Source of the DNA: a filamentous cyanobacterium CCP3
GTDB taxonomy: Bacteria > Cyanobacteriota > Cyanobacteriia > Phormidesmidales > Phormidesmidaceae
NCBI GenBank assembly: GCA_003022385.1
Contig: PYGV01000001.1
Span: forward strand, 1 to 64,000
Reading direction: 5' to 3'
Length of the DNA: 64,000 nt
The stretch's first letter is position 1, and each line of letters begins with the position of its first letter. A model generated the notes under the pieces. That model was not told the DNA's origin. It ran no database searches and saw only the letters and a program-made list of their open reading frames with translations. Shown piece after piece: positions 1 through 64,000 of this stretch. Position numbers and translations under genes: made by a program.

Positions 1-1
1 C

Positions 2-1741
2 GTCATCCCCGCCCCTTTCGTGCAAATTCCGCTGGGCATCACCGAGGACCGGCTGCTGGGTTCCGTCGATGTGGCCCGCTCCATCCAGGCCGGGGAGAGC
101 GTGTTTCAGCCGGGGCTGCTGGCCGAGTCTAACCGGGGCGTGCTCTACGTTGACGACATCAACCTGCTCGACGACCAGGTGGCTAACCTGCTGCTGGCGG
201 CCCTCACCGCTCGTCGCAATCAGATTGAGCGCGAGGGACTGAGTTTTCAGCACCCCTGCGAGCCACTGCTGATTGCCACTTACAACCCCGAGGCCGGGCC
301 GCTGCGCCAGCACCTGCTCGATCGCATTGCGATCGCCCTCTCCGCCGACGGGGCCATGACCCTGGCCGATCGGGTGGCCGCCGTCGATCAATCGACCCAG
401 TTTGCCAACGACCCCCAGGCGGTGCTGGCCGCCTACGCCGACGAAATTGACGCCCTCAAAACCCAGATCATTCTGGCTCGCGAGTGGCTAAAAGACGTCA
501 CTATTAGCCGGGAGCAGATTCAGTACCTGGTGACGGAGGCGCTGCGGGGCGGCATTCAGGGCCACCGGGCCGAGCTGTTTGCGGTGCGGGTAGCCAAGGC
601 CCACGCCGCTCTAGAGGGGCGCGCTGAGGTGACCGCTGACGATTTGCGCGTGGCGGTCGAGCTGGTGATCGTACCCCGCTCTCTGCTGCCCCAGGACATG
701 CCCGAAGAACCGCCGCCGCCACCACCGCCGCCCTCAAATCAGGATCAAGAGGAAACCCAGGACAACACGGAGGATCAAGATAAGGACGACGAAGAGGAGG
801 ACGACGACACCCCCGACGAGGACGATAGCCCCCCCAGCATTCCTGAGGAGTTTGTCTTCGACCCAGAGGGCGTGATCATTGACCCGTCGATGCTGCTGTT
901 TGCTCAAACCATGGGCCGCCAGGGTAAGTCGGGAAACGCCAACCTGATTTTTTCTGAGGAGCGGGGCCGCTATATCAAGCCCTTTTTGCCCCAGGGTCCG
1001 GTGCGCCGGATTGCGGTCGATGCCACCCTGCGGGCGGCTGCCCCCTATCAAAAAGCCCGTCGCGATCGCGAGCCCAACCGCCGCGTCATTGTCGAGCAGG
1101 GCGATATTCGCGCCAAGCGCCTGGCCCGCAAGGCCGGGTCACTGATCATTTTTGTCGTCGATGCCTCGGGCTCAATGGCGCTCAACCGCATGCAGTCGGC
1201 TAAGGGGGCCGTGCTGGAACTGCTCACGGAGGCCTACCAGAACCGCGACCAGGTGGCGCTGATTCCCTTTCGGGGCGAGCAGGCCGAGGTGCTGCTGCCC
1301 CCCACCCGCTCGATCGCCATGGCCCGACGGCGGCTGGAGCGCATGCCCTGCGGCGGCGGCTCGCCCCTGGCCCACGGCCTCACCCAGGCGGTGCGGGTGG
1401 GCGTCAATGCCCAGCAGTCAGGGGATGTGGGCAGCGTGGTGATTGTGGCGATTACCGACGGTCGCGGCAACGTGCCCCTGGCGCGATCGCTGGGCGAGAT
1501 GCCGGAGCCCGATGCCCCCAAGCCCGATATTAAGCAGGAGCTGCTGGAGATTGCCGGGCGCATTCGCGGCGTGGGGTATCAGCTGTTAATTATCGACACC
1601 GAGCGCAAGTTTGTCTCCACCGGGTTTGGTAAAGAATTGGCGAAGACCGCCGGGGGCCGGTATTACCAGCTGCCCAAAGCTACAGACCAGGCCATTGCGT
1701 CTATGGCCCGCGGGGCGATCGCCGACATGAAGAGTGGGTAA
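2..1741 (+). CDS. chlD: Mg-protoporphyrin IX chelatase subunit D (5'-truncated by window edge)
   Basis: ChlD is the AAA+/integrin-I subunit that, with ChlI and ChlH, inserts Mg2+ into protoporphyrin IX, the first committed step of chlorophyll synthesis. The reading frame is open from base 2, so the start and the Walker A region lie outside the window. Visible parts in order: AAA+ core with the typical [12 protein letters not shown] and a Walker-B-like [11 protein letters not shown]; an eight-proline run followed by a strongly acidic linker (about 710-840 nt); and a C-terminal von Willebrand A domain with the MIDAS motif DASGSMA. The Pro-rich plus acidic linker is a family hallmark. The ORF ends cleanly at TAA. 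The next gene begins about 130 bp downstream on the same strand and is functionally unrelated. Confidence 0.97.
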
Positions 1742-1873
1742 ACAGTTCCGCTTTTGGCCTCCATTTGGCGCGTCGCACGGTCTAGACGGGCAATATGTAA
1801 TCTATAAGCGTCTAGGGGTCTGGCCCCTGTCCTAGATGCGGCCCATACCTGCTGTGCATGATTGCGAGTCGCC

Positions 1874-3778
1874 ATGGAACGTCGAGTGTCATCGTTATCC
1901 CAGGGGCAACGCCTGCTAGCCGCCATCATGATTACCGATGCGGTCGGCTTCAGCACCCGTATGTCGATCGACGAAGAGCGTACTCTGCGACTGATTGACC
2001 GCGACCTAACGCTGATTGGCGACATCTGCCGAGAGTTTGGCGGCACCGTGCTCAAGTCAACCGGCGACGGCCTGCTGATCTATTTCTTGAGCGCCGTTGA
2101 GGCGGTCTCCTGCGGACTAGAAATGCAGCGAAGACTGGTCGAACTGACCGAGGGGCTAGAGCCCGATCAGTATTTGGATCACCGTATTGGTATTCACCTG
2201 GGCGATATTTTAGTTAGCGAACAGGACGTGATGGGCAACGGGGTAAATGTCACTGCCCGACTGCAAACCTATGCTAAACCCCGAGGCCTGTGCGTATCGC
2301 GCACCATCTATGACGTTGTGAAGGCCCGGCTGACCCTGCACGCCACCTTTCTGGGGCCGCTGCACCTCAAGAATATTGAGGAGCCGGTGCCTGCCTATCA
2401 GCTTGCCCTCCAGGCCGAAGATACCGAGCCCGGTCCTCACGGGTCTGAGGACTACACCTGCACCTTACCGATGACCACTGAGGTGCTGCTCGACAACGCT
2501 GTTCGCGCCCTCAGCACCCACCTCCACAGCCTGCGGATTAAAAAACTGGTGTTTGCCACCTACCAACAGGCTTGGGAAAATGACCCCAAAGTACTGGAGC
2601 AGTTTGACCTCAGGGTGCTGCTGCTGTCGCTGCGCGATCGCTACCCTGCCCTGGCCGACCTAGAAGTCCAGCTCAAGCGAGTAGTCGTTGGGCTGAACCG
2701 CCAGGATATCTACAGCGAGGTAACGGACGCCATTCTCAAACAGCTTCAGCCCTGGTACGGGCGATCGCTGTTTCAAAACCCCGATGCTGCCGAGCCAGGC
2801 TTCACCCAGCTGACGGTACACTCGCTCGAAGAGCAATGTCAGGCTATTGCCGGCCAGTTTGACCTTAGCCCCGATGCCCTGCGGCTGCGCAAGCTGCTCC
2901 GCTGCCTCTGCTACGGCGGCTGGGAAAACGACCCCAACCGCCTCACCCAAATCTATCTACCAGCGCTGATTCAGCAGACATTGTTAGTCGCTCCCAAGCC
3001 TCAGGATTTGCGCTACCGCCTGGGCCGTATTGTCAAGCACCTCAACCGCCGCCAGCAGTACACTCGCCTAGCCAACCAGATTGTGGCAGGCTTTCAGCCC
3101 CTGTACCAGAGCCAGACGGGGGCATTGCCCAACGCCACCGCTCTGGCCGAATCAACAGCTCTGGCCGAGTCGACGGCCCTGGCCGAACCCTCTGGCCCGT
3201 CTGGCGGCAGCGAGGGCGGCTACACGACGCTCACCAGTCTGGCTGGGCCTGAGCAACCCGCCGATTTGACCACCCTCCACGGCACCCTCTCCCACCCCCT
3301 AGATACAAGTCATGAGAATGGCGGTCCCCGGCGCGATCGCTCGTCTCTGTTCGACTTGCGGGGCGATATCGTGCAGTACGCTAACCCGCTGCGCGCTAAA
3401 ATTCTGCTGTATTCCTGCCTGCACGGCCCCTTTGGCTACACCCCCCAAGATTGGTCTAACCTCAATCGTCGCACCCTCAACGACCTGCTCGAGCAAACCT
3501 TTGAATATTGCCCCACCTATACCGATTTAGACAGTAAGCTATCCATTATTGCCCACTGCCTGGGTCGAGCAGGCGACGGCGGTCAGGTGGCGAGCGCCAT
3601 TACCCAGGCCATGCGAGCCTACTACCCCCAGGACCCCAACGTTCCGCTAGAGCCCCTAGCTCCAGTGCGCTCAGATGTTCCCAGTCAGCCTCACCCCCCT
3701 GCCGCTGGGCGCGAGTTGACTAGCCTTGGCGATCGCCCCGCCGTAGTGGCTCACTCCTCCGCTCGCTCCTCCGCCTAA
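1874..3778 (+). CDS. class III adenylate cyclase with three C-terminal helical repeats
   Basis: An N-terminal class III nucleotide cyclase domain (residues about 15-180) makes cAMP from ATP. All six canonical catalytic positions are readable: metal-binding Asp22 and Asp65, adenine-selecting Lys61 and Asp118, and transition-state Asn125 and Arg129. The Lys/Asp pair argues for ATP rather than GTP. No membrane segment, PAS, GAF or HAMP is seen. After the catalytic domain come three related stretches of about 75-80 residues (near 221-296, 337-412 and 505-580), sharing a K/R-L start, a central W/F-aromatic patch and an LxxxLxxIxxxL segment; the second and third are split by a low-complexity linker with a triplicated TALAES motif. 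I do not recognise this repeat. An ATG at 1874 is preferred to the TTG four codons upstream. Product 634 aa. A pentapeptide gene follows 18 bp downstream, possibly co-transcribed. Confidence 0.9.
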   Translation: MERRVSSLSQGQRLLAAIMITDAVGFSTRMSIDEERTLRLIDRDLTLIGDICREFGGTVLKSTGDGLLIYFLSAVEAVSCGLEMQRRLVELTEGLEPDQYLDHRIGIHLGDILVSEQDVMGNGVNVTARLQTYAKPRGLCVSRTIYDVVKARLTLHATFLGPLHLKNIEEPVPAYQLALQAEDTEPGPHGSEDYTCTLPMTTEVLLDNAVRALSTHLHSLRIKKLVFATYQQAWENDPKVLEQFDLRVLLLSLRDRYPALADLEVQLKRVVVGLNRQDIYSEVTDAILKQLQPWYGRSLFQNPDAAEPGFTQLTVHSLEEQCQAIAGQFDLSPDALRLRKLLRCLCYGGWENDPNRLTQIYLPALIQQTLLVAPKPQDLRYRLGRIVKHLNRRQQYTRLANQIVAGFQPLYQSQTGALPNATALAESTALAESTALAEPSGPSGGSEGGYTTLTSLAGPEQPADLTTLHGTLSHPLDTSHENGGPRRDRSSLFDLRGDIVQYANPLRAKILLYSCLHGPFGYTPQDWSNLNRRTLNDLLEQTFEYCPTYTDLDSKLSIIAHCLGRAGDGGQVASAITQAMRAYYPQDPNVPLEPLAPVRSDVPSQPHPPAAGRELTSLGDRPAVVAHSSARSSA

Positions 3779-3796
3779 GCCCCCCTGGTTTTCGAT

Positions 3797-4789
3797 ATGA
3801 ATGCCCGTGAACTGCTCGATGCCTATGCCCGTGGCGAGATGGACTTTAAAGGCAAGACCCTGGTTGGTATCGATCTAGCCGGGGCCGATCTGATTGGGGC
3901 AAACCTGGTGCAGGCCGATCTTGAGAATGCCAACCTGATGCTGGCCTTTTTGACCCGAGTACGGTTTCGTCAGGCCAATCTATCGAAAGCGCGGCTGGGC
4001 GGAGCCAACCTCAACCAGGCCGATCTGTCGGCGGCCATGCTGCGCGATGCCGACCTGCACGGTGCCAGCCTGCAAGGAGCTGACCTGCGCAGCGCCAACA
4101 TGACCCTTGCCGACCTGCTTGACGCCAATCTGACTGGGGCTGACCTGCGCAACGCCGACCTCAGCGGAGCCAACCTCACCGGAGCCTGTCTGCGCGGGGC
4201 CAACCTGCGTCAGGAAAACCGTAAATACGCTACCAACCTGCGAGGAGCTAAGCTGCGCCTCGCCGACCTGCGGGGCACTAACCTGTCGGGTGCAGATCTG
4301 GCCTACGTTGACCTCAGCGGAGCTAACCTGAGCGAGGCCGTGCTGCGCGATGCCAACCTGAAGGGCGCTAACCTGCAAGGGGCACTACTGTGTAATGCCA
4401 ACCTCAGCGATGTCGACCTCAGTCAAAGCTGCCTAGAGTCAACCGATCTAACCCACTGTCGATTGCCGCGCAGCAACCTCAGCCGGGCTAACCTCAACCG
4501 GGTCAGCGCTAGGGGAGCCGACTTCACCGAAGCCGTGATGGCCCTGGCCCAAATGGATGACTGCGACCTGGCCAACTCCCGGTTTAGCCGGGCTGACCTG
4601 GCTCGGGTTAGCCTGCGCCGCTCAGTTTTGACTAAGGCTTTGCTGGTCGAAACGTATTTGGGCCGGGCCGACCTCACCGATGCCAATCTCAGCGAAGCGA
4701 TTCTAGAGCGGGCCGAAATTAGCAGCACCACCCTGACCAACGTTATCCTGACCGGTGCGACGATGCCCGATGGTACGATTCACGGGTAG
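3797..4789 (+). CDS. pentapeptide-repeat protein
   Basis: A 330-residue protein built almost wholly of A(D/N)LxX pentapeptides, which form a right-handed quadrilateral beta-helix. Residues 1-25 form a short N-terminal cap (MNARELLDAYARGEMDFKG), a common cyanobacterial arrangement. The repeat ladder is interrupted once near residues 136-148 (around QENRKYATN), probably a loop, and degenerates near residues 235-255 before resuming. No signal peptide or transmembrane segment, so it is likely cytoplasmic. Cyanobacterial genomes carry many such proteins and most have no assigned function; some act as gyrase mimics or RfrA-type regulators, but nothing here points to either. It lies 18 bp behind the cyclase gene on the same strand and converges, 12 bp away, on the PRC-barrel gene. 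Confidence 0.93.
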   Translation: MNARELLDAYARGEMDFKGKTLVGIDLAGADLIGANLVQADLENANLMLAFLTRVRFRQANLSKARLGGANLNQADLSAAMLRDADLHGASLQGADLRSANMTLADLLDANLTGADLRNADLSGANLTGACLRGANLRQENRKYATNLRGAKLRLADLRGTNLSGADLAYVDLSGANLSEAVLRDANLKGANLQGALLCNANLSDVDLSQSCLESTDLTHCRLPRSNLSRANLNRVSARGADFTEAVMALAQMDDCDLANSRFSRADLARVSLRRSVLTKALLVETYLGRADLTDANLSEAILERAEISSTTLTNVILTGATMPDGTIHG

Positions 4790-4801
4790 CAGAGAGCCAG
4801 A

Positions 4802-5725
4802 CTAATAATCCAGCTCTTCTTCGTACTCGGTGACCTTTTTCTTTTGGGGAATATTGAGAGGCTTGGGCTCATAGGGCTGGCCCTCGTCTTCTTCAGTCCA
4901 GACGTCTTCGGTAACATCCTGGAAATCGGCGTCGTAGGCTTTGTAGTCGCCCTGCTCATCCATGGTGGCGGCCTGATAGCGCTCGGCGGGCTGCTGAGCC
5001 TGAAGCGGTTCTTCGATGCGCTCGGGTTCGCCCCAGTCGTCGTCGCTCCAGCGCTCCTCGGCGGTGGCCGGTCGAGCCTTGCTGAACTCGGCGGGCACCT
5101 GCACCCCAGAGGGCAGCTGGTTGGCCGTAGACACCGGCATGATATATTCGCTGTCGTCGTTGCGATCCCAGGGAGCGCTACCGATGCCCAGACGCTCTAG
5201 CAGGCCAACGCTGAGCTGGACCATTTTTTCTTCGGCACCCTCGAAGACAATCAGGCGATCGGGGCCGCTGCTGACCACTTCGTCAATGGAAAGTTCGTAG
5301 GTGCTAATCACCTGGTCAGGAATTTGGGGTAGCCCAAAGGAGGCGATCACAATGGTCTCGATGCGGCCATTGGTGACGTCAAACTTAAAGCCCCGCACCC
5401 GGCCCAGGGGCTCGCCAGTTTCGGTAATGACCTCGCAGTTGACCAGCGTGCTGTAGGGGGCAACGCTCATTTCGTCGTCTAGCGCGGCCTCGTCGTCGAC
5501 TAAAATCACGTCGCCAATTTGGCGAATGTTGGTCAGAGCCATGACCTGCTGGGTGCTCGACACCAGCCCAGACATAATATTTTCTCGCAGACCGATGGCC
5601 ACGACTTCTCGCTGGTCGACATCAACCCAGACCTGGCTGACGATTCCCAGTCGCTGGCCAGAGTTGCGGGTAATCACCTGAGTACCCAAGAAGTCGGAGC
5701 GAAGACGATACTTGTCTAAGGTCAT
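4802..5725 (-). CDS. PRC-barrel domain protein with acidic tail
   Basis: A 307-residue soluble protein with two consecutive PRC-barrel-like domains (about residues 1-80 and 85-170; GTQVITRNSGQRLGIV and NCEVITETGEPLGRV mark the two first strands). The remainder is low-complexity, acidic and Glu/Gln-rich with a basic KKK patch near the end and the terminal EEELDY. PRC barrels occur in RimM and photosynthetic reaction-centre H subunits; two-barrel versions with acidic tails are common in cyanobacteria and have no firm function. No membrane helix. The ATG at 5725 is followed directly by the barrel. The gene is convergent with the pentapeptide gene (12 bp between stops), so the two transcription units end against each other. 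Confidence 0.85.
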   Translation of the reverse strand: MTLDKYRLRSDFLGTQVITRNSGQRLGIVSQVWVDVDQREVVAIGLRENIMSGLVSSTQQVMALTNIRQIGDVILVDDEAALDDEMSVAPYSTLVNCEVITETGEPLGRVRGFKFDVTNGRIETIVIASFGLPQIPDQVISTYELSIDEVVSSGPDRLIVFEGAEEKMVQLSVGLLERLGIGSAPWDRNDDSEYIMPVSTANQLPSGVQVPAEFSKARPATAEERWSDDDWGEPERIEEPLQAQQPAERYQAATMDEQGDYKAYDADFQDVTEDVWTEEDEGQPYEPKPLNIPQKKKVTEYEEELDY

Positions 5726-5932
5726 GTTTAATCCATCTCGTAAACCGAGACAACAGATCGCTAAGAGGCCAGGACTAGCCAGTAAATCGCCCTGCTAAAA
5801 GACGATAGAACCCTTTAGCCTGAACAGTTATCTTAACTAGAATCGTCTAATTCTACAGGAGGGAAGACCGAACTACCAGACCAGGCTATATGACCTGCGT
5901 CACGGATGGTAACAGCCTTGATAACAGCCGGT

Positions 5933-7225
5933 CTAGCTCTTGGATCCTGGGTCTGGGTGAGCGCTCGGCGGCGGGACCAGCGGGGCAGCGGGCAGATTGG
6001 CCTGGCCCAGGGATTGCACCGTCTGGGTGAGGTCTAACCCTGTGGTCTGCTTGAGTTGCTCCATAAAGCTGACTAGCTTAGTGGCGCTGCTGCCACCGCC
6101 TGGGTCGATCACAGTAATGTTTTCTACCTCCACATCGGGCACGGTGGCGACCAGGTTAACCAGCAGTGCCTCCAGCTTTTGAAAGAGAAAGATCTCGCGC
6201 GCATGGTCGCCAGCGGCCTTCCAGGTGGTGGCCAGTTCACGGATGCCCTCGGCGCGGGCGCGACCGTCTTCGACAATGCTGGCGGCGTCGCCCTTGGCGC
6301 GGGCTTGAGCCTGTTGACAGGCGGCGGCGGCGGGAGCAATTACATCGGCCTGGAGCTGCTGCTCGACCTGGTTGCGACGCTCGCGCTGGACGGCGAGTTC
6401 GGCTTCGGTGCGGGCAACTTCGGCGGCAATTTCGGCTTCGGCTTCAGAGATGGCGGCCTGACGCTGGCTGAGGGCGTTTTGCAGGCGGCGATCGGCATCG
6501 GCGCGGGTAGTGGCCATTTTGGCTTCGATCTGGCGCAGAGAGGTGCGCTTGAGGTTTTCGGCGGCCTGGAGCGCCGACTGGGCTTTGGCTTCGGCTTCGG
6601 CGATGCGGGCGTCGCGCAGCAGGTCGGCTCGCTGTTTGCGGCCAATGGAGTTGAGGTAGCCGACATCGTCGGAGATATTTTGAATTTGCAGGTTGTCGAG
6701 AATCAGGCCGAGCTGAGCCAGGTCGTCGTCGGCTTCGTCGAGCAGGCTGCGCACAAAGGCCATTTTGTCTTCGTTGACCTGCTCGGGAGTAAGGGTGGCG
6801 AGCACCCCGCGCAGGTTGCCCTCCAGGGTTTCGCGGGCAATTTTTTCGACCTCCTGCCGAGTTTTGCCCAGCAGCCGCTCGATCGCGTTGTGAATGGCGG
6901 GTTCTTCGCCAGCAATTTTGATATTGGCCACGCCCTCGACGCGGAGGGGAATGCCGCCCTTGGAGTAGGCATTGGAGACCCGCAGCTCGATGATCATGTT
7001 GGTGAGCTCCATGCGGAAGGTTTTTTCGAGCAGGGGTTTGCGAATGCTGCTGCCGCCTTTGACCAAACGGTAGCCGACCTGCCGACCATCGCTGACTGTG
7101 CTGCGATCGCCCGCAAAAATCAGCACTTCGCTGGGCTGACAGATGTAGTACAGGTTTTTAATAATCAATAGGAGACTGCCAGTAGCCCCAAACATGACCA
7201 CCAGCAGAGCGAAAATCAGGCTCAT
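5933..7225 (-). CDS. SPFH/flotillin-like membrane protein (second of pair)
   Basis: A 430-residue SPFH (stomatin/prohibitin/flotillin/HflK) protein: one N-terminal transmembrane helix (residues about 2-24), an SPFH/Band-7 domain (about 45-215), a long Ala/Glu-rich coiled coil with repeated AEAEA blocks (about 215-350), and a C-terminal domain with a conserved-looking VENITVIDPG and a Pro-rich tail. Flotillins oligomerise in membrane microdomains and scaffold membrane proteins. Its ATG overlaps the stop of the upstream flotillin gene by 4 bp (ATGA), so translation is probably coupled. The two proteins align along their whole length and are likely a tandem duplication that now forms hetero-oligomers (inference). 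The 207 bp downstream holds no gene. Confidence 0.9.
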   Translation of the reverse strand: MSLIFALLVVMFGATGSLLLIIKNLYYICQPSEVLIFAGDRSTVSDGRQVGYRLVKGGSSIRKPLLEKTFRMELTNMIIELRVSNAYSKGGIPLRVEGVANIKIAGEEPAIHNAIERLLGKTRQEVEKIARETLEGNLRGVLATLTPEQVNEDKMAFVRSLLDEADDDLAQLGLILDNLQIQNISDDVGYLNSIGRKQRADLLRDARIAEAEAKAQSALQAAENLKRTSLRQIEAKMATTRADADRRLQNALSQRQAAISEAEAEIAAEVARTEAELAVQRERRNQVEQQLQADVIAPAAAACQQAQARAKGDAASIVEDGRARAEGIRELATTWKAAGDHAREIFLFQKLEALLVNLVATVPDVEVENITVIDPGGGSSATKLVSFMEQLKQTTGLDLTQTVQSLGQANLPAAPLVPPPSAHPDPGSKS

Positions 7226-8631
7226 AGTTTCTCCAGCGGATAAATGGGGGTGTCTAGGGGCGATGATGCTTGGGTCGTTATGGGGGGCGCTGTAGGGGGC
7301 GATACTGGGGGCGTTAGGCTAGCCACCAGGGGAATACCGAGGATGTCTTCGGACTGGCGCAGGAACTGCTTCACCATTTCGGGGTAGGCGTTGAGCAGCG
7401 ATGCGATCGCCTTGCCGTCGCCGTTATCGATCACGTTTACCTGGCCGAGGTGAAGGCGACCAGGAATGCGACCGGCCTCTTTCAGCACCATTTCGAGCTG
7501 CTGCACCAGAAAGATTTGAGAGGCATCAACCCCCGTGTCTTGCCACACCTTGACCAGCATTTGGCTAGCCTGGGCTGAGGCCTTAGCATTTTCTTCGAGG
7601 GTGGCGGCAGCGCCTCGGGCCTGGAACTCCTGGGCGCGCTGCTGAGCCTTGGCGGGCAGCACCTGTTCTACCTCCAGTCGAGCCTGTTCCAGGTGGGCGC
7701 GAATGGCCTGTAGTTCTCGCTGGGCGCGGGCGCGAGCCTCGGCGGCGGCGCCCAGGGTGCGCGCTTCTTCAATGCGAGCCTGCTTTTCGACTTCGGCGGT
7801 AATTCGGCGCAGCTCGTTTTCTTTTTCTTGAATGACGGTGCGGGCTTGGGTTTGGGCGACTTCGGCCTGGCGGGTGCTGTCGGCCTCAATCTGCTCGGCG
7901 GCGGCCATGGCATTCGACTCGGCGATTTCGGCATCGCGCACCACATTGGCAATCTGGCGACGCCCGATGGAGTTGAGGTAGTCGACGTGATCCGAGACAC
8001 TTTGAATTTTCAGGGTGTCGAGCTGGAGACCCAGCTTGACCAGGTCGTTGCGCACGTCGCTGGCGATGCGTTCGGCAAACTGGAGTCGGTCTTCGTTGAG
8101 CTGCTCGGGGGTGAGGGTGGCTACGACGCCGCGCAGGTTACCCTCCAGGGTTTCGCGAGCGACGCGGACAATTTCTTTGCGGTCCCGCCCCAAAAAGCGC
8201 TCGATCGCGTTGCCGACTAAGGCCTCATCGTGGGCGATTTTAACGTTGGCGATCGCCTGAATATGCAGCGGTGTACCGCCTTTTGAGTAGGCGTTGGTGA
8301 CCTCAATGGGCACCGGCATGGTGGTCAAATCCATGGTTTTGACCGTTTCAAGAATGGGAATGCGGAAGGTGCGCCCCCCGTAAATGACACGGTAGCCAGT
8401 GGTCTGACCGTTGAGGCGGCGATACTCGCGCCCGGAGATGATCAAAATTTTGTTGGGGTCGCAAATTTGCACCAGGGCGTTGACGCCCCAGATGGTGAGC
8501 AAAAGGGCAAAGATGAGAACGGCCAGCGCCCCACCTGCCAGGATTTGGCTGCCGGTCTGCCCGATGACTGGAGCGGTCGGTACTATCCCTGTCAGGGTCA
8601 CCGTTTCGGGTTGGTTAATTTTTGCTGTCAT
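7222..8631 (-). CDS. SPFH/flotillin-like membrane protein (first of pair)
   Basis: A 469-residue paralogue of the next gene in the operon: N-terminal cytoplasmic stub, one transmembrane helix (about residues 31-53, rich in Leu/Ala), SPFH domain (about 75-245) containing ETLEGNLRGVVATLTPEQ as in its partner, a long Ala/Glu/Gln/Arg coiled coil (about 245-370), and a C-terminal flotillin-like region ending in a Pro/Thr-rich tail. An AAGGAG ribosome-binding site sits 9 nt before the ATG at 8631. It follows the NfeD-like gene by 66 bp on the same strand, the classical partnership of NfeD and SPFH genes, which supports a function in membrane microdomain organisation. Confidence 0.92.
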   Translation of the reverse strand: MTAKINQPETVTLTGIVPTAPVIGQTGSQILAGGALAVLIFALLLTIWGVNALVQICDPNKILIISGREYRRLNGQTTGYRVIYGGRTFRIPILETVKTMDLTTMPVPIEVTNAYSKGGTPLHIQAIANVKIAHDEALVGNAIERFLGRDRKEIVRVARETLEGNLRGVVATLTPEQLNEDRLQFAERIASDVRNDLVKLGLQLDTLKIQSVSDHVDYLNSIGRRQIANVVRDAEIAESNAMAAAEQIEADSTRQAEVAQTQARTVIQEKENELRRITAEVEKQARIEEARTLGAAAEARARAQRELQAIRAHLEQARLEVEQVLPAKAQQRAQEFQARGAAATLEENAKASAQASQMLVKVWQDTGVDASQIFLVQQLEMVLKEAGRIPGRLHLGQVNVIDNGDGKAIASLLNAYPEMVKQFLRQSEDILGIPLVASLTPPVSPPTAPPITTQASSPLDTPIYPLEKL

Positions 8632-8697
8632 ACCTACGCGCTCCTTAGGTGAATCAATCTCTCTGCCTTTTCCTCCATGGGCAGATGCCGTCTGCCC

Positions 8698-9300
8698 CTA
8701 CCGGTCTATGCCCTCCGCTGAGGCTACCCATAGCTTGTTGTGCTCTAACCCCACCACCAGTACCGAATCCCCTCTTTGAAAGGATCGCTCCTCCTGAGTC
8801 ATGGCGAAGAAGCTGATCGTCGAGTCGCGCAGGCGCAGGCAAACTTTGCCCCGGCTGTGGGCATCGAAGGGAATTTCTACTGTGGCGATTTGGCCGGTCA
8901 ACTCGTCGGGGCGAATCATGCTGCTGACTGGCCGCTGAGCGAGCGATCGCAGCACCAGGGCCGCTACCAGCCCACAAAACAGCCCCATCAGCAGCGCTAT
9001 AAGGACGCTCAGCCAGTCGGCCAAGTCGGGCTGTGCCCAGGTGAGCAGCAGCCCCGTGAGGCCAAAAAAGCAGAGGGCAAAGGTCCAAAACCGCAGGCTG
9101 AGGAAAGGCAGCCACCAGCGGTGGCGCAGGGCCGTCAGCGTCTGGTCAATTTGGGTGCCAACATCGATATCATCTACATTGACAGATGTTTCGGCGTCGA
9201 TATCAAAGTCAGCCGCAAAATCGACGCCATCGAGCCCGCCAACAGCAGCCAGCAGCACAAAAATGCCGCCAACTATAAAGCAAAGACCATAGATCAGCAT
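8698..9300 (-). CDS. NfeD-like membrane protein with OB-fold tail
   Basis: A 200-residue integral membrane protein. It has an N-terminal hydrophobic helix (about residues 1-25), a short acidic extracytoplasmic segment, two further helices (about residues 68-115) and a C-terminal soluble beta-rich domain (about 125-200) beginning with DELTGQIATVEIPFD, the typical OB-fold of the NfeD family. It is the first gene of an operon with two flotillin-like genes. In bacilli and archaea such OB domains bind or modulate the co-encoded SPFH protein; that role here is inferred from linkage. It lacks the N-terminal ClpP-like protease of long NfeD forms. Confidence 0.85.
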   Translation of the reverse strand: MLIYGLCFIVGGIFVLLAAVGGLDGVDFAADFDIDAETSVNVDDIDVGTQIDQTLTALRHRWWLPFLSLRFWTFALCFFGLTGLLLTWAQPDLADWLSVLIALLMGLFCGLVAALVLRSLAQRPVSSMIRPDELTGQIATVEIPFDAHSRGKVCLRLRDSTISFFAMTQEERSFQRGDSVLVVGLEHNKLWVASAEGIDR

Positions 9301-9450
9301 GGCGCGACGCTACCTCTGGGGCACCTAGAATTAGTCCCCGCTGCCAGGGTACTCGCGGTACGGCAGTCAGCGCCCGTTTTCTTCACTGTCCTTAATTAGG
9401 GTAATTAATGGCGGGTAAGTAGGAGGGTCAAACTAAACCCAGCTCAAGTT

Positions 9451-9483
9451 CCCGGGTTATCTCCCTTCGGGAGATAACCCGGG
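9451..9483. repeat. perfect 15-bp inverted repeat (hairpin)
   Basis: CCCGGGTTATCTCCC is followed by a three-base loop TTC and its exact reverse complement. There is no T-run on either side, so a Rho-independent terminator is unlikely. A stand-alone palindromic repeat (REP/BIME-like) or RNA stem is more likely. Neighbouring repeats support a repeat hot spot. Confidence 0.75.
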
Positions 9484-9521
9484 AATAACTCTGCTCAACC
9501 CTCTGCCCAGCAACGGATCGA

Positions 9522-9543
9522 GCATTGAGCGGAGTCGAAATGC
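9522..9543. repeat. dispersed GAGCGGAGTCGAA-type motif
   Basis: The core GAGCGGAGTCGAA sits between GCATT and AATGC half-sites that form a short inverted repeat. From memory this core recurs in intergenic DNA of many cyanobacteria; only one copy is seen in this window, so repetitiveness is unproven here. Confidence 0.35.
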
Positions 9544-9552
9544 GTCTTAATA

Positions 9553-9664
9553 GGTAATACCAATCCAATGTGAAGACGAACAGAATAGCTTAGGCTAGAG
9601 TCCTTTGGCATCAAGGCTTTCAGGCACAGAGTTATGCTCATCCTCATAAAGTATTGGTATAACC
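9553..9664. mobile_element. MITE-like element, 112 bp
   Basis: The ends are GGTAATACCAAT and ATTGGTATAACC, which match as inverted repeats at 11 of 12 positions. The interior (88 bp) has no ORF. Ends containing AATACCAA are frequent in cyanobacterial miniature elements. The left flank is TA and the right flank is AG, so a clean target-site duplication is not obvious. No transposase is nearby; it would have to be mobilised in trans. Confidence 0.5.
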
Positions 9665-9679
9665 AGACACACTTAACTT

Positions 9680-9898
9680 ATGCGCGTTTATCCTAAAGAC
9701 ATTGCTCGGTTCCAGATTTGGCAAGCCCCTGAAGATATTCAAAAATCATCAAGAGTAAAATTACAGAATCTTACTAGAAACGAGAACGGTCTTCCCAACT
9801 TCTCAAAATCGATAAATTTTGGGTTGAGAGAGCCATTGAAACCGACGGAACTACTACAGCGGCTTGAATACAGCAGCAGCTTATTGCCCTGGGAGTAA
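9680..9898 (+). CDS. small hypothetical protein, 72 aa
   Basis: An AT-richer 72-residue frame starting at ATG 9680. I do not recognise the product; it is basic in its first half and ends in an aromatic/leucine-rich segment (LEYSSSLLPWE). Two points favour a real gene: the stop codon overlaps the GGAG that serves as ribosome-binding site of the next gene, and the three small ORFs 9680-10356 are tightly packed on the same strand. Against it: no visible conserved motif, and the start lies only 15 bp after a MITE-like element, so it may be a remnant truncated by insertion. Confidence 0.35.
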   Translation: MRVYPKDIARFQIWQAPEDIQKSSRVKLQNLTRNENGLPNFSKSINFGLREPLKPTELLQRLEYSSSLLPWE

Positions 9899-9905
9899 CG
9901 CTAGA

Positions 9906-10139
9906 GTGAACTTTGAAATCTTGGGCGACATCACCAATATTGAAGTCATTGCCGTTGGTAGTTCCATTCGTGAAGTTGAACGACTCCGCAAAGTCTATGG
10001 TTCAGGTCGTTGGCGAAAACTCAAGGGCATCGCCACCATCAGCCTCAACGATGGCTCAGTCTGGCGAGCAGAGCTGCATTGGTACGAAGCCCACGGCATC
10101 GGCAAAAAAGAGTTCAAAATTAAAAGACTGTTGGAGTAG
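9906..10139 (+). CDS. small conserved-looking protein, 77 aa
   Basis: A 77-residue protein beginning at GTG 9906, with GGAG 10 nt upstream. A longer in-frame ATG at 9864 would overlap the previous ORF and adds unconvincing residues. Sequence features: an N-terminal strand MNFEILGDI, a basic helix with SIREVERLRKVYG and WRKLKG, and a beta-rich C-terminal half ending HWYEAHG..KEFKIKRLL. I recall similar short proteins in many cyanobacteria, usually next to a partner like the following gene. No function is known to me; a small basic protein with an acidic partner could be a toxin-antitoxin pair, but that is speculation. Confidence 0.75.
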   Translation: MNFEILGDITNIEVIAVGSSIREVERLRKVYGSGRWRKLKGIATISLNDGSVWRAELHWYEAHGIGKKEFKIKRLLE

Positions 10140-10143
10140 CCCG

Positions 10144-10356
10144 ATGAAATTCGTAGTCTGTATTCAAAATCAAGATTATCCAGCCTCCCTAGAGATCCGC
10201 AAACTCTATCAAGTGTTGGATGACGAACAAGCTCGCCAGCACCGGATGATTCGCATCGTTGATGAATCTGGCGAAGACTACCTGTATCCCGATAGCTATT
10301 TTATTGATATCGAAGTACCCGAGATGATTCATCAGCTCTTTGCTATGGCAAGCTAG
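10144..10356 (+). CDS. small acidic conserved-looking protein, 70 aa
   Basis: A 70-residue protein starting at ATG 10144, 4 bp after the previous stop; GGAG overlapping that stop lies 7 nt before the ATG. It is acidic, with the pattern KFVVCIQNQDYPASLEIRK and a central DESGEDYLYP motif that resembles a small beta-barrel. I recall homologues with the same DESGEDYLYP core in other cyanobacteria, but no assigned function. It is likely co-translated with the basic 77-aa protein. Its stop lies 18 bp from the end of the convergent smc gene. Confidence 0.78.
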   Translation: MKFVVCIQNQDYPASLEIRKLYQVLDDEQARQHRMIRIVDESGEDYLYPDSYFIDIEVPEMIHQLFAMAS

Positions 10357-10375
10357 CCTAGAGAGCAGTCGTCAT

Positions 10376-13300
10376 CTATTGAGTGGCGCTCTGAGCCTGT
10401 AGGTCGATGCCGAGCACCTGGGTGTAGGCTCCCCGCGCCTGGGTGACGCCGATGGTGCGCTGAGCTGACTCAATCATCGGTCGGCGCAGGCTAACCACAA
10501 TAAACTGGGCCGACTCAGCCTGGCGTTTGATCATGCGCGAGAGGCGCTCGACGTTGGCCCCGTCGAGGAACATGTCAACCTCGTCGAAGGCATAGAAGGG
10601 AGAAGGGCGGTAGCGCTGGAGGGCAAAGATAAAGCCCAGCGCCGTCAGCGATTTTTCGCCCCCCGACATGGAGGCCAGCCGTCGTACGGGCTTACCCTTG
10701 GGGTGGGCGACCAGGTTGAGACCGCCGTTGAAGGGGTCTTCGGGGTCTTCGAGCTGGAGGTGGCCGTCGCCGTCGGAGAGTTCGGCAAAGATGGCCTGGA
10801 AGTTTTCGTTGACGGCGTTGTAGGCCTCGGTAAAGGCCTGACGGCGCAGGGTCGTGAAGGTTTCGATGCGCAGCAGCAGTTCGGTGCGCTCTTCTTCAAG
10901 GGTGGTGAGCTTGTGGGTGAGTTCGCCCAGGCGCTCTTCGGTGCGGTTGTATTCTTCCAGGGCCAGCATGTTGACCGGCTCCATGGCCTCCATGCGGCGC
11001 TGGAGCGATCGCAGTTCCTTCCTCAGCTCCTCCAAATCGGTCTCGGGCGGAATTTCGGGCAGCGGATCGGGCAGTTCCGCCGCCTGGGTGGCCAGTAGTT
11101 CCTGGGCTTCCGCCAGCTGCTGACGGCGCTCCTGCTGGGTTTCGATCAGCTTTTGGCGCTCCCACTCCTGCTGCTGGGTCTGGGTGCGCTGGGTGCGCAG
11201 GCGCTGCTCTAGCTCGTCGCGGGCGGCTTTTTCGGTGGCGAGGGTTTGGTCGAGGGCGGCCATTTGCTGGCGCAGCTGAGCGATTTCACCATTCAGCCCG
11301 GTCTGCTGCTGCTGAATCTGACCCAGCTGCTGGTCGCGATCGCCCTGCTGCTGGGCCAGGGTCGTGAGGGTTTGCTGGGCCTGGTTGAGGGCCAGATCGA
11401 GCTGCTGGCGCTGGTTGTGCAGATCTTGCAGGCGACGCTCGGCGGCCTGGAGAGCCTGCTGGCGATCGCTGAGCTGAGCCTCTAGCTGCCCCACCGCTGC
11501 CTGGGCCTGCTGCCACTCGCTGTGGGCCTGAGACTGCTCTAGCTCGCTGAGGGCCTGCTGCTGGCGGGCAATTTCGGCTTCCTGTACGGGTAGCAATTCG
11601 GCCAGTTCTTGCAGGCGGGTTTGAGTGCTGGCTAGCTCTTGCTGGTGCTGGCTGAGCTGGGTAGCGAGGGTGGCCCGCTGCTGGGCCTGCTGCTGCTGCT
11701 GGGCCTGCTGCTGCTCGCCCGCCAGCTGTAGCTCGCGGTACTGCTGGCGCTGGGTCATCAGCGACTGGGTGAGGGTTTGCAGGGTGGCGGAGGTGGTGTT
11801 GAGATCGCGATCGCAGCGCTCTAGCAGTACCTCGATATCGCTCAGCCGCTGGCGCAGGGCCTGGGCCTCGCTCGATTCGGCGGGTTCGACGGTGCCAAAG
11901 TGCAGGCTGCCGGAGCGCGACGACACGTTGCCCCCGGTCATGGCCCCGCTGGTTTCGAGGATTTCGCCCTCTAGGGTGACGATGCGGTAGTCGCCCAGGT
12001 ACTGCCGCGCCGACTGTAGCGTGTCGAATACCACAGTGCTGCCGAAGGTGTAGCCAAAAATGTCGCGATAGCGCGGCTCGCAGTCAATTAAGTTAACGGC
12101 GTAGTCTAAGAATCCGTCGGGGCGCTTCCAGTCGGGCACTGGGGTAAAGCGGGGGGCGCGAATTTTGTTCAGCGGCAAGAACGTAGCCCGCCCGGCCTTG
12201 CGCTGCTTGAGGAACTGGATGCCCTGGGCCGCTACCCGGTCGTCTTCGACCACCAGATAGCCCAGTCGCGCTCCGGCGGCAATGTCTAGGGCCAGCTGGT
12301 ACTTGGGGTCAACCTTGCCCAGCTGAGCTACCAGCCCGCTAATGCCCGCTAGGCCGCTCTCCAGCAGCAGCCGGGTGGCGTGGGTGCCCTGACTCTCCTG
12401 CATGGCCTGGGTTTGGGCCTCTAGCTTGTCGAGGTCGCGCTGCTTGTCGCGCTGTTCTTTGAGCAGACGGGTCTGGGTATCGCGCTGCACCGACAGCTCG
12501 GCTTCGGCGGCGGCAATTTTGGCGGCGGTATCTTGAATGGCCTGCTCGGCTGCTGCCAGCCGATGGGCGAGGCTATCATCCTCAGCGGCCGTGGGACTAT
12601 CCCCCAGGGTGCTGCTCTGCTCATGAAGCGCTTCGATCTGCTGCTCTAGCTGGTGCAGCCGCTCCTGGAGGCGAATCTGATCGGTGCGCTGGGGGTCAAT
12701 GTCGCGGCGCAGAGTCTCGATCGCCTGGCGCATCTGGGTCTGCTGCTGAATGCTGGTCTGGGAGGCGGAGGCAATCGCCAGAGTGGCCTGGCGGCGCTCT
12801 TCTAGGGCCTGCTGCACCTGGTCTTTGGCCGCGCTGAGGGCAACCAGCTCCCCCGTCGTCAGCGATGCGATCGCCTGACCCACCTGCTCTAGGTCGCGCT
12901 GCTGCTGCTGGCGGGCAATTTCGGTGTCGCGGCGCTGGGCGGCGGCTTGATTAGTAGCGGTGCGGTTTTCCTGCTCCTGGCGCTGGAGCTGGCGCAGCTC
13001 GGCCTCGTGGGTGGCGACCTGGGCCTGTAGCGCCAGGTGCTCGTCTTCGCCCATGGCGCGAATGTGGGCGTTGAGGGTGGCCAGTTCGGCCTCCAGGGTG
13101 GCGTGGCTTCGCCCTGCTCGATGGTTTGCTGCAGGGCCGCGATCGATCGCTGCTGGCTCTGCCACAGCAGCACCGCCTCCCACTGGCTCTTGGTCTGAAA
13201 GGTTTCTTTGAGGCGCTGATACTTTTCGGCCTTTTGCCGATCCTGGGCCAGGCGCTCTAGCTGGGCCTGCAGCTCGCGCTCCACAATTCGAAAGCGCTCC

Positions 13301-14040
13301 TCGTGGTCGCGCACGGCCTCTAGCTTGCCTCGGGCCTGATCGATCTTGCGATCGAAAGCCGCCACTCCAGCCAGCTCGTCAATAATCTCCCGGCGCTCGC
13401 GGGAGTTCATCGAAATAATGCTGGTGACATCCCCCTGCAGCACTACGTTGTAGCCTTCGGGATAGACGTGAAACCGCTGCAGCTGCTCGTGCAGCTGGTT
13501 GAGGGTGCAGGGCTCGCCATTGATGTAGTAGTTTGACGTGTAGGTGCCCTGACTGGTCACCCGCAGCCGCCGGGTCACGCTCCACTCGCGGCCCACGGGT
13601 AAAGGAACCAGATTGGCACCAGATTCTTCAGCAGTCGAAATATCTAGCGTCGGGGCATGACCGTTGCTGCCGTTGCCGTTTTCGCCGTGACCGTGACTGC
13701 CGTTGCCGTTACCGCCGTTGCCATTTGAATTGCTCGCCCCATCGTCGATACCCTCCATGAACAGTTCGGCGGGCACATCGCTAAGGTCGAAGGTAACCGT
13801 AACGCTGGCCTCGGAGGTCGCCCGCCGACTCATCTGGCTCTGGTTGACCAGGTCGGGCAGGCGATCGGCCCGCATTCCCTTAGAGCTGGCCAGGCCCAGA
13901 CCAAACAGCAGCGCATCTAAAATATTCGACTTGCCGGAGCCGTTGGGGCCAGAAATAACCGTAAACCCAGGCAGCAGTGGAACCTGGGTCGTACCCCCAA
14001 ACGACTTAAAATGGGACAACTCGACGCGCTTAATGTGCAC
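10376..14040 (-). pseudogene. smc: chromosome segregation protein SMC, frameshifted by a 5-bp duplication
   Basis: SMC forms the ATPase ring of bacterial condensin. The gene reads from GTG 14040 leftwards. The N-terminal head has Walker [10 protein letters not shown] (residues 31-39) and an unusual Asn/Gly/His-rich insertion near residues 98-128. The coiled coil, hinge (around GLAGISGLVAQLGKVDP, about 12.0-12.4 kb), second coiled coil and C-terminal head with signature SGGEKSL and Walker B YAFDEVDMFLDGA all follow. However, head and hinge are in different frames: GTGGC is duplicated in tandem at 13098-13107 (plus strand). Removing one copy restores a continuous protein of about 1,218 aa, the usual SMC length. 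As written, translation from the start leaves the SMC frame near residue 311 and ends at 12889, so no full ATPase could form. A sequencing or assembly error is the main alternative. Confidence 0.9.
13098..13107. repeat. 5-bp tandem duplication (GTGGC x2) causing the smc frameshift
   Basis: Two abutting GTGGC copies on the plus strand (GCCAC twice in the coding strand). The upstream frame reads E-Q-G-E-A-T-P-P and the downstream frame resumes at A-T-L-E-A-E-L; deleting five bases joins them as E-Q-G-E-A-T-L-E-A-E-L within a coiled coil. It is not a recognisable programmed slippery heptamer. Confidence 0.85.
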
Positions 14041-14463
14041 TGGCCAGCGTTAACCTCGGGCTTGAAACAAGTGTACTATAGAAATTTTCTTTTGACCACC
14101 CTATTTCTAGGCGTGTCCTCAATTTTGGCCACCATCCTGATCCCATCAGCGCGGCTACGCCCGACCGCCAAAAAACAAATCAGGGCAGCTTAGGGACTGT
14201 AACCGCCGATTCTTAAGCCATCCGTCATTGATTGATTGACAGCTTTTAGGATCCATAGCACCATCAGCTGATGCTGCCGACTAAGTTTAGTGCAAAACCC
14301 TCAATTTGTACGCTAGATGGCGCTAGCTCCGGTACTCGATCAGCGGTTGCTTGGCTCTTTTGCCGGTCCTTAAGTTTGCCCTCTGCATCGCTAGAACCGC
14401 AATTTTCTGAGCAAATCGGATTAGGGTGGCACAATGTAAGGAGCAATTCTACCCCCAAACCCC
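14041..14463. other. intergenic region between divergent smc and yqgF-like genes
   Basis: These 423 bases separate two divergently transcribed genes and must hold both promoters. I see no gene, no strong dyad and no clear -10/-35 pair. A short ORF (14011-14193, plus) is rejected because it overlaps the smc start and has no recognisable content. Confidence 0.55.
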
Positions 14464-14901
14464 GTGAGCCAGCCTACTCCGCCACCCCTGTCTCAACCGG
14501 TGATTTTGGGCTTTGACCCCGGACGGCAAAAGTGCGGCCTCGCGATCATGGGGCTGGACCGCATGCTGCGCTACCAGCAGGTGATTGCCGCCGAGGCGGT
14601 GCTGGATGAAATTACGGCGCTGCGCCAGCGATTTCCGATTTCGATGATTGTGCTGGGCGATCAAACCGCGTCTCAGGGGTGGAAAGGTACCCTCAGCCAG
14701 CTCCCCGACCCGCCGCGCATTATGCTGGTGGATGAACGGTATACGACGCTGGAGGCCCGCGATCGCTACTGGCAGATGTATCCGCCGTCGGGGCTGGGGG
14801 GGCTGGTACCGCAGTCGCTGCGCAAAATTTCTCGCCCTATTGACGACATCGTGGCCATTTTGCTGATCGAGCGCTACCTGAACCGACTGACGGGCGATTG
14901 A
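14464..14901 (+). CDS. YqgF/RuvC-like RNase H-fold protein
   Basis: A 145-residue protein of the RNase H-like superfamily. The first strand carries the metal-binding Asp in LGFDPGRQKCGLAIMG, the central region has VLGDQTASQGW, and the C-terminal half has VDERYTTLEARDRY (compare DERLTT in RuvX/YqgF) and the final acidic residues in RPIDDIVAILLI. YqgF/RuvX proteins mature the 16S rRNA 5' end; RuvC-like relatives cut Holliday junctions. This short form is a distinct cyanobacterial branch, so the substrate is uncertain. The start is GTG 14464, preceded by AAGGAG about 20 nt upstream. The stop is 30 bp from the end of the convergent 1,223-aa gene. Confidence 0.78.
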   Translation: MSQPTPPPLSQPVILGFDPGRQKCGLAIMGLDRMLRYQQVIAAEAVLDEITALRQRFPISMIVLGDQTASQGWKGTLSQLPDPPRIMLVDERYTTLEARDRYWQMYPPSGLGGLVPQSLRKISRPIDDIVAILLIERYLNRLTGD

Positions 14902-14931
14902 AATCATGACGTGCCGCGCGATCGCCCTAGG

Positions 14932-17900
14932 CTAGAACGTCATGGGCGCGATCGGTTCAACTTTAGGGTCGTGCCCCCCTACCTGGCTCGTGCGCAGCAC
15001 CCAGGCCGACGCGCCGTACTTGAGAAACTTGTGCACCACCACGTCGCTGGCCTTGCGGGGAAACACCGTGCGCCAGCTGCCCAGGCCCATCATCAGGTTG
15101 CGGATGGGCTCATCTTCGATGGAGCTGCCCAGGTTAAACTCGTTCTTCTCCCAGGCGGGGCGCAGGCCGCCCAGGGGTTGCAGGGTGCCTTTGAGGTCTC
15201 TGCCAAAGGCAGTAAGCTGCCGCAGGGCGGCGGCCTGGTCGGGATGGTCCTGGTTCCACTCGCGCAGGGCGTCGGCGTGGTGCTGCAGGCTGTCGGTGGT
15301 GCTTTGCAGGCTGGCAAAAAGCGCCTGGTTAGAGTCTTGGGAGCAGTTGTTGGAAGGGCCAACAAAGGTGCCGCCCGTGCCGTCGCCAATGCGGTAGCGG
15401 GCGGTCATGGCCTGCAGGTGGGCCTCCATACGGGTGAGGGGCGACCGGCGCTCGTCGTCAAAGTAGTAGTAGCGGCTAAAGGCATCGAGCTTGACCAGAA
15501 TGTCGCAGGTGGGGCGGGTGCCCAGCCAGCCCCGCTGGCGATCGCCCTGATACCGCGACCAGTGAATGGTGCCCGCAATCAGCCCGTCGATGTTGTGGGC
15601 GTAGACCTGGTAGTAGCGAATCTCAAAGCGCTTCTCGTCGGCTAAGCGGTCGTGGACTACCTCGGCTCGACCGTAGGCAAAGTGGCCAAAGAAAATGGGG
15701 CTAAAGGCGGCGGGTTCTTTTTGCTCGCCGCCGATGCCGCCGTAGGTGTGCAGAATGAGGGCGCGATCGCCCACCTGCCAGTCGTCAATGGCCGCCGCGA
15801 TCGCCTCCGGGCGACCGTTATCCCGCGCGGTGCACAGTACTGAGCCCACCTGGCCCTTTTGGGCCACCACATCGGCCCACGCCTCTTTGCGAATGTATCG
15901 GTAGGCCGCTTTCGCCCCGCCAAACACCACCCGCTGAGGCTGCAGGCGAAACAGCGCGCGGGGGCCAAGCGACTGCACCACAAAGGTACGGCTGGCATCC
16001 GGCGCGCCGTAGATGTACCAGCCCGACTCGTTGTAGGGCGATGTCTCAATCCCCTCGGTAGTAGACGGGTTGCTGCCGTAAACCTCCATTATGGCAACCG
16101 GGGGCAGGCTCACCACCTCCTCAGGGCCAGCAAAGGCTCGGCTGCCGCGATCGAAGTGCCGCACTCGCCACTGGTCGGTACCCGCGACGGGCTCGATGAA
16201 CTGCACCAGGCCGTAGTAGCGCCCGGTCACCTCCATGGGCTGGGCATCGATAAACAGCGTCACCCCGTCTTTATCGAGCATGACCTGGGGCGTTTCTACC
16301 ACCACAATCATGTCGTCCTCGGGCAGCGACCCGGCCAGCGACTCCAGCGGATCGACCCGCAGCCAGTGGTTGAGCCGCACCGGGTTAATCACGCCGCTGA
16401 AGCGGCTGGCGTATTCGGCATCGGCGCTAAAGTGCACGTCGTGGGTGACCGCCTGCACTAGCTTTTGGGTAAGGGGATTGTTTGACCAGCGCAGCTTCAC
16501 CACCTGGCCCACCAGCTTGTGATGATCGCTCGGCGCGTGGTGAATTTCGTAGAAGACACCGCCAAACCGGCTGTCTTTAGGAGGCAAAATCAGCCGCCCA
16601 ATCCAGTCGCTAATCGGTGCGTAGCGATCGGCATCGGGCTGCTGGTCAAGGGGGTAGCTCTGGTACTGCACCAGAGGATTGGCGCAAAAAATATCGTAGT
16701 TGTTGGCCTGGCTGCGGCGCTCTAGCCCCGTCTTCAGCATGTCGCCCTGCAGAATGGCGTTGATGGTGTCGATGGTTTGCCCCAGAGCGCTGCGACCGTC
16801 GGGCAAGATCAGCTTGGGGTCGAGAATGCCCCCCGGCACCTGGTGCCCCACTGGCCCCAGCGAAACGAACGAAACCTTGCCCCGCCGCTTGGCCCGATTC
16901 CAGTAGGAGAGAGGGAACAGCTTCCAGCGACCCGGAAAAATCTTGGGGCCGAGCTTTTCCACCACGTCCTTTTCGCCGACCAGATGGTAGAGGTGCTCGA
17001 GCTTGAGCAGATTGATGTTGGCGCTGATCACGCCGCCCAGAGAGATCACGTCGATGGGTGCCCCCAACGCCCGCTTCAGGTAGGGGGCCCTGGCGCAGGA
17101 CATCTGCCCCCCGCCGCTGTAGCCGATCAGGGTGACGGGAGTGCCGCTGCCGACCGGGTAGCCGTTCTTGATCAGACCGTTGAACACTACCTGGGCAATG
17201 CCCTGGTTGTACAGGGGGCCGTAGCGCTTGTCGGCAGACACCCCTACAATCAGCACGTTGCGAATATTGACCAGCAGACCCAGCAGGCTCGTGGGGTTGG
17301 CAAACCGCAGCCGGTCGGCGTAGCGCCACAAAAATGACAGCGGTCGATCTTGGTCGAGGGGCGCGTTCATGACCGAGTAGGGCATAATGCCGCGAATCAG
17401 CGCCACGTTCTGGGGCAGGGTGGGAGCCAGGGTGTCGAGAAATTCTTCGATGTCAGGCAGGTACTCAAAGCTGGAGATACCAATGCCGTCGAGGTACACC
17501 ACGTAGCGGCTGATCTGGCTGGAGTCGGCCACGGGCTTGGCTAGATTGCCGGCGTTGACGGTGGTGTTGATCTCGTCATCGTACCAGCCCGCCCACCAGC
17601 CCAGGGTTTCGAGCGGGGCCAGCAGCCCGGCCACCACCAGCGCCACCAGGCCAATCCAGATCAGGTTCAGCACCAACCGCATCGGGGCGGGCAAACCCGC
17701 CAGCCAGCTAAACCACCACTCGCGCAGAGGCCGCAGCAGGGTCAGCACGATCGCCGTCAGCACGGCGATCGCAACTAAGCCCAGTAGCAGCTTCAGGCTG
17801 TTGCTCAGGCGTTCAGCATTGGGGCCAGCATCGACAGCAACGGTCGATTCGCCTACGGTCGAACCGGCTCTGGACATTGCTAGAGCGGTCGGTTCCCCCG

Positions 17901-18603
17901 TCACGGCGGCCATGACGTTGCCCTGGTTAAAGGCAGCAATGTGCTGGTTAAACTCCTCTTGCCAGCGGGTGGAGGTTTCGGCCAGGTTGTCGCGGTACGA
18001 CTGGATCAGGTCGCGGCGGTTGGTGATGAGCTCTACCCCGGCGGCCCGGTTGGCAATTCGTTTGCCCAGGTTGGCGATGGGCTGACCGACCGTATTTTGC
18101 AGCACCTGTAGTACTACCCAGCCTAGGGCCACATAGCCAAAGGCGTTGCTGATGCCTAAATTTGCGATCGCCGCTACCCCCACTACCATAGCCAGCAGGT
18201 GCCACACTGCCAGCAGGTTGAGAATGGGCATGCCCAGGTAGGGCAGCGCCCCCAAAAACGCAAACAGCAGCGGCGCGTAGGCCGCCCCCAGCACCGTCAC
18301 CAGCTGGCCAAAGGGAATGCTCCGCGTCCAGGGGGCCAGGGTAACCAGCCAGGTGCTCAGCACCAGAGCCAAAAAGCCAAAGGCAAACAGCACCGCGTTG
18401 ATGCCCAGGCTGAGGGCAAAGCGGGCGGGCCGCACCTGGTTGATAAACAAAATAATGCTCTGACCAATGCCCTGGGACAGCCCCGCCAGCAGCACCAGCA
18501 GCAGCGCCAGCCCCTGCCCGTTGGGGATCGTGGTGGCAATGCGAAAAGCTTCTTCGTTGAGGGCAAAGACGTACCCCAGCACTTCCCAAAAGCGATTGAG
18601 CAT
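14932..18603 (-). CDS. large membrane protein: Yip1-like, serine hydrolase-like and C-terminal Cys/His domains
   Basis: A 1,223-residue protein; ATG 18603 (MLNRFWEV) is preferred to a TTG five codons upstream. The N-terminal 200 residues form about five transmembrane helices resembling a Yip1 domain. A soluble stretch and two more helices (about 275-295 and 310-340) follow. Residues about 365-610 look like an alpha/beta hydrolase, with YVVYLDGIG at the first strand and a nucleophile elbow GYSGGGQ (Ser496). The C-terminal 500 residues contain a beta-rich segment, then His974 in FFGHFAYG and Cys1087 in PSNNCSQDSNQALF. The order His then Cys about 110 residues later recalls circularly permuted papain-like (NlpC/P60, LRAT-like) enzymes; that is inference. 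Function unknown. Likely located in the cytoplasmic or thylakoid membrane. Confidence 0.85.
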   Translation of the reverse strand: MLNRFWEVLGYVFALNEEAFRIATTIPNGQGLALLLVLLAGLSQGIGQSIILFINQVRPARFALSLGINAVLFAFGFLALVLSTWLVTLAPWTRSIPFGQLVTVLGAAYAPLLFAFLGALPYLGMPILNLLAVWHLLAMVVGVAAIANLGISNAFGYVALGWVVLQVLQNTVGQPIANLGKRIANRAAGVELITNRRDLIQSYRDNLAETSTRWQEEFNQHIAAFNQGNVMAAVTGEPTALAMSRAGSTVGESTVAVDAGPNAERLSNSLKLLLGLVAIAVLTAIVLTLLRPLREWWFSWLAGLPAPMRLVLNLIWIGLVALVVAGLLAPLETLGWWAGWYDDEINTTVNAGNLAKPVADSSQISRYVVYLDGIGISSFEYLPDIEEFLDTLAPTLPQNVALIRGIMPYSVMNAPLDQDRPLSFLWRYADRLRFANPTSLLGLLVNIRNVLIVGVSADKRYGPLYNQGIAQVVFNGLIKNGYPVGSGTPVTLIGYSGGGQMSCARAPYLKRALGAPIDVISLGGVISANINLLKLEHLYHLVGEKDVVEKLGPKIFPGRWKLFPLSYWNRAKRRGKVSFVSLGPVGHQVPGGILDPKLILPDGRSALGQTIDTINAILQGDMLKTGLERRSQANNYDIFCANPLVQYQSYPLDQQPDADRYAPISDWIGRLILPPKDSRFGGVFYEIHHAPSDHHKLVGQVVKLRWSNNPLTQKLVQAVTHDVHFSADAEYASRFSGVINPVRLNHWLRVDPLESLAGSLPEDDMIVVVETPQVMLDKDGVTLFIDAQPMEVTGRYYGLVQFIEPVAGTDQWRVRHFDRGSRAFAGPEEVVSLPPVAIMEVYGSNPSTTEGIETSPYNESGWYIYGAPDASRTFVVQSLGPRALFRLQPQRVVFGGAKAAYRYIRKEAWADVVAQKGQVGSVLCTARDNGRPEAIAAAIDDWQVGDRALILHTYGGIGGEQKEPAAFSPIFFGHFAYGRAEVVHDRLADEKRFEIRYYQVYAHNIDGLIAGTIHWSRYQGDRQRGWLGTRPTCDILVKLDAFSRYYYFDDERRSPLTRMEAHLQAMTARYRIGDGTGGTFVGPSNNCSQDSNQALFASLQSTTDSLQHHADALREWNQDHPDQAAALRQLTAFGRDLKGTLQPLGGLRPAWEKNEFNLGSSIEDEPIRNLMMGLGSWRTVFPRKASDVVVHKFLKYGASAWVLRTSQVGGHDPKVEPIAPMTF

Positions 18604-18772
18604 TGGCCTTGGCCTCAACGGTGTGTCGAGATTTTACTCTAAGGGTAGAGCCAATACAGTCTCTGTTAGGTTAAGTGAAGGATTTTGAAAAGCAATTACG
18701 CAACAGGCGCTGGTTCCGAGGCGGTTTCCGCTGCTGAGATGCTTCAGGCTATGCGCTGCGTGAATAAAGCCT

Positions 18773-19347
18773 CTAGCCTAAAGCCAGCATCGCCTCAGCC
18801 TTGAGCAGCCAGGCCGGGAACGTTGGCGATTCGACCACCATTTTCCCCGTAAAAAAGACCTCGTTATAGCCCTGGGCCGTCAGGCTCAGCACCGTCACCT
18901 GACCCACCACCGGGTCGAGAATCCAGTATTCTCCAATGCCGCGCCACTCGTACTGGTTGCGTTTTTCGTAGTAGTCGCGGCGGTGATTTTCTGCCCCTGA
19001 GCTCACTACTTCTACGACCAGCAGCGGGGGGCCATCTCCAGGGTAATGGCCGCCTGCCCGATTTCACGCATCTGCTCAGGATGTTCAGGCCGCAAAACCG
19101 TGAGGTCGGGATAGCGATTTTTGGGCTGCCCTGGCATCGCGATCGCGATGCCCTGAAGCCGAATTTGCCGCATGTCCACCACAGCCTTTAGAGCTTCATA
19201 CAGTCTCAAAGCTCGAAACAGATTGTCGTCAGACTCTGGCGGCATTTCAACCAGTTCCCCGTAGGTGAGCTCGTAGTAGCCATCGGCTGTCTCAGCGTGG
19301 GTGAGAAAGTCGGCAAAGGTTTTGAGCTGGGGTTGAGCCTGTACCAT
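18773..19347 (-). pseudogene. Uma2-family (DUF820) nuclease-like gene, frameshifted
   Basis: Uma2 proteins have a PD-(D/E)xK nuclease fold and are very abundant in cyanobacteria, with poorly known function. The first part (from ATG 19347) carries KTFADFLTHAETADGYYELTYGELVEMPPES and the first catalytic Asp in RYPDLTVLR. The frame is lost at 19026-19031, where the coding strand has six Cs; one more C would give E-M-A-P-P-L-L-V-V-E-V-V-S-S-G and join the second part, which has the catalytic E/K region (RRDYYEKRNQY) and GEYWILDP. The reconstructed protein of about 191 aa has normal family length and all catalytic residues. Homopolymer slippage, either real or a sequencing error, explains the break. 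Confidence 0.85.
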
Positions 19348-19412
19348 AGCGATCGCTTTCTACAGATGCCACTATTTTACCGATTGAGCCCTGTGTGCCG
19401 TGATCCCGCTGA

Positions 19413-19436
19413 CCGCTAGGGCACCTGCCCTAGCGG
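19413..19436. repeat. perfect 11-bp inverted repeat downstream of leuA
   Basis: CCGCTAGGGCA, a two-base spacer CC, then TGCCCTAGCGG. It lies about 75 bp past the leuA stop and about 65 bp before the Uma2 start codon (both minus strand). No T-run follows on either strand, so it may be a processing or 3'-end-stabilising hairpin rather than a classic terminator, or an operator-like palindrome for the downstream gene. Confidence 0.6.
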
Positions 19437-19510
19437 GTCTACGACTGTAAGCACTGGAGCGCGATCGGAGTAGTGCCGACGCGGTGCCCAGAAAGAACCT
19501 AGGCCTCCGC

Positions 19511-21130
19511 CTATAGCGACGCCGTCACTGCGTCGCGCTGGGGGTGAATCGCCTTTTCGCCCTGCAGCGAGGCATACAGCCGGTTGAGGGCGTGCAGGTA
19601 GGCGTGGGCCGAGGCCACCACAATATCGGTATTGGCGGCATGGCCCGAAAACACCCGGTCCTCGTGGCGAACGCGGATCGTGACCTCGCCCAGGGCGTCG
19701 ATGCCCGCCGTCACCGACTGCACCGAGAACTCGATCAGCTCGTTGGGGATATCGACCACCCGGTTGATCGCCTTGTAGACCGCATCCACCGGGCCAGTGC
19801 CGATCGCCGCATCCATCAGCTCCTGGCCATCGGGCGTGCGTAGGGTGACGGTAGCGGTGGGCTTGGCGCTGTCGCCGCAGGAGACCTGCACCAGACCCAG
19901 GTGAAAGTGCTCGGGAGCCTGCTGGGTTTCGTCGTTGACGATCGACTCAATATCCCAGTCGGTGATTTCTTTTTTCTTGTCGGCTAGCTCTTTAAAGCGC
20001 AAAAAGGCGCGGTTGAGGGCCTGATCGTCCAGCTCGTAGCCCAGCTCGCGCAGCCGGGTGCCAAAGGCGTTGCGGCCCGAGTGCTTGCCCAGCACGATCT
20101 GGTTGTCGGTGAGGCCAATGGAGGTGGCGTCCATGATCTCGTAGGTGAGCTTGTTTTTGAGCACGCCATCCTGGTGAATGCCGGATTCGTGGGCAAAGGC
20201 ATTGGCCCCCACGATCGCCTTATTGGGTTGCACAAACATGCCGGTTAGGTTCGACACCAGGCGTGAGGTCTTGTAGATCTGACGGGTGTCGATGTTAGTC
20301 AGGGGCTCCTCCGAGTCGGCGGGGCGACCCAGGAAGGGGTTGTAGAAGGCGCGGCGCACGTGCATGGCCATCACCAGCTCTTCGAGGGCGGCGTTGCCTG
20401 CCCGCTCGCCGATGCCGTTGATGGTGCATTCGAGCTGGCGAGCGCCGTTTTTGACGGCCTCCAGAAAGTTGGCCACCGCCAGGCCCAGGTCGTTGTGGCC
20501 GTGGACCGAAATTACCGCCTGGTCAATGTTGGGCACGTTTTCTTTAATGCCGCGAATCAGGCTGCCAAACTCGGTGGGGGTGAGGTAGCCCACGGTGTCG
20601 GGGATATTGACGGTGGTGGCACCAGCGGCGATCGCCGCCTCCAGCACCTGGTACAAAAACTCAGGGTCAGAGCGCCCGGCATCTTCGGGTGAAAACTCGA
20701 CATCGTCGGTGAAGGTCTTGGCGTAGGCCACCATTTCGGGGGCGATCGCCAAAACCTCGTCGCGGCTCTTGCGCAGCTTGTACTGCATGTGAATGTCGGA
20801 GGTGGCCAGAAACGTGTGAATGCGGCCCCTGGCGGCGGGCTTGATCGCCTCTGCGGCCCGCTCGATGTCGCCCTTGGTGGCTCGGGCTAAACCGCAGATG
20901 GTGGGGCCGTTTTCTGTACCGACTTCTCGCGCAATTTTCTGCACGGCCTCAAAGTCGCCGGGGCTGGCAAAGGGGAACCCGGCCTCGATGATGTCGACCC
21001 CCAGCCGGGCCAGCTGCCGCGCAATCACCAGCTTCTCTTCGACGTTGAGGGTGGCCCCCGGTGACTGCTCGCCGTCGCGTAGAGTGGTGTCGAAGATGAG
21101 AATGCGATCGGGGCTGGGCGGGTTGCTCAT
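19511..21130 (-). CDS. leuA: 2-isopropylmalate synthase
   Basis: LeuA condenses acetyl-CoA with 2-oxoisovalerate, the first committed step of leucine synthesis. The 539-residue protein (ATG 21130; an upstream GTG at 21142 adds four residues) begins with the DRE-TIM signature [16 protein letters not shown], holds the HxH metal ligands in [11 protein letters not shown] and the family motif [13 protein letters not shown], and ends with a regulatory LeuA dimer domain (about residues 385-510) that normally binds leucine for feedback inhibition. Length and order are standard for the cyanobacterial type I enzyme. It lies 186 bp downstream of a sugar-transporter gene on the same strand, with a hairpin between them. 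Confidence 0.97.
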
Positions 21131-21257
21131 GGTGACTCCCACAGAGTAGACAACGAGGGTGCAAGATCGAGATTAGGGCCTTTCTCAAACGGTGACTACC
21201 CGAGGTAGTTCCAGCGCTGAAGTCGGCTCAATAAATGTATCGGTTCTCACCATTCTA

Positions 21258-21293
21258 CCCGCCTCAAGTCGGATTCGCTATGACTTAGGCGGG
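21258..21293. repeat. hairpin between transporter stop and leuA start
   Basis: CCCGCCTCAAGTC and GACTTAGGCGGG pair over 12 bp with one bulged base around an 11-nt loop. On the minus strand it starts about 23 nt after the transporter stop and ends about 130 nt before leuA. It lacks a T-tract. It could end or stabilise the transporter mRNA or be part of the leuA leader. Confidence 0.5.
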
Positions 21294-21315
21294 CGTATTT
21301 GAGCGATCGCTGACA

Positions 21316-22731
21316 CTACCCATCCTGCGTCTGATTGCGCTGGCGCTCGGCCAGCTGTAGCAAAATGGTTTCATGCACCTGGCGGGTAATGGGGTAAAAA
21401 CGGGTCAGCGCGATCGCGGCCAGCAGCAGCACCATCGGCACTGGGCCAATAAACACGCGAATCGCCAGCAGCGCCTGGTCAGACTGCTGGGTGGCCTCGC
21501 TGACAAAGCCCGAAAACTGCAGCGCCAGACTGACCAAAAACAGCCCCAGGGCCAGCCCCACCTTTTGCAGCAGGGTCATAAAGGCGTAGAAAATGCCCTC
21601 GCGCCGCTGGCCGGTTTTGAGTTCGTCGAGTTCGATCACATCCGGCAGCATGGCCCAGGGCACTACGTAGGCGGTGGCTACCCCAAAGCTAATCACAATG
21701 CACAGCAGATACAAAAATGCGACCTGCCCCGGCTGCACAAAAAACAGGGCGATCTGGGCAATAATCCAGATGCCAATGCCGATGTAAAACACCTCCTGCT
21801 TGCCCAGGCGACGGCTGAGATAGTTGACCACCACCATCATCACAATGGCGGTACCCTGCACCAGCAGCGCCGCCAAAAAGTATGAGTCCAGCCCCATCCA
21901 GAAGGTGGCGTAAAAGGGGATGATGCTGGCGGTCATCTGCAGGGCCAGCCAGGCAAACAGATAGATGCCCACCACAAACAAAAAGGCTCGGTTGGCAAAG
22001 ACCACCTTGATTTGGGCGGCAAACGACAGCGGAACTTCGTCTGTATCGGCGGGTTGAAGGGCGTTGCGCTGCACGGCGTAGGGGTAGGTGCCCCACACGC
22101 ACCACAGCAGGGGCAGCACCGACAGCACCGCGCAGATGCCGCCCAGCACCAGGTACTGCTGGCGCAGGTCTGAAACCGATTGGGTAATCACCAGACCCAG
22201 GCCCAGGGCCGCGATCGCCCCAAACAGCGACGACCCCAGCCGAAAGGCGGTCAGCTCGGTGCGCTCGTCGTAGTCTTTGGTGAGTTCGGCGGTGAGGGTG
22301 GTGTAGGGCAGGTTCACCACCGTGTAAAACACCTGAAACAGCAGCGAGATCACCACGTAGTACCAGAACCTGGCGGTATCGCTTTCCCACGCTGGTACAA
22401 TCCAGTTCAAGAAAAACGTCACCCCAAAGGGAATCGCCCCCAGCAAGATCCAGGGGTAGCGACGGCCCCAGCGGGTGCGGGTTTTATCGCTCAAGTAGCC
22501 AATGAATGGGTCATTCACCGCGTCCCAGATGCGTCCGATCGCCAGCACCGAGCCTGCCGCCACCGGGCTCAATCCCGCTGCCGTGGTCAAGAAGATCAGG
22601 TACGAAAAGGCCAGCAGGTTGGCGGTCATACCCGGTCCAATGTCGCCAGCCCCAAAGGCCAGCTTGCCCCAGAGCGAAAACGGTTTGGGGGCAGAGTAGC
22701 TGGCGCTGCTCGACGGAACGTTAGAAGCCAT
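21316..22731 (-). CDS. MFS transporter of the GPH (MelB-like) cation:sugar symporter family
   Basis: A 471-residue, 12-helix permease. ATG 22731 (MASNVPSSS) is preferred over a TTG 19 codons upstream. Family signs: GDIGPGMTANLLAFSYLIFLT in helix 1, WDAVNDPFIGYLSDKTRTRWGRRYPW after helix 2 (the Asp in NDP is the MelB-type cation site), and AYVVPWAMLPDVIE in the second half. GPH transporters import glycosides or hexuronides with Na+ or H+; the substrate here cannot be read. The gene is divergent from the phosphoribosyltransferase gene and probably starts its own unit, with leuA downstream. Confidence 0.9.
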   Translation of the reverse strand: MASNVPSSSASYSAPKPFSLWGKLAFGAGDIGPGMTANLLAFSYLIFLTTAAGLSPVAAGSVLAIGRIWDAVNDPFIGYLSDKTRTRWGRRYPWILLGAIPFGVTFFLNWIVPAWESDTARFWYYVVISLLFQVFYTVVNLPYTTLTAELTKDYDERTELTAFRLGSSLFGAIAALGLGLVITQSVSDLRQQYLVLGGICAVLSVLPLLWCVWGTYPYAVQRNALQPADTDEVPLSFAAQIKVVFANRAFLFVVGIYLFAWLALQMTASIIPFYATFWMGLDSYFLAALLVQGTAIVMMVVVNYLSRRLGKQEVFYIGIGIWIIAQIALFFVQPGQVAFLYLLCIVISFGVATAYVVPWAMLPDVIELDELKTGQRREGIFYAFMTLLQKVGLALGLFLVSLALQFSGFVSEATQQSDQALLAIRVFIGPVPMVLLLAAIALTRFYPITRQVHETILLQLAERQRNQTQDG

Positions 22732-22951
22732 AGGTCGAATGCTGGGTAAATGGAGTTGAGGACTGGGCGCAGATCGATAACAATTCAAAGGGCGTCCTCA
22801 GTGTATTATTTCTCCATCGCAAAACGCCCTACACTGAGTCCAGCTTAGGAACTTGTAGCGCTGCTCTGGCCAAACCTCTAGCTGACCAGAGCGCTGGGCA
22901 AACGCAGGATAGCAGTGGGTTACGCTAGGGCGATCGCCTAGGAGAATGGCT

Positions 22952-23476
22952 ATGGCTGATTTCTACGTAAGCTGGGACGACTACCACCGCGATATCGAAA
23001 AGCTGGCCGTTCAGATCTACGAGTCGGGCTGGGAGTTCAACCAGATTGTCTGTCTGGCCAAGGGTGGACTGCGGATTGGCGATACGCTCTGCCGGCTGTT
23101 TGACGTGCCGCTGGCCATTTTGTCGACGGCCTCCTACGGCGGGGCCGATGGTCGTACCCGAGGGGCTATCACCTTTTCCCGCGATTTGAGCATGACCACC
23201 CCCAGCCTGGGCAGTCAGGTGCTGATCGTCGATGATCTGGTCGACTCGGGCTACAGCCTGAAGAAATCGATGGACTGGTTGCGCCACAAATACGGCTTTT
23301 ATATCGAAGACTTGCGAACGGCAGTGCTGTGGTACAAGGCCGACTCCATTCTCAAGCCCGACTACCACGTGGTCTACCTGCCCGACAACCCCTGGATTCA
23401 CCAGCCCTTTGAGCGCTACGAGACTATGAGCCCCGCCGAGCTGGCGGCTAGTTATCAACCCGAGCCGGCCTCTTGA
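22952..23476 (+). CDS. phosphoribosyltransferase
   Basis: A 174-residue type I phosphoribosyltransferase. The PRPP-binding signature is VLIVDDLVDSGYS (two Asp then SG), with an upstream flexible loop TASYGGADGRTRG and an N-terminal hydrophobic strand IVCLAKGGLRIGD (typical of hypoxanthine/xanthine-guanine enzymes, where the cis peptide loop carries KGG). Base salvage of purines is the likely role; the specificity hood is not decisive. AGGAG sits 6-8 nt before ATG 22952, which I prefer over ATG 22946 just 2 nt from the same site. The last 29 bases overlap the convergent TPR gene tail-to-tail. Confidence 0.88.
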   Translation: MADFYVSWDDYHRDIEKLAVQIYESGWEFNQIVCLAKGGLRIGDTLCRLFDVPLAILSTASYGGADGRTRGAITFSRDLSMTTPSLGSQVLIVDDLVDSGYSLKKSMDWLRHKYGFYIEDLRTAVLWYKADSILKPDYHVVYLPDNPWIHQPFERYETMSPAELAASYQPEPAS

Positions 23477-24635
23477 TCGGGGCGATTTTGGCAGGAACAA
23501 GCTGAGCCGGGGCGGCCGAGGCCTCTGGCTCCCCGTAGAGGCGCTGGTAGCCCCAGTAGCCCACCAGCAGCGTGACCAGGGTGAGGGAGGCAATTCCTCC
23601 GGCGCGGCACAGGCCTTGAATGGCCTTAGAGGCCCGCAGCGCCGTCAGGTAGTCGCCGCGCTGATAGGCCTGGCGCAGGTTCATGGCGCAGGCCAGGGCG
23701 GGAATGCCCAGGGGCGGAAAAATGACGAAGGCGGTGAGCAGCACCCGGTGCCACCGGGCCGGCGGGCAGGGCTGCCCCTGAAACAGCTTGTAGCTGCCCC
23801 GCCACTCCACTACGGGCTGATCCTGCACCTGCCCGGTGAGTTCAAAGCTCTGCACCTCATCCAGCTGCCATTTGATGATCAGGGCGCGGATCTGGTTGGG
23901 CAGGGTGAAGTAGTTGAGGCCCACCCCCACCGGACGGTGAATCTGAATCCGGAGGCTGTCGTCCTGGTGATGGGCCACAACGGTGATGTGTTGCAGGCCC
24001 AGTTCGGTCTGCAGGCGTTGGGAGAGGGCGCGATCGCGGTGGGCCTGGTAGCGGTGGTGCAGCTTTAGCCGCGCCTGGTCGAGGTTGAGATCGTTGCAGA
24101 GCGCCAGTTCCCAGTCGTGGGCGGCAGCATCGGGCTGGCCGAGCTGTTCGTGGGTGTGGCCCCGGTGCAGGTAGGCCTCCGCCAGGTTGGGGTTGGCAGC
24201 AATGGCGGCATCAAAATCGGCCAGGGCCAACTCGTAGCGTTGCTGCCGAAAATACAGCAGCCCCCGGTTGTAGTGAATCAGCGCGTGGCCGGGCTGGTGC
24301 TCTAGGGCCTGCTGCCAATCGGCCAAAGCCAGGTCGTCTTGCCCCTGGTGGCAGTAGAGCAGGCCGCGGTTGCCGTAGGCTCGAATGCTGGTGGGGGCAA
24401 GGGCGATCGCGGCGCTAAAGTGCTCCAGCGCTGCCGCCGTATGCTCCATTTGCCAGTGGGCTTTACCCAGCTCAATGTGAATATCGGCCGGATAGGGATA
24501 GCCGTCTAGGGCCTGGGGCAACACCCCTAGTGCAGCATCGACGTTGCCCTGGCGAATTAGGGTTAGGGCCTGTCGATAGCGATAGCGAGCCTGCTGACGG
24601 CGCAACCAGGGGGTAAAGTGACGTCCCATAAGCAT
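23448..24635 (-). CDS. TPR-repeat membrane protein
   Basis: A 395-residue protein. Residues about 22-200 hold five tetratricopeptide repeats (for example YGNRGLLYCHQGQDDLALAD and IHYNRGLLYFRQQRYELALAD), a protein-interaction solenoid. A DUF-like region with two beta hairpins follows, then two hydrophobic segments (about 290-315 and 345-368) that should anchor it in the membrane, and a basic tail. ATG 24635 and ATG 24629 are both possible. It is the last gene of the minus-strand cluster with the 220-aa protein, CHAT-FHA and PP2C genes, 156 bp after the previous stop, so it may be the scaffold of that module (inference). It overlaps the phosphoribosyltransferase by 29 bp. Confidence 0.82.
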   Translation of the reverse strand: MLMGRHFTPWLRRQQARYRYRQALTLIRQGNVDAALGVLPQALDGYPYPADIHIELGKAHWQMEHTAAALEHFSAAIALAPTSIRAYGNRGLLYCHQGQDDLALADWQQALEHQPGHALIHYNRGLLYFRQQRYELALADFDAAIAANPNLAEAYLHRGHTHEQLGQPDAAAHDWELALCNDLNLDQARLKLHHRYQAHRDRALSQRLQTELGLQHITVVAHHQDDSLRIQIHRPVGVGLNYFTLPNQIRALIIKWQLDEVQSFELTGQVQDQPVVEWRGSYKLFQGQPCPPARWHRVLLTAFVIFPPLGIPALACAMNLRQAYQRGDYLTALRASKAIQGLCRAGGIASLTLVTLLVGYWGYQRLYGEPEASAAPAQLVPAKIAPIKRPARVDN

Positions 24636-24791
24636 TGAGAATCATGAATAAGAGAGGCATCCATCCTCATGATTCCCTGGGAATCTGGCCTTGTCAGTGA
24701 AGCATTACGAGATCGTAACGGGTAGCGCAATGTTTTTGCTCAATCTTTGCATTTGTAGCCGTTGCCACAAAAATGAGAACTGTGGATCCGC

Positions 24792-25454
24792 TCAGCCAGC
24801 GGTGGAGGCGCCAGGGCTGGCTTCGGGTTTAGCGGCTTTAAGGGCTACCGAGGCGACAGTCAACGTCAGCCGCGCCTGCTCCAGGTCAGACAGCGAATCC
24901 CAGGCGTTGGCCGGAATCGCCCGCAGGTTTAGCTCGACAATTTCGCCCCGGCCATCGCGCAAGGAGTAGGCCAGGGGACGGGCCAGCACGGCCAGATCAT
25001 CCAGGTTCCAACCGGGTAAGATATCGCCTGCGCACTGCACCAGCTGGTCGATCAGAGGCTGACCACTGCGGGCCAGGGTGGTGGCGGAGCTAGCCAGGCT
25101 TTGCAGTAGCTCACCGGGCAGCCGTCCCTGGAACTGACGCAGCTGATCGAGCACGGAGGCAGCGGCCTTTTGATTTAGGCCCACAGAGGGTTGAGGAGTC
25201 GTTTGAGCCGCGTTCATTTGGGCCGTAATTTGGTTGGCCAGGGTTTGCCAACCGGCAGCGATCGCGGTACTGAGATCATCGTCGGCCAGGGCGTCAAACT
25301 CTGTTTCTAGACTAGCCAGGTAGTCCTCTGCCTCGGGGGCCAGCGGCTGCCAGGGGTAGGCCGGTTCAGTCTGAAGGATCGCAGCAAGCAAATCGTGTTC
25401 GGCGGCCATAGCGGGCTCAGAAGCAGAGTTGGGATTATGAGATGGCTGAGTCAT
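24792..25454 (-). CDS. acidic hypothetical protein, 220 aa
   Basis: Not recognised. A predominantly helical, Ala/Leu/Gln-rich and acidic protein without signal peptide or membrane helix. The first 110 residues look like a loose helical region (AEHDLLAAIL, EDYLASLETEFDAL); residues about 115-205 are better ordered, with LRQFQGRLPGELLQSLASSATTLARSGQPLIDQLVQ and WNLDDLAVLARPLAYSLRDGRGE. It stands 102 bp behind the CHAT-FHA gene and 156 bp ahead of the TPR gene on the same strand, so its role is best sought with them. Confidence 0.75.
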   Translation of the reverse strand: MTQPSHNPNSASEPAMAAEHDLLAAILQTEPAYPWQPLAPEAEDYLASLETEFDALADDDLSTAIAAGWQTLANQITAQMNAAQTTPQPSVGLNQKAAASVLDQLRQFQGRLPGELLQSLASSATTLARSGQPLIDQLVQCAGDILPGWNLDDLAVLARPLAYSLRDGRGEIVELNLRAIPANAWDSLSDLEQARLTLTVASVALKAAKPEASPGASTAG

Positions 25455-25556
25455 AGCATTATCTACAGATGCACGAGATGGTAACAGTACTTGATGTCAG
25501 TGGATACAGCGCGCCGCTGAAGGATTCCGTACGGTATGAACAATTTCGCGATTTTC

Positions 25557-27194
25557 CTAGCAGGGCGGTGGCGATTTGGGGCTACCCTCCAGGGTAAATT
25601 CCATCAGTTCACCATCCTGGCTGCCAAATCGCAATGCCGTACCCAGGACCAGGGGCACCTCGCCCCGGTGAACAAGCTTCCAGGAGTCACCCTCACAGTA
25701 GTAGGAGCCGTTGCGCGACATATCCCGTAGGTAATAACAGACCTCCGGTACCCCCTTTTCAAATTGGGTGCGGCTAAAAATTTCGGCATGCTGCCCCGAA
25801 ACCCACGGCTCTAAAATCACCAGGTCATTGTCAGGCAGCCGCCCCACCCGTAGATAGCCATCGTAGAGTCGCCACAGCCGAGACGGATTATTGAGGCAGC
25901 GCAGCACCACCGACTGAGTCGATGGCAGCTCCTGCCCCGGCAGTTGGGTCACCGCCAGGCCGACTTCGTGCAGCAAATGTCCCTCAAACTGGGGGTGCTG
26001 ATAGAGCACGGGCAGCGTCCAGGCCGTGTGGTTGAAGTGGTAGGCCGTTAGCAGATGCTGTCGGGCCAGGGCCACCGCCTGGGCCACGGGCTGCCGCTCG
26101 GCCAGCCCCCGAGCCAGCACCTGAATGAAGCTCAGGGCCTCGTGGTCGGCGATGGAGTCGCGCATGGCCAGTACCGCTGGCACACCGTGGTGCAGCAGCA
26201 CCTCGGCCAGGCTACTGCGAGGAATGACCCGCTGCTGCTGCAGGTCAGGCTGCGCTCCCCAGCAGGTGTTAAATACCGCCAGGCGAATACCATTGCGGGC
26301 TAGCCCCTGGGCCAGTTCAGTACCGCTCAGGCTACCGCCCTGGCGCAGAAACAGCAGTCCGCCATCGGGAGCGGGGACCCCGTGACCAGCATAGAAAAAC
26401 ACGTTGAAGTAGCCAGTCTCCAAAGCTTTAAGTAGCGTTTTGGCATCGGGTTCGATCAGGGTTTGAACCTGGCAGACCACTGGGCTCGCCCCCTGGTAAC
26501 TCAGACGAGAGGCGCTCAGCTCTAGCAGCTGCTTCAGAGCTTCAGCTTCCTGAGGTAGCTGTAAGACGTTATCTGCCCCCCCAGCCGTTCCAGGATCATC
26601 CTGGCCTAGCACCAGCAAAATCCGCAGAGAGGAATCTAGCTCAGCCTCGGGCAGGGGTTCTACCGCACTGGCCGTGCGGCTAAATAACACTTGCGGACCC
26701 AGTGACAGAGCCGGACACCCCGCCTGGGGCTGCATAATCTCCCAGGGTAGGATGATCAGCTCTGGGGGACGTATTTCTAGCCGCAGCCTGAGGGGGCGGT
26801 TCTGGCCAATCGCCATCCCCAAACTGCGGTCCAGGGTTTGACGAATGGGGCCATCAAACAGCCATTCCCAAAGGCTAACCCCCAGCCCCTGCATCAGTCG
26901 CCCAGTGTTGCCCGTGGTGTCGGCTGCCGGAGCCACCCGATCGAGCAGGTCGTCGAGGTGAAATTGGGGGACGTAGGCGGAGGGTACATGGGGTACCTGG
27001 GGCAGCTCTCGCAGGGAAAAAAACTGTTGCCAGCTCTCCCAAAGCTTGGCCATTTGGCTATCCCACAGGCGATCGTGGTGGGCATAGCCGCCGGGAAACG
27101 GGCTCTCTAGCACCCAGATTGCATAGTGATTGGACTCGACCTGGGTAAGGCGATCGATGGCAAGGCAAAGGGTAAGAGCATCAGACGACAGCAT
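25557..27194 (-). CDS. CHAT (caspase-like) protease domain fused to FHA domain
   Basis: A 545-residue protein. Residues about 130-420 form a CHAT domain of the caspase/separase clan: the catalytic His271 is in FFYAGHG and Cys311 in VFNTCWGA, both with hydrophobic strands before them and 40 residues apart as expected. Residues about 445-535 form an FHA domain, a phosphothreonine reader, with the conserved G-R in RVGRLPDNDLVI and S/H in VSGQHAEIF plus DMSRNGSYY. Residues 1-110 are a variable N-terminal region. CHAT proteins act in bacterial defence and cell-death systems, where they are activated by partners; FHA fusion suggests activation or recruitment by Ser/Thr phosphorylation. The PP2C phosphatase gene ends 53 bp upstream on the same strand. 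Confidence 0.92.
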   Translation of the reverse strand: MLSSDALTLCLAIDRLTQVESNHYAIWVLESPFPGGYAHHDRLWDSQMAKLWESWQQFFSLRELPQVPHVPSAYVPQFHLDDLLDRVAPAADTTGNTGRLMQGLGVSLWEWLFDGPIRQTLDRSLGMAIGQNRPLRLRLEIRPPELIILPWEIMQPQAGCPALSLGPQVLFSRTASAVEPLPEAELDSSLRILLVLGQDDPGTAGGADNVLQLPQEAEALKQLLELSASRLSYQGASPVVCQVQTLIEPDAKTLLKALETGYFNVFFYAGHGVPAPDGGLLFLRQGGSLSGTELAQGLARNGIRLAVFNTCWGAQPDLQQQRVIPRSSLAEVLLHHGVPAVLAMRDSIADHEALSFIQVLARGLAERQPVAQAVALARQHLLTAYHFNHTAWTLPVLYQHPQFEGHLLHEVGLAVTQLPGQELPSTQSVVLRCLNNPSRLWRLYDGYLRVGRLPDNDLVILEPWVSGQHAEIFSRTQFEKGVPEVCYYLRDMSRNGSYYCEGDSWKLVHRGEVPLVLGTALRFGSQDGELMEFTLEGSPKSPPPC

Positions 27195-27247
27195 AGGCGG
27201 GCCGCAATCAACAGAGCCAAACAGGTAGGTGCACGAACTGGTGCAGA

Positions 27248-29686
27248 TCAGTTGGGGCAGGCAACGCCCGACTGCGCCGGGGTCACCAAGTCTAAAAAGG
27301 CCGCGCCTCGGTAAAGCTGGCGGGTTTGCACCCAGCCTTCATCACCCGGAGCCAGAAGTTGCTGACTCAGGTCGGGGGCAGCCGTTGGAACGGCAGACTG
27401 GTTGCTCTCCTGGGGGCGCTGGTCTAGGGTTGCCCCAGACGGAATAGAGCACACTCGCAGCCGTACCCAGTCGACATTGTCGGCTGTGGTTTGGCGGCTG
27501 ACAACCCGCAGAACGCTGCCCGTCGCCACGCCCGTTGCCCCGTCCGTTGCCTCAGGGGCGCTGGGCAGCCCGGCGGTGGAAGGGCCCGGCTGCGATCGCA
27601 GCCGCAGACCGCTATCCTCCAGGCCAGGGGTGGCGGCCTGCTGAGACTGCCAGTACGACCCCACGGGGACATCAACGGTAGCCGCCAGAGCGGCTTCTGG
27701 CAGCGGTTGCCCCATCAGGGTGGCGATCGACCAGCTAGTCTGCAAGGGCTGTAGCGCCACTGGAGCCCGTACTCGTCGCTCCCAGGCTAGGGCCAGCGCC
27801 CCGAGCACCGCCAGCACTACAACTATGCCCCCCCAAAATGGTCCCCAGGCCATCCGTGACCGGGGCGGTCGGGCCTTGTTCTGCACTCCCCCCTGGGCTG
27901 GGGCCACGACGCGAGTGGATGGTGGTACGGTCTTTGGAAACCCCTCTGGCACCCTGCCCAGATTGCGATCGGCAGCGGCGTCGGCCTGTCGCAGTGAGCC
28001 GGAGGGCAGCACCGGCAGAGCCCCTGACTGCGGCAGAAACCGCATCAGCCCAACGGTGACATTGTCGTGGCCGTTGAGTCGATTGGCCTGCTGAATCAGG
28101 GTTTCGACGGTGGGGTTGACAGGGCTAGAAGCATTCGTCAGGGGGACGACCAGGTGGGGAGCCAGTGCTTCAACCCGGTCGTAGTCGCTCAGCCCGTCAG
28201 AGCACAGGAGCAGTGCGACGCTGTCGTCAAGCAGCAGATGCTGTACCGTCGGGTACAGCAAGTCAGAGTCGCTGATGCCCAGAGCCTGGATCAGGGCTCC
28301 CCCGCTGGGCAGATGCATGGCCTCGGAGTAGAGAGCATAGCCCATCTGCGCCTCCCGCGAGGCGACGTCGTCGTCAACGGTAATCTGGTAGCAGGTGCGT
28401 GGGCTGACCCGGTAGGCTCGGCTGTCGCCAACGTGGGCAATAGACACGTAGGGAAAATGCACCAGGGCCACTACCACCGTGGTGCCCATGCGGGCACGGG
28501 CCGATCGCTGTTCGTCGTTGTTGCGGGCCGCGATCGCGTCGTTGGCTAAAATGAGCGCCTGCCTGAGGCGCTGGGCGACCGCATTGGGCGACAGGTGGGG
28601 CTGCTGGGTCAGCGGTTCGAGCTCCTGCTGCAGCAGCTTGATTGCGGTTTGAGAGGCCACGTTGCCCTGTTCGTGGCCGCCAATGCCGTCGCAGACCAGC
28701 AGCAGGGGCGGGGTCTCGACCCCCTCTGCCAGCCCCGACAGCCGCTGCTGGCGAGGGTCTTTTTCGGGGTAACAGGCGTCTTCATTGCGATCGCGGGTCG
28801 GCCCCTGGTCGGTATCGGCGGCCCAATCAACCGTCACCAGCAGCCCCTGGCTCAGGGTTTGAATGGCCCCCTCCAGCTCGGCCAGCAGATCTTTGGCCGA
28901 GGCCAGCTGCCCGTCCTTGAGGGCCTTGACCAGCCAGCCCAGGTAGGGGCGCACCGGGGGCTGAGCCGTAGCTACCAGAGCGTGCCACTGCTGGCCCAGC
29001 TGGCCTAGGGTAGGGCTAACGTCATCGGTGGCCAGGGTGGCCAGCCGCAGCAGGGCGCCATCGGCCCGCAAATCGTCTAGCTGGAGCAAGGTCGTCGCGA
29101 CCCGCTCGGTGGCCAGAATGGGCCACAGGTTGGCGACCTGCCGCAGCCAGTTCAGCTGCTGCAAAGCCGAGCCGTGGGTCCAGATCTGAGCCAGGGAGGG
29201 CAGCAGCGACGCCTCCACCTGCCCTAGGGCCCCTGAAGATAGACCTGAAGACGACGCCTTGCTGTCAGCCTCCGGTTCTGTAACGCGAACGCTGATGGGG
29301 GCCATATCGAGCAGCAGCATGTTCGCCGCCAGCCCCGTTTGCTCGGGGGGCAGGTAGGCGTAGGGCCGGGGCATGTGCTGGGCCAGGGCAAATAGCTTCA
29401 GGTAGTTCAGAACCGAAGTCGGAATTGTGTCCAGCGGCGGGGTGGGATGGTCTGGCCGGGTATCTAGCCAGATCTGATGCCCGATTGGAACCGACTTAGA
29501 ACCGTGCTTGGCACCATCATTCCAGACCAAAAATCGACCTGCGATCAGCGTACCGGGGCGACTCGCCACGGGCCTCTCGGCGACCGCTAGCAAAAAGTGG
29601 TACGGCAGGGGAGTTTGGCAGACCTTACAGCGGCTGGCAGGCGGGGTCGAAATCGACCGACAAGATGGATTAGAGCACTGGATCAC
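27248..29686 (-). CDS. PP2C-family Ser/Thr phosphatase with 4-Cys motif, TM helix and SH3-like tail
   Basis: An 812-residue multidomain protein (GTG start 29686). N-terminus: a four-cysteine motif (Cys4, 9, 20, 23; CSNPSC...CKVC) like that preceding many cyanobacterial Hanks kinases, then a region to about residue 270 that resembles a degenerate, non-catalytic kinase fold (GTLIAGRFLVW and LLLDMAPISV). Residues about 275-545: PP2C catalytic domain with metal ligands in TRDRNEDA, LLLVCDGIGGHEQG, LLCSDGLSD and NGHDNVTVGL. One transmembrane helix near residues 618-640 leaves a C-terminal extracytoplasmic SH3b-like domain (WVRLRVC, GWVQTRQL). It would dephosphorylate Ser/Thr targets, possibly those read by the FHA domain encoded 53 bp downstream. 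Confidence 0.9.
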   Translation of the reverse strand: MIQCSNPSCRSISTPPASRCKVCQTPLPYHFLLAVAERPVASRPGTLIAGRFLVWNDGAKHGSKSVPIGHQIWLDTRPDHPTPPLDTIPTSVLNYLKLFALAQHMPRPYAYLPPEQTGLAANMLLLDMAPISVRVTEPEADSKASSSGLSSGALGQVEASLLPSLAQIWTHGSALQQLNWLRQVANLWPILATERVATTLLQLDDLRADGALLRLATLATDDVSPTLGQLGQQWHALVATAQPPVRPYLGWLVKALKDGQLASAKDLLAELEGAIQTLSQGLLVTVDWAADTDQGPTRDRNEDACYPEKDPRQQRLSGLAEGVETPPLLLVCDGIGGHEQGNVASQTAIKLLQQELEPLTQQPHLSPNAVAQRLRQALILANDAIAARNNDEQRSARARMGTTVVVALVHFPYVSIAHVGDSRAYRVSPRTCYQITVDDDVASREAQMGYALYSEAMHLPSGGALIQALGISDSDLLYPTVQHLLLDDSVALLLCSDGLSDYDRVEALAPHLVVPLTNASSPVNPTVETLIQQANRLNGHDNVTVGLMRFLPQSGALPVLPSGSLRQADAAADRNLGRVPEGFPKTVPPSTRVVAPAQGGVQNKARPPRSRMAWGPFWGGIVVVLAVLGALALAWERRVRAPVALQPLQTSWSIATLMGQPLPEAALAATVDVPVGSYWQSQQAATPGLEDSGLRLRSQPGPSTAGLPSAPEATDGATGVATGSVLRVVSRQTTADNVDWVRLRVCSIPSGATLDQRPQESNQSAVPTAAPDLSQQLLAPGDEGWVQTRQLYRGAAFLDLVTPAQSGVACPN

Positions 29687-29875
29687 GATCCTCTAGGGCA
29701 GATAAACGGCTCGTAGCTTCTACTCGTCTATTCCTAAATGGTATCTAACCCAGGCCTATGTAACCCTAGCTTGAGCCTGCTGGAGCCGCTCACGCTTGAC
29801 TCCCAGCGCCCTACAGCTGGGCCAATATGCCCTGATCAGGCCGCTTGATCTGGGTTAGAGGCGTCTGCGATCGCC

Positions 29876-30229
29876 TTAGCCAGCCGATTTTACCGATTCC
29901 TCAGACTCGATCCGGGGTAGCCCCATGCTGTAGTTGAGAGCACGGCTTTTGAGGTTGTAGCTAATCTCCCCTCGCTGCAAAAGCTGACGCACAAAATGCT
30001 CTAGATCAGAGCCAATGCGGCGCAGGTTGTAGTCGGTCAAATCTTCGCCAGCGGCGGCATCGACTAGGCGGTCAAACTCGGCGTAGACGGCCTTGAGCGC
30101 GTCTTCAGACCAGTTGAACTCGTTGTCGGGGTCGATATCTAGGGTGAGTTTATTGTCGCTGGGCACCAGTTCGTTGTTGGCAACGATGGCGGTGTAGATA
30201 TGGATGTGTCGAGTGGTCGATTTGAGCAT
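29876..30229 (-). CDS. ndhM: NAD(P)H-quinone oxidoreductase subunit M
   Basis: NdhM is a small peripheral subunit of the cyanobacterial/chloroplast NDH-1 complex in thylakoids, which drives cyclic electron flow and respiration. The product from ATG 30229 (MLKSTTRHIHIYTA) is 117 residues, the usual length, and contains the well-conserved core LTLDIDPDNEFNW and DYNLRRIGSDLEHFVRQLL, then the motif LNYSMGLPRI. An adjacent ATG at 30232 is equally possible. The frame stays open upstream into the gloB 3' end but that part is not NdhM-like. It lies 125 bp downstream of gloB on the same strand. Confidence 0.95.
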   Translation of the reverse strand: MLKSTTRHIHIYTAIVANNELVPSDNKLTLDIDPDNEFNWSEDALKAVYAEFDRLVDAAAGEDLTDYNLRRIGSDLEHFVRQLLQRGEISYNLKSRALNYSMGLPRIESEESVKSAG

Positions 30230-30354
30230 CATAGCCAGATTTTGCCCTTTGTAACGTTGTTCTGAGGTGATTTGCCCCAGGATGGCCCCGAATGGCGCTG
30301 CTTTTGTGATTGTATAGCACCCGCCCCCTCTCGTAGAAAAGATAGTAGCAGGGC

Positions 30355-31170
30355 CTAGAACAGGTCTTTTTTGCCCCGCAGCCGGGCAAAGGTTTGCAGG
30401 TCTGAGGTGCTGTTGGTGGCCCGCCGCAGGGCCGCATCGTCCCACCGCAGAAAAGGATTGGTCTGCTTCTCAAGGCCCAGCTCGGCGGGCACCGTGGGCT
30501 GATTGTGAGCGCGGGCCGCCTGCACCTGCACCAGGCGATCGCGCAGGGCCGCGTTGGCGCCATCGACCGTAACGGCAAACGTGAGGTTGTTGAGGGTGTA
30601 CTCGTGGGCGCACCACACGCGGGTGGTGTCGGGCAGCCGCCGCAGCTTGCTCAACGACTCAACCATTTGCTGGGGAGTGCCCTCAAACAGGCGACCACAG
30701 CCCCCGGCAAACAGCGTATCGCCACAGAAGAGTTCGCCCCAGGCATCGGGGGCAGTCGGGGCAAAGTAGTAGGCAATGTGGGCGTGGGTGTGGCCGGGCA
30801 CAAAGAACACCTCGGCCTGGCGCCTGCCAAACGACACCCGATCCCCCTCCTGCAAACCGTGGGTTTGCCCTGGAATGCGCCCCTGATCGGCGGCCCCACC
30901 GTAGACCAAAGCCGCCGGAAACCGCTCTAGCAGCTGCCGATTTCCCCCCACGTGATCGCTGTGGTGGTGGGTGTTTAAGATTGTCGTCAGCGTCGCTCCC
31001 AGACGATCTAGGGTTTGCAGGACCGGGGCCGCGTCGCCGGGGTCTACCACCGCCGCCGCCGCTGCCGCCGGGTCGTAGAGCACAAAGATATAGTTGTCGC
31101 GAAAGGCCGCTACGCGGTGAATTTCTATTGTGCTTCTCTGGATTTGCGTCATTTGCCTTGGCGTCTCCAT
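30355..31170 (-). CDS. gloB: hydroxyacylglutathione hydrolase (glyoxalase II)
   Basis: Metallo-beta-lactamase-fold enzyme that hydrolyses S-lactoylglutathione to lactate and glutathione, the second step of methylglyoxal detoxification. The dinuclear metal motif THHHSDHVGGN is intact, with further ligands in PGHTHAHIAYY and the Asp in CGDTLFAGGCGRLFEG; the glutathione-binding C-terminal segment CAHEYTLNNLTFA and KQTNPFLR are also present. Length 271 aa from ATG 31170; ATG 31152 (265 aa) fits the family equally well. The gene is divergent from the small conserved gene at 31383 and precedes ndhM. Confidence 0.95.
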   Translation of the reverse strand: METPRQMTQIQRSTIEIHRVAAFRDNYIFVLYDPAAAAAAVVDPGDAAPVLQTLDRLGATLTTILNTHHHSDHVGGNRQLLERFPAALVYGGAADQGRIPGQTHGLQEGDRVSFGRRQAEVFFVPGHTHAHIAYYFAPTAPDAWGELFCGDTLFAGGCGRLFEGTPQQMVESLSKLRRLPDTTRVWCAHEYTLNNLTFAVTVDGANAALRDRLVQVQAARAHNQPTVPAELGLEKQTNPFLRWDDAALRRATNSTSDLQTFARLRGKKDLF

Positions 31171-31300
31171 CGCGTCTTTTCCGTAACTTCTCTGTGGAAG
31201 ATCTAACCTTGACCAGGTTTTAATACAGGTTTACTGAATCTTTATCGGTCGCCCAAGCGTAATGTCTAGAGATTAGGCATGCTAAAAGGAAGATAAAAAA

Positions 31301-31316
31301 TGTAGCGATCGCTACA
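31301..31316. promoter_or_regulatory. 16-bp perfect palindrome with HIP1 core
   Basis: TGTAGCGATCGCTACA extends the HIP1 octamer by four further symmetric bases each side. It lies between divergent gloB and the 68-aa gene. HIP1 sites are everywhere in this DNA, so an operator function is only possible, not shown. Confidence 0.3.
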
Positions 31317-31382
31317 GCATTGCCTTTCGTCACTGGCCCCGGCCTCTACTATCGTCACTCCTGCTTCGAGGATCTGCAATCA

Positions 31383-31589
31383 ATGGTGTCGTCTCTACCC
31401 CAAAACCCCGCTTCCGATATTCAAACTCTCGTCAGCGCTATTATTCAACAGGGCAGGTTGAGCCGCCGTGACCACCTCGCTCTATCGACGGCGATGCTCA
31501 GCAACCCGATGCTAACGTCCAGCGATCGCCAGCACATCAACCAGGTGTTCGACAGCATTCGGGCCGGGCGAGTCCGCCTGACCGACTAG
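31383..31589 (+). CDS. small conserved-looking protein, 68 aa
   Basis: A 68-residue, two- or three-helix protein starting at ATG 31383 with GAGGA about 10 nt upstream; a TTG at 31320 in frame would add 21 residues that look non-coding. The segment IQTLVSAIIQQGRLSRRDHL and then RQHINQVFDSIRAGRVRL suggests a helical bundle with basic ends. I recall short proteins with the same pattern in many cyanobacteria, without known function. A Rho-independent terminator follows 26 bp after the stop, so this is a monocistronic unit. Confidence 0.72.
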   Translation: MVSSLPQNPASDIQTLVSAIIQQGRLSRRDHLALSTAMLSNPMLTSSDRQHINQVFDSIRAGRVRLTD

Positions 31590-31614
31590 GGTTACCTCCA
31601 GGATAAGGGGATCC

Positions 31615-31643
31615 ACGCTCTGGCTCAGTCCAGGGCGTTTTTT
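31615..31643 (+). terminator. Rho-independent terminator
   Basis: ACGCTCTGG pairs with CCAGGGCGT (one G-T pair) around a six-base loop and runs into six Ts (31638-31643). It sits just after the 68-aa gene stop, on the plus strand. Confidence 0.85.
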
Positions 31644-31753
31644 GTGGCTTTCAGGTTTTTGCTCCTACAATCTACAAATCTACGACTTAGAGCGCTGCAG
31701 GTTTGGGTACGGCCCACTGGCGGTAGCTGAGGGTGACGTTACGCTTCTGGGCT

Positions 31754-31788
31754 AAGTCTGGGGGCAAGTCTGGGGGCAAGTCTGGGGC
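31754..31788. repeat. 12-bp tandem repeat (three copies) before K+ channel
   Basis: AAGTCTGGGGGC occurs twice exactly and a third time one G short. It ends 36 bp before the channel's GTG start. It could affect expression of the channel gene by length variation, or be neutral. Confidence 0.7.
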
Positions 31789-31823
31789 AAGTTTAGCGGG
31801 CTTAGTTTCAGGGGCTACTACCT

Positions 31824-32885
31824 GTGCGTCAAAAACGCCCTCGCTATGGCGAAACCGTTGCTGAAGAAAACTATCGGCGCACCCGACTGCACCTGATTCG
31901 GGGTGCGATCGCCCTGGGTGGTGTGGTGCTCTTGGGGGTGCTGTGGTATCGCCTGGTCGAGGGGTGGAGCTGGCTCGATGCCACCTATATGGCGGTGATC
32001 ACCCTATCCACCGTTGGCTTTGGGGAGATCAACCCGCTCAGCCCTCGGGGGCGGCTGTTTACCATCCTGCTGATCATGATGGGGGTAGGCGTGATTGCCT
32101 ACATTCTCAACAACCTGACCGATGCCATTGTGCAGGGGCATTTTCAGGCCGGGTTTCGGTTACTCAAGCGGCGCAGGATGATGGAATCGTTGCAGGGTCA
32201 CTACATTATTTGCGGGTTTGGGCGCACTGGCCGTCAGGTGGCAACCGAGTTCGCGGCTGAGGCCATCCCGTTTGTGGTGGTTGACTCCGACAGCGCCGCC
32301 ATTCAGACGGCGCAGCAGCTGGGTTACACCACGCTGCAGGGCGATGCGACTCAGGATCAAATTTTGCTCCAGGCCGGGGTAGAGCGATCGCGCTGTCTGG
32401 TAGCGGCGCTGCCCTCCGACGCTGAAAACCTATACATCGTGCTCTCGGCCAAAACCCTATCGCCCCAGATCCGCACCATCGCTCGCGCCAGCAGCGAAGA
32501 GGCCATTATTAAACTCCGCCGTGGCGGAGCCGATGTGGTGGTGTCGCCCTATATTACCGGCGGCAAGCGCATGGCTGCCTCGGCGGTGCGCCCCCAGGTG
32601 GTCGATTTTTTAGACGGTATTTTGACTGGAGCCGAGCGGTCGGTCTATGTAGAAGAGTTTTTGCTGCTGCCCGAGAGCTGCCCCATTATCGGCAAAACCC
32701 TGGCCGAGGCCCAGCTGGGTCGCCAGTCGGGGGCGCTTATTTTAGCCATTCGGCGGGCCGATAAAACGCTGATTTTTGGCCCCACTGCCGACACCCGCCT
32801 CTACCCCAACGACATGATTATCACCATGGGCAACGCCGATCAGCTACGGCTGCTCAACCAAATTCTCAGCCCAATTAAGCGGTAG
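31824..32885 (+). CDS. two-TM potassium channel with RCK (TrkA-N/TrkA-C) domains
   Basis: A 353-residue MthK/Kch-type K+ channel. TM1 is near residues 25-46, the pore helix and selectivity filter are in TLSTVGFGEINP (TVGFG in place of the commoner TVGYG), and TM2 is near residues 78-99. The RCK/TrkA-N Rossmann domain starts at residue about 125 with IICGFGRTGRQV and runs to about 240; a TrkA-C domain follows (about 265-350). TrkA-C domains can bind c-di-AMP in other bacteria. GTG 31824 is the start; upstream DNA has a 12-bp tandem repeat. The gene stands alone. Confidence 0.93.
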   Translation: MRQKRPRYGETVAEENYRRTRLHLIRGAIALGGVVLLGVLWYRLVEGWSWLDATYMAVITLSTVGFGEINPLSPRGRLFTILLIMMGVGVIAYILNNLTDAIVQGHFQAGFRLLKRRRMMESLQGHYIICGFGRTGRQVATEFAAEAIPFVVVDSDSAAIQTAQQLGYTTLQGDATQDQILLQAGVERSRCLVAALPSDAENLYIVLSAKTLSPQIRTIARASSEEAIIKLRRGGADVVVSPYITGGKRMAASAVRPQVVDFLDGILTGAERSVYVEEFLLLPESCPIIGKTLAEAQLGRQSGALILAIRRADKTLIFGPTADTRLYPNDMIITMGNADQLRLLNQILSPIKR

Positions 32886-33121
32886 GCCAGGGTGTTTGGG
32901 CAGCCAATGACGCCCATTGGCAATGGCTATCGCGCTGCTGGTCAGCCTCAGCCCGGGTAGAGCAGGCTGAATCTTATAACTTTCCGCACAATGAGCTGTT
33001 TTTGGTCATTTGTCGCTAGCGTTCAGTATTAAGGCTTTATACATAGCTCACCCAGTGCTACAGGCAAGGGCGTCGATGGGGTTAGCCTTACCTGAATCAG
33101 CTCTAGGATTGGCTATGCCCT

Positions 33122-33613
33122 ATGCAAGATCACGACCTGGAACAAGACTGCTTCATCTTGGTTATTGACCCCAATCGCGACCATGCACAGGTGGTGCAGC
33201 AGGTACTAGGCCAGGGCCCAAGCGGCGATTCCCAGAGTGCTCAAGCATCGACTCAGAACGAGTATCCGTCCCAAAATCGCTTTGAAATTTTGGTGGATGG
33301 GGGGGCGGCGATCGACTACCTGCTGCAGCAGGGCGAGTACGCCCAGGCACCGCGTCCAGATTTAGTCTTGCTCGACCTCGATTTGCCAGGCGGTGGCCAC
33401 CACATTCTCACTACGATCAAGACCACGCCCCACCTCAAGCGCATTCCGGTGATTGTATTTACTGAGTCTGACCGCAGTGAGGATGTTTTGCGCAGCTATA
33501 CCAGCCAAAGCAACTGTTATGTGGTGAAGGCGGCTGATTTAGAGCAGTTGTCCCACACGGTGAAGCAGATTGAGGCCTTTTGGCTTGGGATTGTAACGCT
33601 GCCGCTGAAGTAA
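33122..33613 (+). CDS. Rcp1-type single-domain response regulator (divergent)
   Basis: A 163-residue receiver domain related to phytochrome regulator Rcp1. The phosphoacceptor Asp85 lies in LVLLDLDLPGG, the Thr in VIVFTESD and the Lys in CYVVKAADL are kept, and the C-terminal IEAFWLGIVTLP matches the end of Rcp1. The acidic pocket is altered: strand 1 reads FILVIDPNRD, with Ile where most receivers have the first acidic residue. About 20 extra residues (SGDSQSAQASTQ) sit after helix 1. No output domain, so it relays by protein contact. It lies 629 bp upstream of the phytochrome gene on the same strand and is probably a separate unit. Confidence 0.88.
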   Translation: MQDHDLEQDCFILVIDPNRDHAQVVQQVLGQGPSGDSQSAQASTQNEYPSQNRFEILVDGGAAIDYLLQQGEYAQAPRPDLVLLDLDLPGGGHHILTTIKTTPHLKRIPVIVFTESDRSEDVLRSYTSQSNCYVVKAADLEQLSHTVKQIEAFWLGIVTLPLK

Positions 33614-34020
33614 TCCTCACGGGCTTCAATACAATTGATGAATAAACAAAAATAATTCAAACTTCCTGTTGGCAAGTGATTGGCTTTTAGGGTGAAACAA
33701 AATCTAAATTTACACAAAAAGCCAAGCTTTCTATTTTTTTAATATTCTCATTCCAGGGCCTCAATTTATCTGAGATATGCTGCTAGGTAGAAACGTTGCA
33801 ACCCAAAATGATCTCTGCATAAAGGGTTGAGACTAATGGTTGACGTCAGCGACAAATGGGGTGTGCCAGGTTTCTGGGCCTAGCCCTTAATCCCTGTCCC
33901 TTGGTACCTGAACGGAGGCTTTTCAGGCTTTGGTGGAGCTAATGCAGGTAGGCTCAGTCTGGTTGCGGCGGCGCGGCTTTACAGAAAATCTCAAGCTAAA
34001 GAATTTTAAGACACGAGGAT

Positions 34021-34058
34021 TTCAAGACAAAGTTCCAAGGCAAGGTTCCAAGACAGAG
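34021..34058. repeat. degenerate 13-bp tandem repeat
   Basis: Three consecutive units: TTCAAGACAAAG, TTCCAAGGCAAGG and TTCCAAGACAGAG; a fourth decayed unit may follow. It lies about 190 bp before the phytochrome start. Confidence 0.6.
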
Positions 34059-34109
34059 AATTTCAAGCTGGACATTCACTCTGATTTCGCGCTGACAGCA
34101 GGTAAAACC

Positions 34110-34132
34110 CACTGATAAATCTCACTGATAAA
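34110..34132. repeat. direct repeat CACTGATAAA x2, 13-bp period
   Basis: Two exact CACTGATAAA copies separated by three bases, about 110 bp upstream of the phytochrome start codon; a possible tandem regulator-binding site. Confidence 0.5.
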
Positions 34133-34242
34133 ACTCGTCGGTAGAGCATCAAAGCCTGGATTGGCAACGGCTAATACCGCTGCGGTCTGCCGCTCAAACC
34201 CCGTCTGAGACACCCACAATTTTTGCTAGGAGAGCGATCGCT

Positions 34243-36561
34243 ATGACCCTTCGTAACCTGAATCCCGAGGCCCAGCTGGTGAGCCTAAAGCAGCCCGAGA
34301 TTCACACGCTGACCCAGGTGCAGCCCCACGGAGTGCTGCTGGTGCTGCGGGAGGCTGACCTGTCGATTGTGCAGGTGAGCCGCAACGCTCGCGCGGCCTT
34401 TGGCCTACCGGCGGAGGAACTGCTGGGTCAAACCCTAGATGACCTGCTGGATGCCTACCAAATCGATCAGGTGCGAGCGGGTCTGCGCCACGACAATCTG
34501 GACATTATGAACCCCACCAAGGTGTGGGTGCGGCGACGCGGGGATGACTACGGCGTGTACGACGCCATCTTTCACCGCAACAGCGAGGGCTTTTTGATTC
34601 TGGAACTGGAGCCCGCCCTCAACAACGAAGCTATTCCGTTTTTGAGCTTTTACCACCTGGCGCGGGCGTCGATTGGGCAGCTAGAGGCAGGGACGGCCAG
34701 CCTGGCCGATTTTTGCCGCATTATCGTCCACGAGGTGCGGCAGGTGACGGGCTTTGATCGGGTGATGCTCTACAAGTTTGACGACGACGGCCACGGTGAG
34801 GTGCTGGCCGAAGAAAAGCTCGACGACATGGAGTCTTACCTGGGTCTGCACTTTCCTGAGTCGGATGTGCCCCAGCCCGCCCGCAAGATGTTTTTGTCCA
34901 ACTGGATTCGGGTAATTCCCAATGCGGGGGCCGAGCCGGTGGACCTGGTGCCCGCCCTCAACCCCGTCACCCAGCACGGCACCGACCTGGTGATGTCGAT
35001 CTTGCGGCAGCCCTACCGCTGCCACACGGAGTACCTGCACCACATGAATGTGGAGGCCTCCCTGACCATCTCGCTGATGAAGGACCAGAAGCTGTGGGGG
35101 CTGATTGCCTGCCACCACAAGACGCCCAAGTACGTGCCCTACGAGCTGCGCAAGGCCTGCGAATTTTTGGGTCGGGTAATTTTTGCCGAAATTTCGACCC
35201 TGGAAGAAGAGGCTGACCAGAGCTATCGGCTGAAGCTGGCGGCGGTGCAGTCGGCGCTGATTGACCAGATGGCGCGGGCCGACTACTTTATTGATGGCCT
35301 GGTGCGCCACGACCCCAGCCTGCTGGATTTGGTCGGGGCCAAGGGAGCCGCCGTTTGCTTTGGCGGTCAGTGGACGACTTTGGGTCGCACCCCGCCTGAG
35401 GAGGAGCTGAACTACCTGGTGCAGTGGCTGGCCAACCGGGCCGAGCAAACCGAGCAGGACATTTTTGTCACCAATGCGCTGCCCCTCGACTATACCGAGG
35501 CCCAGCGGTTTAAGGATGTGGCCAGCGGCCTGCTGGCGATCGCGATCTCCAAGCGCAGCTACGTGCTGTGGTTCCGCCCCGAGGTGATTCAGACGGTGAA
35601 CTGGGGTGGCAATCCCAATGAGGCCTATACCCTGGTGGGCGAGGGCGACCAGCAGCGGCTGTGCCCGCGCCAGTCGTTTGAGCTGTGGAAGGAGACGGTC
35701 AGCCTGCGATCGCTGCCCTGGCAGAGCGTAGAAATTAAAGCGGCCCTAGAGCTGCGGAAGGCGATCGTCAACATTGTGCTGCGCCAGGCGGAGGAATTGG
35801 CCCTGCTGGCCAACGACCTGGAGCGATCGAACGCCGAGCTGAAGAAATTTGCCTATATTGCCTCCCACGACCTGCAGGAGCCGCTCAACCAGGTGGCCAA
35901 CTTTGTGCAGCTGCTCGAAATGCGCTATGACGCCAAGCTCGACGACGACGGCAAAGAGTTTATCGGCTTTGCCGTCGAAGGGGTCAGCCTGATGCAAACC
36001 CTGATCGACGACGTGCTGGCCTACAGCAAGGTAGACCTACAGGGCATCGAGTGGCAGCTGACGGAGGTGCAGCAGGCTCTCGACCAGGCCCTGGGCAATC
36101 TGCGCGGGCGGGTAGCCGAAACCGGCGCGATCGTTACCGCCGACCCGCTGCCCACTATCGTCGCCGACGGCACCCAGCTGATGCAGCTGTTCCAAAATCT
36201 GATTGGCAACGCCGTTAAGTTTCGCAAGCCCAACGAGACGCCCCACATTCACGTCGGGGTGCAGCGACAGGAGGCGCACTGGCTGTTCTCAGTAACGGAC
36301 AACGGCATCGGCTTTGACCCCCAGTTTGCCGAGCGCATCTTTGTTATCTTCCAGCGGCTGCACACCCGCGATGAGTATGCGGGCTCGGGCATGGGCCTGG
36401 CCATTTGCAAAAAAATCGTCGAGTGCCACCGAGGCCGAATTTGGGTAGAGGCCGCTCCCAGCCAGGGGGCAACCTTCTATTTCACCATCCCCGTTGAAGG
36501 ACGCGATCGCAACCATGGCAACGGACACAAGGCCAAAAACTATCTTCTTAGTCGAGGATAA
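34243..36561 (+). CDS. cph1: Cph1-type phytochrome histidine kinase
   Basis: A 772-residue red/far-red sensor kinase: PAS (about 20-115), GAF (about 140-310), PHY (about 330-510), HisKA and HATPase (about 525-750). Cys260 in QPYRCHTEYL is at the phycocyanobilin-attachment position (Cys259 in Synechocystis Cph1), and the N-terminus lacks the biliverdin-binding Cys of BphP proteins, so a PCB chromophore is expected. The PHY tongue PRQSFELWKE is present. The phosphorylated His542 lies in YIASHDLQEPLN, and the ATPase has N and G boxes LFQNLIGNAVKF, DNGIGFD and GSGMGLAICK. Its 3' end overlaps rcp1 by 47 bp, implying coupled translation with its response regulator. Confidence 0.96.
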   Translation: MTLRNLNPEAQLVSLKQPEIHTLTQVQPHGVLLVLREADLSIVQVSRNARAAFGLPAEELLGQTLDDLLDAYQIDQVRAGLRHDNLDIMNPTKVWVRRRGDDYGVYDAIFHRNSEGFLILELEPALNNEAIPFLSFYHLARASIGQLEAGTASLADFCRIIVHEVRQVTGFDRVMLYKFDDDGHGEVLAEEKLDDMESYLGLHFPESDVPQPARKMFLSNWIRVIPNAGAEPVDLVPALNPVTQHGTDLVMSILRQPYRCHTEYLHHMNVEASLTISLMKDQKLWGLIACHHKTPKYVPYELRKACEFLGRVIFAEISTLEEEADQSYRLKLAAVQSALIDQMARADYFIDGLVRHDPSLLDLVGAKGAAVCFGGQWTTLGRTPPEEELNYLVQWLANRAEQTEQDIFVTNALPLDYTEAQRFKDVASGLLAIAISKRSYVLWFRPEVIQTVNWGGNPNEAYTLVGEGDQQRLCPRQSFELWKETVSLRSLPWQSVEIKAALELRKAIVNIVLRQAEELALLANDLERSNAELKKFAYIASHDLQEPLNQVANFVQLLEMRYDAKLDDDGKEFIGFAVEGVSLMQTLIDDVLAYSKVDLQGIEWQLTEVQQALDQALGNLRGRVAETGAIVTADPLPTIVADGTQLMQLFQNLIGNAVKFRKPNETPHIHVGVQRQEAHWLFSVTDNGIGFDPQFAERIFVIFQRLHTRDEYAGSGMGLAICKKIVECHRGRIWVEAAPSQGATFYFTIPVEGRDRNHGNGHKAKNYLLSRG

Positions 36562-36961
36562 TCGGGGCGACATCCGCCTGATTCAGGAGGCCCTCAAGAG
36601 CACCGCCGCCCCGTGCGAGGTTGTGATCGCCCGGGACGGCATGGAGGCGATGGACTACCTGCACCGCCAGGGGGAGTTTGCGGCGGCTACGACCCCTGAC
36701 CTGATTTTGCTCGATCTCAACCTGCCCAAAAAGGACGGGCGAGAGGTGCTGGCCGAAATTAAAGCTAGCGATACCCTCAAGCACATTCCGATCATTGTGC
36801 TGACCACGTCTCGCAACGAAGAGGATATTTGCAAGAGCTACGATCTGCACGTCAACTGCTACATCTCAAAATCGCGCAACTTGACCCAGCTATTCAAAAT
36901 TGTGCAAGGAATTGAGGCATTTTGGCTAGAAACAGCGACGCTGCCCTCGACTACCCCCTGA
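36515..36961 (+). CDS. rcp1: response regulator Rcp1
   Basis: A 148-residue CheY-like receiver without output domain, the cognate phosphoacceptor of Cph1-type phytochromes. Acidic pair in FLVEDNRGD, phosphoacceptor Asp67 in LILLDLNLPKKDG, switch Thr in IIVLTTSRNEED and Lys in NCYISKS are all standard, and the C-terminal GIEAFWLETATLP is the Rcp1 dimerisation tail. The start at ATG 36515 lies inside the 3' end of the phytochrome gene; a TTG seven codons earlier is less likely. The stop is followed or overlapped by the hybrid-kinase gene, so light signalling could flow on to it. Confidence 0.95.
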   Translation: MATDTRPKTIFLVEDNRGDIRLIQEALKSTAAPCEVVIARDGMEAMDYLHRQGEFAAATTPDLILLDLNLPKKDGREVLAEIKASDTLKHIPIIVLTTSRNEEDICKSYDLHVNCYISKSRNLTQLFKIVQGIEAFWLETATLPSTTP

Positions 36962-38979
36962 ACCCAGCAGCGGTGCGAGTACTTTTAATTGAGGATGACC
37001 TGGCCGAGGCCCGGTTTTTGCAGGAGGTGCTGAAGGGGGCACCCCGCAGTCGATTTCAGCTCAGCCACGCCAAGCGTCTGGGGGAGGCGATCGCATGGCT
37101 GGGGCAAGACCGCTTTGATGTGGCGCTGCTCGACCTCACCTTGCCCGACAGCAGCGGTCTCGACTCGCTGGATGTGTTGCTACAAAAAGCTCCGAGCCTG
37201 CCGGTGGTGGTGCTCACCAACACCAATGACGACACCCTGGCGGTAGCCGCCGTGCGCCACGGCGCCCAGGACTACCTGATGAAGCGATCGCTGCAGCAGG
37301 AAGTCCTGGTGCGATCGCTGTTCTACGCGATCGAGCGGCAGCGGGCCGAAGATGCCCTGCGCGACGCCAACGAAATTTTAGAAGACCGGGTGCAGGCCCG
37401 CACGGCGGAGCTGGAGGCAGCCAACCGGCACCTGCGGCAGGAGATCGAGCAGCGCCAGCGGATTCAGGAACGGCTCACCCTGGCCCAAAACGCGGCCAGC
37501 ATTGGCACCTTCGAGTGGTGTGTTGATGGGCCTGCCCAGCCCCCAGACTCGCCGGACCAGGTGGCTAATTTGTCAGCAGATTTGCCCTGGCCGATCGCCG
37601 ACAGGATGGCTAGCTTTAGCGCCAACTGGCCCTGGCCCATTCACCCCGACGACGCGGAGCGGGTTGCTCAGGAGCTGAGGCGGGCCACCCAGCAGGGGCA
37701 GGGGCTCAAGACTGAGTTTCGCATTTTGGTAGGCGATCGCGTCCAGTGGCTGACGATCAACAGCAGCCTGATTTGCGATGTGGAAACCCACAGCGAGCGG
37801 CTGCTGGGCATCCACATGGATATTACCGATAAGAAGCAGCTAGAGGCGCAGTTTTTGCGATCGCAGCGGCTTGAGGGCTTAGGCACCCTGGCCAGCGGCA
37901 TTGCCCACGATCTCAACAACATCCTAACGCCAATTCTGCTGGTGGTGCAGCTTTTGCCCCTGAAGCTAAAGGCGATCGACCCCTGGCTGCAGAGCAAGCT
38001 CGATATTCTAGAGGCCAGCACCCAGCGCGGAGCCGATCTGGTCAAACAAATTCTCGCCTTTACGCAGGGGGTCGAGGGCAAGCGCTTTGCTCTACAGGTC
38101 AACCATTTGCTGGCGGATATTCGCAAGCTGGTGCAGCAAACTCTGCCCAAATCGATCGATGTCTACACCGATATACCCGATAGCCTGTGGCCGGTTTGGG
38201 GCGACCCCACCCAGCTGCACCAGGTGTTTATGAATCTCTGCGTCAACGCCCGTGACGCCATGCCGACCGGGGGCACTCTGCGCATAGCCGCCGAAAACCT
38301 GACCCTAGACCATGCCTCAGCCCAGCAGCATTTTCAGGCTCAGCCCGGCCTCTATGTCAGGGTAACGATTACCGATACCGGCACCGGCATGGGGCCAGCG
38401 GTGCTCAACCAAATTTTTGACCCGTTTTTTACCACCAAAGCCTTGGGCCAGGGTACGGGCCTGGGGCTTTCGGCGGTGCTGGGCATTGTCGAAAGCCACG
38501 GGGGCTTTATCGACGTGCAGAGCCAGGTGGGCCAGGGCAGCCGGTTTCAGGTATACCTGCGGGCCAGCTTTGAACCCAGCCCCGCAGTCGATGCCCCGGT
38601 GGCCCTGCTCGATGGGCATCAGTCCACGGTGCTGGTGGTCGATGACGAACCCGCCGTCTACGAAGCGGTACGCACGGTTTTAGAGCTGCACAACTATCGA
38701 GTAATGGTAGCCCACGGCGGGCAGGCCGCGATCGCCCTGCTGAGCGAGCACTCCGACACCATCCACACCGTGCTGATGGATTTAATGATGCCCACCATGG
38801 ATGGTCTCACCGCGGTGCCGCTGCTGAAGCGCATCAACCCCAACCTGCGGGTGATCGCCATGAGCGGCCTCAGCTCCACCGAGGCCGTAGCCAGGGCCGA
38901 GCAGCAGGGGTTCGAGAGCTTTTTGCCGAAACCGTTCTCCCGCCAAGACTTGCTCCAGCAGCTTCGACCCAAAGATTAG
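36922..38979 (+). CDS. hybrid histidine kinase, REC-PAS-HisKA-HATPase-REC
   Basis: A 685-residue soluble kinase. An N-terminal receiver has Asp71 in VALLDLTLPDSSG; a coiled coil (about 148-190) and a PAS-like region with a duplicated ADLPWPIAD/SANWPWPIHPDD segment follow; HisKA has His329 in SGIAHDLNNILTPI; HATPase has DTGTGMG and GQGTGLGLSAV; the C-terminal receiver has Asp620 in VLMDLMMPTMDG. No membrane segment. It may start at TTG 36922 (GAGG a few bases upstream, overlapping rcp1 by 40 bp) or GTG 36973 just after the rcp1 stop. It is the third gene of the phytochrome operon and probably integrates or passes on the Rcp1 signal (inference). The stop is 20 bp from the ileS end. Confidence 0.92.
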   Translation: MARNSDAALDYPLNPAAVRVLLIEDDLAEARFLQEVLKGAPRSRFQLSHAKRLGEAIAWLGQDRFDVALLDLTLPDSSGLDSLDVLLQKAPSLPVVVLTNTNDDTLAVAAVRHGAQDYLMKRSLQQEVLVRSLFYAIERQRAEDALRDANEILEDRVQARTAELEAANRHLRQEIEQRQRIQERLTLAQNAASIGTFEWCVDGPAQPPDSPDQVANLSADLPWPIADRMASFSANWPWPIHPDDAERVAQELRRATQQGQGLKTEFRILVGDRVQWLTINSSLICDVETHSERLLGIHMDITDKKQLEAQFLRSQRLEGLGTLASGIAHDLNNILTPILLVVQLLPLKLKAIDPWLQSKLDILEASTQRGADLVKQILAFTQGVEGKRFALQVNHLLADIRKLVQQTLPKSIDVYTDIPDSLWPVWGDPTQLHQVFMNLCVNARDAMPTGGTLRIAAENLTLDHASAQQHFQAQPGLYVRVTITDTGTGMGPAVLNQIFDPFFTTKALGQGTGLGLSAVLGIVESHGGFIDVQSQVGQGSRFQVYLRASFEPSPAVDAPVALLDGHQSTVLVVDDEPAVYEAVRTVLELHNYRVMVAHGGQAAIALLSEHSDTIHTVLMDLMMPTMDGLTAVPLLKRINPNLRVIAMSGLSSTEAVARAEQQGFESFLPKPFSRQDLLQQLRPKD

Positions 38980-38999
38980 GCAACAACGCTGGCCTAGGG

Positions 39000-41882
39000 C
39001 TAAAACGTGCCTACCAGCGCCTCAACACAGCGATCGCAGATCGTCGGGTCATCGCTGCTCGCGCCCACGTGGGTCGAGTAGTTCCAGCAGCGATCACACT
39101 TTTGGCCCTCCGCATCCACCACACCAATGCCCAGCGCGTCTGACTCGCTGCTGCACTTTAGCCCTGCCAGGGAGTCTGGCGAATCGAGCACCTCCACTTG
39201 AGAGACCAGAAACAGGTAGCGCAGCTCATCGACGTGGTTAGCCCCGGTTGCCACGGCATCGGTGGGGTTCATCGCCGCTAGCTGCTGCCGCAGGTCAGGG
39301 TCGGCCACATAGATCAGGGCCTTCGCCTCCAGGGAAGAGCCAATATCCTTGGCGGTGCGGGCCTGTTCGAGGACTTTGTTGACCTCCTGACGCACGGCGC
39401 GCAGCTGACTCCATCGAGCGGCTAGATCCGGCTGCTGCCACTGGTCATCTAGCTGCACCCAAGCGGCCTCAAACACCGACTTGTGGGCCGTGGGGTAGGG
39501 CAGGTTCTGCCAGATGTCTTCGGCCATGTGGGAGAGCACTGGCGCGATCGCGCGGGCTAGGTTTTCGATTGCGATCGCCAGCACCGTCTGGCAGCTGCGC
39601 CGCCGGAACGAGTCCGCTGCGCTGATGTATAGCCGATCCTTGGCAACATCCAGGTAGAAATTGGATAGGTCGACAGCGCAAAAGTTCTGCACCGTTTGAA
39701 AGAACCGGAAGAATTGGTAGGTCTCGAAGGCGTCGGTGATGTCGGCAAACACCTCGGTCATGCGGTGCAGCATGTAGCGATCGAGCTCCGGTAGCTGGTC
39801 GTAGGGCACCGCATCTTTCGCCGGGTCAAAATCGTACAGGTTGCCCAGCAAAAACCGCGCCGTGTTGCGAATCTTGCGGTATACATCCGCCATCTGCTTG
39901 AGAATGTTGCCGCCCAGGGGCACATCGGAGGAATAGTCCACCGACGACACCCACAGCCGCAGCACATCAGCGCCGTAGGGCGGGTCCTGCTTCTGGTTTT
40001 TGCCGCCGTTGATCACCACCGCCGGGTCAACCACATTGCCCACCGACTTGCTCATTTTGCGGCCCTGCTCATCGAGCGTAAAGCCGTGGGTGAGCACCGT
40101 TTTGTAGGGGGCGCAGCCGTTCACGGCCACGCTGGTCAGCAGGCTCGACTGAAACCAGCCCCGGTGCTGATCGGAGCCTTCCAGATAAATGTCGACCGGA
40201 TATTTCAGCTCGTCGCGCTGCTGAGCTACCGCCGCCCAGGAGGAGCCGGAGTCGAACCACACATCCATGGTGTCGGTACCCTTGCGGTAGGTGCGGCCAT
40301 TGTTACGGTACTTTTCGGGCAGCAGATCGGCCTCGGGTAGCTCCCACCAGGAGTCGGATCCCTTTTCGGCAAACAGGGCTTTGAGATAGGTCAGGGTCTC
40401 TTCGTTCAGCAGCGGTTCGCCGGTCTCGGTGTCGTAGAACACCGGGATGGGCATACCCCAGGTGCGCTGGCGCGAGATGCACCAGTCGGAGCGATCGCCC
40501 ACCATAGCGGTAATTCGATTTTCGCCCGTCGCCGGAATCCACTGCACGGTCTGAATGGCTTTCAGCGCCGCATCGCGAAAGCCCTCTACCGAGGCAAACC
40601 ACTGCTCGGTGGCGCGGTAAATGGTGGGCTGCTTAGTGCGCCAGTCGTAGGGGTACTTGTGGACGTAGGGCTCGTGCTTGAGCAAAGACCCGGCCTGCTT
40701 CAGGGCCTCAATGACTGCGGGGTTGGCGTCACTCAGCACGTTCAGCCCAGCAAAGGGGCCAGCCTCCTCGGTCATGTCGCCCTTTTCGTCGACAGGAGAC
40801 AGCACCGGCAAGCCGTAGCGCTGGCCTACCTTAAAGTCTTCTTCACCGTGGCCGGGGGCGGTGTGTACCAGGCCCGTACCCGACTCGGTGGTGACGTAGT
40901 CGCCGCCGATTAAAATTGGGCTCTCGCGATCAAACAGCGGGTGGCGATAGGTAGAATGCTCTAGCGCCGCGCCTTTGATTTCGGCTTTGAGGGTCAGTTT
41001 TGCATCGAGGACGCTGGCCATGCGATCGCACAGATCCTTGGCCACAATCAGGTACTTAAACGGCGTTCCCGCCGTGACCTCCACCACGGCATAGGTCAGC
41101 TCCGCATTCACCGCTACCGCCAGGTTGGCCGGAATCGTCCAGGGCGTGGTAGTCCAGATCGCCACGCCCAGCTCGCCCAGGTAGGGTTCCAGGGCATCTT
41201 TGGCCTCGGACGAGGCGCTCACCATCGGGAAAGCCGCGTAGATACTGGGGGACGTGTGCCCTTCGGGGTACTCTAGCTCGGCCTCGGCCAGGGCGGTTTG
41301 GGAACTGGGGCTCCAGTGCACCGACTTCAGCCCCCGGTAGATGTAGCCTTTCAGGTACATCTGGCCAAATACCTCGATCTGGGCTGCCTCATAGTCGGGA
41401 GTCAGCGTCATGTAGGGGTGATCCCAGTCGCCCCAGATGCCGTAGCGTTTGAAACTTTCCCGCTGGCGATCGATGGTTTTGAGCGCAAAGGCCTTGGCTT
41501 TATAGCGCAGCTTGATCGGCGTCAGGTTGGCCCGCGCTGCGGGGTCCATTGCCTGTAGCACTTTCAGCTCGATGGGCAGACCGTGGCAGTCCCAGCCGGG
41601 CACGTAGCGTACCTTGCGGCCCTTGAGCAGCTGATACTTGTTGATTGTGTCCTTCAAAATTTTGTTGAGGGCGTGGCCAATGTGCAGGTCGCCGTTGGCG
41701 TAGGGCGGCCCATCGTGCAGCACAAACACCTCGCCAGGGTTGCTGGTCGACAGGGTCTCATAAATTTTGTGCTCGGCCCAAAAGGCTTGAATCTCAGGCT
41801 CGCGCTGGGTGGCGTTGGCCCGCATATCAAAGCTGGTCTGGGGCAGCAGAACGGTGTCTTTGTAGCTTTTAGAGTCTGTCAC
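39000..41882 (-). CDS. ileS: isoleucyl-tRNA synthetase
   Basis: Class I aminoacyl-tRNA synthetase that charges tRNA-Ile. The 960-residue protein has the HIGH motif in GPPYANGDLHIGHALNK, the editing CP1 domain (TTTPWTIPANLAV and GHGEEDFKVG), the KMSKS loop KMSKSVGN, an anticodon-binding helical domain, and a C-terminal zinc finger with CDRCWNYSTHVG and CDRC. This is the bacterial/chloroplast IleS1 type. GTG 41882 is the start. The upstream neighbour on the same strand is the Ycf66 gene, 140 bp away. Confidence 0.98.
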   Translation of the reverse strand: MTDSKSYKDTVLLPQTSFDMRANATQREPEIQAFWAEHKIYETLSTSNPGEVFVLHDGPPYANGDLHIGHALNKILKDTINKYQLLKGRKVRYVPGWDCHGLPIELKVLQAMDPAARANLTPIKLRYKAKAFALKTIDRQRESFKRYGIWGDWDHPYMTLTPDYEAAQIEVFGQMYLKGYIYRGLKSVHWSPSSQTALAEAELEYPEGHTSPSIYAAFPMVSASSEAKDALEPYLGELGVAIWTTTPWTIPANLAVAVNAELTYAVVEVTAGTPFKYLIVAKDLCDRMASVLDAKLTLKAEIKGAALEHSTYRHPLFDRESPILIGGDYVTTESGTGLVHTAPGHGEEDFKVGQRYGLPVLSPVDEKGDMTEEAGPFAGLNVLSDANPAVIEALKQAGSLLKHEPYVHKYPYDWRTKQPTIYRATEQWFASVEGFRDAALKAIQTVQWIPATGENRITAMVGDRSDWCISRQRTWGMPIPVFYDTETGEPLLNEETLTYLKALFAEKGSDSWWELPEADLLPEKYRNNGRTYRKGTDTMDVWFDSGSSWAAVAQQRDELKYPVDIYLEGSDQHRGWFQSSLLTSVAVNGCAPYKTVLTHGFTLDEQGRKMSKSVGNVVDPAVVINGGKNQKQDPPYGADVLRLWVSSVDYSSDVPLGGNILKQMADVYRKIRNTARFLLGNLYDFDPAKDAVPYDQLPELDRYMLHRMTEVFADITDAFETYQFFRFFQTVQNFCAVDLSNFYLDVAKDRLYISAADSFRRRSCQTVLAIAIENLARAIAPVLSHMAEDIWQNLPYPTAHKSVFEAAWVQLDDQWQQPDLAARWSQLRAVRQEVNKVLEQARTAKDIGSSLEAKALIYVADPDLRQQLAAMNPTDAVATGANHVDELRYLFLVSQVEVLDSPDSLAGLKCSSESDALGIGVVDAEGQKCDRCWNYSTHVGASSDDPTICDRCVEALVGTF

Positions 41883-42022
41883 AGCCTGAGATCGACTAAG
41901 GGTGAAGGATTGCTCGCGCCATTATGGCAGATTCGATGCATTATGCATCCTTATACATTAGGCCAGGTTGAGGGCAATTGCAGGGCCAATCTGGTTAGCC
42001 GGGGTCAGGCGGTCACGGAATT

Positions 42023-43150
42023 TCAGCTATCGGCCCAGTTTTCATCATCGTCCCAGTTGGCGTCTTCGGTCTCTGTCGAGGCTTTGGTCTCAGGGCTGAG
42101 GGAACTCGCTGGTGCTTTAAAGTCGGTTGCTGCGGCTGGAACAGATGAAGCGTTGGAGGGCGAAGCCTCGCTGCGATCGCCCAGTTCGGGCCGCTCAACA
42201 CTCGCGATCGCCTCAGTATCGACAATAGTTATACCTGGGGCGATACCTGGCGGCTGGGCTGGGTCAGACCTGTCTTCCGTTGGGGAATCAGGTCTAGCCG
42301 GAGGCTGCGCCTTATTTTTGGCCAAAGGCGAGGGGCGCGGCGGAATTTCGATCACGGCTCGTTTGGGTTTGGGGGTGGTCTTGGATTTCACGACATCCCC
42401 TACCCACGCTTTGAGCCCGGCCAGTCGAGCCCCCATGGTAGCGGGCTTTCGCGCTGGAGCAGGCGACGCCGGCGATTCCCGAAGGAATACTCGTCCCGAG
42501 TCGGGTTCCGAACGCTCTGCGAATCGCGGCGGTCTTTTAGCCTTGGACGCTGGGACGGGTGCGCTAGCTGACTCTACAACAGCGGATTTAGGCATCTGGC
42601 CCCTGGTTTTAGCGGGACCGGGTTTAGCAAAATCGATTGTCGCAAAATCGGTTTTTGCCGCGATCGAGCGATGGGCGACAGGCTCCAGTTCATCCACGAA
42701 CTCGTAGTCCACATCTTTTAGAGATGAAACCCGAATTTCGCTGACGGCGATCGCCGGATCACCTGGTCGTCTGCCAGTCTCCGTTTCAGGCAGCCAGCGG
42801 CCCAAAGGCGTCGCTCTGAGCAGGTTCAGCGCCGACTGTTTAAGCTGACGGCCAAACGCAGGCCAGGAGTCGGGCGTCAGGGGCGTTTGCAGATCTAGGG
42901 GAGTGCGCTTGCGGCGCAGGGTCAGGGTTTGCCAGCCCAGCCAGCCCAGCAGCACTACGCTGGTCAGGTGCCCCAGCAGTTCGGTGGGCGAGGTCTGAAC
43001 GGCGCTAAACCACAGCACCAGGCCGTAAAACCCGCCGACCCCACTCCAGAAGAAATCGTGGCGGCGGTGCACCTCCGGAAAGAAAAAGGCGGCTCCGTAG
43101 AGGGCAATGCTGCCCAGCCAAACCGCGATCGCCAAAACCTGAACCCCCAT
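42023..43150 (-). CDS. Ycf66-family membrane protein with long disordered tail
   Basis: A 375-residue protein whose first 90 residues hold three to four hydrophobic helices and match Ycf66: the pattern is FFPEVHRRHDFFWSGVGGFYGLVLWFSAVQ. Ycf66 proteins occur in cyanobacteria and some plastids and have no settled function. Residues about 100-375 are low-complexity, Pro/Ala/Lys/Glu-rich and acidic at the end, probably disordered and cytoplasmic. ATG 43150. The gene is between a STAS-sugar-transferase gene (upstream) and ileS (downstream), all on the minus strand. Confidence 0.78.
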   Translation of the reverse strand: MGVQVLAIAVWLGSIALYGAAFFFPEVHRRHDFFWSGVGGFYGLVLWFSAVQTSPTELLGHLTSVVLLGWLGWQTLTLRRKRTPLDLQTPLTPDSWPAFGRQLKQSALNLLRATPLGRWLPETETGRRPGDPAIAVSEIRVSSLKDVDYEFVDELEPVAHRSIAAKTDFATIDFAKPGPAKTRGQMPKSAVVESASAPVPASKAKRPPRFAERSEPDSGRVFLRESPASPAPARKPATMGARLAGLKAWVGDVVKSKTTPKPKRAVIEIPPRPSPLAKNKAQPPARPDSPTEDRSDPAQPPGIAPGITIVDTEAIASVERPELGDRSEASPSNASSVPAAATDFKAPASSLSPETKASTETEDANWDDDENWADS

Positions 43151-43263
43151 ACCGCTCGGTGCATCCGCAATCTCAACACCACTACTCTATCGCGGCTGAC
43201 CAGGTCCGAGCGCATCCACAGCGCTCACTGACCCAACGACTCATCCACTCGCCAACTTCTTGC

Positions 43264-44289
43264 CTAAGCCGCCCCTGCTTTTTTAGAAAACAGTACCAAA
43301 ATGGTCTTGATGATGAGCTGAATGTCGTAGGCCAAACTCCAGTTCTTTTGATAGTCGAGATCCATCCGAATCACGTCCTCAAACTTTTTCACCGTAGAAC
43401 GACCGTTCACCTGCCACTCGCCGGTCATGCCGGGTTTAACATCCAGGCGCTGCCACTCGGGCACCTTGTACTGCTCAATTTCATCGGGAGTGGGCGGGCG
43501 AGTGCCCACCAGGCTCATGTCGCCCTGCAGCACATTCCAAAACTGAGGCAGTTCATCCAGGCTGGTGCGGCGCAGAAAGCGACCTACCTTGGTAATGCGG
43601 GGGTCATTTTCGTTTTTAAACAGCGGCCCCTCCAGCTCGTTTTCGACCTGAGCCTTGAGGGCTTCGGCATCGGTCACCATCGAGCGAAACTTCCAGATGT
43701 GAAAGCGCTTGCCCATCCAGGAGCAGCGCACCTGCTTAAAGAGGATGGGGCCGCCGTCTTCGAGTTTGATCGCAATGACAATCGGCACCGATAGGACGGC
43801 GGTAATAGCCAGCCCTACCAGGGCTCCTAAAATATCGAGCGCGCGCTTGCCCTTAGAGGTCACCGATGGGTGCGCTGTCAGCGCCACAAACCGCATCTCG
43901 GGCTTGGAGGCCGGGGCTTCTGGCTCCCCGGAAACGGCCTCAAAGGTGAAAAGCTGCTCCAGATCGGTGAGAGCCAGGACCATGCGGACCTGTTCTTGCA
44001 CGCCGCGCAGCACCATGTCTACGCCCTTGGCTTTGCAGGTCCGGTAGCAGATGACCAGGGCACCCAGGCCGCTACTGTCAATAAATTCAGTTTGGCTGAG
44101 ATCGATGATGATGGATGCAGGGATCGGCTGACTGAGGCAGTGGCGCTTGACCTGTTGTTCAAACTCAACCGCCTCAACAACGGTCAGGGTAGATGGCACT
44201 CCGACGACACAAACAGTGTCTAGATCCTCAGCTATGGGCTGGTGGGCTGCTACTTGTGGATCTTGATCTGGAGCAATGGATGAGGTCAT
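43264..44289 (-). CDS. STAS domain fused to undecaprenyl-phosphate sugar phosphotransferase
   Basis: A 341-residue fusion. Residues about 20-120 are a STAS/anti-sigma-factor-antagonist domain with the phosphorylatable Ser72 in EFIDSSGLGALV. Residues about 140-341 are a bacterial sugar transferase (monotopic phosphoglycosyltransferase): one re-entrant membrane helix (DILGALVGLAITAVLSVPIV), KFRSM, the Asp-Glu dyad in RRTSLDELPQFWNVL and the signatures MSLVGTRPP and KPGMTGEWQVNGRS. Such enzymes put the first sugar phosphate on the lipid carrier for exopolysaccharide or S-layer glycan synthesis. Fusion to a STAS switch suggests control by a PP2C/anti-sigma-type partner. No other polysaccharide genes adjoin it. 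Confidence 0.93.
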   Translation of the reverse strand: MTSSIAPDQDPQVAAHQPIAEDLDTVCVVGVPSTLTVVEAVEFEQQVKRHCLSQPIPASIIIDLSQTEFIDSSGLGALVICYRTCKAKGVDMVLRGVQEQVRMVLALTDLEQLFTFEAVSGEPEAPASKPEMRFVALTAHPSVTSKGKRALDILGALVGLAITAVLSVPIVIAIKLEDGGPILFKQVRCSWMGKRFHIWKFRSMVTDAEALKAQVENELEGPLFKNENDPRITKVGRFLRRTSLDELPQFWNVLQGDMSLVGTRPPTPDEIEQYKVPEWQRLDVKPGMTGEWQVNGRSTVKKFEDVIRMDLDYQKNWSLAYDIQLIIKTILVLFSKKAGAA

Positions 44290-44502
44290 ACCGGCATCCC
44301 TGGTAATGGTTAGTGCAGTGGTTACTGTGAGGGTTCCCCCAACAATGGAAACTATAAAAGTCTCTCTCTAGGGTTGCCTCGCCATCGACCTCAACTTCAA
44401 CGAGTCTTAATGAGTCGTTGATAAGTTGGTTAGGAACAACGGACTGTTCCTTCCCCTGACGGACTCAGAGCACTGCGGTTCCAGATCAGGCCCGGTTGTT
44501 TC

Positions 44503-47196
44503 CTACGCTACCAGCAACTGCCGCAGGACGTAGGGCAAAATGCCGCCGTGGCGGAAGTACTCCACTTCGTCTAGGGTGTCGATGCGGCAGAGCAGGGGCA
44601 CGGTGGTCGTGTCGCCCTCGATCCGGTGGATTACCAGGTTGACTGTCATTCCCGGCTGAATGCCGCCGCTGAGGCCAGTCAGGTCAAAGGTTTCGCTGCC
44701 ATCTAGGTGCAGCACACCCCGTTGTACGCCCTCGGTAAATTGCAGGGGCAGCACGCCCATGCCCACCAGGTTGGAGCGGTGAATGCGCTCAAAGCTCTCG
44801 GCCACCACTGCTTTGACTCCCAGCAGCCGGGTGCCCTTGGCCGCCCAGTCGCGGGATGAGCCAGTGCCGTATTCTTTACCCGCAACCACCACCAGGGGAG
44901 TACCGCTGGCCTGGTACTTCATGGCCGCATCATAAATAGACATGTCGGTACCGTCGGGCATGTACCGGGTGACCCCGCCCGAGGAACCGGGCACCATCTC
45001 ATTTTTAAGACGAATGTTGGCAAAGGTGCCACGCATCATCACCTCGTGGTTGCCTCGGCGCGACCCGTAGGAGTTGAAGTCGGCTGCCGTGACGTGGTTG
45101 CCCACCAGATAGCTGCCCGCTGGGCTATCGGTTTTGATCGCCCCGGCGGGGGAGATGTGGTCGGTGGTGATGCTGTCGCCCAAAATGGCCAGAGGACGCG
45201 CCCCGAAAATATCGGCAAAGGCCTGACCGTTGACGCTGGGGGCCATACCCTCGAAGTAGGGTGGGTTTTGGACGTAGGTGCTGTCGTCGCTCCAGGTGTA
45301 GGTCTGGCTTTCGGGCGTGGCGATCTGCTGCCAGTCAGCGGTGCCGATAAACACGTTGCCGTAGCGGCTGCGGAACATCTCGGGGGTGAGGGACTCGGCC
45401 ATAACGGCCTGAATTTCGGCGCTGGTGGGCCAAATATCTTTTAGGTAGACCGAGCGGCCCTCGGAGTCCTGGCCAATCGGGTCGGTTTTGAGGTCGATGG
45501 CCAAGCTGCCTGCGATCGCATAGGCAACCACCAGCGGCGGCGAGGCCAGGTAGTTGGCCTTGGTGTGAGGGCTGACGCGGCCCTCAAAGTTGCGGTTGCC
45601 TGAGAGCACGGCACCGACCACTAGGTCGTTGCTATCGATGGCGCTAGCAATAGGGCCAGACAGGGGACCAGAGTTGCCAATACAGGTGGTGCAGCCGTAG
45701 CCGACCAGGTTAAAGCCCAAGGCATCTAGATCATCCTGGAGGTTGGCCTTTTCGAGATAGTCGCTTACCACCTGACTGCCGGGGGCAAGGGAGGTCTTGA
45801 CCCAGGGTTTGACGGTCAGGCCCTTTTCTCTGGCTTTGCGGGCGACCAGCCCTGCGCCGATCATAACGGAAGGGTTAGAGGTGTTGGTGCAGCTGGTGAT
45901 GGCGGCGATCACCACATCGCCATCGGTGAGGCTGTAGTCGGTGCCCGCTACCGGCACCGATCGCTTCTCGGCGTAGGGCTTGCCGCTAAAGCCGGGGAAG
46001 TCGCTTTCTTTGAACTGCTGCGCCAGCGCCGCCAGGGTAACCCGGTCTTGAGGCCGCTTTGGCCCGGCCAGAGACGGCTCCACCGTGGCCAGATCTAGCG
46101 CCAGGGTATTGGTAAAAATCGGGTCGGGGGCACCCGCCTCGCGCCACAGCCCCTGGGCCTTGGCATAGGCTTCAACCAGGGCAATGCGATCGGGATCGCG
46201 GCCTGAGAACTCCAGGTAGCGAATGGTTTCGCCATCGATGGGAAAGAAACCGCAGGTAGCGCCGTACTCAGGGGCCATGTTGGCGATCGTGGCGCGATCG
46301 GCCAGGGTGAGATGATCGAGGCCATCGCCATAAAATTCGACAAACTTGCCCACCACCCCTTTGGCCCGCAGCATTTGCACCACGGTGAGCACCAGGTCGG
46401 TGGCGGTGGCCCCCTCGGGCAGCTGTCCGGTGAGCTTAAAGCCCACCACTTCCGGAATCAGCATGGAGATGGGCTGGCCCAGCATTGCCGCTTCGGCCTC
46501 AATGCCACCCACGCCCCAGCCCAGCACCGAGAGGCCGTTAATCATGGTGGTGTGGCTGTCGGTACCGACCAGGGTATCGGGGTAGGCGACCGTTTCGCCG
46601 TGTTCATCCTTTGTCCACACGACCTGGGCCAGGTACTCAAGGTTGACCTGGTGGCAGATGCCGGTACCCGGCGGTACCACGCGAAAATTGTCGAAGGCGC
46701 TCTGGCCCCAGCGCAGGAAGGCATAGCGCTCAAAGTTGCGCTGAAATTCTTTTTCAACGTTTTGGCCAAAGGCCTCAGCGCTGCCGAAGGAGTCGACCAT
46801 CACCGAGTGGTCAATCACCAGATCCACAGGCGAGAGAGGGTTGATTTTGTCGGGATCGCCGCCCAGGTTCACCATGGCGTCGCGCATGGCGGCCAGATCG
46901 ACCACGGCGGGTACGCCCGTAAAGTCCTGCATCAGCACCCGAGCGGGGCGATAGGCGATCTCGCGCGTGGAGGACTGCGTTTGCAGCCAGTCGGCTACCG
47001 CCTGCACGTCTGTCGCCGTAACCGATCGCCCGTCTTCGTGGCGCAGCAGGTTTTCGAGCAGCACCTTGAGGCTGAAGGGCAGGCGGCTGACGTCACCTAG
47101 GCTGGCGGCAGCGGCGGGCAGGCTGTAGACGGTGTAAGTGGTGCTGCCTACGGTGAGGTGGGTTTTGGCGTCGAAACTATTCACAGGGCTGTTCAC
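44503..47196 (-). CDS. acnA: aconitate hydratase, AcnA/IRP type
   Basis: A [4Fe-4S] enzyme interconverting citrate and isocitrate. The 897-residue order and motifs ([23 protein letters not shown]-free AcnA spacing, [17 protein letters not shown] and [14 protein letters not shown]) mark the AcnA/IRP1 type rather than AcnB, including the three cluster Cys in SCTNTS and GCTTC and the swivelling C-terminal domain [15 protein letters not shown] and [20 protein letters not shown] 47196 is the likely start, with a second GTG at 47184. No Fe-S assembly genes are nearby. Cyanobacteria such as Synechocystis use AcnB, so this type is of some interest. Confidence 0.95.
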
Positions 47197-47311
47197 AGGG
47201 CTGGGCTCTCCGGGTCGCGACGGGCATAGTTAGCGTTGCGATCTTATTACATCCGCTGCCCTGCTGTGCTGTAGGCTGTGTTGCCAATCGAGCCTCAGGG
47301 AGCAATCTGTT

Positions 47312-48265
47312 CTAGCGGGTTGACCCCTTGGAAAATAGACCCCCAAACAGCGATCGCTTTTCGACAGTAGGCCTGGTGGCCGACCCGTTGCCGCCAGAGT
47401 CGCGCACTGGGGCATCGGCCACGGTTATTTTGAGCTGCTGGGCATACTTGAGGGCAACAGCGTTTTTGGGGTTGAGACGCAGCGCCTGCTTGAAGTGCAC
47501 CTTAGCCATGCCCATCAGCTTGCTGAGTAAGTAGGCCTGCCCGAGCAGGCAGTGGTAGCTGCTGTTTTGGGGGTCAATTTTGAGGGCATCTTTGAGTTCT
47601 TGAATGGCCGCCTGCACGTTTTTACCCTTGAGATACTCCTGAGCCCGACTGTAGTGGCGCTCGGCGTACATCAGCCCCGATACGGCCTTACCGTCGGGAG
47701 GGGGGTCCGCAGGCAATGGCGCAGGCGACCTGGGTATGGAGGCGGTGGACATGAGGCCGGTGCGCTTTTCGCGAATGACCGGGGCTCCCATCTTGCGGCG
47801 CAGGTAGACCAGGTTTAGTTCGCTCAGCTGCTGGGTGCAAGATTCAAAATCGGTCTCCGACTCGTACTGGCGATCGCACAGGCGATCGACCGCCTGCTCG
47901 TAGAACACATCTACCTCGGGCTCGGGCACCTTTAGCAGCTGTTGGCTCTGCTCCCCCGTGGGGGTGAGTTGTTGATCGCGGCTCAGGCGACGCACCTTAA
48001 AGCGCAGCATAGCCAGCGCTTCGTTGCGGCTCTTGTCTTGCTTGAGGCGCTGATAGGCGGGGTTGACCAGCTTGGGCAATACCTGGGTGGCAAACTGACG
48101 CAGCTCTGGTGCCACGTGCATCAGTGCGTCGGGGTGAAGCTGTTTAGCTACGGTTCGATAGCGCTTGAGAATACGGCGCTCGTCTGCGGCTACCGACAGC
48201 CCCAGCAGCGCGTAGGGGTCTGTAAATCGTTTTAGCCATTCAGGGGAGAAGGCAGCGTGGGACAT
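47312..48265 (-). CDS. J-domain protein with C-terminal TPR repeats
   Basis: A 317-residue protein. Residues 10-70 form a DnaJ-like J domain with the catalytic HPD (QLHPDAL) after helix II, thus able to stimulate Hsp70 ATPase. The middle part is a variable linker, and residues about 195-275 hold two TPRs (YSRAQEYLKGKNVQAAIQELKDAL and LLGQAYLLSKLMGMAKVHFKQAL). There are no zinc-finger or C-terminal domains of classical DnaJ. J-TPR proteins of this layout recur in cyanobacteria; the client is unknown. It is minus-strand, 115 bp upstream of acnA and divergent from the TM2 gene. Confidence 0.88.
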   Translation of the reverse strand: MSHAAFSPEWLKRFTDPYALLGLSVAADERRILKRYRTVAKQLHPDALMHVAPELRQFATQVLPKLVNPAYQRLKQDKSRNEALAMLRFKVRRLSRDQQLTPTGEQSQQLLKVPEPEVDVFYEQAVDRLCDRQYESETDFESCTQQLSELNLVYLRRKMGAPVIREKRTGLMSTASIPRSPAPLPADPPPDGKAVSGLMYAERHYSRAQEYLKGKNVQAAIQELKDALKIDPQNSSYHCLLGQAYLLSKLMGMAKVHFKQALRLNPKNAVALKYAQQLKITVADAPVRDSGGNGSATRPTVEKRSLFGGLFSKGSTR

Positions 48266-48439
48266 TCAGGGGTAGAACTAGGGGGGGATCTTTGTTATCT
48301 TCACGGATTAATGCTAACCCCATACTAGAACCTGCGGGCCAATGTCGATTCTTTACGCCAGGCTTATACTGGTTTCACAGGCTGGTTCAAAGTTAAGTTC
48401 AAAGATTTAAATTTCACGGGCTTCAAAGGTGGCGAAGCA

Positions 48440-48820
48440 ATGTTGGCACAGCGTTCCCGTCGAACAGCCGTTTTTCTAGCGTGGGCTGGGGTATTTACCC
48501 CCGGCTTCATTCCTTTGTCAGGATTACATAAGTTTTATATGGGGCAACCCTTTTGGGGAGTTGTCTACTTACTCCTAGGCTGGACGCAAATTCCTCGGGT
48601 GGCTTGTGCCATTGAAGGGTTTCTGCTGCTGACCCAGCCCTCGGATGCCTTCGGCGCGATCGATGTTTTTGTCAAAGATGCTAAAGCGGGTCTCGATCCA
48701 AAGCAGATCGATGCCCTGGGCAAAGCTTTGCGAGAGCTAGATACCCTGCGCCAGGAGGGGCTGATCTCAGAGCTTGAATTTGAGCAAAAGCGTCGCCTGC
48801 TGCTGGATCAGGTGGCTTGA
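48440..48820 (+). CDS. TM2-domain protein with SHOCT-like tail
   Basis: A 126-residue membrane protein with two transmembrane helices (about residues 9-27 and 36-62) that match the TM2 pattern: Gly/Pro-rich helix 1 (FTPGFIPLSGLHKFYMG) followed by a short turn and helix 2 (FWGVVYLLLGWTQIP). The C-terminal segment (about 92-125), ALRELDTLRQEGLISELEFEQKRRLLL, looks like a short SHOCT helix pair. TM2 proteins are small scaffolds of unknown function. ATG 48440. It is followed 34 bp later by the HhH gene on the same strand. Confidence 0.88.
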   Translation: MLAQRSRRTAVFLAWAGVFTPGFIPLSGLHKFYMGQPFWGVVYLLLGWTQIPRVACAIEGFLLLTQPSDAFGAIDVFVKDAKAGLDPKQIDALGKALRELDTLRQEGLISELEFEQKRRLLLDQVA

Positions 48821-48853
48821 GCTGAGATGATTGGCGAGTAGATAGGTAGGTGA

Positions 48854-49387
48854 TTGGTGCTGAAGCGTTGGCAAACTTTGAGGGCTCAGATCAATCCCCT
48901 CGCTGGTCGCCTGAGTCAAGATCCAAGCTATCGACTGCGATCTTACCAGGAGGTAGAGCAGGCTGCCCGTCTGGGGTTTACCCTTGATGTGAACCGGGCC
49001 ACGGTAGACGACTGGCTGCAACTGCCGGGGCTATCGATTCGGCAGGCCCAGGGATTAGTGCGCCTGCGCCAAGCCGGAGTCCAGTTTCACTGTTTAGAGG
49101 ATGTGGCCGCGGCCCTGGGGGTAGCTTCAGCCCAGCTGGCTCGCCTAGCCCCAGTGCTGTCGTTTTGCTACTACGACGATCACAGCGGTACCCTACCCGG
49201 TCTCAGCCTGAACCAGGCTACCGCAGCCCAGCTCTGTGCGGTGCCGGGGATGCCGCCAGCGTTAGCCCAGGCGGTGGTACAGGAGCGATCGCGCCGTGGA
49301 CCCTACCAAGATCTCGCTGACCTGCAGCGTCGCCTGGAGTTAGCCCCTGACCTGGTACAAACTCTTATGTATTACCTGCGCCCTTAG
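48854..49387 (+). CDS. ComEA-like helix-hairpin-helix protein
   Basis: A 177-residue protein with two helix-hairpin-helix DNA-binding units: one at about residues 40-95 (FTLDVNRATVDDWLQLPGLSIRQAQGLV), the other at about 115-170 (LSLNQATAAQLCAVPGMPPALAQAVVQERSRRGPY). This is the ComEA-type (HhH)2 arrangement that contacts duplex DNA non-specifically. It lacks an obvious signal peptide or membrane helix, unlike true ComEA, so it is probably cytoplasmic and a DNA-uptake role is not established. Starts at TTG 48854 and GTG 48857 are both possible. It lies 34 bp behind the TM2 gene. Confidence 0.82.
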   Translation: MVLKRWQTLRAQINPLAGRLSQDPSYRLRSYQEVEQAARLGFTLDVNRATVDDWLQLPGLSIRQAQGLVRLRQAGVQFHCLEDVAAALGVASAQLARLAPVLSFCYYDDHSGTLPGLSLNQATAAQLCAVPGMPPALAQAVVQERSRRGPYQDLADLQRRLELAPDLVQTLMYYLRP

Positions 49388-49561
49388 CCGTTAGGGCCAA
49401 TCGGCGCCCATACACAGCGCAGGCCGATTGACCTGAACACGACGTGTTTCCCGCAGGGAGAAAACCTGGAAGCTTGAGCGGCGTTTAATTGGGCCAGCCT
49501 ACTTAATAACCATTGCGTATATTATTGCCCGTGCAAATGTGTTAGCAATTGCGACGGCAAT

Positions 49562-49595
49562 AGTTGTAGCGAGCTGTAGCGAAACAGTTGTAGCA
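49562..49595. repeat. direct repeats of (T)TGTAGC
   Basis: AGTTGTAGC occurs twice (starting 49562 and 49586) with GCTGTAGC between them. Three degenerate copies at regular spacing about 330 bp before the phosphoketolase start could be regulator sites. Confidence 0.4.
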
Positions 49596-49843
49596 ATGCT
49601 GACAACAAATAATAGCTTGAGCCTGTTTTATAGGGGTGTCCTAGGCGAGTTTTAGGTTTGGCATTGGGTTAATTCTATGCAGCCATTTACGATCTTGGCG
49701 TGTAGCAACAAAACGATAAACAGCGATCGCAAATCGCGATCGCTTAATAACCCTAAATCCCTGCCTTACAAGACGTTCAGGGCGCTTAAAGAATCATAAA
49801 CCGAACTTAATTTCGCCAAGGTATTGTGTAGGTGAGAGAAATA

Positions 49844-49870
49844 TTTTAGAACTTCAATCAAGTTCTAAAA
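49844..49870. promoter_or_regulatory. perfect 11-bp dyad in phosphoketolase leader
   Basis: TTTTAGAACTT, spacer CAATC, then AAGTTCTAAAA. The dyad ends 52 nt before the ATG at 49923. It could be an operator for a dimeric repressor or an mRNA stem. It is not followed by a clean T-tract, so a terminator is unlikely, although TTTTTGATTT occurs about 7 nt later. Confidence 0.65.
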
Positions 49871-49922
49871 TGCAATTTTTGATTTCTTAAGAAAACAAGT
49901 AATTTCTGCTGGAGTTAGCGTC

Positions 49923-52322
49923 ATGGTAGTAGCCTCACCTCCTCAAACTAGAGTCCTGACTGACGAAGAGCTGCGTAAAATGCACGCCTACTGGCGAGCC
50001 TGCAATTACCTCGCCGTAGGCATGATCTACCTGCGCAGCAACCCCCTGCTCAGAGAGCCGCTCCGGCCCGAGCATGTTAAGCACCGGCTGCTGGGCCACT
50101 GGGGCGCTTCTCCAGCCCTCAGCTTTACCTATATCCACTGCAATCGGTTGATCAAAAAGTACGACCTGGACATGATCTTTGTAGCCGGCCCTGGTCACGG
50201 TGCCCCAGGGGTGCTGGGGCCAGTCTATCTGGAGGGCACCTATGCCGAGATCTATCCTGACAAGGGCATGAACGAAGACGGCCTGCGCCGCTTCTTCAAG
50301 CAGTTTTCCTTCCCGGGCCACATCGGTAGCCACGTGACGCCTGAGACCCCTGGGTCAATTCACGAGGGCGGTGAGCTGGGCTACAGCATCTCCCACGCCT
50401 ATGGGGCGGTGCTTGACAACCCCGATCTAATCGTCACCTGCGTGGCGGGTGACGGCGAGGCCGAGACTGGCCCCTTGGCTACCTCCTGGCACTCTAACAA
50501 GTTTATTAACCCGGCTCGTGACGGCGCGGTGCTGCCGATTCTCAACCTGAATGGCTACAAGATTGCCAACCCCAGCATTCTCTCGCGGGTCTCCCACGAG
50601 GAGCTAGAGTACCTGTTCAGGGGCTACGGCTACACCCCCTACTTCGTCGAGGGCAGCGACCCCGCCGAGATGCACCAGAGCATGGCCGCAGTCATGGAAG
50701 AGTGCGTGCTCAAGATCAAAGCGATCCAGCGGGATGCCCGGCTCAACGACAACCTGGAACGACCTCGCTGGCCGATGATTGTGCTGCGCACCCCCAAGGG
50801 CTGGACCGGGCCGAAAGATGTCGATGGCCACAAGGTGGAGGGGTTCTGGCGATCGCACCAGGTCCCCATGGGCGGCATGCACAGCAACCCCGAGCACCTG
50901 CGCCTGCTGGAAGAATGGATGCGCAGCTATGGTCCTGAAGAATTGTTCGACGAGAACGGCACCCTAGTTCCAGAGCTGAGAGATCTGGCCCCGGTCGGCC
51001 ACCGCCGCATGAGTGCCAATCTGCACGCCAACGGCGGCATGCTGCGCAAGGCGCTGAAACTGCCCGACTTTCGCGACTACGCCATCAACGTGCCCAGGCC
51101 CGGCAGCGTCGAGTTTGAGAACACCAAGGTGCTGGGCCTTCTCATGCGCGACACCATGCGCGACAACCCCACCAATTTTCGCCTGATGGGGCCAGACGAA
51201 ACGGCCTCTAACCGGCTAAACGCCGTCTATGAAGTCACCAAAAAGGCGTGGATGGCCGATTTTTTGCCCGAAGATCTTGACGGCAGTGAACTCTCTCGCG
51301 AGGGCCGGGTGATGGAAATGCTCAGCGAGCACACTCTGCAGGGCTGGCTGGAGGGCTACCTGCTGACGGGTCGCCACGGCCTGTTTCATACCTATGAGGC
51401 CTTTGCCCACGTGGTCAGCTCGATGTTTAACCAGCACGCCAAGTGGCTGGATATCTGCAAAAACCACGTGCCCTGGCGGCGATCGGTGTCGTCGCTCAAC
51501 ATTCTGCTGTCGTCGCTGGTGTGGCGGCAAGACCACAACGGCTTTAGCCACCAGGACCCCGGCTACGTCGATCTCGTCACCAACAAGAGCCCCGATGTCG
51601 TGCGGGTCTACTTTCCGCCCGATGCCAACTGCCTGCTGTCGGTGGCCGACCACTGCTTCCGCAGCGTCGATTACATCAACGTGATTGTCTCCGACAAGCA
51701 GAGCCATCTTCAGTACCTGACTATTGATGAGGCGGTGACCCACTGCACCAAGGGCATCGGCATTTGGGACTGGGCCAGCAACGACGACTGCGGCACCGAG
51801 CCCGACTCGCCCGATGTGGTGATGGCCTGCTGCGGCGATATTGTCACGAAAGAATCGCTGGTGGCCACTGCTATCTTGAGGGAGGAGTTTCCTTTTCTGA
51901 AGGTGCGGTTTGTCAACGTGGTCGATCTGTTTACCCTGATCTCCCACGGAGAGCACCCCCACGGGCTGAGCAATCGAGACTTCGACTCGCTCTTCACCCC
52001 CGACAAGCCCGTGATCTTCAACTTCCACGGCTACCCCTGGCTAATTCACAAGCTGGTGTACCGCCGATCCAATCAGGAGCGTATTCACGTGCGGGGCTAC
52101 AAAGAGCAGGGCAACATCAACACGCCGCTGGAGCTGGCGATCAACAACGAGATCGATCGCTTTAGCCTTGTAATCGACGTGATCGATCGCGTACCCAAAC
52201 TGGGGTCGGCAGCGGCTCACGTCAAAGAAAAAATGAAAAACAAGATCATCGAGTGCCTTAACTATGCCCATACCGAGGGCAAAGACCAGGACGAAATTGT
52301 CAACTGGCAGTGGCCCTACTAG
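49923..52322 (+). CDS. xfp: phosphoketolase (xylulose-5-P/fructose-6-P)
   Basis: A thiamine-diphosphate enzyme that splits xylulose 5-phosphate (or fructose 6-phosphate) into acetyl phosphate and a triose or tetrose phosphate, giving cyanobacteria a carbon-saving route to acetyl-CoA. The 799-residue protein has the family signatures [37 protein letters not shown] and the TPP site [19 protein letters not shown], and the C-terminal domain with [12 protein letters not shown]. Length and order are typical of Xfp. GGAG lies 9 nt before ATG 49923. The gene is flanked by a long leader with a dyad and by a clear terminator, so it is monocistronic. Confidence 0.97.
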
Positions 52323-52352
52323 GGGCGGGGACGTTGTAAGCGTCAACTAGCT

Positions 52353-52385
52353 AAAAGCGGCCTGCTGTGCTGGGCCGCTTTTGAT
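52353..52385 (+). terminator. Rho-independent terminator after phosphoketolase
   Basis: AAAAGCGGCC pairs perfectly with GGCCGCTTTT (52373-52382) around a 10-nt loop; the T-tract is short (four Ts then GATT). Placed 30 bp after the stop. Confidence 0.85.
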
Positions 52386-52457
52386 TTGCAAAAGGTTTGG
52401 AAACGGGGAGGCCGGGTGAGATGGCTACAGCCACTTGGGTTAGGACGGAGCAGAACA

Positions 52458-52531
52458 GTCATTCCCATGACCACGGGAATCTATTCGAGAGCAGCTACTC
52501 CCACGTAGATTTCTGCCTGCGCGGGAATGAC
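52458..52531. repeat. degenerate palindromic REP-like element
   Basis: GTCATTCCC at the left end and GGGAATGAC at the right end form inverted repeats, with GGGAATCT and AGATTTCTGCC inside giving nested symmetry. The motif GTCATTCCC-xx-GGGAAT is a widespread bacterial intergenic repeat. Between phosphoketolase and the transporter leader. Confidence 0.5.
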
Positions 52532-52684
52532 GGTCCAGAATCATCTCGGACAACAAATCCTAACCGTAACGGCTACGGCTATAGGTTCTAAATCCTGCCA
52601 GCCAGCCTGTGGGAGCATTTACTGATTGTGGATTGCCTGTAGATGTGTTAGATTCTTTCTGAATTCAATTTAATAGTGACACTG

Positions 52685-52815
52685 CCTAATTCAGCTTTTG
52701 CTGAAGCGGAGGAACCAATTTTTGGGGCTTATCTCAGGGCGAATCGCATCGCCAGAGAAGGGGATCTCTCACCCCTCGCCCGTCAGCTAACTCCGTCGGC
52801 CTTGGGAGAGAACGT
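52685..52815 (+). ncRNA. ydaO/yuaA-type (c-di-AMP) riboswitch aptamer
   Basis: The leader of the transporter contains the conserved blocks of the ydaO/yuaA family in order: a small hairpin (TCAGC TTTT GCTGA), GCGGAGGAACC followed by AA, a GGGGC block with TTGGGG, GGGCGAATCGC, a AGGGG/CCCCT stem, then the near-invariant CGCCCGTCAGCTAAC and CGTCGGC, and GGGAGAG at the 3' end. These match the B. subtilis ydaO aptamer pattern at its invariant positions as I recall them. The family senses cyclic di-AMP and controls ion and osmolyte transporters, usually by switching genes off. A terminator hairpin at 52866-52898 follows in the expression-platform position. Confidence 0.85.
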
Positions 52816-52865
52816 ACTGGAAGCTTTTTCTAGCGCTATCCGTAGTTCTCCTACGACTGTTAACT

Positions 52866-52898
52866 CCCTCGATGACGGCTGTTCATCGAAGGGTTTTT
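52866..52898 (+). terminator. intrinsic terminator in leader (expression platform)
   Basis: TCGATGA pairs with TCATCGA (seven bp, seven-base loop), extended by CCC/GGG across a bulged A, and runs into five Ts (52894-52898). It lies only 28 nt before the transporter ATG, downstream of the riboswitch aptamer, as expected for transcription attenuation. Confidence 0.8.
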
Positions 52899-52925
52899 GT
52901 CTAGCACCACAACAGGAGACAGGGT

Positions 52926-54263
52926 ATGGAAACCTGGTCTGGGATCACCGCGTCTGTAGTCTTTTTTGGGGTCTTGGCCCTGATCGCTACCGAACGCATG
53001 CACCTGACGATCGCCGCCTTTTTGGGGGCCATGCTGCTGATTTTTCTGCACGTGTTGACCCTCGACCAGGCGATCGCCTACGTCGGCCACAGCCACGCTA
53101 CCCTGGCCCTATTTTTTGGGGTGATGGTAATGGTGCGCGCCTTTGAACCGACCAAAATTTTTGAGTACCTGGCGACTCAAATGGTGATTATGGCGCGGGG
53201 TGAGGGCAAGCGCTTGCTGCTGGGCATTGTGGCCATTACCACCCCGATCTGCGCCATGCTGCCCAACGCCACGACGGTGATGCTGCTGGCGCCGCTGATT
53301 CCGCCCATGGCGGCAGAACTCAACATCAACTTTGTGCCGCTGCTGATTTTGATGGTGTTTGTGGCCAACAGCGCTGGCCTGCTGACGATTGTGGGCGACC
53401 CGGCCACGTTTATTGTCGGCAGCTCGATCAATATGAGCTTTTTAGACTATTTGCTCAAGCTCAGCCTGGGGGGCGTGGTGGCGATCGCCACCATCGTGGT
53501 CATGCTGCCCATTCTCTTCCCCAACACCTGGAACAAAAAGCTGGATGATCTCGACCACTTGCCCCGCCCGGTGGTCAACCATCCCCGGATGCTGGCCCTG
53601 GGCGGCGTGATTGTGGGGCTAGTGCTGTTGCTCTTTGTGATTGGTGAGAGCCTGCCGGTGCCCGTTTCGCCCGCGGCGATCGCGCTGCTGGGGGCGGCCC
53701 TCTGCCTGCTGCTGACCCACCACAGCGGCATCGACACCGTGCAAAACATTCTGCGCGATGTCGACTGGAGCACGCTGGTGTTCTTTATGAGCGTGTTTGT
53801 GCTGATTGGCGGCCTGCAAGAAACCGGGGTGATCAGTTCAGCCTCGGGGCTGCTGGGGGTCGTGATCGGTCAAAATATTGCCCTGGGCGCCATGCTGCTG
53901 CTGTTTGTAACTGGCATTCTCTCTAGCCTGATTCCTAACATTCCCCTGGTGGTGGCCATGGTGCCCCTGCTGAAAGAATACCTGGTGAATGTGAATCTGG
54001 CCGGGCCGGAGCTGCTGTCGCCCGACTTTTCCGGGCAGATACCGCCTGAGATTTTGCCCCTGTTTGCGGCGATGATGTTTGGGGCTACCCTGGGCGGCAA
54101 CGGCACCCTGGTGGGCGCGTCGTCCAACATCGTGGCGGCGGGTATTGCCGAGCAGCACGGCAAGCCGATTTCCTTTGGGCTGTTCTTGAACTACGGTCTG
54201 CCGCTGATGGCGCTACAGCTGATCGTCATCAGCGTCTACGTGGGGGTTCGATTTTTGCTGTAG
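52926..54263 (+). CDS. ArsB/NhaD-type ion transporter (IT superfamily)
   Basis: A 445-residue membrane protein with 11-12 predicted helices. The pattern ILMVFVANSAGLLTIVGDPATFIVGSS and, in the second half, PNIPLVVAMVPLL and GATLGGNGTLVGASSNIVAAG are the two inverted-repeat re-entrant motifs of the IT superfamily (ArsB, NhaD, CitM/SLC13 relatives). The GxGTLVGASSN form is shared by NhaD/P-protein and ArsB-like members, so the ion may be Na+/H+ or an anion. AGGAG stands 8 nt before ATG 52926. The upstream leader carries a c-di-AMP-type riboswitch and terminator, pointing to ion or osmotic homeostasis. Confidence 0.92.
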   Translation: METWSGITASVVFFGVLALIATERMHLTIAAFLGAMLLIFLHVLTLDQAIAYVGHSHATLALFFGVMVMVRAFEPTKIFEYLATQMVIMARGEGKRLLLGIVAITTPICAMLPNATTVMLLAPLIPPMAAELNINFVPLLILMVFVANSAGLLTIVGDPATFIVGSSINMSFLDYLLKLSLGGVVAIATIVVMLPILFPNTWNKKLDDLDHLPRPVVNHPRMLALGGVIVGLVLLLFVIGESLPVPVSPAAIALLGAALCLLLTHHSGIDTVQNILRDVDWSTLVFFMSVFVLIGGLQETGVISSASGLLGVVIGQNIALGAMLLLFVTGILSSLIPNIPLVVAMVPLLKEYLVNVNLAGPELLSPDFSGQIPPEILPLFAAMMFGATLGGNGTLVGASSNIVAAGIAEQHGKPISFGLFLNYGLPLMALQLIVISVYVGVRFLL

Positions 54264-54345
54264 CACAGCCGGGGCCGAGGCGACCTGAGGCTAGGATGGT
54301 TTTGCCCCTGTTTTACTCAAACTATCCCTGGAAGGCTCTAACGCT

Positions 54346-55230
54346 ATGCCCACCGATCAGCCGACCTGGAGCACCTGGCAAGACTTTAGGGCCGCCCAGC
54401 AGGAGCTGGTCTTAGCAGCAGGTACAGCTGCCCACATTCCAGTCACAATTCGCTATATCGATTGGGGGGAGGCCCAGCTCGGCACCGTTTTACTGATGCA
54501 CGGCATACCCACCTGGGGCTACCTCTACCACGCGGTGATTCCGCCGCTGGTGAAGGCTGGCTACCGCGTTTTGGTCCCCGATTTTTTGGGCCACGGCTGG
54601 TCAGATCGCCGCGATCGCTTTGATCGCTCCTTCCAAGACCAGGCCCGTATGATTGTGGCCCTGCTGTCAGCGCTGGGCCTGGAGCAGGTGGATATGGTGG
54701 GCCACGATACGGGCGGTGCGGTAGCGCTAATTTTGGCGATCGAGCACCCGGCGGTGGTCAATCACCTGGTGATTACCAATGCGGTCTGCTACGACCGCTT
54801 TGACGACGACATGCTCGACTTTGGCCATCCGCTGCGGTGGAAGCCGCGCCCAGTTGCCGATCTAGTTGCCGCTCTGGAAGAAAGCCTGGCCGCTGGTCTG
54901 TCTAACCAGAGCCGACTTACCGCTGAGTTTCGCGCGGGCATTATTGCACCCTGGGCCAGCGAAGAAGGCAAACTGAGCCTGCTGCGCAATGCCGCTGCCC
55001 TCAATGCCAATCAGACAATGGCGCTGGTCGATCGCCACGGCAACATCACCGCTCGCACCCTGATTTTGTGGGGCATGGATGACCCCTGGCAGCGGGCAGA
55101 GGACGGCAGGCAGCTGGCCAGCGAGATTCCTGGTGCGGTATTTCAGCCCCTTGAGCAGGCCTCTCACTGGGTGCAGCAAGATGCCCCAGAGCGGTTTTCT
55201 CAAGCATTGCTAGAGTTTTTTGCTGACTAA
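54346..55230 (+). CDS. alpha/beta hydrolase (haloalkane dehalogenase/epoxide hydrolase type)
   Basis: A 294-residue alpha/beta-hydrolase fold enzyme. Oxyanion-hole segment HGIPTWGYLYH, nucleophile elbow VGHDTGGAVAL with Asp as nucleophile, acid in WGMDDPW and catalytic His in ASHWVQQDAPE form a complete triad. Asp-nucleophile members hydrolyse haloalkanes or epoxides; the HG-x-PT-xx-Y pattern leans to dehalogenase-like enzymes, but the cap residues that would bind halide are not decisive. No signal peptide. ATG 54346, 82 bp after the transporter; the two could be co-transcribed, though their functions differ. Confidence 0.9.
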   Translation: MPTDQPTWSTWQDFRAAQQELVLAAGTAAHIPVTIRYIDWGEAQLGTVLLMHGIPTWGYLYHAVIPPLVKAGYRVLVPDFLGHGWSDRRDRFDRSFQDQARMIVALLSALGLEQVDMVGHDTGGAVALILAIEHPAVVNHLVITNAVCYDRFDDDMLDFGHPLRWKPRPVADLVAALEESLAAGLSNQSRLTAEFRAGIIAPWASEEGKLSLLRNAAALNANQTMALVDRHGNITARTLILWGMDDPWQRAEDGRQLASEIPGAVFQPLEQASHWVQQDAPERFSQALLEFFAD

Positions 55231-55624
55231 AGAATGGGAATAGGCATTTCCGTCGGCTGTCCACGGTCAGGCAAGATGCCTGACCCACAAGAATTGCACC
55301 TTAAAAATCCACGTTCCTTACCTGCCCTGTTCCTTAGTCTTCTTGGACTTCTTCCCTTTCCTGCCGTTCCTCTAAAAACAGCCTGGGCCAGCCTGAGAGC
55401 TACCGCCTTAGCCATTTTGTTGATAGCAACTTGTGAAACGTCAGCAATCACAGCCGCCGCTACTGCCAGGAGAGAGATACGGCCCTAACGAAGGTCAGGA
55501 CGAGGCTAGCCAGGCCTGAGCTAGAGTATGCTAACCAGCAAAACTCCACTTCTGAATCGGGTGTAAAGTCTTGATTTGATGCAGATGGTAGGCTTAAGGG
55601 ATATTTTTCTTCGGGGCCGATCTA
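55231..55624. other. intergenic region with dispersed repeat
   Basis: No convincing gene; an 84-codon plus-strand frame (55234-55488) is low-quality and includes the repeat at 55266-55284. A second region near 55500-55620 is AT-richer and probably contains the FkbM promoter. The next start ATG 55625 has no strong ribosome-binding site. Confidence 0.6.
55266..55284. repeat. dispersed palindrome GTCAGGCA-AGA-TGCCTGAC
   Basis: Perfect 8-bp inverted repeat around AGA. On the minus strand the surrounding DNA reads as a GQASCLTVDSR peptide, which I remember as a common artefact of a bacterial dispersed repeat. Only one copy seen here. Confidence 0.45.
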
Positions 55625-56440
55625 ATGCGCGTAGAAGCTTGCTGTCAGGCCCTGCTTGAGCACCTGCTGCCCGATCTCGACCCTCAGCGGCAGGGCCTTT
55701 GTATCGACGTCGGGGTGGGTACCTTTGCCTTTTACTGTGAGCTGTTTGCTCGGCTGGGGTTTGCCACCGTAGCGGTAGAACCCTGCCCCACCGATAAGCT
55801 GCGGGCCGTTTGCGGGCAGTACCCAATTCAGCTGATAGAGCAGTGTCTGTCTGACCAGGTGGGCACTCAAACTCTGCACATGGGCCAGTTTGCCAACCTG
55901 GCCAACAGCAACTTTAGCTCGCTGGCGGCTGACTGGTTTGGGGCGTCAACCAGCACCCGCTCGGTGCCCACCCTAACGCTTGCCGCCCTGCTCAAGCAGG
56001 TAGCCGCTACCCGCATTACCGCTCTCAAGATCGATATTGAAGGGTGGGAGCCCGTGGTGATCCAGCAGCTGGCTGAGCTACCCTCCGAGCTGCTGCCCCA
56101 GGTGGTTATGTTTGAGTACGGTGGCGGCAGCAGCCGCGCTTTGGGACAAAAAGGCTGGTCACCCCGATTTTTTGAGGGTACTATGACCTGCCTGAAAACC
56201 TTACAGCAGCTGGGGTACGACTTCAGCGTTATGGTTGACTATGCCTCGGGCACGCAGGCCAAGGTGTTTGACCTGCAAGCCTTAGATTTGGCTCGCGATT
56301 CGCCTTTCTACGCCAATGGGGTCTATGGCAATATTCTCTGCTTCTATCGGCAGCGCTTTGCGATCGCAACCATTCACCGAATCTGTGCACCCTATGGCGG
56401 CGGCTTGGCCAACTGGTTTATCAGTCGGTTTGTGTCATAA
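55625..56440 (+). CDS. FkbM-family methyltransferase
   Basis: A 271-residue Rossmann-fold SAM-dependent methyltransferase. SAM site CIDVGVGTFAFYCEL, the acidic loop at VAVEPCP, the FkbM hallmark ALKIDIEGWEPVVI (Asp-xx-Glu-Gly), and MFEYGG near the end of the domain are visible. The family O-methylates sugars and other hydroxyls; the substrate is unknown. ATG 55625. It is convergent with the coiled-coil gene, whose stop lies 15 bp away. Confidence 0.9.
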   Translation: MRVEACCQALLEHLLPDLDPQRQGLCIDVGVGTFAFYCELFARLGFATVAVEPCPTDKLRAVCGQYPIQLIEQCLSDQVGTQTLHMGQFANLANSNFSSLAADWFGASTSTRSVPTLTLAALLKQVAATRITALKIDIEGWEPVVIQQLAELPSELLPQVVMFEYGGGSSRALGQKGWSPRFFEGTMTCLKTLQQLGYDFSVMVDYASGTQAKVFDLQALDLARDSPFYANGVYGNILCFYRQRFAIATIHRICAPYGGGLANWFISRFVS

Positions 56441-56455
56441 GAGCGTGCCCCAGAG

Positions 56456-57091
56456 CTATCGCCCCAGCCCGTCGGGAACCTGCTCGTTGTAGTAGTAGTT
56501 CCACAGGGAGGCCACCGGCTCTTCGGCTTCTGTACCGGTGCCAACTGGGCCGCCGCCAACCGGAGCATCGGCGGCGGCGACTAGAAAGGCATTGGGGTCT
56601 GCCTGGTAGGCGGCCAGCAACGCTTTTTCTTCAATTGACAGGTCAGGAGAGCTGTCTTGCTCCATTTCTAGAAAGGTGGTTTCGACCAGCTCCATTTGCT
56701 CTTCGGCGACGCTGAGTTCATGGTGGGTCTCACCGTTGAGCAGCTGCTCTAGCGGTTGCAGCTCGTCCACATGGCTAGAGAGAGCCCGCAACCGCTCTTC
56801 GTAGGTTTCAGTCAGCTGCTGCAGCTCCTGTCGGTGCTGGGCGGCCTGCTGGTCGAAGCGGGCCTGAAGCTCAGCTTTTTTGGCTTCTACGGCCTTGAGT
56901 CTGGCCTGATGGTCTTTGAGCGCCTTGAGCAAGGGCACGACCTGCCCTTTTAGGGTCATGTGATCGACGTCGAGCTGGTGAAACCGCTCAGATAGGCTGA
57001 CGTAGGCGCGGCACAGGCGAGTGTAGCGCTCCACCATCTGATTGACGTGCTGAAAGTTTCTCACTGCCGTCTCCAGGCGATCGGTGGCCAT
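56456..57091 (-). CDS. coiled-coil hypothetical protein
   Basis: A 211-residue protein from ATG 57091 (AGGAT about 8 nt upstream); a longer TTG start at 57145 would add 18 residues. Residues about 15-130 are a long heptad-rich coiled coil (for example LKALKDHQARLKAVEAKKAELQARF), followed by an acidic stretch, a Gly-rich segment and a short C-terminal WNYYYNEQVPDG. No recognised family. Likely an oligomeric scaffold or cytoskeleton-like protein. Divergent from the zinc-ribbon gene. Confidence 0.75.
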   Translation of the reverse strand: MATDRLETAVRNFQHVNQMVERYTRLCRAYVSLSERFHQLDVDHMTLKGQVVPLLKALKDHQARLKAVEAKKAELQARFDQQAAQHRQELQQLTETYEERLRALSSHVDELQPLEQLLNGETHHELSVAEEQMELVETTFLEMEQDSSPDLSIEEKALLAAYQADPNAFLVAAADAPVGGGPVGTGTEAEEPVASLWNYYYNEQVPDGLGR

Positions 57092-57317
57092 AACAACATC
57101 CTGTCCGTAGGAGTGAAGTGAACTAGGGCGAAACTCCTTTGCCAAGATGGAAAAGGCCTCGCATTGTTAAGTAGACTCTTAACTACCACGGTTATCCCTA
57201 AAATTTCAAGCTACAGAAGATACATTGACGCCAAAAATTTAGGGACTTGACCGAGTTACTAAATATAGTTGCCCGAGCCAGTTGTTTTTCAGAAGCGGTT
57301 TTGGTTAATGTGTCAGA

Positions 57318-57776
57318 ATGATGGGGTTACTACAAGCCCATTTTTGCCCACCCACTGGCAGTGCTGTGCGTACTTACAAAAGCCAGAAGATCGACCAGAA
57401 CGCTGATTATCCCTGCCCCTGTCGCCGGAACGGCTGCATCAAGCCCATTACTCTGACCGAAGCCTTTGGCTGCGATCGCTGCCAGCAAATCTTTGTCGTG
57501 CAAGACGACGGCTACGTGATTGAACAGCTCTCCACCCACTACCCTTACAAACGCATCTGGCGGTGGACGGGGCAGCAGTGGCGGCTCGATCGCTCCTCTC
57601 TGAGCGTCAGCTACCTGCCCCTGGTGGTGCTGGCGTCTTTTGGGGTCATGGTATTCTTTTTGCTGCTGGCCACCTTACAAACCCCCGACGGGGCTCAGTC
57701 CATAGCACGGTTGTTGACCACCCTGGCGGTGTCGCTGGCGGTGGTGGGCATGTTCTGGCTAGCCTCACGGCGTTAG
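57318..57776 (+). CDS. zinc-ribbon protein with two transmembrane helices
   Basis: A 152-residue protein. Residues about 32-62 contain six Cys in the pattern C-P-C-xxx-G-C...C-D-R-C, a zinc ribbon, followed by a basic/aromatic stretch (KRIWRWTGQQWRLDRS) and two helices (about residues 98-119 and 130-149). ATG 57318 is listed; GTG 57366 (residue 17) is equally plausible. Recurrent in cyanobacteria, function unknown. It ends 4 bp before the ProA-like gene, so the two form an operon and may be functionally linked. Confidence 0.8.
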   Translation: MMGLLQAHFCPPTGSAVRTYKSQKIDQNADYPCPCRRNGCIKPITLTEAFGCDRCQQIFVVQDDGYVIEQLSTHYPYKRIWRWTGQQWRLDRSSLSVSYLPLVVLASFGVMVFFLLLATLQTPDGAQSIARLLTTLAVSLAVVGMFWLASRR

Positions 57777-57780
57777 CACC

Positions 57781-59037
57781 ATGGTAGAACTAGCCACCCA
57801 GGCAGACTTCAGCGCTGCAGTCGAGCAGGTGCGTCAGGCCAGCCACGTTCTGGCGGCGGCTGGGGCAGAAACCCAGAGCCGTTTGCTTGAGGCCGTGGCC
57901 GATGCCCTTGAGGCCAGCCTCGACGACATTCTCGAAGCCAACACCCTTGACCTGGAGGCCAGCCTCGATATGGCCGTGCCCGAGCGGGTGCTGGACTGGC
58001 TCAAGCTCACCCCCGAGCGGCTGCAAACCGCCGCCAAAATTTTGCGGCGCCTGGCCTACCTCGGCGACCCGCGCGGGCTATTGCACCCTGCTCCCAGCCG
58101 CTTGAGCAAGGCTGTGGCCGGCTACGGCCAGGTCGTGCCCCTGGGCGTGGTGGCGCTGGTCTATGAAGCGTTTCCAGAACTGGCGGCGATCGCGGCGGGG
58201 CTGAGCCTGCGCACAGGTAACGGCCTCATTCTCAAGGGCAGCAATGAAGCTGGCCAGACTAACCAGGTGATTTTGCAGGCCCTACACCAGGCGATCGATC
58301 AGGTGGGTCTGCCCCAGCACTGCATTTTCTCCCTCACCGAGGAGCAGGGCGATGTCGCTCGCTCGTGGCTGCTGCAAGATCCTGGTGTCGATTTAATTAT
58401 CCCCTACGGACGACCGGGGCTGGTGCAGCAGGTCGTCCGCCAGGCCGGGGTGCCGGTGCTGCCTACGGCCATGGGCAACTGCTATCTCTACTGGTCGGCC
58501 TCGGGCCAGCTCGACACCGTGACCCACATGATTTTAGACAGCCATCGGGGCGAGCCCGACGCCGTCAACGCGATCGAAAAGGTGCTAGTGCACCGGGGCT
58601 GTAGCCCCTCGGCCCTGGCGCAACTCTGTCACACCCTGTGGGATCAAGACTTTGAGGTGCTGGCTGACGAGGCCCTACTGGCCGATCTCCCCAACGTTAA
58701 ACCAGCAACCGCCGCCGACTGGAGCCGCCCCTATTTAAGCAAAACCGTGGCCTTTGGCCTGGTTGAGAATGTTCAAACCGCCGCCGCTCTAATCAATCGC
58801 CACAGCAGCGGTCACGCCAACGCCATTGCCACCGAAGCCTACGCCGAGGGCAGCCGTTTTACTCAGCTAGCCACCAGTGCGGTAGTCTACGTCAACACCT
58901 CGCCTCGCTTTGTGCGCAACCCGGCCCAGGCCGCCGCGATCGCCCTCGGTATGACAGCCCAACGAGGCCGCTGTAGCGGGTTTGTTGGCCTAAGTGCTCT
59001 ACTCACTACCAAGCATATTTTGCAGGGTCTGGAGTAG
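57781..59037 (+). CDS. proA: ProA-like gamma-glutamyl phosphate reductase homologue lacking the catalytic Cys
   Basis: A 418-residue aldehyde-dehydrogenase-superfamily protein with the ProA order: VPLGVVALVYEAFPE, LKGSNEA, the NADPH fold VDLIIPYGRPGLV, VLPTAMGNCYLYW, NAIE and TSAVVYVNTSPRF. In normal ProA the catalytic thiol sits in RPSxCNxxE; here the aligned segment is EPDAVNAIE, with Val262 in that place, so thiohemiacetal chemistry would be impossible as usual. Length is normal and no frame defect is seen. It may be a second, non-canonical cyanobacterial ProA paralogue, for instance a regulatory or glutamyl-phosphate-binding form; a true proA may be elsewhere. It follows the zinc-ribbon gene by 4 bp and converges on the exostosin gene. 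Confidence 0.85.
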   Translation: MVELATQADFSAAVEQVRQASHVLAAAGAETQSRLLEAVADALEASLDDILEANTLDLEASLDMAVPERVLDWLKLTPERLQTAAKILRRLAYLGDPRGLLHPAPSRLSKAVAGYGQVVPLGVVALVYEAFPELAAIAAGLSLRTGNGLILKGSNEAGQTNQVILQALHQAIDQVGLPQHCIFSLTEEQGDVARSWLLQDPGVDLIIPYGRPGLVQQVVRQAGVPVLPTAMGNCYLYWSASGQLDTVTHMILDSHRGEPDAVNAIEKVLVHRGCSPSALAQLCHTLWDQDFEVLADEALLADLPNVKPATAADWSRPYLSKTVAFGLVENVQTAAALINRHSSGHANAIATEAYAEGSRFTQLATSAVVYVNTSPRFVRNPAQAAAIALGMTAQRGRCSGFVGLSALLTTKHILQGLE

Positions 59038-59106
59038 CTGGGGGTTGATAGCCAAGCCGGGGTAATCAGCTGACGAAACGTGCTCAGATGCTCGCTGCCC
59101 AAGCAC

Positions 59107-60237
59107 CTACAACTTTAACCGCAAAGCATTAATTTCATCGGCAATGTACTTGCCAACAACTCGCCCACAGCATTTAGTTTCCCACCAGTCTAACGTCTGC
59201 TGATGGATCGACTGCAGCAGCATTGGGTTATTGAGCAGCTTGGTTAATACTGGCCCTAAATTTTGCCAACTGCCAATTTGAATGATCGGGGCACCGTTAT
59301 AAAACCAGCGCGACGGCAGCGATTCTGCGATGATGACACAGCCGTAGCGCATGGCCTCAAACAGTCTATAGGTTTCCAGGGTAGTTCCTCTGGGAGCCAG
59401 GCAAATTTTGGCATTCATCAAGTTTTGGCTGTAGGTGTTTTCTGGGGTGTAATTGAACCCAGCAAAGCCGTCAACCAGGGCCAAATGAACCTGAAACTGA
59501 GGATTTTTGTCCTTAAACTGTTTCAAGTTGGCAACCATTTCCTCCCGTGACTGGGCTTTTGGTGTTTTAGACCAGTACCGTAGTGACCAGACGGGATACT
59601 GATGCTGAACAACGCTACCGTCAAAAAACACATCGCAAGTCCGGTCTTGCATGGGTTCGATAGGTAGGTCCTTAGAATTCAAATAGCCTGGTGGAATATC
59701 ATAGATAGGAATTATTTTGCTTTTCCCCAAAAGCAATGACTTAATTTTTTTGAGCCTATAGCGGGTTTTTTTGGCAAAGCGATGAGCAAAATTTTTGGCC
59801 GACTGTCCCAGCAATAAGAATTTCAAGTAGGATGGTTTTAAGAGGGGGCGATAAAGATTTAGCTGTTCGCGAATTTGACGAGTGCCATAGCACTTAAACA
59901 CCCCGCCGACTTTATCAATGTAGTCTGGAATTCGATAAAACTCATCACCCAGTATTAGAACAAAGACGTTTTCACCATAGGAAGGCATTTCCTTCATCTC
60001 AATCATGGTGACGTAAAAAATTAACCCCTGGTTAGGTAAAGCGCGATCGACGGCCTGGAGCACTTGACCAAAGTAGCCAACAAAGCCACAGCCATCTGGC
60101 TCAGGCTCGTAAATATCCCAAGCTATCAGCTTTTTATCAATATAGATGTAAAACTGATTCGCACTCGAGGCAAGTAAATAGTCAAACCCTGTGGTTGACG
60201 CTTCAGCAATAGGTTGAAGAAGGGGGTTTCTCAACAT
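59107..60237 (-). CDS. exostosin-like glycosyltransferase family protein
   Basis: A 376-residue protein with a GT47/exostosin-like C-terminal domain: NAKICLAPRGTTLETYRLFEAMRYGCVIIAESLPSRW is the typical PRG-xxxxT-RLFEA-xxxG-xxP pattern. Residues about 1-200 are variable, with a basic patch (KKTRYRLKKIKSLL). No signal peptide. The DNA is clearly AT-richer than its neighbours, and a gene-poor AT-rich stretch lies upstream, so horizontal acquisition is likely (inference). Substrate unknown; it may act in cell-surface glycan synthesis. ATG 60237; convergent with the ProA-like gene. Confidence 0.8.
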   Translation of the reverse strand: MLRNPLLQPIAEASTTGFDYLLASSANQFYIYIDKKLIAWDIYEPEPDGCGFVGYFGQVLQAVDRALPNQGLIFYVTMIEMKEMPSYGENVFVLILGDEFYRIPDYIDKVGGVFKCYGTRQIREQLNLYRPLLKPSYLKFLLLGQSAKNFAHRFAKKTRYRLKKIKSLLLGKSKIIPIYDIPPGYLNSKDLPIEPMQDRTCDVFFDGSVVQHQYPVWSLRYWSKTPKAQSREEMVANLKQFKDKNPQFQVHLALVDGFAGFNYTPENTYSQNLMNAKICLAPRGTTLETYRLFEAMRYGCVIIAESLPSRWFYNGAPIIQIGSWQNLGPVLTKLLNNPMLLQSIHQQTLDWWETKCCGRVVGKYIADEINALRLKL

Positions 60238-61068
60238 GGCTTTGCCTAAAACTTTATGCAGCGAACGCGATTCTTTAATGTTTTGAGCTGAAACTTGAGA
60301 AAAAGCTGAGCAGTTATCTGAATCTCATCTGCATCTATTCCATTTGACAGGGCTTCTGCAATTGAGGACGCTTAAAAATATATGACTTTGAATCAGGACC
60401 AGTCGAATCTGCTGCTACGTAGTCATTCACCTGCTATTTTTAATGAGCCTATTACTTTTTCAATCCTTTTCTAAGTATGGAGTCATTCTTTTAGAAACCT
60501 GAGAGTTGAATCCGAGCTTAGATGAATCTTTAGGCAAGTTTCGATTTCTTGGCATAGGGTTGGGATATGAATATGCACACCCCTAGCATCCCAATTCTTT
60601 AGAATTTAGGATTCAAAATTTCTGGGCTGGCCAGCGTTTTGGGCAAAACCCAGTTAAAAGCCCAACTTATATTTTTAGGACTAAGCCGGGCTCTTGAAAA
60701 GTATCAACAGATTGCCGTTTAGGTAGCAGACTACACCTGATTAACTTAAGCTGAACTTAAACTTGGATTCTGGAATCCTATACCCATGCAAAACTATTCA
60801 TAACGTTTTTGCGCTTAACTTCTTGATCCTATTAATCAACTTTATTGTTTTATTAAATTGCTGTGAACTTATTTGCTGTTGCTAAAAAAGGGGCACCTCA
60901 CTTTTGCAAGTCTATTCCCTTATTCCTCAACCTTTTCTTCCTGAGAAAGTAGGGAAGACGGAGCCAAATACTCTCTTCCCAAGGACGAGGGACTTTGAGA
61001 GTAGACGCAGAGCGGCTTTTTTTGAGTGGGTTGCACAACTGGGAACCCTAAAACGTCACCGTCAAAAC
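60238..61068. other. 831-bp AT-rich region without genes
   Basis: I see no gene, riboswitch or array. The stretch is notably AT-rich and lies between the end of the YbjN-like gene and the start of the exostosin-like gene. A weak inverted repeat (GGGAAGA with TCTTCCC, near 60.95-60.98 kb) and a T7 run after GGC (61014-61022) are present. A small RNA cannot be excluded. Confidence 0.6.
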
Positions 61069-61593
61069 CTAGGAGTGCGTTAATCGCGGTGGGGGGCATT
61101 GGCTAGGGGGCATCGTTCGCTCCAGACGATCAATCGCCCGCTGACCGCCAAATCGGGCGGCAATGATGTCGTCGTAGGTGTCGGCGATGGTGACGACCGA
61201 GAGAATGCAGGTCTGTAGCTCCATCAAATCCATGTTTTCGCCGCCGAGCACGCTTTCGGCAAACAGCACCTGGTTGGCGTCGTCGAGATGAAATGCACCA
61301 AACCGCATGCGCCGATTTTCGGTGAGCAAAAAATGCATCAGCTCGTCGTCAATGTTGCTGCCAATGGTGACGCAGCTGGTGGCTCGCACCGTGGCTAAAT
61401 CCGCTGTTTCCCAGGGGTGCACCTCCCAGGGCAGCACCTCAATTTCGACCAGAGTAGACCCGTACAAAATGTCGATCTGGGGAATGTCGGGGTAGGTTCG
61501 CAGGCTGTTTTTGAACAAGGCCGCGGTTTGCAGGTAGTCGGCGACCTTGGTGTAGGTGAGGGCCTGAACGTTGCTGGCGAAGGAGAGGGGCAT
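61069..61593 (-). CDS. YbjN-like (T3SS chaperone fold) protein
   Basis: A 174-residue protein starting at ATG 61593. Residues about 10-140 have the alternating helix and strand pattern of the YbjN/type III secretion chaperone fold: an N-terminal helix VADYLQTAALF, strands IDILYGSTLVEIEVLPWE and VRATSCVTIGS, and a later MRFGAFHLDDANQVLFAESVLGGENMDLMELQTCILSVVTIADTYDD (amphipathic helices). The C-terminal 20 residues are Pro/Ser-rich. Function unknown; cyanobacteria carry several. It is immediately followed upstream by heptamer repeats and the devA gene, but its own unit is probably separate. Confidence 0.72.
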   Translation of the reverse strand: MPLSFASNVQALTYTKVADYLQTAALFKNSLRTYPDIPQIDILYGSTLVEIEVLPWEVHPWETADLATVRATSCVTIGSNIDDELMHFLLTENRRMRFGAFHLDDANQVLFAESVLGGENMDLMELQTCILSVVTIADTYDDIIAARFGGQRAIDRLERTMPPSQCPPPRLTHS

Positions 61594-61597
61594 GGGG

Positions 61598-61625
61598 GAT
61601 TTTGGATTTCGGATTTGCGATTTTG
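61598..61625. repeat. heptamer tandem repeat (GATTTNN x4)
   Basis: Four tandem seven-base units, each GATTT plus two variable bases, starting 5 bases before the YbjN start codon. This resembles the short tandemly repeated repetitive (STRR) sequences of cyanobacteria. A second copy with three units lies at 63678-63698 in the same orientation. Confidence 0.8.
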
Positions 61626-61660
61626 GCTAGGGAGAACTAGAACTGAACGGCTTTGTAGGA

Positions 61661-61673
61661 TGGGCAGCGCCCA
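61661..61673. repeat. palindrome TGGGCAGCGCCCA
   Basis: One of three related short palindromes in this area (others at 63713-63727 and 63794-63808) with the core GGGC-N3-GCCC. Known from many cyanobacterial intergenic regions as a dispersed repeat. Confidence 0.7.
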
Positions 61674-61714
61674 CCATTGCCTCTAGGCGGAGCAACCAGC
61701 TTTCGGTCAGATTC

Positions 61715-62494
61715 CTACATGATGAACATTTTTTGATCGAGGGATTTGGGGGCGTGGGAGTCGACGAACTGCTGGGGGCTTTCGTCGGACTCTAGCCGCC
61801 CGTCAACCAGATTAATGATGCGATCGGCCACGTCGAGAATGCGGTTGTCGTGGGTGACCATGAGAATGGTGCAGCCTTTTTCTTGGGCCAGGTGCTGCAT
61901 CAGGGTGACAACGTCGCGGCCCGATTGTTTATCGAGGGCGGCGGTGGGCTCGTCAGCCAGAATCAGCTGGGGCTGGTTGACCAGGGCGCGGGCGATCGCC
62001 ACCCGCTGCTTTTGCCCACCGCTTAGGGCCGCTGGCTTGTAGTCGGCCCGCTCGGCCAGCCCTACCTGGCTGAGAATATCGACCGCCTGCTGACGCTTGC
62101 CGCGAAAGTTGCCGGTGAGCTCCACGGCCATCTCTACGTTTTGGGCCGCCGTCAGTGACTCAAACAGGTTGTGGGCCTGAAAGATGAATCCGATGTTGCG
62201 ACGAATTTCGACCAGCTGGCGGTTGCCCAGGCCGACCAGCTCTTGCCCCATCACCCGCAAGCTGCCATCGGTGGCCGATCGCAGCGCCCCAATCAGCGTC
62301 AGCAGAGTGGTTTTGCCCGAGCCAGAGGGGCCGGTCATAATCACGATCTGGCCAGGGTGTAGATCGAGGCTGATGTCGTAGAGCACCTGCTTGCGCAGGT
62401 CGCCTTTGCCAAAGAAATAGTTGAGGTTGCGCACCTGAATAGACGCCTCAGCGGCGACAGGGGGCGAACTCGGGGTCGTGGATGGTGCTGTCAT
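61715..62494 (-). CDS. devA: DevA-type ABC transporter ATP-binding protein
   Basis: A 259-residue ABC ATPase of the MacB/LolD/DevA type. Walker A GPSGSGKTT, Q-loop in FIFQAHNLFESL, signature LSGGQKQRVAIARAL, Walker B LILADEPTAALD and H-loop THD are all intact; FIFQ-xHNLF and TAAQNVEMA are typical of DevA. A Pro/Ser/Thr-rich N-terminal extension precedes the core. It powers export by DevC with a DevB membrane-fusion protein (heterocyst glycolipids in Anabaena, other compounds elsewhere). The ATG overlaps the devC stop by 4 bp. Confidence 0.95.
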   Translation of the reverse strand: MTAPSTTPSSPPVAAEASIQVRNLNYFFGKGDLRKQVLYDISLDLHPGQIVIMTGPSGSGKTTLLTLIGALRSATDGSLRVMGQELVGLGNRQLVEIRRNIGFIFQAHNLFESLTAAQNVEMAVELTGNFRGKRQQAVDILSQVGLAERADYKPAALSGGQKQRVAIARALVNQPQLILADEPTAALDKQSGRDVVTLMQHLAQEKGCTILMVTHDNRILDVADRIINLVDGRLESDESPQQFVDSHAPKSLDQKMFIM

Positions 62495-63663
62495 AGCCCA
62501 AATACCTCGGCTGGGTCAGTGCGCTGCACCTTGCGTACCGCAATGGCACCGGAAATCAGGCACATGATAAACGTCATGATGTAAATATTAACGACTCGCT
62601 GTAGAGTCATCTGAAACAGCAGCCCGGTGACGGCGGCTCCCAGGTTGTAGAACAGGTTGCTGATAAGTAAACCAGGGATGAATCCCAGCACCGACAAAAT
62701 CACCGCTTCTTGAATTACCACCCCGAATAGGTAGGCGTTGTCGTAGCCGATCGCCTTCAGGGTGGCGTACTCCGACCAGTGGTCGGCCACGTCAGTATAG
62801 AGAATTTGGTAGACCAAAATAATGCCGACCACAAAGCCCATCGTGGTAAGCAGCGAGAAGACAAACCCAATGTTGGTGTTTTCTTCCCAGTAGGTGCGCT
62901 CGCGGGCGATAAACCCCTCTGGGCCGTTCATGGGCAGTACCAGCACATCCTGGGGCAGGCCGTCGCGCAATGCGCTTACCAGTCTGTCAACCTCGGTGCC
63001 GGGGGCAAGTTCGAGCAGGCCAATGTCGGCGGTGGCAAAGCTGCGTTCCTCTTCTTCAGGGCCGCGATTGGCAAAAAAGCGCAGAAAGTTTTGATCGCTC
63101 ATGATCAAGTTGCCGTTGCCCGAGGCAAAGTCGGTGCCCAGACTAAAGGTGCCCACAACCCGAATTTCGCGATCGGCCAGCTCGGTAATCACCCCCGTCT
63201 CGCGGGGGCCGACCTCAGCGCGCGATCGCTCGTCGATCAGGGCCGTGTTGGGCAGCCGCAGATCCTGCTGTCGGGCCAGCACCTCGGGCATGGGCAGCAC
63301 CGGATCGGAGGGGTTATAGGCAATTACCCGCACGGGGCGAGTTTTGCGGGTGTCGGGGTTTTTCCAGCGGGCATCGCTGATGTAAATGGCGTAGGCCCCC
63401 TCCACGCCGTCAAAGGCCTGAGCCTGGTACAGACGGCGGCGGGCAAAGGCGCGCGGCACAAACATGTTCTCCTTCAGCCGGTTGATAATCACAACGTCAC
63501 CGTTGAGCCGACTGAGCAGCTGCGTCTGGCTGTCGTAGAGGGCGTTTTTGAAGCCGGTGAACAAAAACATTAGCAGCACTGCGAAGGCCACCCCGGCCAT
63601 AGAGGTGAGGAACTTCTTGCGATCGTGAGTCAGATTGAGCAGAGCGAGGGGAGTGCGACGCAT
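62491..63663 (-). CDS. devC: DevC-type ABC transporter permease
   Basis: A 390-residue permease with a helix near the N-terminus (FLTSMAGVAFAVLLMFLFTGF), a large periplasmic domain (about residues 50-265) and three C-terminal helices ending VRKVQRTDPAEVFGL, the DevC/MacB FtsX layout. ATG 63663 (MRRTPLALLNLTHDRKKF) fits the family; an earlier in-frame start would add 49 residues encoded by repeat DNA. No devB partner gene is visible in the remaining 337 bp upstream, where only repeats occur, so DevB may be farther away. Operon with devA. Confidence 0.93.
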   Translation of the reverse strand: MRRTPLALLNLTHDRKKFLTSMAGVAFAVLLMFLFTGFKNALYDSQTQLLSRLNGDVVIINRLKENMFVPRAFARRRLYQAQAFDGVEGAYAIYISDARWKNPDTRKTRPVRVIAYNPSDPVLPMPEVLARQQDLRLPNTALIDERSRAEVGPRETGVITELADREIRVVGTFSLGTDFASGNGNLIMSDQNFLRFFANRGPEEEERSFATADIGLLELAPGTEVDRLVSALRDGLPQDVLVLPMNGPEGFIARERTYWEENTNIGFVFSLLTTMGFVVGIILVYQILYTDVADHWSEYATLKAIGYDNAYLFGVVIQEAVILSVLGFIPGLLISNLFYNLGAAVTGLLFQMTLQRVVNIYIMTFIMCLISGAIAVRKVQRTDPAEVFGL

Positions 63664-63677
63664 GGCGCAAAACTGGC

Positions 63678-63698
63678 GATTTTGGATTTTGGATTTGT
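63678..63698. repeat. heptamer tandem repeat (GATTTNN x3)
   Basis: Three seven-base units of the same kind as at 61598-61625, followed, as there, by a GTGGGC palindrome within 40 bp. Confidence 0.8.
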
Positions 63699-63712
63699 TG
63701 GCAGGCGGTAGG

Positions 63713-63727
63713 GTGGGCAGTGCCCAC
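63713..63727. repeat. palindrome GTGGGCAGTGCCCAC
   Basis: Seven-base arms around one central base. Second member of the GGGC-N3-GCCC family. Confidence 0.75.
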
Positions 63728-63793
63728 CAGTGACCTTTAAAGCCGAACGGATTGTGGGCTGGGTTGCGCTGGCTGGTTGAGCGGGGATGAGTG

Positions 63794-63808
63794 GTGGGCA
63801 CCGCCCAC
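63794..63808. repeat. palindrome GTGGGCACCGCCCAC
   Basis: Third member of the family, about 67 bp from the previous one; its arms have one mismatch pair. Confidence 0.75.
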
Positions 63809-64000
63809 ACTACTGGGAGGCTGCGCCCCCGTTAGCTGGGGGCAATCTAGCAAGACTTGGCTAGACAGCCGCGATACTGGCTGATCGACAGCGGGAAACA
63901 GCAGGGGAACTAATCGCTTAGCCATACGGGCTGTCCTTAGAGAATGGGTGAATGGTATTGATGAGGGAGACTGCCCCCGGCAGCGAGCGCAAGTGAGACA

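Follow-up and report, generated by a model that had tools for sequence, protein, structure and literature searches.

Cyclic di-AMP is best known for its links to K+ and osmolytes. A review (PMC10117731) places the Synechocystis gene slr0753, which encodes a putative chloride efflux transporter, under the control of a c-di-AMP riboswitch, and three suppressor mutations that relieve a psbV mutant of its chloride requirement all map to this gene (PMC9896922). The leader RNA Ncr1680 precedes both slr0753 and D082_10970 of strain PCC 6714, which are a published orthologue pair (PMC5386190). Other c-di-AMP riboswitches that use a terminator act as OFF switches (PMC6488665; PMC9337991). The antiterminator of the Dehalobacter system is formed by bases of P1/pseudoknot, which pair with the left shoulder of the terminator (PMC9337991). 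Here we describe a related locus in a filamentous, Nodosilinea-type cyanobacterium, within a 64,000-nucleotide stretch of DNA that was analysed as a whole (hereafter, the window). The computations establish the family membership of an aptamer, an intrinsic terminator with compensatory changes, and conserved linkage to a single family of orthologous transporters. Our main reading, to which we assign a probability of about 0.8, is that a standard c-di-AMP riboswitch, presumed to bind its usual ligand, controls a probably chloride-carrying anion transporter through a terminator that would act as an OFF switch.

The first-pass annotation had named a ydaO/yuaA (c-di-AMP) riboswitch at this position and proposed a check with the RF00379 covariance model. 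An Rfam scan of the whole window (cmscan) returned a significant match to RF00379 at 52673–52815 on the plus strand, with a score of 72.9 bits and an E-value of 5.4e-15, covering the full model (positions 1–134). The score is nearly twice the gathering cut-off of 38 bits, and RF00379 is the sole Rfam family above its own cut-off in the whole window. The full-length aptamer begins approximately 12 nt 5' of the start given previously. Of the near-invariant aptamer blocks that had been reported, the quoted one, CGCCCGTCAGCTAAC, is located at 52777–52791 on the plus strand, and the columns of this core are invariant among 13 congeneric leaders. By the covariance model, the region is a genuine, ordinary c-di-AMP (ydaO/yuaA) riboswitch and would be expected to bind this ligand. 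The same genome carries a single copy of the diadenylate cyclase domain PF02457 (128.8 bits), indicating that c-di-AMP can be made there.

The gene downstream of the aptamer (52926–54263, plus strand) encodes a 445-aa permease of the CitMHS/ArsB superfamily (IT superfamily), as defined by its open reading frame and Pfam matches. It scores 201.7 bits against PF03600 CitMHS (cut-off 31.9) and 63.3 bits against PF02040 ArsB (cut-off 22.2). Against the curated NCBIfam ArsB models, its scores of 95.9 bits versus 457 and 90.6 versus 415 are both far below the cut-offs, as are those against the curated MamN and DASS models, and no NhaD model appears among its NCBIfam matches. The solved chains related to the permease by sequence are an ArsB pump and DASS transporters (DASS/VcINDY). 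The protein is therefore best described simply as a permease of the IT superfamily, to which no curated model gives a more specific name. The earlier label "ArsB/NhaD-type" is thus apt at the superfamily level, as the two Pfam matches indicate, but goes too far below it, with the curated ArsB thresholds out of reach and NhaD unmatched.

The transported ion is probably chloride, by probable orthology with slr0753, itself only a putative chloride exporter, assigned from suppressor genetics. The window permease shares 69% identity over 429 aa with the RF00379-linked transporter of a genome consistent with Synechocystis PCC 6714, an identification that is circumstantial. The published slr0753 L118P change was considered as an orthology marker; the residues were counted by eye, the numbering was indecisive, and the marker is not used as evidence here. 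A different cargo under the same riboswitch, such as an arsenite-like oxyanion, a dicarboxylate or Na+/H+, would be in keeping with the PF02040 match and with the similarity to the solved ArsB and DASS/VcINDY chains. We nevertheless consider it unlikely, as the curated ArsB, MamN and DASS scores are far too low, and the Synechocystis orthologue is genetically linked to chloride (PMC9896922) and carries the label "P protein", after the OCA2 family.

The aptamer end and the permease start codon are separated by 110 nt in the window. In the predicted fold of the leader, a tail hairpin (52804–52852, plus strand) joins the 3' tail of the aptamer (GGGAGAGAAC) to a TTCTCCT element, which doubles as an anti-Shine–Dalgarno sequence. 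This hairpin comprises 15 pairs, for which 97.9% of the cells are paired among the 13 congeners; because no pair changed on both sides, it is counted as conserved, not covarying. An intrinsic terminator, detected by pattern scan, fold and covariation, occupies 52866–52898 on the plus strand, with a stem at approximately 52866–52893 followed by a T run to 52898; the pattern scan alone places the stem at 52869–52889, with the tail AGGGTTTTTG. Two terminator-like sites were found in the scanned region, compared with 0.6 expected, the second being on the minus strand. The first-pass annotation had put an intrinsic terminator 28 nt before the start codon. The scan and the fold agree with this placement, and the measured gap from the end of the T run (52898) to the ATG (52926) is close to it, at 27 nt. 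In the 13 congeneric leaders, four of the ten pairs of the terminator helix changed on both sides. This covariation score, which could partly reflect the relatedness of the 13 leaders, was equalled in only 2 of 500 shuffles and exceeded that of every slid version. Four congeners (L040, L042, L044 and L046) have a weak T run or none. The Shine–Dalgarno sequence AGGAGA was read directly at 52914–52919 on the plus strand, and GGAGACA is invariant across the 13 congeners.

Since the intrinsic terminator carries compensatory changes, this leader is best modelled as a transcriptional OFF switch. At high c-di-AMP, the aptamer would fold and the downstream terminator hairpin would form, thereby halting transcription ahead of the permease gene. 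A fall in c-di-AMP would permit read-through, and the transporter would be made. The earlier proposal that c-di-AMP lowers transcription is strengthened by the terminator to this extent, while for the window's organism we infer both the OFF direction and the binding of c-di-AMP. A candidate antiterminator was constructed after the Dehalobacter model, in which CGUCGG (right shoulder, P1/pseudoknot) pairs with UCGAUG (terminator left shoulder). In the window, this pairing did not rise above shuffles: its energy is −6.7 versus a shuffle mean of −6.0, and 32% of the shuffles were equally good. The pairing is kept in most congeners. Another candidate, pairing CCGTCA of the aptamer core with TGACGG of the terminator loop, was dropped because it is confined to the window and L035 among the congeners.

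The leader may also be read as a translational switch, in which TTCTCCT would pair with either the aptamer tail or the Shine–Dalgarno sequence, c-di-AMP would shift the balance, and the terminator would be secondary or lineage-specific. Four relatives without an evident terminator (L061, L069, L088 and L103) carry an element of the TCTCCTGG type in the leader that could pair with the Shine–Dalgarno region, and their complementarity compared with shuffles gave p values of 0.000, 0.000, 0.000 and 0.007, respectively. Within the window's genus, moreover, both TTCTCCT and the pairing that joins it to the aptamer tail are conserved. In the window, however, the pairing between the anti-Shine–Dalgarno and Shine–Dalgarno sequences is at chance level (p = 0.78). 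Fold prediction gives this pairing a probability of 0.0, whether or not the aptamer is forced, compared with 0.8–0.9 for the tail hairpin, and the compensatory changes in the terminator stem likewise argue against translational control, which makes it improbable at this locus. The strong anti-Shine–Dalgarno elements of the four relatives, not seen in the window, point to different expression platforms across the lineages. The orthologous family therefore appears to use different platforms by lineage, with some relatives replacing the terminator by Shine–Dalgarno sequestration.

RF00379 is present in 197 of the 390 genomes of the cyanobacterial class, and the transporter in 158. Among the 139 tabulated transporter copies of the class, a tally of listed rows in which related genomes are non-independent, 78 are preceded by RF00379 on their own strand at a distance of up to 1.5 kb, and for 71 the distance is no more than 600 nt; one of the 78 linked copies (G138) scores below the Rfam cut-off. 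Within the window's genus, the riboswitch accompanies all 21 transporter copies in the sampled genomes, which are counted within the 78. The comparison of orthologous leaders that had been suggested thus found the leader conserved, completely in the genus and in more than half of the tabulated copies in the class. About 44% of the 139 copies are without RF00379 nearby, indicating that the transporter is not always in need of the riboswitch. Nearly all Nodosilinea-like loci have the leader, and the Pseudanabaena loci are without it. A decayed or coincidental aptamer match without control over the gene would fit a leader fold whose stability gain over shuffles is modest (z = −1.64), but it can be dismissed as very improbable given a score about twice the curated cut-off over the complete model, a core invariant across the 13 congeners, and linkage to the transporter in many cyanobacterial families.

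In Microcoleus-type and a few other loci (L058, L060, L062, L065, L070, L072–L077, L079, L080 and L105), the riboswitch follows the transporter gene, and an ABC permease comes next where the genes were read. At two loci, L009 (G113:C109:33087-34418) and L027 (G002:C122:6044-7378), the search output shows a single stop codon within the open frame around the transporter.

Upstream of the aptamer, a phosphoketolase gene (49923–52322) ends 350 nt before it and is followed by a terminator-like sequence, AAGCGGCC...GGCCGCTTTT, read by eye at approximately 52357–52381. Since the phosphoketolase gene has this terminator-like sequence of its own, the transporter is probably transcribed from a separate promoter. 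A sigma-70 promoter scan of the upstream region found none compared with 0.3 expected, and is thus uninformative. The region 52420–52600 is an intergenic repeat whose ends, of 17 nt each, are imperfectly inverted copies (52429–52445 and 52558–52574). Similar pieces are listed for eight further positions in the genome, and the repeat has the look of a small element that is mobile or repetitive.

The window's genome contains three RF00379 copies in all, each before one main target class. The two further copies are L002/L123 (G000:C42:2089-2249) and L003/L124 (G000:C279:8084-8241); one precedes a Usp-type gene together with another universal stress protein gene, and the other precedes an NMT1-type ABC operon. 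The simple terminator scan that was applied to the window found no terminator at either copy, which is weak evidence. At 133 riboswitch loci, taken from the best-scoring matches and picked for spread, so that the counts are not frequencies, the downstream clusters comprised an ABC permease with an NMT1-type binding protein and ATPase (44), a Usp-domain protein (39), and a transporter of the window type (33). Rarer clusters comprised a Na+/H+ exchanger with TrkA domains (10), a glycosyltransferase (3), and ExoD (3). In L223 (G143:C1:94500-98500) and L087, the riboswitch, a Usp-domain gene and the transporter lie in one apparent operon.

A broader and more tentative reading, for which we would put the odds slightly short of even, is that the c-di-AMP riboswitches of cyanobacteria make up a small, conserved regulon with three recurring classes of target, namely the chloride-type permease, the universal stress protein and the NMT1-type ABC operon. 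These would sometimes share one operon and would co-regulate anion with K+ balance, and within one orthologous family the platform would be switched between a terminator and Shine–Dalgarno sequestration. Published accounts of this regulon and of the change of platform may be sparser, and we do not claim novelty for either. The distribution of the linkage places the Synechocystis pairing in a broad phylogenetic frame, in which c-di-AMP appears tied to an anion-type transporter in many cyanobacteria. If the ion is chloride, as orthology and the published suppressor genetics suggest, c-di-AMP signalling would be linked both to the K+ counter-ion and to the chloride supply of photosystem II.

The locus shares its Rfam family and its arrangement, an aptamer followed by an intrinsic terminator, with Bacillus ydaO/kdp and with the Dehalobacter Na+/c-di-AMP tandem, both of which are OFF switches (PMC6488665, PMC9337991). 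Its target sets it apart from those systems: an anion-type permease of the IT superfamily, as opposed to a K+ or osmolyte gene. The antiterminator pairing, which is named in the paper for Dehalobacter (PMC9337991), is not significant in its equivalent form in the window. The genome that fits PCC 6714 differs in having a single RF00379 copy, compared with three in the window's genome, and in a spacing of 313 nt between the riboswitch and the transporter start, compared with 110 nt in the window. The closest counterpart is nonetheless Synechocystis slr0753, with the same aptamer family, a probably orthologous transporter, and the riboswitch directly upstream on the same strand. The first-pass annotation had regarded the pairing as unexpected and as a possible new clue to the ion, a view superseded by the literature that already ties the Synechocystis riboswitch to slr0753 (PMC10117731, PMC9896922). 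Since that association is published, the riboswitch–transporter pairing itself is largely known; the window adds a member to it, and thereby confirms and extends known biology.
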